This document shows, piece by piece, positions 1 through 34,619 of a stretch of DNA of 34,619 bases (positions are counted from its first letter, which is position 1; each line of letters opens with the position of its first letter). A program made the translations under genes and the position numbers. Origin of the DNA: Candidatus Woesearchaeota archaeon (lineage in GTDB: Archaea > Nanobdellota > Nanobdellia > Woesearchaeales > SKIA01); assembly GCA_007117065.1 (NCBI GenBank), contig SKHI01000018.1, positions 1-34,619 of the forward strand. Reading direction: 5' to 3'. A model generated the notes under the pieces. The model worked only from the letters and a program-made list of their open reading frames with translations, did no database searches and was not told the origin of the DNA.

Positions 1-400
1 CTCCATCAATTGCCTCTATTCCTCCTGTACATCCTGAGTATATTCCAGTGGAACTGAGTTCTGACATTCCTAGAAGTGATGCAACTACTGAGGTTAGATC
101 AGGCAATTGTATCGAATGGCTTGGATTTGTGGATAGTGCGATTCCCTTAATTTCTGATATTTTAACTCCTGATTGTTCTAGTGCTTTGTGCGCCGCAACA
201 GCAAGTAATATGGGGCCATTTTCTTTGTCTGAACAATGGTATCTTGTATGAATGCCTGTTGATCTCTTTATCTGGTTTTCGGTGTATGTTTTTTCTTCTC
301 CAGTTGGTAAACGAAATATTTTTCCTATAAAGGACTCATTCGGTATTTTTTTTGATCCAAGTGTGCTTCCCATCCCAAGAATGTATGTGTGTGGTTGCAT
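1..400 (-). CDS. FabH-like 3-oxoacyl-ACP synthase III family protein, cut off by the window edge
   Basis: The minus strand stays open from an ATG at 400 to the left edge, giving the first ~133 residues. The start reads ILGMGSTLGSKKIPNESF, the usual KAS III N-terminus, and YSGCTGGIEAI puts the expected nucleophilic Cys at about residue 124 (Cys112 in E. coli FabH). The stretch before it (KALEQSGVKISEIKGIAL) matches the family as well. KAS III enzymes condense an acyl-CoA with malonyl-ACP; the His and Asn of the triad lie outside the window. A TATA-like element at 421-430 lies 26 nt upstream, so the mRNA may be leaderless. It is divergent from dus. HMG-CoA synthase shares the fold, but the active-site context here looks more like FabH. 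The thiolase-fold family is well supported; the substrate is not. Confidence 0.8.
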   Translation of the reverse strand, partial: MQPHTYILGMGSTLGSKKIPNESFIGKIFRLPTGEEKTYTENQIKRSTGIHTRYHCSDKENGPILLAVAAHKALEQSGVKISEIKGIALSTNPSHSIQLPDLTSVVASLLGMSELSSTGIYSGCTGGIEAIDG

Positions 401-420
401 ACTGTGTGTATCGCTGCACA

Positions 421-430
421 ACTTATATTT
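421..430 (-). promoter_or_regulatory. TATA-like box for the FabH-like gene
   Basis: Read on the minus strand, the AAATATAAGT element is centred about 26 nt upstream of the ATG at 400. This is the spacing expected for an archaeal leaderless promoter and agrees with that start choice. Confidence 0.5.
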
Positions 431-501
431 GTTTTGTTTTTGTAGTGGTAACGAAATTTTTTTTCGAAGCGTTCAAAAACACTCCCTCACTCCAGGTTGG
501 T

Positions 502-1455
502 ATGACGTATCCTGCACTCAAAGGAAAATTCATTCTTGCTCCCATGAGTGGGGTTTCTGACGTGGCTTTTCGTGTTTTGTGTAAACGTCATGGTGCAGCG
601 ATGACCTATACAGAATTCTGTAGTGCCGACGGTATCGTGCAAGGAAATGCGGTAACAAGAAAACTTTTCTTTCTTTCTGACGAAGAAAATCCAGTTGGGG
701 TGCAATTATTTGGCAGTAACCCTGAAACTGTGCGCAAAGCTGCTCAAGAGGTAGAGGGCAAAGCGAGTGTCATCGATTTTAATCTTGGTTGTCCTGCATG
801 GCATGTAGTACAAAACAATTGTGGTTCTGCTCTCATGAAAGACCCAGATGCTATTGAAGAGTTAGTGCGCACAGTAAGTGCTGCGCTGTCCACGCCGTTT
901 ACGGTAAAAATACGTCTTGGTTTTACTGAGCATACAAAGAATTTTATTCAAGTAGCACAACGATGTGTCGCAGCAGGAGCGGTCGCAGTCGCGCTACATG
1001 CGCGCACGAGCAGGCAAGGATATAGTGGCTCTGCTGATTGGAGTGCGATAAAAGCACTCAAACAAGCCCTTCCCGATACAATTATTATTGGAAATGGTGA
1101 TGTATTCAGTCCTGAAGACGCTGTCCGCATGCTTCAAGAAACTGGTTGCGACTATGTAATGATTGGTCGAGGAGCTCGTAATAATCCATTCATTTTTACC
1201 CAAGCAAACGAGCTTTTGACTACAGGTGCATACACTCCTATTCCTGCTGAAAAAAAGTTCTTCTTATTTGAAGAATACATTAGTCTTGCACAAGAATACG
1301 GTCTTGATTATGCGCGCATAAAAAGTCATGCAATGAGTTTAACAAAGGGCATACCGGGTGCTAAGGAGCTACGTGAACAACTCGTCCGCACAACTTCATT
1401 AATTGAATGCCAGCGTCTTGTAGATATTTTCCGAACAGAAAACGGGTATGTGTGA
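502..1455 (+). CDS. dus: tRNA-dihydrouridine synthase
   Basis: A 317-residue TIM-barrel flavoprotein that reduces uridines to dihydrouridine in tRNA. The N-terminus (KGKFILAPMSGVSDVAFR) is the FMN-binding opening of the Dus family, and NLGCP carries the catalytic Cys at about residue 97. The later GNGDVFSPEDA and MIGRGARNNPFIF segments are the usual phosphate-binding part of the barrel, and a helical C-terminal region follows. The frame is open further upstream, but ATG 502 is preferred because homology begins right there. No clear TATA box sits 25 nt upstream; GGTTGGT just before the ATG may be a weak ribosome-binding site. Divergent from the FabH-like gene. The family is certain; the modified tRNA position cannot be read from the sequence. 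Confidence 0.95.
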   Translation: MTYPALKGKFILAPMSGVSDVAFRVLCKRHGAAMTYTEFCSADGIVQGNAVTRKLFFLSDEENPVGVQLFGSNPETVRKAAQEVEGKASVIDFNLGCPAWHVVQNNCGSALMKDPDAIEELVRTVSAALSTPFTVKIRLGFTEHTKNFIQVAQRCVAAGAVAVALHARTSRQGYSGSADWSAIKALKQALPDTIIIGNGDVFSPEDAVRMLQETGCDYVMIGRGARNNPFIFTQANELLTTGAYTPIPAEKKFFLFEEYISLAQEYGLDYARIKSHAMSLTKGIPGAKELREQLVRTTSLIECQRLVDIFRTENGYV

Positions 1456-1493
1456 GCGTATGTTTCTTATATCAGGACAGTGTTTTATTCTTT

Positions 1494-1703
1494 ATGGACT
1501 CTGAAGAACAAGAGCTTATGCGTGTCTTTTTGCGCACGTGGAGTACTATTGAGTTAACACCAACAGCTCGTCTTGCCTTGCGCGAGGATGTATTTAACAA
1601 GAAAGCGTATTGGGCTGCTCTTGGCCTTGACACGTCCCTTCTTGACGCTGCTCTTGATGCTCCGCATCGTTCTTGGTTTGCACAAAAACTTCAAGAAATC
1701 TGA
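1494..1703 (+). CDS. small protein of unknown function (69 aa)
   Basis: A 69-residue protein starting MDSEEQELMRVFLRTWSTI and ending AHRSW-like in DAPHRSWFAQKLQEI. It is acidic at the N-terminus and mostly helical by eye, with no membrane segment or Cys motif. I do not recognise the family. It begins 38 bp after dus and could share its transcript. Its last 13 bp overlap the end of the convergent metallopeptidase gene. Composition looks protein-like, but a gene this short on this evidence is only moderately sure. Confidence 0.55.
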   Translation: MDSEEQELMRVFLRTWSTIELTPTARLALREDVFNKKAYWAALGLDTSLLDAALDAPHRSWFAQKLQEI

Positions 1704-2677
1704 TACGCGCCTTTTTTTATGATATATGTCCCGTCCAGGAGTTGTACACTTGGTTTGCGCAGGATTCCGTCTGCGTGTTGTGTGCTTGTGTATGGTGCTC
1801 CTGTTTGCTTGGGGTATCCGTGCCCGTGCGCGATATGCACTCCCGGGTACTTTTCATCATGCATTACGTGCCCCAAGAATGTTTTAATCCCTGTATTTGT
1901 TCCCATCCCAAATTCTCCTATTCGTGCAGCGTTTTCATCGACTTGTATGGCTTTGCGTGCTATTCTGAGGAGTTCAGGGTCTGCGCAGCGTATCTCTTGT
2001 ATGACTCCTTCTCGAACAATCCAGTAAATAGGTGTACCTTTGAGTTGTTCAAGAAGTTCCTCTTTTTGTGGGTGGCTTGCAAGTGGCGCGTATGCTCCAT
2101 CAATTACTATTGTTCCATCAACACTCGCAGGATACGTGTATACTTCTGCTGGCAAGAGATTACGTGTTTTTGCGCGCTGTATGACTCCTGTGCTTGCTAG
2201 CCAGGAATACTTGTTCGTATCAAAGCGTATCAATGCGTGTGTGCCTGCAGGGCTGCTGAGAAGTACTTGTTTTTGCTGTTGCATTTTCTCATACACGTGT
2301 TCAGTGCGGTCAATGATTTCTCGTATATCTCCAGTAAACGCGCTTGCGAGCACTTCTTGCGTGGCGTCTAGAAGGTTTCCTACTCTTCCTCCACGCTCTT
2401 CTATATAGGTGTTTAGCTCGTCTCTAAACGCTCGTTCATCTCCGTATTGTTTTGTGATTGCATAGATGAGTACATCAATTTCTGCAAGTTCCTTTTTGAG
2501 TTCTTCAGGCAGTGTTATAAGTGGTCTTTGGTCTGCATCTAACCAAAGTATGTTTCCATCTTCTTGCTCAGCGAGTGCGTTAATGAGTTCTCGTGTTGTC
2601 TCATCTCCGAGATATGCGATGCGCTCGTCCGGTTTTTTTTGTATGATCTGGTGAATTTTTTGCGCGTATTGGTTCAT
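1691..2677 (-). CDS. M29 aminopeptidase T / NicX-like metalloenzyme
   Basis: 328 residues. The C-terminal half carries the metal-ligand blocks of the aminopeptidase T (M29) / NicX superfamily: Glu178 in LLPAEVYTYP, Glu255 in IGEFGMGTN, His281 in VHIAHG, and His301 plus Asp303 in TQHADGI. These fit the Glu, Glu, His, His, Asp ligand set known for AmpS-type M29 enzymes. The protein is shorter than classical M29 peptidases (about 410 aa) and its N-terminal half is not recognisable to me. It has no signal peptide, so it should be cytoplasmic, either an aminopeptidase or a NicX-like ring-cleaving dioxygenase. The start at 2677 fits a TATA box 26 nt upstream, apparently shared with rnhB. Fold strong, substrate unknown. 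Confidence 0.82.
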   Translation of the reverse strand: MNQYAQKIHQIIQKKPDERIAYLGDETTRELINALAEQEDGNILWLDADQRPLITLPEELKKELAEIDVLIYAITKQYGDERAFRDELNTYIEERGGRVGNLLDATQEVLASAFTGDIREIIDRTEHVYEKMQQQKQVLLSSPAGTHALIRFDTNKYSWLASTGVIQRAKTRNLLPAEVYTYPASVDGTIVIDGAYAPLASHPQKEELLEQLKGTPIYWIVREGVIQEIRCADPELLRIARKAIQVDENAARIGEFGMGTNTGIKTFLGHVMHDEKYPGVHIAHGHGYPKQTGAPYTSTQHADGILRKPSVQLLDGTYIIKKGAYQIS

Positions 2678-2690
2678 ACATGCTATAATG

Positions 2691-2700
2691 AGAACGTTCT
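2691..2700. repeat. perfect 10-bp palindrome AGAACGTTCT beside the shared TATA
   Basis: AGAACGTTCT equals its own reverse complement. It lies directly against the TATATAT element and between the two divergent start codons (2677 and 2726), so it could be an operator or a recognition element acting on both genes. A chance occurrence is possible. Confidence 0.4.
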
Positions 2701-2707
2701 TATATAT
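2701..2707. promoter_or_regulatory. symmetric TATA element shared by the M29-like gene and rnhB
   Basis: TATATAT is centred 27 nt from the minus-strand ATG (2677) and 22 nt from the plus-strand ATG (2726). No other TATA-like element exists in the 48-bp gap at usable spacing for either gene, so one near-symmetric box may direct leaderless transcription both ways. Confidence 0.55.
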
Positions 2708-2725
2708 GCGTTTCTTCTTTCTGTT

Positions 2726-3340
2726 ATGTATTGCGGGATTGATGAGGCGGGAAGAGGTCCTCTTATCGGGCCTCTTGTCATGGCTGCAGTTCTTGCATGC
2801 GATGCTGATATTCCTGCTGGTGTGCGTGATTCAAAACTGCTCTCAAAAGCTCGACGAGAGGAGTTGTACGAGCAGCTTCTTCTCCTTCCTCACGTCATTC
2901 ACATTGTCTCAGCTCAAGAAGTAGATGAGGCAGTGTTTCAGAATGATTTAAACTGGTTAGAGGCCCGTCACACAGCACAGATAATCAATAAACTTGCTCC
3001 GAAAAGAGCTGTTCTTGACTGTCCTTCACGCAACATTCCTGTGTATCAGTCCTTTGTTGCTCAGAGATGTCCAGGCGTTGAGGTGCATGCACAATTTAAA
3101 GCAGACGTTGACTTCCCTGTCGTTGCTGCTGCAAGTATTCTTGCCAAGGTTGTTCGTGACCGTGTAATTGATGATTTACAAAAACAAGCAGGTTTTGATT
3201 TTGGAAGTGGTTATTTGACTGATCCAAAGACACAGGAGTTTCTCACCCATCACTTCGATAAATATTTTATTGGTTTTCGCAAGAGTTGGAAGCCGTATAA
3301 TAAACGTGTTGCACAAGACGAGCAGAACACGTTGTTTTGA
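2726..3340 (+). CDS. rnhB: ribonuclease HII
   Basis: 204 residues, the usual size for archaeal RNase HII, which cuts the RNA strand of RNA-DNA hybrids and starts removal of misincorporated ribonucleotides. The start MYCGIDEAGRGPLIGPL holds the first catalytic pair, Asp5 and Glu6. A further acidic residue sits in AVLDCPS, and DFPVVAAASILAKVVRD is the conserved core block. The C-terminal GSGYLTDPKT segment is also family-typical. The frame is open upstream, but homology starts at ATG 2726 and the TATA element at 2701-2707 makes a leaderless start there plausible. Divergent from the M29-like gene. Confidence 0.95.
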   Translation: MYCGIDEAGRGPLIGPLVMAAVLACDADIPAGVRDSKLLSKARREELYEQLLLLPHVIHIVSAQEVDEAVFQNDLNWLEARHTAQIINKLAPKRAVLDCPSRNIPVYQSFVAQRCPGVEVHAQFKADVDFPVVAAASILAKVVRDRVIDDLQKQAGFDFGSGYLTDPKTQEFLTHHFDKYFIGFRKSWKPYNKRVAQDEQNTLF

Positions 3341-3425
3341 TTGTTTAGGGTTGGTTTGCTTCTGGGAGGATAACTGACGAACTCTATGCGAAAATTTTTT
3401 TTTAGCACATTTTTGAGAGGAAATG

Positions 3426-3433
3426 CTTTTAAG
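3426..3433 (+). promoter_or_regulatory. TATA-like box for cutA
   Basis: CTTTTAAG is centred about 25 nt before the ATG at 3455, consistent with a leaderless transcript. Confidence 0.4.
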
Positions 3434-3454
3434 CTCTTCTCTCTCTAACAACTC

Positions 3455-3772
3455 ATGGAAATAACTCTTATTACTGTTCTTTGTTCGGATGCTGCTCAAG
3501 CAAAGCATATTGCTCAACGCCTCATTGATAATCGTCTTGTTGCATGCGCAAATTATGCTTCTACAACAAGCATGTACGTCTGGGATGATTCTCTTCAAGA
3601 GCATGACGAAGTCGTTCTTACCCTCAAAACGCTCTCCTCTCACGCATCAGTTGTTGTTCAAGAGATTCAAACAATGCATTCCTACACGACACCATACATC
3701 GCTTCCTCTCTTGTGCAGGTCAGTGATGCCTATGCTGCATGGATGCGTACTCAAGTAAAAAACCCGTTATGA
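3455..3772 (+). CDS. cutA: CutA1 divalent-cation tolerance family protein
   Basis: 105 residues, the normal length of the trimeric, ferredoxin-fold CutA1 proteins. The family blocks are all visible: QRLIDNRLVACANY near the N-terminus, MYVWDDSLQEHDEVVLTLKT in the middle, and SYTTPYI with AYAAWM at the C-terminus. CutA1 was first linked to copper tolerance in E. coli, but its biochemical role is still unsettled. It lies alone between rnhB and smc on the same strand, each with its own TATA-like element. Confidence 0.95.
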   Translation: MEITLITVLCSDAAQAKHIAQRLIDNRLVACANYASTTSMYVWDDSLQEHDEVVLTLKTLSSHASVVVQEIQTMHSYTTPYIASSLVQVSDAYAAWMRTQVKNPL

Positions 3773-3793
3773 TTCCTTGCAGAGCAATAACGC

Positions 3794-3828
3794 TTATAAA
3801 CAAATGGCTGCGTTGTAGTATGTTGGAG
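3794..3828 (+). promoter_or_regulatory. smc promoter: TATA-like TTATAAA and Shine-Dalgarno GGAG
   Basis: TTATAAA at 3794-3800 would place transcription start near 3824. GGAG at 3825-3828 then sits 8 nt before the GTG at 3837. This supports the GTG start and a very short leader, unlike the neighbouring leaderless genes. Confidence 0.45.
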
Positions 3829-3836
3829 AGTATTTC

Positions 3837-6800
3837 GTGACGCAAAAACAGCAACACACTAAAATTGTTCGTATGGAGATGAAAGGTTTCAAATCCTTTG
3901 CAAACAAAGTAACTATTGATTTTACAAATGATTTTAACTGTATTCTTGGACCCAACGGTTCTGGAAAGAGTAATGTATTAGATGCGCTTTGTTTTGTTCT
4001 GGGAAAAGCAGGGAGTAAAAGCTTACGTGCAGAAAAGACTGCAAATCTTATCTATAATGGTGGGAAGACAAAAAGTCCTGCCAAGCAAGGTGAGGTGCAT
4101 ATATGGTTTGATAATGCTTCGCGTATATTTCCCACAGATACTGCCGAAATTAAGATCAGTCGTATCGTAAAAAAAACGGGTACGAGTGCGTATCTTATTA
4201 ATGATGAAACAAGTACTCGCTCAGCAATTAGCGATATGCTTGCACATGCCAGAATTGATGCTGATGGATATAACATTATTTTACAAGGTGATATTGTCCG
4301 TCTTGTCGAAATGAGTCCTGTTGAGCGACGCGGTATCATCGAAGAAATTAGTGGGATTAGTATTTATGAGGAAAAAAAAGATCGTGCTTCTCGTGAACTC
4401 GAACGCGTTGAGGTACAGTTACGAGAGGCTGATATTATTCTTGCAGAACGAAAGACGCATTTAGAAGAGTTGCGTAAAGAGCGTGACCAAGCACAGAAAT
4501 TTAAGGATTTAGAGGATAAGATGCGTCGAAACAAAAAAACCTTGCTTGTTCGTAAGCAGGATGCCAAACTCCTCTCTGTTCAAGATCTTTCAAAAAAGAT
4601 TTCTGAGAGCGAAGAGCAAGTCTCTGCTATTCAGGAAAAAATATCTTCTCTTAAACAAGCTATTCTTGAGAAACGAAAAGAAATCGATGCTATTAGTCGA
4701 GAGGTAGAGGAGAAAGGAGAAAAGGAGCAAGTTGCTCTCATGAAAACTGTTGAGCAATTACGCATAGACCTCGCTCTTAAATCTCAGAGAAAAGAAACTG
4801 TGCGTCAAGAGATAGGACGCATTCAACTTAGAAAAAAGGAATTAGAGGTAAGCAGAAAAGAGGCTGATCAAAAAATTTCTGAGCTGCGAGATAAAATAAC
4901 CTCTGCGGATAAGCGTATAGCGGCGCGTCAACGTGAACTTGATGAATTAGAGAAAAAAATTGTTGCCTTTCAGAAAAAAAATGATCTTGCAAGTGCTTCT
5001 GACATTGATGCGCGCATCAAAGGAATTGAGGAACAAGCAGAAAAGTTACAGGAAGAAATGCAGTCTATGCGTGAGGAACAACAAGAACTTATGCGCAAAA
5101 AAGATCGTTTAGAGTTCCAGTTACATACGATTGATGAAAAAGTTGCAAAAGTTTTAGAAGCGCAAAAAGAGAATAAAGAACAAGTAAAATTACTCCAAAC
5201 ACAACAAAAACAACTTACTACAATAAACGCTCGTCTCTCAACCGTTCTTGACCGAGCAAGCGCTCTTGTGCCTGAGTTACAGACTGCTCAAGGCAAGCTG
5301 CACACCCATACTGAGCAATTAAACAAATTACAAGTTCGCTACGAGCGCATTCAAGAGCGCGCTGCGGGGAGCAGAGCGGTAAAGGAAGTCTTACAGCTTC
5401 GACGAGACAATCCTCGGATATTGGGAACTGTTGCACAGCTTGGGCGCGTCTCCGACCAGTTTAGTCTTGCTTTAGAGGTGGCTGCAGGTGGTCGTTTGCA
5501 AAGCGTTGTTGTAGAAGATGACGTCGCTGCGCAAGAGTGTATTGCGTTTCTTAAGGCACAGCGTTTGGGCGTAGCCACGTTTTTTCCGCTTAATAAAATT
5601 CGTTCTCGCCCCATTCCTTCTGAATTACGTTCCCTTTCCGGTCCGGGAATTCATGGCTTTGCTGTTGACCTTGTGTCTTTTGACAAAAAATATGATTCTG
5701 TATTCTCCTTTGTATTCGCAAGCACTCTTGTTGTAGAAGATATTGCTGTAGCAAGAAGGATTGGTATTGGGCGAACACGGATGGTCACTGTTCAAGGAGA
5801 CCTCATCGAAGCGTCTGGTGCGATGAGTGGCGGGTTTCGTCAGCAACAACAAACGGGGGGCGGTTTTGTTGAAGAAGGGCTTTCACAACAATTATCTACT
5901 GCTGAAAAACACGTGGCTGATTATCAGTCTCTTGTTGCGCGGCTTACTTCTGAGAAGACTGAATTACATGCGGAAATTGAGCAGCTTCGTGAACAAAGAC
6001 ATTCCCTAGAGGACTCCGTGAAAGCACTTGAGCGTGAACTACATCTTGATACAGCTGATCTAGATGCGAGTAAGGGTGATAAAGTCCGTCTTAAAGAGGA
6101 GATTGCAGCACTTGATAACGCCTTAGATGAGGCAATCATTGCTGTTCGGGAAAAAGGAAAGATGCTTGCATCCCTAAAAATGGAAAAACAGACGTTACGA
6201 GAGAAAGTGGATTCCTTACGCAGTCCACAAGCTATTGCTGAGCTAAATGCGTTTGAGCAGCAAAAACGTCTCCTGACTACCGATATTGCCCAAATAACGA
6301 CTGAAAAGAAAGGTTTTGAAGGAAATATTACCTCTATTTATCTTCCTGAACAAGAAAACATTTTACGTATTCTACAACAGCAAGATGAAGAAATAGCTGA
6401 GTTTTCTTCTGAGGAGAAAACTCTGTCTGAGGCTCTTTCTTCAATGCAAAAAGATCTTGTAGAAAAAGAGAAGAAAGAGGCTGAATTTAGAAAACAGTTT
6501 AAGAGCTTGTTTGATTTACGCCAGAAAAAAGAGGCTGAGAAGTCCTCACTAGAAGAAAAGACTATTCGTGAAGAAGATCGTATTCGTCGTCATGAGCACG
6601 AACTCTCAGCGTACAAAATTCAAATCGCAAGTGTAAAAGCTGAACTTGCTGGTATTGAAGAGGAGCTGACAGATTATTCTTCTGTTGAAGTGTATTCTTC
6701 TAAGAAGGATGAGGATATTTCTCGTGAAATTCGTGAATATGATCGTATTGTCTCTCAATTTGGTGCTGTGAACATGAAGGCTCTTGAGATTTATGACCGT

Positions 6801-7349
6801 GTCGAGCAAGAATATACTTCTTTACGTGAGAAAAAAGAAGTGTTGCGTAGTGAGCGCGAAGACGTACTCTTAATGATTAATGAGATTGATACCAAGAAAC
6901 GGGAGTTATTCCTCAAAACGTTTTCAAGCATTGAAGATCATTTCAAACGTATATTCTCAGCACTCTCTACCAAAGGTGATGCGTTCTTAGAGTTAGAAAA
7001 TCCTGAAGATCCGTTATCTGCCGGCCTTACCATTCGTGTGCGCTTATCAGGAACGAAGTTTATGGATATTCGCTCTCTTTCCGGCGGGGAGAAAACGATG
7101 ACTGCTCTTGCATTCCTTTATGCTGTTCAAGAGCATGAGCCAGCAAGCTTTTATGTTCTTGACGAAGTAGATGCTGCTCTTGATAAAAAGAATAGTGAGC
7201 GTCTCGCAAAGTTATTGCGTGAGTACAGTAAAAAAGCACAGTACATTATTATTAGCCACAACGATACTATTATTAGTGAGGCTGATGCGTTGTACGGTGT
7301 TTCTATGGATCAGCACGGAATGAGCCAAGTAACTAGCTTGAAGATATGA
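3837..7349 (+). CDS. smc: chromosome segregation ATPase SMC
   Basis: 1170 residues with the complete SMC plan. The N-terminal ATPase lobe has GFKSFANK and the Walker A GPNGSGKSN (residues 38-46). A long Lys/Glu/Gln-rich coiled coil runs to about 515, the hinge spans about 520-670 (GTVAQLGRVSDQFSLALEVA onward), and a second coil runs to about 1010. The C-terminal lobe has signature LSGGEKTMTALAF near 1080 and Walker B FYVLDEVDAALD near 1105, followed by the ISHN switch. SMC homodimers fold and segregate chromosomes, usually with ScpA/ScpB; neither partner gene is seen here. GTG 3837 is chosen for its Shine-Dalgarno site; ATG 3873 (MEMKGFKSF) is the alternative. Confidence 0.96.
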   Translation: MTQKQQHTKIVRMEMKGFKSFANKVTIDFTNDFNCILGPNGSGKSNVLDALCFVLGKAGSKSLRAEKTANLIYNGGKTKSPAKQGEVHIWFDNASRIFPTDTAEIKISRIVKKTGTSAYLINDETSTRSAISDMLAHARIDADGYNIILQGDIVRLVEMSPVERRGIIEEISGISIYEEKKDRASRELERVEVQLREADIILAERKTHLEELRKERDQAQKFKDLEDKMRRNKKTLLVRKQDAKLLSVQDLSKKISESEEQVSAIQEKISSLKQAILEKRKEIDAISREVEEKGEKEQVALMKTVEQLRIDLALKSQRKETVRQEIGRIQLRKKELEVSRKEADQKISELRDKITSADKRIAARQRELDELEKKIVAFQKKNDLASASDIDARIKGIEEQAEKLQEEMQSMREEQQELMRKKDRLEFQLHTIDEKVAKVLEAQKENKEQVKLLQTQQKQLTTINARLSTVLDRASALVPELQTAQGKLHTHTEQLNKLQVRYERIQERAAGSRAVKEVLQLRRDNPRILGTVAQLGRVSDQFSLALEVAAGGRLQSVVVEDDVAAQECIAFLKAQRLGVATFFPLNKIRSRPIPSELRSLSGPGIHGFAVDLVSFDKKYDSVFSFVFASTLVVEDIAVARRIGIGRTRMVTVQGDLIEASGAMSGGFRQQQQTGGGFVEEGLSQQLSTAEKHVADYQSLVARLTSEKTELHAEIEQLREQRHSLEDSVKALERELHLDTADLDASKGDKVRLKEEIAALDNALDEAIIAVREKGKMLASLKMEKQTLREKVDSLRSPQAIAELNAFEQQKRLLTTDIAQITTEKKGFEGNITSIYLPEQENILRILQQQDEEIAEFSSEEKTLSEALSSMQKDLVEKEKKEAEFRKQFKSLFDLRQKKEAEKSSLEEKTIREEDRIRRHEHELSAYKIQIASVKAELAGIEEELTDYSSVEVYSSKKDEDISREIREYDRIVSQFGAVNMKALEIYDRVEQEYTSLREKKEVLRSEREDVLLMINEIDTKKRELFLKTFSSIEDHFKRIFSALSTKGDAFLELENPEDPLSAGLTIRVRLSGTKFMDIRSLSGGEKTMTALAFLYAVQEHEPASFYVLDEVDAALDKKNSERLAKLLREYSKKAQYIIISHNDTIISEADALYGVSMDQHGMSQVTSLKI

Positions 7350-7399
7350 CTCCTAAAAAAGAGTAACTAATTTAAACAGTTTCTGTTTCACTGTTGTTC

Positions 7400-7888
7400 A
7401 TGCAATATACTGGCCTAGGAGCTGAACTTGGATATTCAGTTGAACCTATTGATTCACTTTCTGGTATTTTGTCCACTCCTACCGCTGTAAACAATCCATT
7501 AGCTTCACAGAACAAAAGCAGTATCACAGTGCATAAGAAGCGAGAGTTGATAGATCCTTCTACAGGATTTGTAGCTTTGCTCCATCAAATCGATGTTCCG
7601 GTACAAACTTCCAATGGAATTACAGAATATTCTTTCTTTTTTGATGGAGGTCATGCAATTAAATTTCGTGAGATAAAACTATCGTTTAATAATTATTTAA
7701 TTACAAGGCGTCCTTCTAGTTTATATGTCTCAAAAGATCACCGTATTGTGAATCAACTAAACTTTGATCGTTGGGTGCCAAAAGATTTACGCTATCAACT
7801 TTCGGGAACGTCTTATCTTAATAAGATTATTGTACCTACAGGAATTCATCTTGCCCTTGGTCGTTGGACGCCTAACGATAAGTTATAA
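7400..7888 (+). CDS. protein of unknown function (162 aa)
   Basis: I do not recognise this family. The protein begins MQYTGLGAELGYSVEPIDSL and has a Ser/Thr/Asn-rich first third. A beta-rich middle follows (ITEYSFFFDGGHAIKFREIKL) and the tail is basic, ending HLALGRWTPNDKL. There is no signal peptide or membrane helix. ATG 7400 is preferred over an in-frame TTG two codons earlier because an AATTTAAAC element about 27 nt upstream suits a leaderless start. It lies 50 bp after smc and converges on the glycosyltransferase gene. Confidence 0.7.
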   Translation: MQYTGLGAELGYSVEPIDSLSGILSTPTAVNNPLASQNKSSITVHKKRELIDPSTGFVALLHQIDVPVQTSNGITEYSFFFDGGHAIKFREIKLSFNNYLITRRPSSLYVSKDHRIVNQLNFDRWVPKDLRYQLSGTSYLNKIIVPTGIHLALGRWTPNDKL

Positions 7889-7914
7889 GTCTACTGGGTG
7901 CGTACAAAGTATAG

Positions 7915-9039
7915 TTATTCGCGAGCAAGTTTTGTAAATATTTCTTTGAGTCGGGCGTTTGTTTTCTTCCAGCTAAAACGTTTAGTAATTGTTTTTCTTG
8001 CGTGTAAACCAATGTTTTTTCGTAAACGTTTGTCGTTGTAGAGGGTTTGTAAGTGTTTGGCGAGTACAAAATCGTTTTTTTGCGGGAAAAAGAAGCCATT
8101 TTCTCCTTCTGTGATATAGTCTTGCACAAATCCTACTGGGGTGCTAATAACGGGAAGTCCTGTACTCATTGCTTCCATTACTGACAAACAGCTTGTTTCG
8201 GTAGTGCTACTGAGTACGTATACGTCCATTGCTTGCAAATATGGGGCGACGTCTTCTTTAAATCCGGTAACAAGCACCTCCTCTCGTTTCTCTAGGCTTT
8301 CGCGTATTTCTTCAAGACCATCTCCGACGATAAGTATTTTTGCTTGTACTCCTTGTTCTCGCATGAACCGTATACAGCCACGCAGGAGTGTTTTGAGATC
8401 TTTCTCTCGTGCAAGCCTTCCGTGATATCCTATGACGAATGTGTCTTCTGGTATTCCCAAGCGTTTTTTTGCTTCTTTTTTACTTTTTGGCGGTACAAAC
8501 ACTTCCTCATCAACACCAAGATGTACTACTTCTCTTTTGTTGTCTATTTTGTTCCAGATATATTGCTCGCTTGTGTGTTCTGCTGGTACGATGAGTAAAT
8601 CGATTTTTTTATAGAGGTAGCGATCAAACTTTTTAATCATGTCAGGAAGTATTCTTTGCAGTATTGGTCTTTTTGTTGCATTTGGTACTGCCTCCCATTC
8701 GATAATATGTGTGTAGAGTACTGTTTTTTTACGTAAGTATTTTGCAAAGAGTAATGCGAGGCCTCCTATGAATCCTATTGTTTGTACAAAGATGATATCG
8801 TGCTGTTTTACGAGTTGATAAATCTTTCTTGGGCGAAATTTTGCTGGTCGTACATCTCCAAAGCGCCAGTTTCGTAACGGTATTTTAGTCACTGGTACAT
8901 TGTCGGTACTTGGTCCATAATCGGGAGCGAGTATGTGCACAGGAAATTCTTTATTCAGCTCACTAACTGTCTCTCGTAAAAATCTGTTTATTCCGTCATA
9001 TCGTGGAGGATAGGTGTCTGTTGCGATGAGTATTTTCAT
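7915..9039 (-). CDS. GT4-family glycosyltransferase
   Basis: 374 residues with the two Rossmann-like halves of a GT-B, family 4 retaining glycosyltransferase. The N-terminal acceptor half starts MKILIATDTYPPRYDGINRF. The donor half shows GYHGRLAREKDL (about 204-215) and the E-x7-E signature with Glu281 and Glu289 in ETSCLSVMEAM, followed by GLPVISTPVGF. It probably moves a sugar from an NDP-sugar onto a lipid or small-molecule acceptor at the inner face of the membrane. Its ATG overlaps the stop of the upstream PIG-L gene by 4 bp, so the two are likely translated together. Mycothiol (MshA/MshB) and bacillithiol (BshA/BshB) synthesis use the same enzyme pairing, but the acceptor cannot be read here. 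Confidence 0.9.
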   Translation of the reverse strand: MKILIATDTYPPRYDGINRFLRETVSELNKEFPVHILAPDYGPSTDNVPVTKIPLRNWRFGDVRPAKFRPRKIYQLVKQHDIIFVQTIGFIGGLALLFAKYLRKKTVLYTHIIEWEAVPNATKRPILQRILPDMIKKFDRYLYKKIDLLIVPAEHTSEQYIWNKIDNKREVVHLGVDEEVFVPPKSKKEAKKRLGIPEDTFVIGYHGRLAREKDLKTLLRGCIRFMREQGVQAKILIVGDGLEEIRESLEKREEVLVTGFKEDVAPYLQAMDVYVLSSTTETSCLSVMEAMSTGLPVISTPVGFVQDYITEGENGFFFPQKNDFVLAKHLQTLYNDKRLRKNIGLHARKTITKRFSWKKTNARLKEIFTKLARE

Positions 9040-9674
9040 GGTGCTTTTACAAACACCTCTGCGAATCGTGTATTATTTTGATACCCGTGTATGAGTCCGC
9101 GAAGCACTACTGTGGGTATGAGTTGGTAGGTGCTTAGTTTTTGGCTTTTGTACGCTTGTATTGCTTCCCACTTTTTACTTAACGTATCTGTTATGTCTAC
9201 AATGAGCTGTGGCTGATCTCTGTTTGTAACATGTATCGGATTCCACACAGTGTACATCCATATAGGTTGTTTATAGCCTATTTTTTTTGCACTGTCTATA
9301 ACAAAGCGGGCTACTGCCTTGTGGTCTGCGTGCACGTCATCTACTGCTGGGGTAAATATTTCTTCTGGTTGTTCTTGTTTGATAATATTTATGAATGTTT
9401 CTTGTGTATTCTTTTCTACTACTTCTGTACTGATAAAAAGGTCTCTTAGTCGTAGAAAGATAGTTTTTTCTATTCCGATGATCTTATTTACTGTGCGCGC
9501 TTCTTCTTCGCGCGTTTTCTGTATTTCTTCTTTTTTTTGCCAGGGATGGCTTCCTTCTCCGAGTGTGAAAAGTACAAGTACCACGCGTTTTCCTTCGGAA
9601 GCGTATTTTGCAATAGTTCCTCCCATTCCGATTACTTCATCATCTGGGTGTGGGGCGCATACAAGTATGGTCAT
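9036..9674 (-). CDS. PIG-L / LmbE-family N-deacetylase
   Basis: 212 residues from the preferred start. The zinc-binding motif PHPDDE is at residues 8-13 and the second metal/catalytic block HADH at 115-118. The family removes N-acetyl groups from GlcNAc-linked molecules (PIG-L, MshB, BshB, diacetylchitobiose deacetylase). An ATG 15 nt further upstream (9689) is in frame, but MTILVCAPHPDDE at 9674 matches the family start, and a TTTTTATA box at 9697-9704 lies 26 nt from it. It leads a two-gene operon with the GT4 enzyme, so a step of sugar transfer then deacetylation is the natural reading. Confidence 0.92.
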   Translation of the reverse strand: MTILVCAPHPDDEVIGMGGTIAKYASEGKRVVLVLFTLGEGSHPWQKKEEIQKTREEEARTVNKIIGIEKTIFLRLRDLFISTEVVEKNTQETFINIIKQEQPEEIFTPAVDDVHADHKAVARFVIDSAKKIGYKQPIWMYTVWNPIHVTNRDQPQLIVDITDTLSKKWEAIQAYKSQKLSTYQLIPTVVLRGLIHGYQNNTRFAEVFVKAP

Positions 9675-9696
9675 GTACGGACAGTGCATATCCCAG

Positions 9697-9704
9697 TATA
9701 AAAA
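9697..9704 (-). promoter_or_regulatory. TATA-like box for the PIG-L/GT4 operon
   Basis: TTTTTATA on the minus strand is centred 26-27 nt upstream of the ATG at 9674, favouring that start over 9689. Confidence 0.45.
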
Positions 9705-9761
9705 TGAATGTGCTTATTTTGAGGTTAGCTATGTGTTGTTCCGATGATTTTTTCTTTTTGG

Positions 9762-10427
9762 TTATTGGTTGGTTTGAGAATATTTGTTTTCTGTGAGAAA
9801 TTGAATCATCTTGTTCTCTGCTGTAGTGAGTGCTTGGTGAAATGTTTGTGGTTGTATGCCTGCTTGTTCTGCGAGTTGTTTTATGGTCGCTTTTCTTGGT
9901 GTTGAGTAATACCCTTGTTGTACGGCGAGTTGTATTGCTTCTTTTTGTTTTGGTGCGAGTTTTGGTGCGAGTTTTGGGAGGAATATTTCTGCAACATCGA
10001 GTTTTTTTATGTATGTTATGGTGTTTTCGAAGACGCTTATGTTTATGATGTTCATGAGTTCTTCTTTGTCCCACGAGGCTATTTTCCAGTCTTCGTACCC
10101 ATCACTTCTTTGTATTATGGGTTCTACGTATATTATTTTGTTATTGAAGACGTGTTTGTATTCTTCTTGTTTTATTACCTTGTTTTTTGTCAGGATGTTA
10201 TTTCCTTGTATGATGAGTTCTTGTGTTTCTGTATATGCTTTCATTTCTTTGATGAATTGTTTGATGTTTTCTTGTGTTCCTTGTAATGCGTGCAGTTCTG
10301 TGTAGATGAAGTGTTTTTCTTCCTCCCAGTAGTTGAGCACATATACGAGGTCTGTTACGTGGTATTTGACGCACAGCGGTCTTATTAAGCAATTTTTATG
10401 CCAGTTTTTGAATTTTGCAACCCACAT
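9762..10427 (-). CDS. HTH_10 (bacterioopsin activator-type) transcriptional regulator
   Basis: 221 residues. The C-terminal ~55 residues form an HTH_10 domain: KQKEAIQLAVQQGYYSTPRK followed by ATIKQLAEQAGIQPQTFHQA and the closing AENKMI helix. This matches the Bat/COG3413 family common in archaea. The N-terminal ~140 residues are a divergent sensory or effector region with no motif I can name. A short tandem duplication, KLAPKLAPK, precedes the HTH and comes from a 12-bp DNA repeat near 9950-9978. It has its own TATA-like box, is not in the PIG-L/GT4 operon, and is divergent from the SET-SGNH gene, which it might control. Confidence 0.85.
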   Translation of the reverse strand: MWVAKFKNWHKNCLIRPLCVKYHVTDLVYVLNYWEEEKHFIYTELHALQGTQENIKQFIKEMKAYTETQELIIQGNNILTKNKVIKQEEYKHVFNNKIIYVEPIIQRSDGYEDWKIASWDKEELMNIINISVFENTITYIKKLDVAEIFLPKLAPKLAPKQKEAIQLAVQQGYYSTPRKATIKQLAEQAGIQPQTFHQALTTAENKMIQFLTENKYSQTNQ

Positions 10428-10446
10428 AGTACCATTATTTGTTTGT

Positions 10447-10457
10447 ATTTTTATAAA
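10447..10457 (-). promoter_or_regulatory. TATA-like box for the HTH_10 regulator
   Basis: TTTATAAAAAT on the minus strand is centred about 25 nt upstream of the ATG at 10427, as expected for a leaderless archaeal gene. Confidence 0.5.
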
Positions 10458-10547
10458 TTTTTTGTATATGTGCTGATATATCTGGTTAAAAAATTAAATA
10501 TTGGAAGTTACTTTACAGTACTAAATTAATCATGGGGGTTTTTGAAA

Positions 10548-11468
10548 ATGAGCAATCTTATGAAGAAGAAAAGTAGTATAAATGGAATTGGGGTCTTCAC
10601 CGATCGATTTATTCAAAAGGACTCTGTTTTTTATGAAGTTCCGATGGGTATAGTTCATACTGCTCCCAGGCCAAAATGGGCTCATATTGGAGAAAATAGG
10701 TGGGTTTGTGATGAAAAAGTCTTAAATTATATCAACCATTCCTGTAGTTCTAATACTGTACTAGATATTTCAGGCATACCAAAATTGATTGCCAAAAGAA
10801 ATATCTATCCTGGCGAAGAGATTACTGTCAATTATAATGAGACTGAAGCTCACCAATGTAAGATAAATTGTACTTGTGCTTCTCTAAATTGTAATGGTTT
10901 TTTCTTTATTCAACATGCCTCATCGATGTTGTTTTTAGGAGACTCATATACAGAGGGTACAGGAGTACGGTATGACAAAACGTATCCTTATCTGCTCAGT
11001 AAAAAACTGGGAACTGTATCAATGGATGTTCTTGCTAAACATGGTTGGAGTTCAACTGATTTAATAAATAATTTACGTGAAATCGAACATAAAAACTATG
11101 ATTATACATATTTACTTATAGGAGTTAATGATTTTTGCGACAGCATACCAAATCAAGATATTCTTAAAAATATGGGTTTACTCTATGAATCAATAAAACG
11201 TCTTAGCAAACAAATAGTTATCTTGACGATACCCGATTTCACACGGGCGCCAAATGCTATAAAATATGGCGATCTTGAACTCAATCAAACTAATCTTACT
11301 GATTTAAACGTACGCATAACCTCTACATTCTCTCAGAAATGTGCTATAATTGATATTTTCAGTGTAACAAAAACACTAACACAGAATGATTTTTACACCA
11401 AAGACGGGATTCATCCTTCTGAAAAACAATACGAATTATGGGTTGATAGAATACTTGAGGAGGTGTAA
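10548..11468 (+). CDS. SET-domain / SGNH hydrolase fusion protein
   Basis: 306 residues in two clear parts. Residues ~8-120 are a compact SET domain: GIGVFTDR at the start, NHSC (63-66) of the SAM/pseudoknot region, GEEITVNYN with the catalytic-type Tyr96, and a post-SET-like Cys cluster (Cys104, 108, 110, 115). Residues ~126-306 are an SGNH/GDSL hydrolase: FLGDSYTEG with nucleophile Ser133, GVND at 192-195, and Asp286-x-x-His289 in DGIHPS. So a protein-lysine methyltransferase fold is joined to an esterase/lipase fold with all main catalytic residues present in both. There is no signal peptide. ATG 10548 follows GGGGGT at 10534-10539. The racemase-family gene follows at once. The domains are firm; substrate and joint role are unknown. 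Confidence 0.85.
   Translation: MSNLMKKKSSINGIGVFTDRFIQKDSVFYEVPMGIVHTAPRPKWAHIGENRWVCDEKVLNYINHSCSSNTVLDISGIPKLIAKRNIYPGEEITVNYNETEAHQCKINCTCASLNCNGFFFIQHASSMLFLGDSYTEGTGVRYDKTYPYLLSKKLGTVSMDVLAKHGWSSTDLINNLREIEHKNYDYTYLLIGVNDFCDSIPNQDILKNMGLLYESIKRLSKQIVILTIPDFTRAPNAIKYGDLELNQTNLTDLNVRITSTFSQKCAIIDIFSVTKTLTQNDFYTKDGIHPSEKQYELWVDRILEEV
11457..11465 (+). promoter_or_regulatory. strong Shine-Dalgarno site before the racemase gene
   Basis: GAGGAGGTG lies inside the last three codons of the SET-SGNH gene, 4 nt before ATG 11470. It fixes the racemase start and implies coupled translation from one mRNA. Confidence 0.75.
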
Positions 11469-11469
11469 T

Positions 11470-12126
11470 ATGAGGTCAAAAATTGGAATACTAGGAGGAA
11501 TAGGTCCAGAATCTTCTGCTCGTTTTTACGAGCAATTAATACAACTTGTTCAATCTAAAGGTATTAAATCGAATACGCAATATCCACATACTATTTTGGA
11601 GAGCATTCCTGCTCCAGAACTTCTTTTAAAAAATCCTGATTTGTCTATGTACAAAGCGGCACTAGGTAATCTTGAACGAGCAGGCGCAGATTTTATTGTA
11701 ATAGTTTGTAATACTGCATATGTATTTATTGACCAATTTGAAAGAGAAGTACATATTCCAATTATTAATTTGAATAAAGAAGTTAGAAACGCTCTGAATA
11801 AAATCAACCGAAAAAAAATAACTGTTTTTGGCTCTCAAAAAACTATTGATAGATTGTTTCATTTTAATAATATAGTAATTGAGCCAATAGGTGAAGATGA
11901 ATCGCTCATTATTGACAAAATAATTCTTCAGTATAATTCTGGAAAAAATAAAAGAGAATTAGAAGAGCGTCTTGTTGGTATAATACGCGATTATCCTCAA
12001 AAAAATGTATTAATTGCATGTACAGAACTTTCCACAATAGTAAAAAACGCAGGTCTAAAATATCTTGATACATTTGATATTTTACTAAATGCGACTTTTC
12101 AAAAATGGAACTCTCTAACTCTCTAG
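11470..12126 (+). CDS. aspartate/glutamate racemase-family protein
   Basis: 218 residues. The start MRSKIGILGGIGPESSARFY is typical of the PLP-independent Asp/Glu racemase family. Both catalytic-type cysteines are present: Cys80 in IVCNTAY and Cys184 in IACTELS. In the usual motif CNTAH the last residue is His; here it is Tyr. Family members interconvert L- and D-aspartate or glutamate, or act on broader amino acids (RacX, YgeA). It starts one base after the TAA of the SET-SGNH gene behind a strong Shine-Dalgarno site, so the two form an operon. The AT-rich codon use is shared with that partner and unlike the flanking genes. Which amino acid it acts on is open. Confidence 0.88.
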   Translation: MRSKIGILGGIGPESSARFYEQLIQLVQSKGIKSNTQYPHTILESIPAPELLLKNPDLSMYKAALGNLERAGADFIVIVCNTAYVFIDQFEREVHIPIINLNKEVRNALNKINRKKITVFGSQKTIDRLFHFNNIVIEPIGEDESLIIDKIILQYNSGKNKRELEERLVGIIRDYPQKNVLIACTELSTIVKNAGLKYLDTFDILLNATFQKWNSLTL

Positions 12127-12230
12127 ATCAGTTTTCCTGATGTGTTACGATTACTCAGAAGACAAGATATGTCAAAACGAGACTCGAGGAGCTGTGCTAT
12201 GCTCTTCACATTCGGTTATTTAACAGCAGG

Positions 12231-12614
12231 TCAAAGAGAAATGCCTCTGCTCTTCATGTGTCCAAATTGTATAACTGGTGCTTTTCCTTCATCTTCTCTT
12301 CTGTGAGCAACCCAAGCATAAAAGCGACAGAATCTATGCCAATAATCAGCTCTAGTTTCTTCACTCAAAGAACTGTTGTTTAATATGTTCATTAGTTCCA
12401 AAACAGTATTTTCATCAAGGGAAAGAATTGTTTTTCCTATACGTTTAATCTTTATTAAGAATATTTTACAAGCGTAATAATATTTTTCTGTACTTCCTTT
12501 AGATGGTTTTTCAACAGTAGAATAATACTTTATGAATTGAAGAATCAATTGTATACCTTCTTCATTTATGCTATGTCTTATCTTTTCAAATCGTTTTTCT
12601 ATTTCTGTGAGCAT
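12231..12614 (-). CDS. N-terminal fragment of a tyrosine recombinase (integrase)
   Basis: 127 residues resembling the SAM-like core-binding domain of Xer/phage-type tyrosine recombinases. It has an early Thr/Tyr-rich helix (STEKYYYACKIFLIKI) and then SLSEETRADYWHRFCRFYAW, the usual last helices before the catalytic domain. The catalytic domain with its Arg/His/Arg/Tyr set is absent: the frame ends at 12231 and the 104 bp beyond it are too short to hold one. The gene starts 63 bp past the 3' end of tRNA-Gly, the usual position of an integrase in an element inserted in a tRNA gene. A CTTTAAATG element about 27 nt upstream may be its promoter. Either a decayed integrase or an N-domain-only protein. 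Confidence 0.6.
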   Translation of the reverse strand: MLTEIEKRFEKIRHSINEEGIQLILQFIKYYSTVEKPSKGSTEKYYYACKIFLIKIKRIGKTILSLDENTVLELMNILNNSSLSEETRADYWHRFCRFYAWVAHRREDEGKAPVIQFGHMKSRGISL

Positions 12615-12677
12615 AGGTATACTGAATCCTTATTCATTTAAAGAAGCTGTAATACAGTAAACCATACTAAAAAGGGC

Positions 12678-12748
12678 TGCACTCGGCGGGAATCGAACCC
12701 GCAGCTCCGGCTTGGAAGGCCAGGGTGTTACCATTACACCACGAGTGC
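12678..12748 (-). tRNA. tRNA-Gly(TCC)
   Basis: A 71-nt cloverleaf on the minus strand. The acceptor arms GCACTCG and CGAGTGC pair fully, the anticodon loop is CTTCCAA (anticodon TCC), and the T arm GCGGGTTCGATTCCCGC is canonical. The discriminator is A, CCA is not encoded, and there is no intron. A TTTATAA element at 12774-12780 lies about 29 nt upstream. The integrase fragment follows its 3' end. Confidence 0.95.
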
Positions 12749-12773
12749 TTACAAAGGTGTTAACAACTTCCTA

Positions 12774-12799
12774 TTTATAAACATGCTTGGTTTTATATA
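12774..12799. promoter_or_regulatory. back-to-back TATA boxes for tRNA-Gly and the lipoprotein-like gene
   Basis: TTTATAA at 12774-12780 (palindromic core, used on the minus strand) is about 29 nt from the tRNA-Gly 5' end. TTTATATA at 12792-12799 is about 25 nt from ATG 12821 on the plus strand. The two divergent promoters lie side by side. Confidence 0.5.
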
Positions 12800-12820
12800 C
12801 TCTTCTCTCTTTCCTATTAC

Positions 12821-13351
12821 ATGAAATTTGGAATTATTGTTGTTTTCGTATTACTTGCTTTTAGTGCTTGTGCTTCTGAGCATCATTTGCTAAGTGTTCA
12901 TGATCTTCTTCTGAGCACTGAAGAGGTCGCTCTTCTGCAGTTGAGTGTGGATCAAGAGTGCGTTATTGAAGAATATCAAACAAGTGAAACATCTCCTCTG
13001 GCGCAGTCTAGTTTCTGCTCCTTTGTCTCTCAGAATGACTCTGTTCATCTTATCATTGACATAAAAAAATATACGAATGAGCAAGATGTCCTTGGTTCTT
13101 TTCAATACCAGTCTTCTCGACATCGAAGTCCGCAAGGAATACTTGCTCAGAACACTCATGGCTCTTACAGTACGTTTGTTATGAATGTTGAAGAAGACTA
13201 TATGGGGCACCTGAATGATCCTGAAATGTACTATTATCATCTCTGGATTGCCAAAGACCTGTTTCTTATCCATATCACTTCTCGAGGAACTGTTTCTGAT
13301 GAATCGCTTCTTCTCGCAGTAGCTGACAAGCTTCTTCTTCGTTTTGCGTAA
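12821..13351 (+). CDS. putative exported lipoprotein of unknown function
   Basis: 176 residues. The N-terminus MKFGIIVVFVLLAFSACASE has a short basic start, a hydrophobic core and a Cys at about 17 in a lipobox-like FSAC context, so export and possibly lipid anchoring are likely. The mature part has two further cysteines, near 46 and 67, that could form a disulfide, and beta-rich stretches such as DSVHLIIDIKKY and LWIAKDLFLIHIT. No catalytic motif is visible and I do not recognise the family. A TATA box 25 nt upstream suggests a leaderless mRNA. It lies 37 bp before SRP54 on the same strand but each gene has its own TATA-like box. Confidence 0.75.
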   Translation: MKFGIIVVFVLLAFSACASEHHLLSVHDLLLSTEEVALLQLSVDQECVIEEYQTSETSPLAQSSFCSFVSQNDSVHLIIDIKKYTNEQDVLGSFQYQSSRHRSPQGILAQNTHGSYSTFVMNVEEDYMGHLNDPEMYYYHLWIAKDLFLIHITSRGTVSDESLLLAVADKLLLRFA

Positions 13352-13357
13352 GATAGC

Positions 13358-13367
13358 TTTTTTAAAG
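13358..13367 (+). promoter_or_regulatory. TATA-like box for srp54
   Basis: TTTTTTAAAG is centred 26 nt upstream of ATG 13389, as expected for a leaderless archaeal transcript. Confidence 0.45.
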
Positions 13368-13388
13368 AAGTAATTCTTTCCCCATAGT

Positions 13389-14732
13389 ATGGTTTTAGAT
13401 AAGCTAGGTGAGAACCTTCGTTCTGCTCTTGCTAAGATTACTGGTTCTTCGTATGTAGACGAGGCAACTATTCAAGAGATAGTAAAGGAAATCCAACGCG
13501 CGCTCCTTCAGAGTGACGTGAATGTGAAGCTTGTCTTTGCTCTCTCAAGCTCTATTAAAGAAAAAGCAAAAGAGCCTACTCCGCCTGGCATTACAAAAAA
13601 AGAACAAATAATAAATATTGTATATGAAGAACTTGCATTATTCTTGGGTGGAAGTCGTCAAGGCATCACTCTTTCAAAAAAACCTTTTGTATTCATGCTT
13701 ACAGGACTGTTTGGTAATGGAAAGACTACTTCTGCAGGAAAACTTGCGAAATATTATCAGGTTAGAGGAAAAAAAGTTGCTCTCATTGGTACTGATACCT
13801 GGCGTCCGGCCGCTTTTGAACAATTAAAACAGTTAGGAGGACAAATTGGTGTTCCGGTATATGGAGACCCATCACAAAAAGATCCAGTGAAGATTTATAC
13901 GCAGTTTAAAGACAAGCTAGCACCATACGATGTGGTAATCGTTGATACTGCTGGTCGAGATGCTCTGAGTGATGAGCTTGTTGAAGAAATATCTGCTATT
14001 GATGCGGTAGTGCAGGCTGATGAAAAATTACTTGTTATTGCTGCTGATGTGGGTCAGTCTGCTCAAAAACAAGCACAAATGTTTCATGACACTGTTGGGG
14101 TTTCCGGTGTTATTCTGACAAAATTAGACGGAACCGCAAAAGGAGGAGGTGCTATGAGTGCGTGCGCGGTCACCGGTGCGCCCATCGTGTTTATCGGTAT
14201 TGGTGAAAAAATTGATGCGTTTGAAGAGTTTAAGCCAAAAAACTTTGTTGGTCGATTACTGGGAATGGGTGATTTAGAAGCGCTTCTTGAGAAGGCTAAA
14301 CTTGCTATTTCAGAACAAGACGCACAAGACCTCCAAAAAAAATTGTTGAAAGGAGACTTCACCCTCATTGACTTGTATCAGCAAATGGAGGCTATGAAAA
14401 AAATGGGTCCTCTGAGTAAAGTATTAGATATGATTCCAGGAATGGGCAGTGCCATTCCTAAAGAAGCTCTTGAGTCACAGCAAGAAAGTCTTTCGCGCTG
14501 GAAACACATACTTAATAGTATGACAAAAAGGGAGCTTGAAGAACCTGAAATAATTGGTGTATCTCGCATAACTCGAATCGCGCATGGTTCGGCTCAATCT
14601 GAACACGAAATTCGCACTTTACTCAAGCAATACAAAAAAAGTAAGAAACTGATGAAAATGTTGAAAGGAAAGTCTGATGAAAAGCATATGAAAAAGTTAA
14701 TGCAAAAAATGGGCGGTCAAATAAAATTTTAA
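13389..14732 (+). CDS. srp54: signal recognition particle GTPase SRP54
   Basis: 447 residues, normal archaeal SRP54 length. The N domain covers about 1-90. The G domain has P-loop GLFGNGKTT near 106 (a variant of the usual GxxGxGKTT with Phe and Asn), DTWRPAAFEQL, DTAGRD near 188, TKLDGTAKGGG near 243 and the closing GEK. The C-terminal M domain (~300-447) is Met-rich (MEAMKKMGPLSKVLDMIPGM) and binds 7S RNA and signal peptides. The protein delivers ribosomes making membrane or secreted proteins to FtsY at the membrane. Its TAA and that of the convergent DHH gene abut as TAATTA, so there is no intergenic base. Confidence 0.97.
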   Translation: MVLDKLGENLRSALAKITGSSYVDEATIQEIVKEIQRALLQSDVNVKLVFALSSSIKEKAKEPTPPGITKKEQIINIVYEELALFLGGSRQGITLSKKPFVFMLTGLFGNGKTTSAGKLAKYYQVRGKKVALIGTDTWRPAAFEQLKQLGGQIGVPVYGDPSQKDPVKIYTQFKDKLAPYDVVIVDTAGRDALSDELVEEISAIDAVVQADEKLLVIAADVGQSAQKQAQMFHDTVGVSGVILTKLDGTAKGGGAMSACAVTGAPIVFIGIGEKIDAFEEFKPKNFVGRLLGMGDLEALLEKAKLAISEQDAQDLQKKLLKGDFTLIDLYQQMEAMKKMGPLSKVLDMIPGMGSAIPKEALESQQESLSRWKHILNSMTKRELEEPEIIGVSRITRIAHGSAQSEHEIRTLLKQYKKSKKLMKMLKGKSDEKHMKKLMQKMGGQIKF

Positions 14733-15737
14733 TTATGTTTTAAGAAGGGGCAATAATCTGTGTAAAAATATCTCCCAGTCTTCAGTATGAATGCTTGCTC
14801 CGCAAGCTACATCATGTCCTCCTCCATATCCATCAAGCCCGCTGAGCGCTTGCTGTACTGCATCTGGAAGGACTTTTTCTTTACTTCGTAGACTGATATT
14901 CGTTCTTCGCTCATCCCCTCGTGCAATAATTATTATCTCTGCCTCGCTAGTCGCAAGTAGTTCGTTTGCTATGTCTGCTACAAAGCTTTGTTGTTCATGC
15001 TTGAAATAGTGTACGAGTATTCCTTCTTCTATTCGTGCCTGGCTTGCTTGTTGGAGTTGTTTCTCATATGTTTCTATCAGTTTCTTTGTATGTTTATATA
15101 CTGTTTTTGCCTCAAAAGTAGTGGGTTGAAGCAATTCTTGTGGGTCCCGTATTCTTGCAAGTGCATGTACTGTTTGTCTAATATCTTTACTTGTTCCTTT
15201 CATGCTAAAATTAAGTATGCGTATGATTTTTCCTATGGGGGCATGATACAGTGCATCAGTTATCTGCACTGTTTGTGGTGCTAAATCGCTCTGATTTTGT
15301 TGCAGCTCTGCAAGAAGGCAGCTATGCCAATCACTAATACAGCCTGCTGCTGCGAGCCAGAGTGGTCCGCCGATTTCTTTGTATATCCAGTAGCTTGTTG
15401 GCTCATCTCTTCCTTCTTTACAATGATTAATGTATGTTACTGTACTTCTTTGCGGATCTTCTCCGCTATGATGGTCTATCCAGATGATGGGTGTTTTTGT
15501 TCCTTCAAAAAATGCATCGCTCACTGCTGGTTTGTCAAGGATGAGTATAATAGACGGCTTGTATGTTTGCTCATAGCGAAGAAATTCTTCTCCTAGTTCT
15601 GGTCCGCGAGCAGCGCGTATACCAATTGCTTCGGGAAAAGCGTGTTTTACAAGCAAAAAACTTGCGAGTCCGTCAGCATCGTCGTCATAATAAACAAGTA
15701 TCCCGTTTGCTGATGAAAGTGTTTCTCTGAGATGCAT
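14733..15737 (-). CDS. DHH-family phosphoesterase (RecJ/NrnA-like)
   Basis: 334 residues with DHH and DHHA1 domains. Motif I reads YYDDDADGLAS (about 16-26), LDKPA near 70 replaces the usual acidic motif II, IDHH is at 87-90, GCISD follows, and DHHA1 ends in YGGGHDVACG near 308. These are Mn-dependent single-strand or oligonucleotide exonucleases, or c-di-nucleotide phosphodiesterases; archaeal members include the RecJ-like GAN partner of the replisome. The protein is shorter than RecJ and has no extra membrane or binding domain. It is the last gene of the subtilase operon, 14 bp after the Lrp-like regulator. The exact substrate is not readable. Confidence 0.9.
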   Translation of the reverse strand: MHLRETLSSANGILVYYDDDADGLASFLLVKHAFPEAIGIRAARGPELGEEFLRYEQTYKPSIILILDKPAVSDAFFEGTKTPIIWIDHHSGEDPQRSTVTYINHCKEGRDEPTSYWIYKEIGGPLWLAAAGCISDWHSCLLAELQQNQSDLAPQTVQITDALYHAPIGKIIRILNFSMKGTSKDIRQTVHALARIRDPQELLQPTTFEAKTVYKHTKKLIETYEKQLQQASQARIEEGILVHYFKHEQQSFVADIANELLATSEAEIIIIARGDERRTNISLRSKEKVLPDAVQQALSGLDGYGGGHDVACGASIHTEDWEIFLHRLLPLLKT

Positions 15738-15751
15738 ATATGCGTAAATAG

Positions 15752-16183
15752 TTATGAGTTTTTAAGGACTTCTGCTTTTTCTTTTGCTAACTCTTCTACA
15801 ACTGCGTGCGTGATTACTTTGCCCTGTTGTTCAAGTTCTTCAACATATTCATGATACTCCTTAAATCCTGGAAAAATGCACTCGCAAGCGAAGTCTGCTC
15901 CGTTATGAATGCTAAATAAGGTATTTACGTAGGTGCTATTTGTCAATTTTTTTTGTGTTTCTTCTCGTTTTTTTGTCTTGATAAAAATCCATGCTTGTAT
16001 GGGCATGTGTAATTCTCTCCAATTTGCGAGTGTTATGAGGCGCACATTTTTTTGTTTGAGTGCTTTTATTCGATCATGCAGTGTACTTATTGGGGTAGCA
16101 AGTTTTTTTGAGAGCTCGCTGAGTGTCTCTCTGCTGTTGTTGCGCAGGAGGGTAATTAGTTCTTTCTCGGACTTTCGTAGCAT
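15752..16183 (-). CDS. Lrp/AsnC-like winged-helix regulator
   Basis: 143 residues from ATG 16183, chosen because a good Shine-Dalgarno GAGGTGA (16188-16194 on the minus strand) stands 4-5 nt before it. An in-frame ATG at 16225 would add 14 unrelated residues. The HTH runs KELITLLRNNSRETLSELSK, then ATPISTLHDRIKALK, as in Lrp-type proteins. The C-terminal half looks like a degenerate RAM/AsnC alpha-beta domain. The gene overlaps the end of the 98-aa membrane protein gene by 28 bp and precedes the DHH gene, so it likely controls its own operon. Confidence 0.8.
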   Translation of the reverse strand: MLRKSEKELITLLRNNSRETLSELSKKLATPISTLHDRIKALKQKNVRLITLANWRELHMPIQAWIFIKTKKREETQKKLTNSTYVNTLFSIHNGADFACECIFPGFKEYHEYVEELEQQGKVITHAVVEELAKEKAEVLKNS

Positions 16184-16452
16184 GGTGTCACCTCGTATAG
16201 ATGGTCGGTTTTTTTGTGAAAACAAGGCTCTGCTATATAGAATTGTCCTGTTTGTGCCTCTAAGAGTCGCTGTTCAAGTGTTTCTTGTTGGTTACGCAGC
16301 TGATATTGTATGCTTGCATACCCTCCTATTATTCCTGCAACTCCTACTCCGAGTACAAGCAGTCCTGTTGTCGCTATTCTTCTCAGTGTTTTTTTTGTGT
16401 TCTGCAGTCGCTGGGTTGCTTCTTCGAATAATTCATTGTTTTGATAGATCAT
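16156..16452 (-). CDS. small single-pass membrane protein (98 aa)
   Basis: 98 residues. A charged helical N-terminus (NELFEEATQRLQNTKKTLRR) leads into one hydrophobic Gly-rich segment at about 26-49 (TTGLLVLGVGVAGIIGGYAS), then a Gln/Glu-rich helix and a tail with two cysteines. The positive charges before the segment suggest the N-terminus is inside. I do not recognise the family. It overlaps both neighbours (20 bp with the 64-aa gene, 28 bp with the Lrp-like gene), which supports it as a real member of the subtilase operon. Confidence 0.68.
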   Translation of the reverse strand: MIYQNNELFEEATQRLQNTKKTLRRIATTGLLVLGVGVAGIIGGYASIQYQLRNQQETLEQRLLEAQTGQFYIAEPCFHKKTDHLYEVTPCYESPRKN

Positions 16453-16627
16453 TTTTTTCCTCTGTTATAACATATTCTGGATACTTTTCTCTGAGTGTCT
16501 CATAGCTTTGTTCTGTTCGTATTCGTACAATAGGGTGTTTGAATTGTTGTTGTACGTATATGCTCGTATCAGCAATTATTTTTTCAAGTTCCTCTTGTTT
16601 GGTTGCGAGGACGAGGTAGTCTTTCAT
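16433..16627 (-). CDS. small protein (64 aa), possibly I9 propeptide-like
   Basis: 64 residues: a start MKDYLVLATKQEELEKII, a middle strand-like HPIVRIRTEQ and an ending YETLREKYPEYVITEEK. The strand-helix-strand-helix-strand order, short size and YPEYVITEE-type ending resemble the I9 inhibitor/propeptide fold of subtilases; this is a pattern guess, not an established match. Its ATG overlaps the stop of the upstream subtilase gene by 4 bp, so the two proteins are made together. If the guess holds, it would be a folding helper or inhibitor of the protease acting in trans. Otherwise its function is unknown. Confidence 0.65.
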   Translation of the reverse strand: MKDYLVLATKQEELEKIIADTSIYVQQQFKHPIVRIRTEQSYETLREKYPEYVITEEKNDLSKQ

Positions 16628-17859
16628 AGGGCATAATCAGGCCTGATAAGTCCTGCTCCGTATTCTTTTTTATCTCCAAGTGTCTCTGCGGTTCTCGTAA
16701 GTTTGTTAATTGCCTCAGCTCCATAGGCGGTATGCAAAAGTGCGATACTTCCACTCACATGCGGGCAAGCCATGCTTGTTCCTTGTAGTGTCGCGGTTTT
16801 TCCTCCTGGTGCAGTGCTTGTGATTGCTGTTCCTGGTGCACTAAAGGATAGTCTATTATTCTTGGTGCTAAATGTTGCTCGTCGTTTATGTTTATCCGTG
16901 GCTCCGACACTGATGACTCCAGGATAGCTTGCAGGATAGATGTATTCTTCTACTCCGCTGTTTCCAGCAGCTGCTACAAGAGTAATGCCGTGTTTTGTAA
17001 GCTCACGTATAATTGCTTCTTCTACTGGGCTATAGGTTTTGCTTCCCAGACTTGCATTCAGGAGAGGAATGTTTTCTGTTATCGCCCATTCACAGGCGTG
17101 TATAAAGTCACTTTCACGTCCCATACCTTGTTTATTGAGTATTTTTAACGCATATAGTGTTGCTTGTGGTGCGACTCCATACTCTCTGCTTGCTATTGTT
17201 CCTGCAACATGAGTTCCATGGCCATTATCATCCAGGGGGTTGTTTGTTTGGTGTATGAAGTCGTAGCCTTTTTGTTCTCCAAAACAATGTGCTAATCTTT
17301 CGTGTGTATAATCTATTCCCGTATCTATTACTCCGATACGCACACCTTCTCCTTGCGTTTTATTCCATATATGTTGTGCTCCAATTTGTTGAATATTCCA
17401 TACTGTGCTTGCTTGTGCGGGTACACGTCTTGTTTCATACGTTTTTTCTGGTATGAGGGTAACGTCCCGGCAGAGTTCTTGATAGGCGTATCTATCAAGG
17501 TGTATGGTTGCATATGGTACGTGTTTAAACGGTATCGCCTGTGCGTGTTTTATTCTTTGGTCTTGAACAAAGAAGGTATGTGTTGTCTGTTTCTCTTCGA
17601 GAATATCTTGTAATTGTTCCACCAATTCTTCAAGGCCCTTGCGTATGATCAGGGGAGTGGGGTGGTAGAGGCTTCTTTGTGCTCGTTCATAAAGGAGTCT
17701 TGTCTGCATTCGTATCGTCTGCTCCTCTATGGGATTGTGTTTTGCTAAAGAATACAATATGCGTCCAAGCTCCTCTACATCTGCACGAATACTGTCTTGG
17801 TCTATCCCAGGTATGCGCTTGTGTGCAAGAATTTCTTTTGCTCGCTGTTTTAGACTCAT
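16624..17859 (-). CDS. subtilisin-like serine protease (S8), apparently cytoplasmic
   Basis: 411 residues. The catalytic domain (~155-405) has Asp179 in VIDTGID, His214 in NGHGTHVAG, Asn300 in AAAGNSG as the oxyanion residue, and Ser362 in GTSMACPH. There is no signal peptide. The first ~95 residues form an unfamiliar helical domain rich in Glu, Gln and Arg. Residues ~105-145 (AIPFKHVPYATIHLDRYAYQ and on) recall the end of an I9 propeptide. It is probably an intracellular protease activated by removal of the N-terminal region. It is first in an overlapping operon with a 64-aa protein, a membrane protein, an Lrp-like regulator and a DHH phosphoesterase. A CTTTAAAG element about 25 nt upstream fits a leaderless start. 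Confidence 0.93.
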   Translation of the reverse strand: MSLKQRAKEILAHKRIPGIDQDSIRADVEELGRILYSLAKHNPIEEQTIRMQTRLLYERAQRSLYHPTPLIIRKGLEELVEQLQDILEEKQTTHTFFVQDQRIKHAQAIPFKHVPYATIHLDRYAYQELCRDVTLIPEKTYETRRVPAQASTVWNIQQIGAQHIWNKTQGEGVRIGVIDTGIDYTHERLAHCFGEQKGYDFIHQTNNPLDDNGHGTHVAGTIASREYGVAPQATLYALKILNKQGMGRESDFIHACEWAITENIPLLNASLGSKTYSPVEEAIIRELTKHGITLVAAAGNSGVEEYIYPASYPGVISVGATDKHKRRATFSTKNNRLSFSAPGTAITSTAPGGKTATLQGTSMACPHVSGSIALLHTAYGAEAINKLTRTAETLGDKKEYGAGLIRPDYAL

Positions 17860-17946
17860 ATGTTCTTTTATGCGTGTTGCTTTAAAGTGCGTTGTGCGTT
17901 AATAATTGAAAGATTTACAGTGCACACAGAATATTTTTAAAAAAAC

Positions 17947-18021
17947 TAGCGGGGGAAGGATTTGAACCTCCGACCTCGGGGTTATGAGCCCCGCGGGCAC
18001 TCCTGGCTGCCCTACCCCGCT
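17947..18021 (-). tRNA. initiator tRNA-Met(CAT)
   Basis: A 75-nt cloverleaf on the minus strand. The acceptor arms AGCGGGG and CCCCGCT give an A1:U72 pair, and the anticodon stem GGGG/CCCC closes loop CTCATAA (anticodon CAT). A1:U72 plus three G:C pairs next to the anticodon loop mark an archaeal initiator rather than elongator Met or Ile2. The discriminator is A, CCA is not encoded and no intron is seen. Confidence 0.95.
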
Positions 18022-18045
18022 ATACTAGCACAGAATACGAGTTTA

Positions 18046-18053
18046 TTTATAAA
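18046..18053 (-). promoter_or_regulatory. TATA box for tRNA-iMet
   Basis: The palindromic TTTATAAA lies about 28 nt upstream of the tRNA 5' end at 18021, the same arrangement as for tRNA-Gly in this window. Confidence 0.55.
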
Positions 18054-18077
18054 CGTTAGGGATGCGAGTTTTGGGAA

Positions 18078-18548
18078 TTATTTTTTGAGGGCATCTTCAA
18101 GTTTTTGAGCGAGCTCAGTAGCATACGTAATTGGCACATATGGATCATTATCTGAGTGATATACAAAGAAGTATGTGCACTTTTTTTTAATGGCTTTCCA
18201 CTGTATGTCTCGTTGTACAAATGTTTTGTTTAAATCATCAAATGTCTTTTCTCCAAGAAGTCCTGTGAATCCGGAAACAAGAAACACTGTACGAATACTT
18301 TTGCTGCGTTTAATACTGTCTAAGAGAAAAGCGACTCCTAAGCTGTGCCCGATTAAGATGCTATCTTCATCAATAAGTGTCTCATATTGATAAAAATGCG
18401 CTCTCCATGTTTCTATTGATTGGTTCTGTGGTGTTGGGAATCGTGGTACGGCTACTTGGTGCCCGAGCTGTTCTAACTCTTCTTTCATCCAAGGAAACCA
18501 ATTTTCTTCTGGGCTTCCAAATGTTCCATGGATAAGAATTATTTTCAT
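18078..18548 (-). CDS. RBBP9/YdeN-like alpha/beta hydrolase, short at the C-terminus
   Basis: 156 residues. The start KIILIHGTFGSPEENWFPW, nucleophile elbow GHSLG (Ser69) and acid region YHSDNDPYVP (Asp135) match the RBBP9/YdeN serine hydrolases. Family members run to about 180-190 residues and end with a Gly-His-Phe block holding the catalytic His; this protein stops after KLEDALKK, just before that block. The 56 bp to the tRNA-iMet gene hold no GHF in any frame and include the tRNA promoter. So the enzyme either uses another His or has lost activity. A TTTTTATA element about 27 nt upstream suits the start at 18548. Confidence 0.82.
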   Translation of the reverse strand: MKIILIHGTFGSPEENWFPWMKEELEQLGHQVAVPRFPTPQNQSIETWRAHFYQYETLIDEDSILIGHSLGVAFLLDSIKRSKSIRTVFLVSGFTGLLGEKTFDDLNKTFVQRDIQWKAIKKKCTYFFVYHSDNDPYVPITYATELAQKLEDALKK

Positions 18549-18680
18549 ATGATCAGGAATGTTAGATCCTCTATAAAAATTCTGTATCTAACTGAGAAGA
18601 AGGTATGTGCAGATTACCAAACGTATTTTGGTTTATTATGGGATGTTGCTACGTGATACTGTACTGCTCGATTTATTTCT

Positions 18681-19895
18681 TTATTCGTATCTAAGACTCT
18701 CAACAGCGTTTTGTTTGGCTGCTGCTTTTGCAGGGAAGTACCCGCTTGCCATTCCTACGAGTACTGCAAAGAGTATTCCTCCTAGTATGAGCCACCAACT
18801 AATATAGGCGTTTACGTACGGACTATTTAGTGCGATGCTTGCTATGTACTCGATGAGTTTTGCCACTCCTAATCCTACGGCTACTCCGAACACTCCTCCT
18901 ATGAATCCGAGTATCCCGCTTTCTATCAGAAATATGTTTTTTATGTCTTTTTGCGTTGCTCCTATTGCTTTGAGGATTCCTATCTCTTTTGTTCGCTCGA
19001 GTACTGCGGTGTACATCGCGTTCATAATGTTTATTCCTCCTACGAGCAAGCTTATCCCTGCTATTCCTACGAGTACTACGCGTATGATGATGAGTATTAT
19101 GTTAAAGCTGTTAAGGAGGTCTTCTGGTGTTTGTACGGTGAAGTCTTCTTCTCCTTCACGCACCCCTCGTTCTCGTCGCAGCGCGTGCTTCACGTCTTCA
19201 GCTACTGTTGCTGGGTTGGCGTTTGGTTGCGTGCGTGCGATGATCATGTCTGCGGAGTCGCCAGTATCAAGAAGTTCTCTTGCCGCGCGCAACGGCACAG
19301 TAACTGCTCTATCATCAGCAGGGTTTCCTAGTGGCTCAAAGATACCTACTGCGCTGAATCGTTGCCCGTTAACAAATACTCTGTCCCCTACGCGCACAGG
19401 ATTTTGAAATACTGCTCTTCGCGCGTAGTCGCTTCCTAGTATCGCAACGTTATTATCTTGTGAACGTAACTCTCTTCCTTCTTGTAAATCAATAATAAAG
19501 AACTCTCTTGTGAGATCATACCCTTCTTCGGTGTCTATTCCGTAGAGGAAATAAAACCCCACGGTGTCACCTACACGTACCTCTACCGAGCGCACTATCA
19601 TGTACGTCGCCTCTTGTATACCAATCACCCCTGCTACTGTACGCACATCTCTTGTAGTAAGTGGATTACTTATCTGCCCTCCTGCTGAACCAAACGTGTT
19701 CGCACTTGATTGAATAATTATCTTATCGCTTCCTAGTGCAGTGAACTGCTCATCAATCGCGGCTTCTAATCCTTGCCCAAGACTAAGAAGACTAATAACT
19801 GCCGCTATTCCGATAAATATTCCTATTATGGTAAGTATCGATCGTTTCCCTTGTCGACGTATGCTCTGGTACGCGATGCGTGCGAGTTCGTTCAT
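18681..19895 (-). CDS. MacB/FtsX-family ABC transporter permease (second copy)
   Basis: 404 residues with the MacB-type layout. One membrane helix lies near the N-terminus (SILTIIGIFIGIAAVISLLS, about 20-40). A large external domain follows, and three helices end the chain: around 275-295 with VGGINIMNAMYTAVLERTKE, near 325, and near 375. The ERTKEIGILKAIGA coupling segment is typical. Such permeases work as dimers with a cytoplasmic ATPase to move lipids, peptides or lipoproteins, or to transmit force. It overlaps the upstream permease gene by 4 bp and is clearly its paralogue, so a heterodimer is likely. Last gene of the PadR operon. Confidence 0.92.
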   Translation of the reverse strand: MNELARIAYQSIRRQGKRSILTIIGIFIGIAAVISLLSLGQGLEAAIDEQFTALGSDKIIIQSSANTFGSAGGQISNPLTTRDVRTVAGVIGIQEATYMIVRSVEVRVGDTVGFYFLYGIDTEEGYDLTREFFIIDLQEGRELRSQDNNVAILGSDYARRAVFQNPVRVGDRVFVNGQRFSAVGIFEPLGNPADDRAVTVPLRAARELLDTGDSADMIIARTQPNANPATVAEDVKHALRRERGVREGEEDFTVQTPEDLLNSFNIILIIIRVVLVGIAGISLLVGGINIMNAMYTAVLERTKEIGILKAIGATQKDIKNIFLIESGILGFIGGVFGVAVGLGVAKLIEYIASIALNSPYVNAYISWWLILGGILFAVLVGMASGYFPAKAAAKQNAVESLRYE

Positions 19896-21106
19896 CGTAA
19901 TGCCTCCGTAGCAGGTAGTTCTGCTGCGCGCTTAGCAGGAAACACTCCTGATGCCATTCCTGTAACGAAACTAAACGTAAGTGCGCTAAGTATAAGCCAT
20001 AACGGTGTGCTTGCTTGCAGTACGTTTGGTCCAAGCGCTTGTGCTGCGATGAGCTCAACGAGTTGTGCAAGACCTATTCCTAAGAGTACTCCTATTATCC
20101 CTCCTACGAGACCAAGCAACCCGCTTTCTATTAAGAATATTGTTTGAATCTGCTTTTTCGTCGCGCCTATCGATTTCATCACGCCAATCTCTCGCGTACG
20201 CTCAACAACCGCAGTATACATCGTATTCATAATTCCTATCCCTCCTACGAGAAGGCTTATCGCAGCTATTCCTGCGAGTACTGCGGTGACTATACCAAGA
20301 ATATCTTGGAATGTACGCAACACATCCTCGCTTGTTTCTACAGTAAAGTCTTCTTCTCGTTCACGAACTCCTCTGCTTCTGCGTAGATCACGAGTAATTT
20401 CTTCTTGTACAAACGACACATCTTCCGCTCGCTCTGTCATAGCCACAATGAAACTGTACTCGTTTGTAAGATTCAAAATTCTTCGTACATCCTGCTCGTT
20501 CATAATAATTGATGAATCGCTTTGCGGGGTTCCTGTACGCTCAAGAATACCTACCACGGTGAATCGATGCCCGTTTATAGTAAGCTGACGCCCTACTTCT
20601 ACAGGTATTCCGAAACGACTTTCTTCTGCAAAATTACTTCCTATATGTATGCGTCCACGATCATCAGGACTTAACAATCTTCCTTGCGCAGGTACAGGAT
20701 TTAAGAACTGCTCTACGACTGCTCGTTGCGCTCTATCTTCAGGAAGCGATGCGAGAAATTGCGTCCTGCTACGCCTATTATACTCCACGGTCACTGGGCG
20801 AAGTATTCTTCCTGCAGCGCCACTTACTCCAGTAGCTCGCTCTACAACGCGCCGATCATCCTCGGTAAGCGTGACAGCGCTTCCTAATCCTGGGGGGCCA
20901 AACCCTGCTCCTTGTGGCTGTATCGTTATCCTGTTCGCTCCTAGAGTCGAGAACTGATCAGTAATAGCGTCCTCTAGTCCTTGTCCAAGACTAATAAGAC
21001 TCACTACTGCTGCTATTCCAATCAGTATTCCTAGGATGGTAAGCCAGCTGCGCAAACGCCTCTTTTTGAGGTTGCGCAGGGCGTACGTGAACAGGTCTGC
21101 GAGCAT
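19892..21106 (-). CDS. MacB/FtsX-family ABC transporter permease (first copy)
   Basis: 404 residues, the same length and layout as its downstream neighbour: an N-terminal helix in WLTILGILIGIAAVVSLISL, a long extracytoplasmic domain with an acidic FTVETSEDVL segment, and three C-terminal helices including VGGIGIMNTMYTAVVERTRE. Matching blocks in both proteins show an internal duplication within the operon, with the external domains more diverged. Its ATG follows directly on the stop of the COG1361-like gene (TAAATG) and its end overlaps the next permease by 4 bp, so all are translationally linked. Substrate unknown. Confidence 0.92.
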   Translation of the reverse strand: MLADLFTYALRNLKKRRLRSWLTILGILIGIAAVVSLISLGQGLEDAITDQFSTLGANRITIQPQGAGFGPPGLGSAVTLTEDDRRVVERATGVSGAAGRILRPVTVEYNRRSRTQFLASLPEDRAQRAVVEQFLNPVPAQGRLLSPDDRGRIHIGSNFAEESRFGIPVEVGRQLTINGHRFTVVGILERTGTPQSDSSIIMNEQDVRRILNLTNEYSFIVAMTERAEDVSFVQEEITRDLRRSRGVREREEDFTVETSEDVLRTFQDILGIVTAVLAGIAAISLLVGGIGIMNTMYTAVVERTREIGVMKSIGATKKQIQTIFLIESGLLGLVGGIIGVLLGIGLAQLVELIAAQALGPNVLQASTPLWLILSALTFSFVTGMASGVFPAKRAAELPATEALR

Positions 21107-22255
21107 TTATTTCTTCTTTCCTTGTTTTTTCTTGTATCGATAAAACGCGAACCCTGCAATGAGTAGTACGAGTACTATCCATAACCCTGCGCTGCTGCTT
21201 TGTTGTTGTGCAGGCACAGTCACGCGTAATGTCGTTTGTACTTCATGCTCGTTATTAAACGCGTCTAAGAATTGGTAACTAAACGGTACTTGTATCTCTT
21301 CTGCACTTGTCTGTAAACGTATCCGCAGCGTTTCCCAATCATCAGTATCAATGTTTCCTAAGTATGCTCGCTTGTCTTGTGCGCGTAACGTATAACTTGC
21401 TTGTTCTTCAATGATTGCTTGCGCGAACTTTATCTCACTAAGCCCCTTGTTAACTACACGAATGCTTAATTCTAATTCTTCACCTTGCCACTGCACGTTA
21501 TCAACATATGCTTCTGTACGTATAGGCGTGTGTACCTCTATACCTATAGTATCACTAATGGTTTGTCGCACACCATTCTCATCTAAGAAGCTCATGGTAA
21601 ACGGTACTTGATACGTGTTCGCACTTGCTTGCGGTGCTGTTGCGAGCATGAATGTAGTTTGGGTGCTTTGTCGAGCGCTAAGAGCGCCTATAGTGTTCCT
21701 GCTCGTTCCTTGTGCTGGACTAAAAGGAGTTCCTGTAAGCTCTAATTGAACAGTTGCTTCTCGTACGCGGCTACTCGCACTATTTTGTACGGTAAGAGTG
21801 ATTGTTTGCTCTGTACCAGGCACTGCTACTGCTGGCGTGCGCTCAATATGTACTATGTGCAATCCTGATTCTTGCGTAGTAGTAGGTATGCGCATAGTGC
21901 GTTCCTGCCACTCACCATTATCTGATCGTACGCGTACGCGTAACAGTGCTTCTCCTACAGGTGCTTCTGCAAGTATGCGCGCGTTCATAGTCACAAGCGC
22001 ACTGCTTCTAGGAGTTATTGATCCGATGCGCGTGTTTGTTTCTCCTTCTGGGATGATACTCGCACTAGGAATGAGTTCTACCTCTACGTTTCTCATCGTA
22101 GTATCTTGGTTATTGTTATGTACACTTAGATAAAGTGTAAGTACATCTCCTGGCTGTGCAGGGGCGGGGTCGTATCGTTGAAGCGTCGCGTCTGGGACTG
22201 CACTTACCACTGTAAGGGTAAGGAGCAGTGCTACGAGTAATGTTGTGTGTTTCAT
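21107..22255 (-). CDS. COG1361/CARDB-like exported protein with C-terminal anchor
   Basis: 382 residues. A signal peptide covers about 1-19 (LLVALLLTLTVVSA then VPDA). The body is two or three immunoglobulin-like CARDB/COG1361 repeats, recognisable by recurring strands such as YDPAPAQPGDVLTLYLSVHN and TVQNSASSRVREATVQLELT. A single membrane helix at about 355-373 (LWIVLVLLIAGFAFYRY) is followed by a Lys-rich tail, so the chain is anchored with most of it outside. The same protein type often accompanies MacB-like exporters in archaea, as a periplasmic-side adaptor or surface protein. It overlaps the ATPase gene by 4 bp and abuts the first permease gene. Confidence 0.88.
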   Translation of the reverse strand: MKHTTLLVALLLTLTVVSAVPDATLQRYDPAPAQPGDVLTLYLSVHNNNQDTTMRNVEVELIPSASIIPEGETNTRIGSITPRSSALVTMNARILAEAPVGEALLRVRVRSDNGEWQERTMRIPTTTQESGLHIVHIERTPAVAVPGTEQTITLTVQNSASSRVREATVQLELTGTPFSPAQGTSRNTIGALSARQSTQTTFMLATAPQASANTYQVPFTMSFLDENGVRQTISDTIGIEVHTPIRTEAYVDNVQWQGEELELSIRVVNKGLSEIKFAQAIIEEQASYTLRAQDKRAYLGNIDTDDWETLRIRLQTSAEEIQVPFSYQFLDAFNNEHEVQTTLRVTVPAQQQSSSAGLWIVLVLLIAGFAFYRYKKKQGKKK

Positions 22256-22935
22256 GTGACTATTTCTCCATCGCGTAATATCTCTACGCGATCTGCGTAC
22301 TTTGCTGTTTCTTCATCATGCGTTACCATGATGATAGTGGTTCCTTGTTTGTGTAATTTGTTAAGGAATGTCATGACGATCTCGCCTGTTGCGGTATCGA
22401 GGTTTCCTGTCGGTTCGTCGGCAAGAATTATTTCTGGCTCTGCAGCGAGCGCACGAGCGATAGCTACTCGTTGTTGCTGTCCTCCACTAAGCTCGCCTGG
22501 TATGTGATCCATTCGCTCTCCTAACTCTACCATCTCAAGAAGCTCCTCTGCTTTCTTATTTCTTTTCTCTTCATCTATCTCTTGGAACACGAGAGGCAAT
22601 GTAACGTTCTCTTTTGCGGTAAGAGTTGGTATAAGATTAAATTTTTGAAAAATAAACCCAATAGTTCTTCCACGTACACGAGCAAGTTCGTCCTCGCCGT
22701 ACTGAGTAATGTTTTTTCCATCCAAATAAATAGTTCCTCTTGTAGGAATGTCAAGTGCACCTATAAGATTCATAGCAGTACTTTTTCCACTACCACTACT
22801 TCCCATGATAGCAACAAACTCTCCTTTACGTATCTGAATATTTATCCCTTTGAGTGCATGGACTTCGTTTTCTCCCATAGTGTACGTCTTCCACACATCT
22901 TTTAACTCTATTATTATCGGCTTTTTTTGTTTCAT
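22252..22935 (-). CDS. MacB/LolD-type ABC transporter ATPase
   Basis: 227 residues with every ATPase motif: Walker A GSSGSGKST, Q-loop FQKFNLIPTLTAKENV, signature LSGGQQQRVAIARAL, Walker B IILADEPTGNLD and switch His in VTHDEE. FNLIPTLTAKENV and the D-loop context place it in the LolD/MacB subfamily. It powers the two FtsX-type permeases encoded downstream. Its start overlaps the PadR stop by 4 bp and its end overlaps the COG1361-like start by 4 bp. Confidence 0.95.
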   Translation of the reverse strand: MKQKKPIIIELKDVWKTYTMGENEVHALKGINIQIRKGEFVAIMGSSGSGKSTAMNLIGALDIPTRGTIYLDGKNITQYGEDELARVRGRTIGFIFQKFNLIPTLTAKENVTLPLVFQEIDEEKRNKKAEELLEMVELGERMDHIPGELSGGQQQRVAIARALAAEPEIILADEPTGNLDTATGEIVMTFLNKLHKQGTTIIMVTHDEETAKYADRVEILRDGEIVT

Positions 22936-23426
22936 AACGCTCGTAACTCCTTATTAGCTTGCTTGAGTATGCTATTAATAACTGTTTTTTTCTTTTGCAT
23001 CTTATCTTCTTTCCAAAGTCGATAGAGCTCTTTTTTCATACGCTCTGACTCTTTTTGTATCGCAATAAACGGATTACTGCCTTCTTTTAATTCTTCAAGA
23101 TACGCAATAGGAACGCTCATGTCTTCTTCAACTATAGTAGAAAGTATCTTCATTCGCTCTATTATCCCTTGTATAAGCTCTTTATGTTCGTTATGTGTTT
23201 GCTGAGAATATTTCTTTCCTGCCGCGGTAAGTGTGTATACTGTGCTGTTCTTCTGTTCTTTTCCCACAATATGTTTTTCTGTGCGTAACTGCTCAAGAGC
23301 AGGATACATACTTCCCCAACTAGGCTTCCAACCAGTTCTTTCTTCAATATGCTTTACAAGAGAGTACCCTGTGTGCGGTTGCTCTTGCAATGCTTGGTAA
23401 ATAAGGAGTTTTAGTCGTTTCGCCAT
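22932..23426 (-). CDS. PadR-family transcriptional regulator
   Basis: 164 residues. The N-terminal winged helix is typical of PadR: LKLLIYQALQEQPHTGYSLV, the WGSMYPALEQLRTEKHI recognition region, and a YTLTAAGKKY wing. A Lys/Glu-rich helical C-terminal part should provide the dimerisation coiled coil. PadR proteins mostly repress neighbouring transporter or detoxification genes and often their own promoter. It is the first gene of the five-gene exporter operon, and a dyad covers the promoter just upstream, so self-regulation of the whole operon is likely. Confidence 0.92.
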   Translation of the reverse strand: MAKRLKLLIYQALQEQPHTGYSLVKHIEERTGWKPSWGSMYPALEQLRTEKHIVGKEQKNSTVYTLTAAGKKYSQQTHNEHKELIQGIIERMKILSTIVEEDMSVPIAYLEELKEGSNPFIAIQKESERMKKELYRLWKEDKMQKKKTVINSILKQANKELRAL

Positions 23427-23428
23427 CG

Positions 23429-23448
23429 ATATATCTTATCCGATATAT
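23429..23448. promoter_or_regulatory. candidate PadR operator: ATATATC-N6-GATATAT dyad
   Basis: A 20-bp inverted repeat with perfect 7-bp arms and a 6-bp spacer, ending 2 bp before the PadR start codon (23426). The TATA-like element TTTTTATATTA is at 23455-23465, so the dyad covers the expected transcription start and could block initiation. Confidence 0.55.
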
Positions 23449-23470
23449 TTTTACTAATATAAAAAGGTTG

Positions 23471-24106
23471 TTATACTCTGCGCAACACATCCATTGTTAT
23501 CTCATCAGCGCTTGTTAACACCATGGTTGCTTGTGAAAAATCTTGTTTTTTTGTGTGTTCGTTAGGTATGGCAATGCATTTCATTCCTGCTCGCGTAGCA
23601 GACAGAACACCTATTTCTGAATCTTCGATGACGATACATTCTTGCGGTGGAAGAGATAATTTCTTTGCCATTTTTTGGTATGGCTCAGGAGAAGGTTTTT
23701 TTTGAGAACACTCTTCATCAGTAATTATCGCTTGCACATATTCTGTTAGGTTGAGATCATGTATGAGTTTATGAGTTCCTTTCGAACTTGCAGAAGTGCA
23801 TATACCTATAATTACTCCTTGCTCTGCAAGTGATTTGAGAAGAGTTACTGCAGGATTAATTATTTTTCTTTCTTCTCTGCGCGCCTCATATTCTTGTTGT
23901 TGAAGAAGAAAATATTTTTTTCTATCAAAAGAATACTTTTTTTCAAATTCGGGGATGTAATCGCTATAATGACGCGCTACTACTGATGCTACTTCTTCTT
24001 TGGTTAATATTATCCCTAGCTGAGCAAATGCTTCTTTTACAGAGATTTTATGTATGTTCTCAGAATCAATGAGTACTCCGTCGCGATCAAAAATAACTGC
24101 TTTCAT
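23471..24106 (-). CDS. HAD-superfamily phosphatase, beta-phosphoglucomutase-like
   Basis: 211 residues of HAD subfamily I. Motif 1 is VIFDRDGVLIDSE, where the usual first Asp and the general-acid Asp (DxD) are both kept. Motif 2 is CTSASS, motif 3 Lys is in KKPSPEPY, and motif 4 is VIEDSEIGVLSA. A helical cap sits between motifs 1 and 2. Relatives dephosphorylate sugar phosphates, phosphoglycolate or similar small molecules, or isomerise beta-glucose-1-phosphate. Start 24106 is supported by a TATA element 27 nt upstream that seems shared with the divergent HD gene. Confidence 0.92.
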   Translation of the reverse strand: MKAVIFDRDGVLIDSENIHKISVKEAFAQLGIILTKEEVASVVARHYSDYIPEFEKKYSFDRKKYFLLQQQEYEARREERKIINPAVTLLKSLAEQGVIIGICTSASSKGTHKLIHDLNLTEYVQAIITDEECSQKKPSPEPYQKMAKKLSLPPQECIVIEDSEIGVLSATRAGMKCIAIPNEHTKKQDFSQATMVLTSADEITMDVLRRV

Positions 24107-24128
24107 TTTCTATTACTAAAAATAAACA

Positions 24129-24138
24129 CATATATAAA
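24129..24138. promoter_or_regulatory. symmetric TATA element shared by the HAD and HD genes
   Basis: CATATATAAA has TATATA at 24131-24136, centred 27.5 nt from the minus-strand ATG (24106) and 28.5 nt from the plus-strand ATG chosen for the HD gene (24162). No second TATA-like element is present at usable spacing on either side. Confidence 0.55.
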
Positions 24139-24161
24139 CTGCTATGAACATAATTTTCCTT

Positions 24162-24719
24162 ATGTACTCGGTAGTCGTTGATTACATTAACAGCATCTTT
24201 CCCGAGAAAAACATCGCTCACTTTGAGCGCGCAGCGTACTGGGTAGAAGTACTCGCAAACCCTGCTTCACAAGCACTTCGCATCGCTGCGTACGGACACG
24301 ATATCGAACGCGCGTTACGTGACGAAGAAGGAAAGCGCATAATTGCGCGCGGATGGCTTGACGAAACATACTTACACTGCCACCAAATGCGTGGAGCCGA
24401 GCTACTAGCAGCGTTTCTATCCCATCACGGAGCTGACAAAGAACTTATTGATGAAGTAAAACACCTCGTATCCGCACACGAAGTAGGTGGCGACGAACAA
24501 CAAACAATCCTTATGAACGCGGATAGCCTTAGCTTCCTAGAAACAAACGCGTATCAATTCATATCGGAAAAACTCACAATAAAAAACAGCGATGAAGTAC
24601 GTAAAAAACTCTCTTGGATGTACGAACGAATACAAGGAGCACAAGCAAAAGCGATCGCTACACCACTCTATGAAAAAGTACTTGCGCGACTTAATACGAA
24701 GATAAAGGAGTTATCATGA
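24162..24719 (+). CDS. HD-domain-like metal-dependent hydrolase
   Basis: 185 residues from ATG 24162. An in-frame ATG at 24144 lies only about 10 nt from the TATA centre and cannot be in a normal transcript, so the downstream start is preferred. The HD metal-binding pattern is visible: His20 in AHFERAAYW, His46-Asp47 in AYGHDIERA, His106 in LVSAHEVGG and Asp121 in MNADSLSFLE. HD proteins are phosphohydrolases or, less often, lyases acting on nucleotides and related molecules; the layout recalls DUF4202-like members. Its stop overlaps the next gene, an SDR, by 4 bp. Confidence 0.8.
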   Translation: MYSVVVDYINSIFPEKNIAHFERAAYWVEVLANPASQALRIAAYGHDIERALRDEEGKRIIARGWLDETYLHCHQMRGAELLAAFLSHHGADKELIDEVKHLVSAHEVGGDEQQTILMNADSLSFLETNAYQFISEKLTIKNSDEVRKKLSWMYERIQGAQAKAIATPLYEKVLARLNTKIKELS

Positions 24720-25342
24720 ACGTACTTATTACAGGAGGAGCACAAGGCCTAGGCTACGAACTATCAAAACAATTCGATACAGTCCACGTACTAGATGTCG
24801 CGCTTCCTAAAAAACCTCTTGCCCACGTAACATACCACCAAATAGATATTACTAACGATACGAGCGTACGAGAAGTACTCGAAGAAATAGGCGCTCTTGA
24901 CATACTCATACATAACGCAGCAGTGATGCTACGCGGAACGATGCGTTGTTCACCAGAAGAATTTGATCGCGTATGGAATATTAATGTGCGCGCAGCATGG
25001 ATGCTAACAAGACACGCTTCACTATCATCAAATGCTGTTTTGGTCATGATTAACAGCCGCCACGGATTACAAGCAGTAGTTGATCCGGGAATGTATTCAT
25101 TTACGAAACAATGCTTATCGGTGCTAGCAAGCCACGTACGCGCGCTAGGATATTGCGTGAAAGAAGCATTTCTAGGACCTTTCGACGGCGGAGTAAGTCG
25201 TACAGGATACGATGCCGACGCATACGCACAAAGAGACGTGTTATCTGTAGTTGATGCCTCTCTTCTCGTGCACAAACTAATTATTTCTCCAGCACAAAAA
25301 TTGGTATTTGATAATGAGAAAAAAAAGTATTTTTTTGAATAA
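24716..25342 (+). CDS. short-chain dehydrogenase/reductase
   Basis: 208 residues. The Rossmann start MNVLITGGAQGLGYELSK has the TGGxxGxG cofactor motif, HNAAV replaces the classical NNAG, the catalytic Ser is in MINSRHG, and Tyr/Lys are in YSFTK. The chain is a little short for a classical SDR (about 250) and lacks the usual long substrate loop. It would use NAD(H) or NADP(H) on an unknown alcohol or ketone. Translationally coupled to the HD gene by an ATGA overlap. Confidence 0.92.
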   Translation: MNVLITGGAQGLGYELSKQFDTVHVLDVALPKKPLAHVTYHQIDITNDTSVREVLEEIGALDILIHNAAVMLRGTMRCSPEEFDRVWNINVRAAWMLTRHASLSSNAVLVMINSRHGLQAVVDPGMYSFTKQCLSVLASHVRALGYCVKEAFLGPFDGGVSRTGYDADAYAQRDVLSVVDASLLVHKLIISPAQKLVFDNEKKKYFFE

Positions 25343-25346
25343 AAAT

Positions 25347-25658
25347 TTATTTAAAGAACTTTATTGCTAGTGGGTAATCCCATAGCGTTCCTTCACTTGC
25401 CTTTATAGCAGCCATGATGATAAACACGATGTTTAGGAGCCCTATTATTGGTAATAAGACTATCCCGATAAACACAAATATGAGTACAAATGCTATTATT
25501 GAGTAAATAATAGCGCTTATCTGCTAGTTAAGTGCTTGTTTACTGTGTGCTTTTGCTTGTTCATCTGCTGTTATAAACAAAACAATCAGTGGTCCTATAA
25601 ATCCGCTAATGAGTCCTAGCAAGTGCGTGATGACTGCTAATGTATTGTCTTTAGCCAT
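25347..25658 (-). pseudogene. DUF4870/Tic20-like membrane protein broken by an in-frame TAG
   Basis: Read through the stop, the minus strand encodes 102 amino acids with the DUF4870/Tic20-like pattern. It has a first helix (AVITHLLGLISGFIGPLIVL), the polar HSKQALN loop, then two helices (IIYSIIAFVLIFVFIGIVLL and IGLLNIVFIMAAIKASEG). The end WDYPLAIKFFK is also usual. A TAG at 25524-25526 falls right after QALN, where relatives have an aromatic residue (ALNWQI or ALNFQI); TGG to TAG would explain it in one change. A TATA-like ATTATAAAC lies 27 nt before ATG 25658. TAG ends other genes here, so this looks like a nonsense mutation. Otherwise a 44-residue one-helix fragment is made. Confidence 0.78.
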
Positions 25659-25681
25659 GTTGCTTATTTGCATTCGTTTGT

Positions 25682-26260
25682 TTATAATGTTTTGCGTATT
25701 TGCGCTAATTTTTCGACTATATCTGCTGGTTCTTGTGTTCTTCCTACAAAATGTATTGTGTGCAGTCCTAGTTGTCGTGCAGGAAGTATGTCATAGTCTT
25801 TGTTATCGCCTATCATAACGCACTCGTGCGGCTGAACACCCATCTGCTTAAGTACTGTTTTGAAGGCTTCTATTTGCGGCTTAGTATAGCCTATTTCGTA
25901 ACTAAAATTCTTAGTGGTAAATAAATTAAATACTTCTTGGTTTTTTTGTATGAATGTTTGTATTTGTAATCCGCAATTACTCAGTATATGTAATGTATAT
26001 CCTTCTGCGTGTAGTTTTGTTAGTAGCGCGGGTATCTTTGTAAAGAACGCTGTTGTTTGTTCCAGTGCATAAAAACTTGTTATGAGTTCTTGCTCGTTAA
26101 GGTTTTTTTGTTGTGCGTAACGCGCAAGAAATGCTTCTTCTTTTACTGGTTGCTTCATCCACGTACCCTCCCCGTACTCCATAAGCTCGCTTCTTGACGT
26201 GATAAGTGCTGCTTCATCAGTGTCGATGAGCGTTCCGTACAAGTCGAAGATAAGGTTCAC
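25682..26260 (-). CDS. HAD-superfamily hydrolase
   Basis: 192 residues. Motif 1 is IFDLYGTLIDTD; the second position is Tyr at DLYGT where most family phosphatases have Asp-x-Asp, as in dehalogenase-type and some inactive or divergent HADs. Motif 2 is LSNCG, motif 3 Lys is in GYTKPQ, and motif 4 is MIGDNKDYDILPA. A four-helix cap follows motif 1. The loss of the second Asp argues for an unusual reaction, perhaps not phosphate transfer. Its ATG overlaps the stop of the upstream tandem Lrp gene by 4 bp. Confidence 0.88.
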   Translation of the reverse strand: MNLIFDLYGTLIDTDEAALITSRSELMEYGEGTWMKQPVKEEAFLARYAQQKNLNEQELITSFYALEQTTAFFTKIPALLTKLHAEGYTLHILSNCGLQIQTFIQKNQEVFNLFTTKNFSYEIGYTKPQIEAFKTVLKQMGVQPHECVMIGDNKDYDILPARQLGLHTIHFVGRTQEPADIVEKLAQIRKTL

Positions 26261-27201
26261 AGATGTAGATATATGCGATGCTCTTTAAGTATTTCTACTA
26301 CGTCGAATCGTTGTATTGCTTCTCCAAATAACTCCGTAATATTATTTCGTAGCTGTTCTAATGAGTTTTCGTACACTACTTCTAGATGTAAATCGTAGTG
26401 ACCTAAGTGCTCCATGATAAATACTACTTCTTTTTGTTGTATTGCGTGCATGCGGAGCGCTTCTTTTTTATCATATTTTCGTAAGCTTATCATGATGTGT
26501 GCATATTTTAGCCCTAGTGCTTCGTGGTTGATACGTAGTTTTATGTCTGTAAATGTCTTTTTTTCTATGAGTTCTTTAGTTTTCTTTCGTATTGTTTCTA
26601 TGCTTTTATCTGTTCCTTGCGCTATTTCTGTGTAGGTGCTTCGCGCGTTTTGTGCGAGCTTATTAATTATGTGTGTTTCTAATTCATCGTATTGTCTGTG
26701 TATACTTCCAAATGTGTCTGTATGCGTGGTTACATAGGCGTTATCATGTACGTATCGTTCGTTAATGCTTGTTGCATGGGTTGCTTTAATGATCATTTTC
26801 TCTGAGAAATATGTTCCGTAGTGTGTAAGAATTTCTTGGATACATGTTGTTGCTTCATAATCTGGCCCGTATATACTAATTATATAATCCCAAGCTCCTT
26901 GTGTATGTGCTATCCATCCTGCTTGTGGCATTTGTATGATGTGCTGTATGAATTCTTTTGTTTTTGCTCCTAACGAGCGATCTTTTATGAGTAGTTTGTA
27001 TGCTGAAGCGTGTGCTGGTATGCGCATGAGTGCCCAGTATCCTGTGATGACGTCGTGTTCTTCAAGGCGTTTTATGCGATAATGTATACGTTCTTTTGAC
27101 GTGATGCATTTTTTTGCGAGTGAAGAAACTGTTTCTTGAGGGTTTTTATCCAGTAATTGCAGTAATTTCCAATCTAATTTAGATAATTTTAACTTTTTCA
27201 T
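26257..27201 (-). CDS. tandem Lrp/AsnC-type transcriptional regulator (two HTH units)
   Basis: 314 residues made of two Lrp/AsnC-like halves. The first has an HTH at about 5-55 (LDWKLLQLLDKNPQETVSSL, then TSKERIHYRIKRLEEHDVI) and an alpha-beta ligand-type domain to about 145. The second repeats the HTH at about 170-220 (ELETHIINKLAQNARSTYTE, then SIETIRKKTKELIEK) with another alpha-beta domain. A single chain could therefore act like a pre-formed dimer on DNA. A TTTTTAATATAA element about 27 nt upstream fits a leaderless start. It is co-transcribed with the HAD gene and divergent from the EgtD-like gene, a possible target. Confidence 0.88.
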   Translation of the reverse strand: MKKLKLSKLDWKLLQLLDKNPQETVSSLAKKCITSKERIHYRIKRLEEHDVITGYWALMRIPAHASAYKLLIKDRSLGAKTKEFIQHIIQMPQAGWIAHTQGAWDYIISIYGPDYEATTCIQEILTHYGTYFSEKMIIKATHATSINERYVHDNAYVTTHTDTFGSIHRQYDELETHIINKLAQNARSTYTEIAQGTDKSIETIRKKTKELIEKKTFTDIKLRINHEALGLKYAHIMISLRKYDKKEALRMHAIQQKEVVFIMEHLGHYDLHLEVVYENSLEQLRNNITELFGEAIQRFDVVEILKEHRIYLHL

Positions 27202-27279
27202 ATTTAGTGGTGTAAATATTTGTTATATTAAAAACTTATGCTAAATAGTTTTAAGTATATTTAGTACTATGTTAAAGTG

Positions 27280-28230
27280 ATGGCAATGAACGATTTATTT
27301 GATAAAACAACTCTTGCAATCCTTAATGGTGCGGTATTTCCCACTCTTCTGCGTGAAAACAAAGATGGTACGCGAACATGGTCGATAGCATCATCGCAGC
27401 GATGGTATCGCACAAATGGATACTTAGATTTAATCCAAACACCAAGTGTATATGCAAAATTAATGTTAGAACCAGAAAATAAGTTACTTACAGGATTAAA
27501 TAATATATTAAAAACTACTTCCGCCCCTACATCAGTAGTGGATATTGGTCCAGGAGATGGAAAAAAGATTTCTCTGTTGTACGATGATATTAATACACAT
27601 ACATACATTCCAATTGATGTGGCTGCCAAACAATTAGCAATCAGTACAAAAAAAATGAAACAAAAATTTACGCACATACATCCTATACATGCAGAATTTA
27701 AAGAAGGATTCGCACAAGTAACTGATGTACGTCCAGAAGGCCAGCGTTTACTTTGGTATTTGGGTTCTACTTTTTCAAACAGAGAGGCGTTTGAATACGA
27801 TCTTGTAAACACAATACATGAACATATGGGTGAGGGTGATTGGCTGTATCTTTCTACACAGCAAATGAATCCAAATACTTGTGAATTAATAACTGCACAG
27901 TATGCTTTACCATGGTGTATTGCTGTGTCTAATGAATTGGCTGCAGAACAAGAAATACGAACAACTCCCTTTGCGCCTCGATACGACCCTATACGCGAAT
28001 CAATTGATGTAGTTGCTACAATAACTGCTGTGCCTAAAGAATACTCGCATGCTATGTTTCCAGGTGATGAAATAATGCCATTTGTATCTGCAAAACCAAG
28101 GAATCTGCGCGAATACGTTACTCGAAACTATCCTCTCCTTACAAATGCAATTGAGTTAAGCGTTTCATATGCACAAAGAATGGCTGATGGTGTGGATGCT
28201 GGTTTTGAAGCAGTGGTGCTTAAGAAGTAG
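27280..28230 (+). CDS. EgtD-like histidine-type N-methyltransferase family protein
   Basis: 316 residues from ATG 27280; GTG 27277 and ATG 27286 are close alternatives. The SAM-binding motif VVDIGPGDG lies at about 86-94 and is followed by YIPIDVAAKQL. LLWYLGSTFSNRE near 167-180 and GDWLYLSTQ match the EgtD / Methyltransf_33 family. EgtD trimethylates histidine in ergothioneine synthesis, while related proteins methylate other targets such as diphthamide intermediates. No EgtB- or EgtE-like partner is present in the window, so an ergothioneine role is not shown. A TATA-like AAGTATATTT stands about 25 nt upstream. Confidence 0.82.
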   Translation: MAMNDLFDKTTLAILNGAVFPTLLRENKDGTRTWSIASSQRWYRTNGYLDLIQTPSVYAKLMLEPENKLLTGLNNILKTTSAPTSVVDIGPGDGKKISLLYDDINTHTYIPIDVAAKQLAISTKKMKQKFTHIHPIHAEFKEGFAQVTDVRPEGQRLLWYLGSTFSNREAFEYDLVNTIHEHMGEGDWLYLSTQQMNPNTCELITAQYALPWCIAVSNELAAEQEIRTTPFAPRYDPIRESIDVVATITAVPKEYSHAMFPGDEIMPFVSAKPRNLREYVTRNYPLLTNAIELSVSYAQRMADGVDAGFEAVVLKK

Positions 28231-28257
28231 TTGTTCGTATTGGTGCAAAGTACTCAT

Positions 28258-28298
28258 CGAGCATATATATTGTGTCAAAGATAATTGACTTATGCTCG
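28258..28298. repeat. nested dyad (CGAGCATA...TATGCTCG with inner GTCAA...TTGAC)
   Basis: Outer arms CGAGCATA (28258-28265) and TATGCTCG (28291-28298) pair over 8 bp. Inside them GTCAA (28274-28278) and TTGAC (28285-28289) pair over a 6-nt loop. The structure follows the EgtD-like stop by 27 bp. It could be an RNA hairpin at the mRNA end or a DNA operator; no U-run follows directly. Confidence 0.45.
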
Positions 28299-28380
28299 TA
28301 ATGCAGAGTAGATATTTATTTGAGGGGGTGGTATTTTTTCCCACCTTATATGTTGATTTTTCGGTTTTCTGTTAGAAACA

Positions 28381-28413
28381 CATATAAACTAATTATACAT
28401 TATACATTATATG
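28381..28413 (+). promoter_or_regulatory. VapBC promoter: TATA box and TTATACA repeats
   Basis: CATATAAAC at 28381-28389 is 26 nt from ATG 28411. Between it and the start lie two exact TTATACA heptamers (28393-28399 and 28400-28406) and a third imperfect copy (TTATATG) running into the start codon. Such repeats over the transcription start suit binding of the AbrB-like antitoxin. Confidence 0.5.
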
Positions 28414-28659
28414 CGTATTGTTACTAAACCAAAAAAGTGGGGGAACAGCTTTGGAATTATTATTCCACGAGAAATCGTTAACGACCAGAACATCACTTTA
28501 GAAACAGAAATCCATGTAGATATACAAAAACCAAAACCACTCAAAAACCTCTACGGAGAGTTATCTGGCTGGGACGTGGATGTACAAGCAGTGCGTGATA
28601 ACAACCGCCAGCAAGAACGAGATGCGCAAAAGAAAAAATGGGACGAGAATACTTCTTAG
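28411..28659 (+). CDS. vapB: AbrB/SpoVT-type antitoxin (VapB-like)
   Basis: 82 residues. The N-terminal ~45 residues are a swapped-hairpin AbrB domain (KPKKWGNSFGIIIPREIV). The C-terminal part is charged and would wrap the toxin, as in VapB and related antitoxins. Its end overlaps the PIN-domain gene by 22 bp. In such pairs the antitoxin neutralises the toxin and the complex represses the shared promoter. Repeats at the promoter agree with this. Confidence 0.85.
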   Translation: MRIVTKPKKWGNSFGIIIPREIVNDQNITLETEIHVDIQKPKPLKNLYGELSGWDVDVQAVRDNNRQQERDAQKKKWDENTS

Positions 28660-29006
28660 ACACATACGCACTCATAGAGATTCTTCGAGGAAACGCTCTA
28701 TACAAACAACTCCTTAACGAAACATGTCATACAACAATGATGAACCTTTTAGAGCTACACTACATCCTTCTAAAAGATTTCTCTGCAGAAAAATCCGATG
28801 AAATAATAACTACGTATAAACCACTATGCATACCTGTAACGCTTGCAGATATTCAGTTAGCTTCTCGATATCGTAAGAAACGATCAAAAAATCAGCTTAG
28901 CTACATTGACTGCCTTGGATACTCAACCGCACAAAACAATACATTCGTATTCGTTACAGGGGATAAGGAATTTGCAGGCGAATCTGGCGTGAAGTTTATG
29001 AAATAA
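28638..29006 (+). CDS. vapC: PIN-domain ribonuclease toxin (VapC-like)
   Basis: 122 residues with the PIN acidic set: Asp8 in FLDTYALIE, Glu39 in NLLELHY, Asp91 in SYIDCLGY and Asp109 in VTGDKEF. VapC toxins are Mg-dependent endonucleases that cut tRNA or rRNA. The ATG lies inside the antitoxin gene (22-bp overlap), so translation is coupled. All key residues are intact, so the pair appears functional. Confidence 0.9.
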   Translation: MGREYFLDTYALIEILRGNALYKQLLNETCHTTMMNLLELHYILLKDFSAEKSDEIITTYKPLCIPVTLADIQLASRYRKKRSKNQLSYIDCLGYSTAQNNTFVFVTGDKEFAGESGVKFMK

Positions 29007-29037
29007 TTTATTCAGCGTTCCTTGTAAAACAAATAAC

Positions 29038-31806
29038 TCATATTTTCTCTGCCAACAATTCTTTATGCGTTTTACGCACTCCTTTATTCAGTACTGGTTT
29101 AAGAAACTGCGCTGTGTACGTGTTTTTCTTTGCTATCTCTTCTGGAGTCCCTTCTGCAAGGATGCGCCCACCATTACTGCCTCCTTCTGGTCCTAAGTCA
29201 ATAATCCAATCAGCACTCTTTATCACATCCAAGTTATGCTCGATTACTAAGATAGTATTTTCTTTTTCTACGAGTCGCTGCAATACTTTCAACAACTTTC
29301 TTATGTCAGCAAAGTGAAGTCCTGTGGTTGGCTCATCCAGGATATAAATAGTGTTTCCGCGCGTTTTCTTAGCGAGTTCTTTAGTAAGCTTTATTCGCTG
29401 CGCCTCTCCACCACTGAGCGTAGTGCTTGCTTGTCCGAGTTTGATATAATCGAGGCCTACTTCTTGGAGCATGCGTAGTTTTCTCCGAATGGAAGGGTGT
29501 TTTTCGAAGAATTCTTGTGCTTCCTCTATGGTCATGTCAAGTATTTGCGAAATGTTTTTTCCTTTGTATTGTACCATGAGTGTTTCTTTGTTGTATCTTG
29601 TTCCTTTGCATTCTTCGCACTCTACGTACACATCTGGTAAGAAGCTCATCTCTATTTTTATGGTGCCGTCTCCCTTGCATGTCTCACAGCGGCCTCCCTT
29701 TACGTTAAAACTAAACCTTCCTTGGTCGTATCCACGCATTTTTGCTTCTTTCGTATTTGCAAAGAGTGCGCGTATATCATCAAAGACTTTTGTGTAGGTG
29801 GCCGGATTGCTTCTTGGGGTTCTTCCTATCGGGCTTTGGTCTATTTCAATGATGTGTCGTATTCCTTCTGGGATGGTTATTTTTTTATGCGCTCCTGGTC
29901 GTTCTTTTCCTTTTGAGAGTTCTTTTCGTAATGCTTTTTGTACTGTGTGCGTGATAAGCGTGCTCTTTCCGCTTCCACTTACTCCAGTAACACAAGTAAA
30001 TACTTTTGTGGGTATGCGGACAGTAACGTTTTTGAGATTATTTGCGCTACATCCAGTCAACACTATTTCTTCTCCTTTTTTTCTTCTTGTCGTTGGCACT
30101 GCTATTGTTTTTGTGTGGTTTAGGTATGCTCCTGTAACTGAATTACTTTTTGCAACCTCTTGTGGGCTTCCTTGTGCTACTATTGTTCCTCCATGCCTTC
30201 CAGCTCCTTCTCCAAGATCTATTACGTAGTCTGCTTGGCGTATGGTATCTTCATCGTGCTCTACAACAATGACGGTGTTTCCCAGATCGCGCAGGCCTTT
30301 GAGTGTGTCAATGAGTTTTTGGTTATCGCGTTGGTGCAGACCAATACTTGGTTCATCCAGAACATACATTACTCCCATGAGGTTACTTCCTATCTGTGTT
30401 GCTAAGCGTATTCTCTGTGCTTCTCCTCCACTAAGTGTTCCTGCTGACCGACTCAATGTTAGGTATTCTAATCCTACGTTGATGAGAAAACTGAGTCGTT
30501 CGAGTATTTCTTTTTTTATAGGCGCAACGATACTTTCTTTATTTTTTGGTGTTTGTAGTGTGGTGAAGAAATCGTGTACTTCTTGCACGCTCATGTCGGT
30601 AAGTTCTATGATGTTTTTTTCTCCTACTGTTATGCGTAGTATTTCGTCTTTGAGTCTTTTTCCTTGACAGCTTGGACAATCTTCTTCTGTCATGTACTCT
30701 TCTAGTTTTCCTCGCCGGTATTCACTATCAGTCTGATGATAGAGTCTCTCAAGCATGGGAAGAACGCCCTCCCAGCCCGCTCCTCCGCAGAGTACGAAAT
30801 CTTGTTGTGCTTTTGTGAGTGTGTTAAATGGCTCGTACAAATTTATTCTTCTGTTTGCTTCTTGGAGTTGTCCAAGCCTCCAGCCGTCTACGCGTTTACT
30901 CCATGCAGCTATTGCTCCATCTACGAGTGCGAGTGTTTCATCAGGTATCACGAGTTCTTTGGTAAACTGCTTAAGGTGTCCGATTCCATGACAGCGCTCG
31001 CACGCACCAAACGGGCTGTTAAAACTAAACAGTCTTGGCTCAAGTTTATCATAATTAATACTGCTTCCTTCCGGAGCATTGTATTCTGTGTACGCTGTCT
31101 CTTCATCCCCTTGCAATACAATAAGCATCCCTTCTCCCTTTATGAGTGCTTTTTCTATTGCTTCTGTTAATCGTTGAGTACTTGCTGTATCAACGCGGTC
31201 TTGAACTGCTTCTATGGCGTGTTTTACGTATCGTTCAAGTCGCACTTCCTCATCTGTTCGATGTATGGTGCCATCTACGCGAACTCGCACGTATCCTTGT
31301 GCTCCTAGATCTTTTATGAGTTGTTCATACGTTCCTTTTCTTCCCCTGATTATGGGTGCAAGAAGCGTGATTACTCCTTTATGTTTTTCTTGTATGCGTG
31401 TTGTTATTTCTTCTGGGCTTCGTCGTTTAATTAATTCTCCTTCCGGAGTATGTGCTACTCCCATGCGCGCATAGAGGAGGCGAAGGTAATCGTATATTTC
31501 CGTAACTGTTCCTACCGTACTGCGAGGGTTTTTACTTGTGCTTTTTTGCTCTATGCTTATTGCGGGGCTTAGTCCTTCAATGCTGTCTACATCTGGCTTG
31601 TGCATTATGCCAAGAAATTGTCTTGCGTATGCGGAGAGGCTTTCAACATATCTTCTCTGTCCTTCGGCATAGAGTGTATCAAAAGCAAGTGTGCTTTTTC
31701 CACTGCCCGATAGTCCTGTAATGACAGTGAGTTTATCTCTCGGGATGGTTACGGTGATGTTTTTGAGGTTATGTTCCCGTGCTCCGCGAATAACAATGTC
31801 TTTCAT
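29038..31806 (-). CDS. uvrA: excinuclease ABC subunit A
   Basis: 922 residues, standard UvrA length. The first ATPase has GLSGSGKST near 32 and signature [14 protein letters not shown]; the second has GVSGSGKST and [14 protein letters not shown]. Zinc-binding cysteine pairs appear as CERCHGIGH and CPSCQGKR in the first half and as CETCKGDG and CEECKGTRY in the second. UvrA finds bulky DNA lesions and loads UvrB. Archaea usually have no UvrABC; those that do appear to have gained it from bacteria. The protein looks complete. uvrB lies about 1.9 kb away on the same strand but is separated by interrupted genes, so the two are not a simple operon. Confidence 0.98.
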
Positions 31807-31951
31807 TACTCTTGTGAGTTAGTCTTTCTTTTTAGAAGTTTGTGTTTCTCTGTCCAGTGATTTCTCCTCTACACAAAGACTGTTTCATCGAGCAATGAAT
31901 GATTGCTTTCTTACTGATACGATGAACGTATCTTGTGTATATTTTCTGTAC

Positions 31952-32523
31952 TCAGACTACTTTTTTCTTTACGAGATAAATCGTTGTTGTATATCCTGCG
32001 TTACTTGTTAGTTGTAGGGAGTGTATTTTTAGGCCGTAGATGTCTGCACATTCTTTTGGTGCAATCACCAAACTATTTTTTTTATACGCATTATTTTTCA
32101 TGTTATTTGCTGCTTGTGCAGTATCTATTTCTGTACAGAACGTGATGTCTGAGAATTTGCTTCGTAAGTACGTTTCATGCTCGTTGAGTGCTTGAGGGTG
32201 GGAGTGGATATATACTGTTTTATTATTGTCAATATCTTGTTTTTGGAGCAATACGTGGTTTATTGTTATGCAATATGTATCGACGAGCTCATAATCGTAC
32301 GTTTGTATTGCTTGTTGGGTTTCTTCTACAAGCCCTTTTCTTGATGAGCTCCATGCAAAGGTTCCGTACTGTATCTCGTCGTTCTGGAGTGCTTTTAATA
32401 CGTTTTCTGTCGTGTAGAGATAGCGTATGCTGGCTTTTTTCCACCCATATGTATCCGTAAAAATCTACATGCCGTCTCGTTTGAGCTCCCTCGTCCTCCT
32501 TGAATCCCAATACAGATATCCAT
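31952..32523 (-). pseudogene. prephenate dehydratase-like gene split by a −1 shift at A AAA AAG
   Basis: ATG 32523 opens MDICIGIQGGRGSSNETAC, the N-terminus of a prephenate dehydratase domain. After RFLRIHMGGKK the frame runs into an early stop, while the −1 frame continues ASIRYLYTTENVLKALQ and on through YIHSHPQAL and CADIYGLKI to the end at 31952. The switch lies at A AAA AAG (32434-32440, minus strand), the heptamer used for programmed −1 shifts. About 190 residues would result, with no ACT domain. The usual TRF active-site motif reads TTI in GYTTTIYLV, so activity is doubtful even if joined. A TTTTTATATCAA element 26 nt upstream gives the start. It is either a mutated A-run or a programmed frameshift. 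Confidence 0.72.
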
Positions 32524-32636
32524 ATGCTTTTTCTTGTGCGCGTTGATATAAAAACTTGTGTAACGTTTTTTGATATCGACAATATTATGGCTCTTTTACA
32601 GATATATTTTTAAACAATTTATGTTTCTCCTCGCAA

Positions 32637-33077
32637 ATGAATAATGAACTATATGTTCGCTTACAAGAGTGCCTTTACGGACATTCTGTTGATACACGAA
32701 ATCTTGTTGCTTTGCTAAAAATTGCGACTGTGCCTGAAGAGTACCTTGATATTCGTAGTAAAATCTTGCGTCACATAAGCAATAACAGGCCTGATACAAC
32801 CACGATTTTTGCACGACTTATTTCTGAAGCCGCCCTTGCAAATATCAGTACAGAGATAATGGGCGTGCACAAGGATGATACTATCTTGTCTGTAGGGAGC
32901 AATGTAGTGTCTCCGGCACGAAATCCGTTTAGTTCGCAATATTTATCCTCGTTTTCTTTTACTGATGGTGCCTTAGCAAGCATATATTATGATGGGAGTA
33001 TACGATACGTTACTGGTACAGTTGGCTTGAAAACACAAGATTCAATGATTCCGTTGACCTTTTCTCCAAGTATCTAA
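32637..33077 (+). CDS. protein of unknown function (146 aa)
   Basis: I do not recognise this protein. The first ~75 residues look helical (MNNELYVRLQECLYGHSVDT, then KIATVPEEYLDIRSKILRHI). The second half is beta-like and ends GLKTQDSMIPLTFSPSI. There is no signal peptide, membrane helix or metal motif. A TATATTTTTAAAC element lies about 29 nt before ATG 32637. It is divergent from the frameshifted dehydratase-like gene and 36 bp before the interrupted SDR gene on the same strand. Confidence 0.7.
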   Translation: MNNELYVRLQECLYGHSVDTRNLVALLKIATVPEEYLDIRSKILRHISNNRPDTTTIFARLISEAALANISTEIMGVHKDDTILSVGSNVVSPARNPFSSQYLSSFSFTDGALASIYYDGSIRYVTGTVGLKTQDSMIPLTFSPSI

Positions 33078-33113
33078 CTAAATCTTTTTTAATGCGCTTG
33101 TGAAAATAATACT

Positions 33114-33743
33114 ATGGAAACAGTTATTATTACCGGTGCAAGCAGTGGGCTGGGCTTAGAGACAGGTCTTTTATTACAATAAAAAGGCTTTCGAGTGGTG
33201 AATCTTTCAAAAAGCAGCTCTCCATTTATTGATATTGTCACTGATTTATCCTCTGAGAAGAGTGTTGAGCAAGCTATACAGGTTATCAAACAGGAACACT
33301 CAGCATTTCGTGCTCTTATTCTTAATGCAGGTATCATGCCTCTTGCTCGTGTGGGTGAAATAACTTTTTGTGTTGATACGTTATTTCGTGTAAATATTCT
33401 TTCATCCATTCAGTTAGTTAATGCGCTCTTTGGTGAGATACGGGACACTGCCGATGTTGTTTTTGTAAGCTCAACTGCTGGTTTGAAAGGGGCTTCTGAG
33501 CACCCTGTTTATTGTAGCTCAAAACATGCTATTCAGGGATTTACTCGTTCTTTACGAATTGAGCTTGCTGACTCTTCTTCCCGAGTAATTACGTTTAGTC
33601 CTGGGGGCTTTAATTCTAACTTACGCGGTGGTGTTGTCAAAGAAGGGTACATGTCTGCTAAGGAGCTTGCTAAAGTGCTTGTAAGCTCTCTTCTTCTTCC
33701 TTCCAGTATGGAAGTGTCTGATATTGTTGTAAATAGAAATTAG
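33114..33743 (+). pseudogene. short-chain dehydrogenase gene interrupted by an in-frame TAA
   Basis: ATG 33114 opens METVIITGASSGLGLETG, a classical SDR cofactor-binding start. A TAA at 33180-33182 follows LLLQ, exactly where relatives read LAQKGYRVV. The same frame then continues KGFRVVNLSKSSS with LNAGIMPLARVG, the catalytic Ser in VSSTAGLKG, and YCSSK with Tyr and Lys. So a 209-codon SDR is cut by one stop after 22 codons. A restart at GTG 33195 would lack the TGxxxGxG motif and so the cofactor site. The rest of the frame is undamaged, so the stop is recent, read through, or an error. Confidence 0.82.
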
Positions 33744-34619
33744 TTACTTCTTTATCCTCGCTTCTAGCTGCTTTATTTTTTCTCGCAGTGCGATAGCGAC
33801 TTCGAATTCTAAGTTCTCGGCGGCTTGCTTCATTTCTGCTCGTACTTGCTCAATCATCTCACTTATTTTAGCTTCCGGAATGTGTTTTATGTCTTTAATA
33901 ACTGTTTTAGCTTCTGGGATTGCTTTCTGTATTGTTTTTGGAGTTATGTTATGAGTGCTGTTGTACGCTACCTGTGCCTTTCTTCGTGCATGGGTAGTTG
34001 TTATTGCTTCTCGCATGCTTCTTGTCTGTGTGTTGGCGTACATGATTACTCTTCCGTTTTGATTTCTTGCTGCGCGCCCGATGATTTGTAAAAGGCTTCG
34101 TGTATTTCGTAAAAATCCTTCCTTATCTGCATCAAGAATAATTACGAGTCCTACCTCGGGTAAGTCTATTCCTTCTCTGAGCAAGTTTATTCCTACAAGT
34201 ACATCAAATTCTTTTGCTCTGAGTTGCCGTAACAGTTCTGTTCGCTCGAGAGTATCGATTTCGCTATGTAGATACCGTACTTGTATTTCATATCTTGCCA
34301 GATAGTTTGTCAAGTCCTCAGCCATTTTCTTTGTAAGTGTAGTGATGAGTACGCGCTCGTTTTGTTCTTCTGCTCGTTTACATTCTGTGATGATATCATC
34401 TATTTGTCCTTCTTTTTTTCGTACAGCTACTTCTGGGTCGAGTAATCCTGTTGGGCGAATGATGACTTCTGTTATTGTGCTTACTTGTGCTTCATAGTCT
34501 CCCGGTGTTGCTGATATAAACAGTGTACTTGCTGGCATGCGTTCTTCGAATTCTTTCCATTTGAGTGGTCTGTTATCATACGCACTAGGTAGTCTGAAGC
34601 CATAGTCGACTAAGGAGTC
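33744..34619 (-). CDS. uvrB: excinuclease ABC subunit B, C-terminal part; start lies beyond the window
   Basis: The minus-strand frame is open to the right edge, giving the last ~291 residues. The edge reads [19 protein letters not shown], then [11 protein letters not shown] (helicase motif III) and RPTGLLDP. Further on come [20 protein letters not shown] (motif V region) and [15 protein letters not shown] (motif VI). The last ~40 residues are a UVR domain ([19 protein letters not shown]) that contacts UvrC. The N-terminal ~370 residues with Walker A and the beta-hairpin are outside the window. UvrB takes over the lesion from UvrA and recruits UvrC. Its stop abuts that of the interrupted SDR gene. 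Confidence 0.97.

Follow-up and report, generated by a model that had tools for sequence, protein, structure and literature searches.

The SET-SGNH fusion gene was confirmed as real, and it heads an operon that also encodes an amino-acid racemase. The conserved and ancestral unit is a mobile SET-racemase operon, rather than the SET-SGNH fusion; the fusion was seen in one genome and does not by itself form a conserved system. The window (the whole stretch of DNA that was analysed, 34,619 nucleotides) belongs to a DPANN (Woesearchaeales-like) archaeon, in which the operon was horizontally acquired beside a tRNA-Gly gene (Table 1). The SET enzyme and the racemase might share one small amino-acid-type substrate, with the SGNH domain as an add-on acyl or ester hydrolase. 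The probability of this reading is put at roughly 0.35.

Table 1. Fusion gene, operon, and borders of the acquired block in the window.
Feature	Position	Strand	Basis and remarks
Block between the PIG-L gene and tRNA-Gly	9690..12677		2988 bp here, ~190 bp in the sister species G002
HTH_10-type regulator, divergent from the fusion operon	9762..10427	-	PF04967, E 1.9e-16
Whole SET-SGNH fusion gene	10548..11468	+	306 aa plus stop; translation
SET and post-SET domain, residues 1-120	10548..10907	+	Pfam, subfamily alignment, AlphaFold
SGNH (GDSL-type) hydrolase domain, ~residues 127-302	10926..11453	+	Pfam, catalytic residues
GAGGAGG, Shine-Dalgarno-like site for the racemase	11457..11463	+	Lies inside the final fusion-gene codons
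PLP-independent amino-acid racemase, Asp/Glu racemase superfamily	11470..12126	+	218 aa; PF01177, E 6.6e-17
Archaeal tyrosine recombinase (integrase), N-terminal remnant	12231..12614	-	PF13495, E 0.0095, weak, below cut-off
tRNA-Gly (TCC), 3' end bordering the acquired block	12678..12748	-	ARAGORN

Translation of the fusion gene gave one unbroken ORF with no internal stop. Pfam analysis identified a SET domain (PF00856, residues 13-97, E 1.6e-8, 35.4 bits against a cut-off of 22.4) and an SGNH domain (PF13472, Lipase_GDSL_2, residues 129-297, E 3.8e-17, 63.8 bits against a cut-off of 32.9). The SET motifs are all present, including the SAM-binding G13xG15, N63-H64-S65-C66, and the catalytic Y96; alignment of 13 subfamily members showed that they are invariant or nearly so. 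The post-SET zinc cysteines CxCx4C (C108, C110, and C115) are invariant in the same 13 members. The SGNH catalytic residues S133, G166, N194, D286, and H289 are intact in all four blocks, and an alignment with six other SGNH proteins showed that G131-D132-S133, G166, G192xN194, and D286xxH289 are invariant. The preliminary description had reported a SET-SGNH fusion in an archaeal gene with both active sites kept, and these analyses bear it out. It had also raised two doubts: an assembly join or a missed stop at residues 118-128, and a fusion confined to one genome with no conserved catalytic residues. The ORF is continuous, and the sequence shows a clean domain join around residues 118-128 (CNGFFFIQHASSMLFLGDSYTEG). 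The fusion was indeed seen in only one of the genomes searched, but its catalytic residues are intact.

The AlphaFold model gave a confident SET fold, with a pLDDT of ~82-98 over residues 1-120. The alignment used for this model contained SET rows only and no SGNH relatives; MAFFT had overlaid the SGNH-only rows on the SET-only rows. The SGNH half is not resolved in this model built on SET relatives, and no domain interface is readable.

The racemase gene begins one nucleotide past the fusion stop codon. The GAGG of its putative ribosome site is conserved at the corresponding place in the loci L057-L060. The two catalytic cysteines of the racemase are both present, Cys80 in a CNT motif and Cys184 in a CTE motif. 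Its structural model has a pLDDT of 92, and the best fold matches are aspartate racemases (TM ~0.75-0.85). The enzyme shares the two catalytic cysteines and the fold with the Asp/Glu racemase superfamily, such as PhAspR (1jfl), CuyB, RacX, and YgeA. However, it falls under the NCBIfam cut-offs for the named racemases: 83.8 against 190 for the cysteate racemase CuyB, 74.1 against 93.1 for asp_race, and 26.3 against 146.65 for glut_race. It also has PAPE at the position where the profile aligns the PDRT motif of PhAspR. The arginine of the PDRT motif in aspartate racemase presumably binds the side-chain carboxylate. RacX, of the same cofactor-independent racemase superfamily, is listed as an Arg/Lys/Orn racemase (PMC8142540).

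A pattern scan over 84,980 genomes identified 12 close relatives that are 42-59% identical to the window SET domain; beyond these, identity dropped abruptly to 34%. A profile of this subfamily scored its members at 1e-42 or better, and all other SET domains at 1e-23 or worse. The subfamily SET domains are about 124 aa in length. Judged by its sequence, the window SET belongs to a distinct SET subfamily. The hosts of the 12 relatives include several DPANN lineages, Berkelbacteria, Parcubacteria, Bacteroidota, and one unplaced bacterium. A racemase gene lies immediately downstream of the SET gene in seven of them (L057-L060, L062, L064, and L068), or 7/11 once L065 is excluded, where the contig ends after the SET gene. 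The racemase is absent beside SET in L061, L063, L066, and L067. Most of the paired racemases begin within a few nucleotides of the SET stop, and the pairs occur in archaea and in one bacterium (Berkelbacteria). No SGNH domain was found in the 12 SET-relative loci. Two of the loci without the pair carry a methyltransferase of another kind. In the parcubacterial L067 (4305-5396), a class I SAM methyltransferase is fused N-terminal to a SET of the same subfamily, which places two methyltransferase folds on one chain. In the archaeal L063, a class I methyltransferase gene lies shortly upstream of a same-subfamily SET gene (3852-4607 and 4935-5387), with no racemase downstream.

A phylogenetic tree of the racemases was reconstructed with seven SET-linked copies, i.e., the window copy and six others. 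The broken copy of L059 was omitted; its ORF (2599-3033) stops matching after about 104-113 residues and runs into unrelated sequence, by a frameshift or an assembly join. The SET-linked racemases form one clade (support 99/96), nested in the wider family. The clade includes the Berkelbacteria copy, so the pair has a single origin and moves between domains of life. The SET-linked racemases deviate from the wider family at a handful of sites close to the active-site motifs, such as Ala83 after CNT.

Searches for other copies of the fusion covered several collections. A query with the fusion protein gave no two-domain match in about 900 genomes, which comprised the family, order, and phylum, a sample of Patescibacteria, and the order of the L057 genome. 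Of the 144 SET ORFs in the loci retrieved, SGNH was found on the window protein only, which is present in several overlapping loci. Close-relative scans with the whole fusion gave no match in the genome and viral collections, and the viral collections also held no match to the SGNH part or to the racemase. In plasmids and phages no fusion was found, and the only matches were to SGNH, at about 24% identity. The co-occurrence of SET and SGNH in L208 was rejected, as these are separate genes on opposite strands and of other subfamilies. The preliminary description knew of no described system with this fusion. That statement still holds after a literature search of open-licence papers, which found neither a SET-SGNH fusion system nor an archaeal SET-racemase system.

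The fusion itself was correctly seen in the preliminary description, but its operon with the racemase, inside an acquired island, went unseen. In the sister species G002 (L051), about 190 bp separate the start of the PIG-L gene from the same tRNA-Gly, and the HTH_10 regulator is missing at the corresponding site. Neither same-genus genome matches the fusion or the racemase. The GC content is 0.30-0.36 over the HTH gene, SET, SGNH, the racemase, and the integrase remnant, and about 0.40 in the flanks. The block is therefore acquired: the site is empty in the sister species, its GC is lower, and the same-genus genomes have no matches. The integrase remnant is 27% identical to the N-terminal part of a complete recombinase-like ORF of 449 aa in L215. 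An integrase beside a tRNA gene, with an empty site in a relative, is the pattern of a tRNA-site element, and both features were found here. No second copy of the 3' end of the tRNA was found as a direct repeat at the far border within the window. The integrated element, if one existed, looks now decayed.

Comparison with the unfused loci suggests how the fusion might have formed. In L057, the SET gene ends with TATTTTTTGAGGATAGAATAA, followed by T and then the racemase ATG. In the window, the SET continues past GGTTTTTTC into SGNH, and the sequence preceding the racemase is TTGAGGAGGTGTAATATG. The alignment places the insertion point in frame, between FFF and the GAGG...TAATATG of the racemase. 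The simplest reading is that SGNH was inserted in frame just before the last SET codons in this lineage only, and that the insertion would have left the ribosome site and the start of the racemase intact. The junction also bears on whether two unrelated genes were joined by assembly. The genome is a 51-contig draft and the fusion was seen once, as such an error might produce. However, the ORF is continuous, and the GC is even over the whole block; the SGNH GC is the same as that of its neighbours, so there is no sign of an assembly chimera. The in-frame junction also retains the racemase start signals as in L057-L060, and an artefact is highly improbable.

The two genes of the operon have diverged differently. 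At positions where L058 and L060 agree, the SET has changed at 29/84 in the window vs 15/87 in L057, about twofold; the racemase, in the same comparison, has changed equally (27/137 vs 25/137). The window SET retains every residue found in 90% or more of the subfamily, so the faster change looks like altered fit, not decay. The role of the SET may have shifted after the fusion. The nearest relatives found for the SGNH domain are SGNH proteins of ~29-35% identity from related archaea (L004-L006) and Patescibacteria, and the domain has no firm placement in a tree. At about 31% identity to the nearest relative found, the SGNH seems unlikely to have arrived very recently. All the SGNH catalytic residues are shared with the TesA-like/GDSL-type acylhydrolases (PF13472). 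The nearest SGNH relatives differ by having no SET fusion; L004-L006 bear N-terminal leader sequences instead.

These data also bear on an incidental fusion, in which SGNH simply landed in frame behind SET. Each half would then work by itself, with SGNH acting as a TesA-like acyl hydrolase of general function, or else the fusion would be transient. The single genome and the fast divergence of the SET half are consistent with this, as are the closest SET-racemase loci, which lack SGNH; a whole-protein search also found no SGNH in the L057, L058, L060, and G272 genomes. On the other side, the ORF and every SGNH catalytic residue are intact, the SET keeps all the residues common to at least 90% of the subfamily, and the distance of SGNH from its nearest found relative means that it is not obviously very recent. 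An incidental fusion is plausible, though less likely than not.

The SET domain was compared with known SET enzymes. The KMT2/MLL SET domains are the nearest solved relatives, and the best match of the subfamily (E 4.9e-15); NHSC, the tyrosine, and the post-SET cysteines are common to both. However, the archaeal domain is about 20 residues shorter in the profile alignment, its subfamily motif is VLN(Y/W)(I/V)NHSC vs aR(F/Y)INHSC in KMT2, and its gene partner is a racemase. The PDB matches include BurB as well, in sequence (6.4e-10) and in fold; KMT2/MLL outscores it in both. BurB is a SET-domain methionine S-methyltransferase that methylates free methionine (PDB 9l4t/9l4v, PMC12542666). It resembles the window SET in being compact, prokaryotic, and encoded in a neighbourhood of metabolic genes. 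It differs in that it is not the closest SET by score, and its description mentions neither an SGNH domain nor a racemase partner (PMC12542666). No DMSP-pathway neighbours of the BurB type (decarboxylase, aminotransferase, or dehydrogenase) were found in the window, where the neighbours are the racemase, the HTH_10 regulator, the integrase remnant, and PIG-L. Compactness was dropped as a decisive sign of a small substrate, as other prokaryotic SET domains are nearly as short. Go1-SET (Methanosarcina mazei) is also an archaeal SET domain protein, and was set beside the window SET by description; it differs in that its in vitro methylation target is the chromatin protein MC1-alpha (PMC3980110).

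The SET might instead be a protein-lysine methyltransferase, whose target could be the racemase or a DNA-binding protein, with SGNH carried along or targeted by SET. The resemblance to KMT2/MLL in sequence and fold points this way, as do the in vitro activity of the archaeal Go1-SET and the complete set of post-SET zinc cysteines. The several subfamily members without an adjacent racemase, among them L067 with its fused class I methyltransferase, count against a shared small substrate of SET and racemase. However, a dedicated and horizontally moving racemase partnership is unexpected for a chromatin enzyme, and the racemase is the sole conserved protein partner seen beside the SET gene. Protein methylation is a serious alternative, slightly less probable than a shared small substrate. 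The racemase as the conserved partner points to amino-acid chemistry, not to protein marks. SET and racemase probably share a substrate, because the subfamily is mostly paired with a racemase and small-genome organisms of very different kinds carry the pair.

In the favoured small-molecule pathway, the racemase would act on a non-acidic amino acid and invert its alpha-carbon, and the SET would move a methyl group from SAM to the side chain of that amino acid, as BurB does with free methionine. The tethered SGNH might act on a precursor or a product of the same pathway and remove an acyl or ester group from it; the suggested link of SGNH to the pathway comes from a single genome. SET and SGNH would act at separate active sites on a single chain. 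The preliminary description offered a different model, in which one chain methylates and de-esterifies the same or linked targets, or the SET recruits SGNH to a partner. The two active sites kept on one chain agree with it. However, the fusion is not conserved, the conserved partner of the SET subfamily is the racemase, and a shared macromolecular target is unsupported. This model is improbable, and the pairing of a methyl mark with ester removal was not upheld as a conserved device.

More broadly, and just as tentatively as the shared substrate, the SET subfamily and its dedicated racemase might constitute a self-contained amino-acid methylation and epimerisation pathway of DPANN and Patescibacteria, which spreads between both, and to which ester hydrolysis was fused in one archaeon. 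The open-licence papers searched hint that no such SET-racemase pathway has been described. To our knowledge, SET domains are almost always discussed as protein-lysine methyltransferases, with BurB as one solved exception. If the pathway is real, SET domains would be a recurrent tool of small-molecule metabolism, beyond protein marking. The mobile and conserved SET-racemase pair in minimal-genome archaea and bacteria would be a testable second case after BurB, and the SET-SGNH fusion usefully draws attention to the pathway.

Some further observations were made on related genes. The wider racemase family (L023-L040, in other DPANN genomes) has an NSIPAPEL motif, and its genes often lie beside a class I Trp/Tyr-type tRNA synthetase gene and/or a gene of an unnamed family of about 285 aa. 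The synthetase neighbour was confirmed by PF00579 in L028 and L033. The ~285-aa family gave no Pfam or PDB match, and its assignment as a cyclodipeptide synthase, which lacked support from either source, was dropped. Elsewhere in the window, at 27277-28230 on the forward strand, a gene matches the histidine-specific methyltransferase family (Methyltransf_33, EgtD-like; E 3.7e-17).
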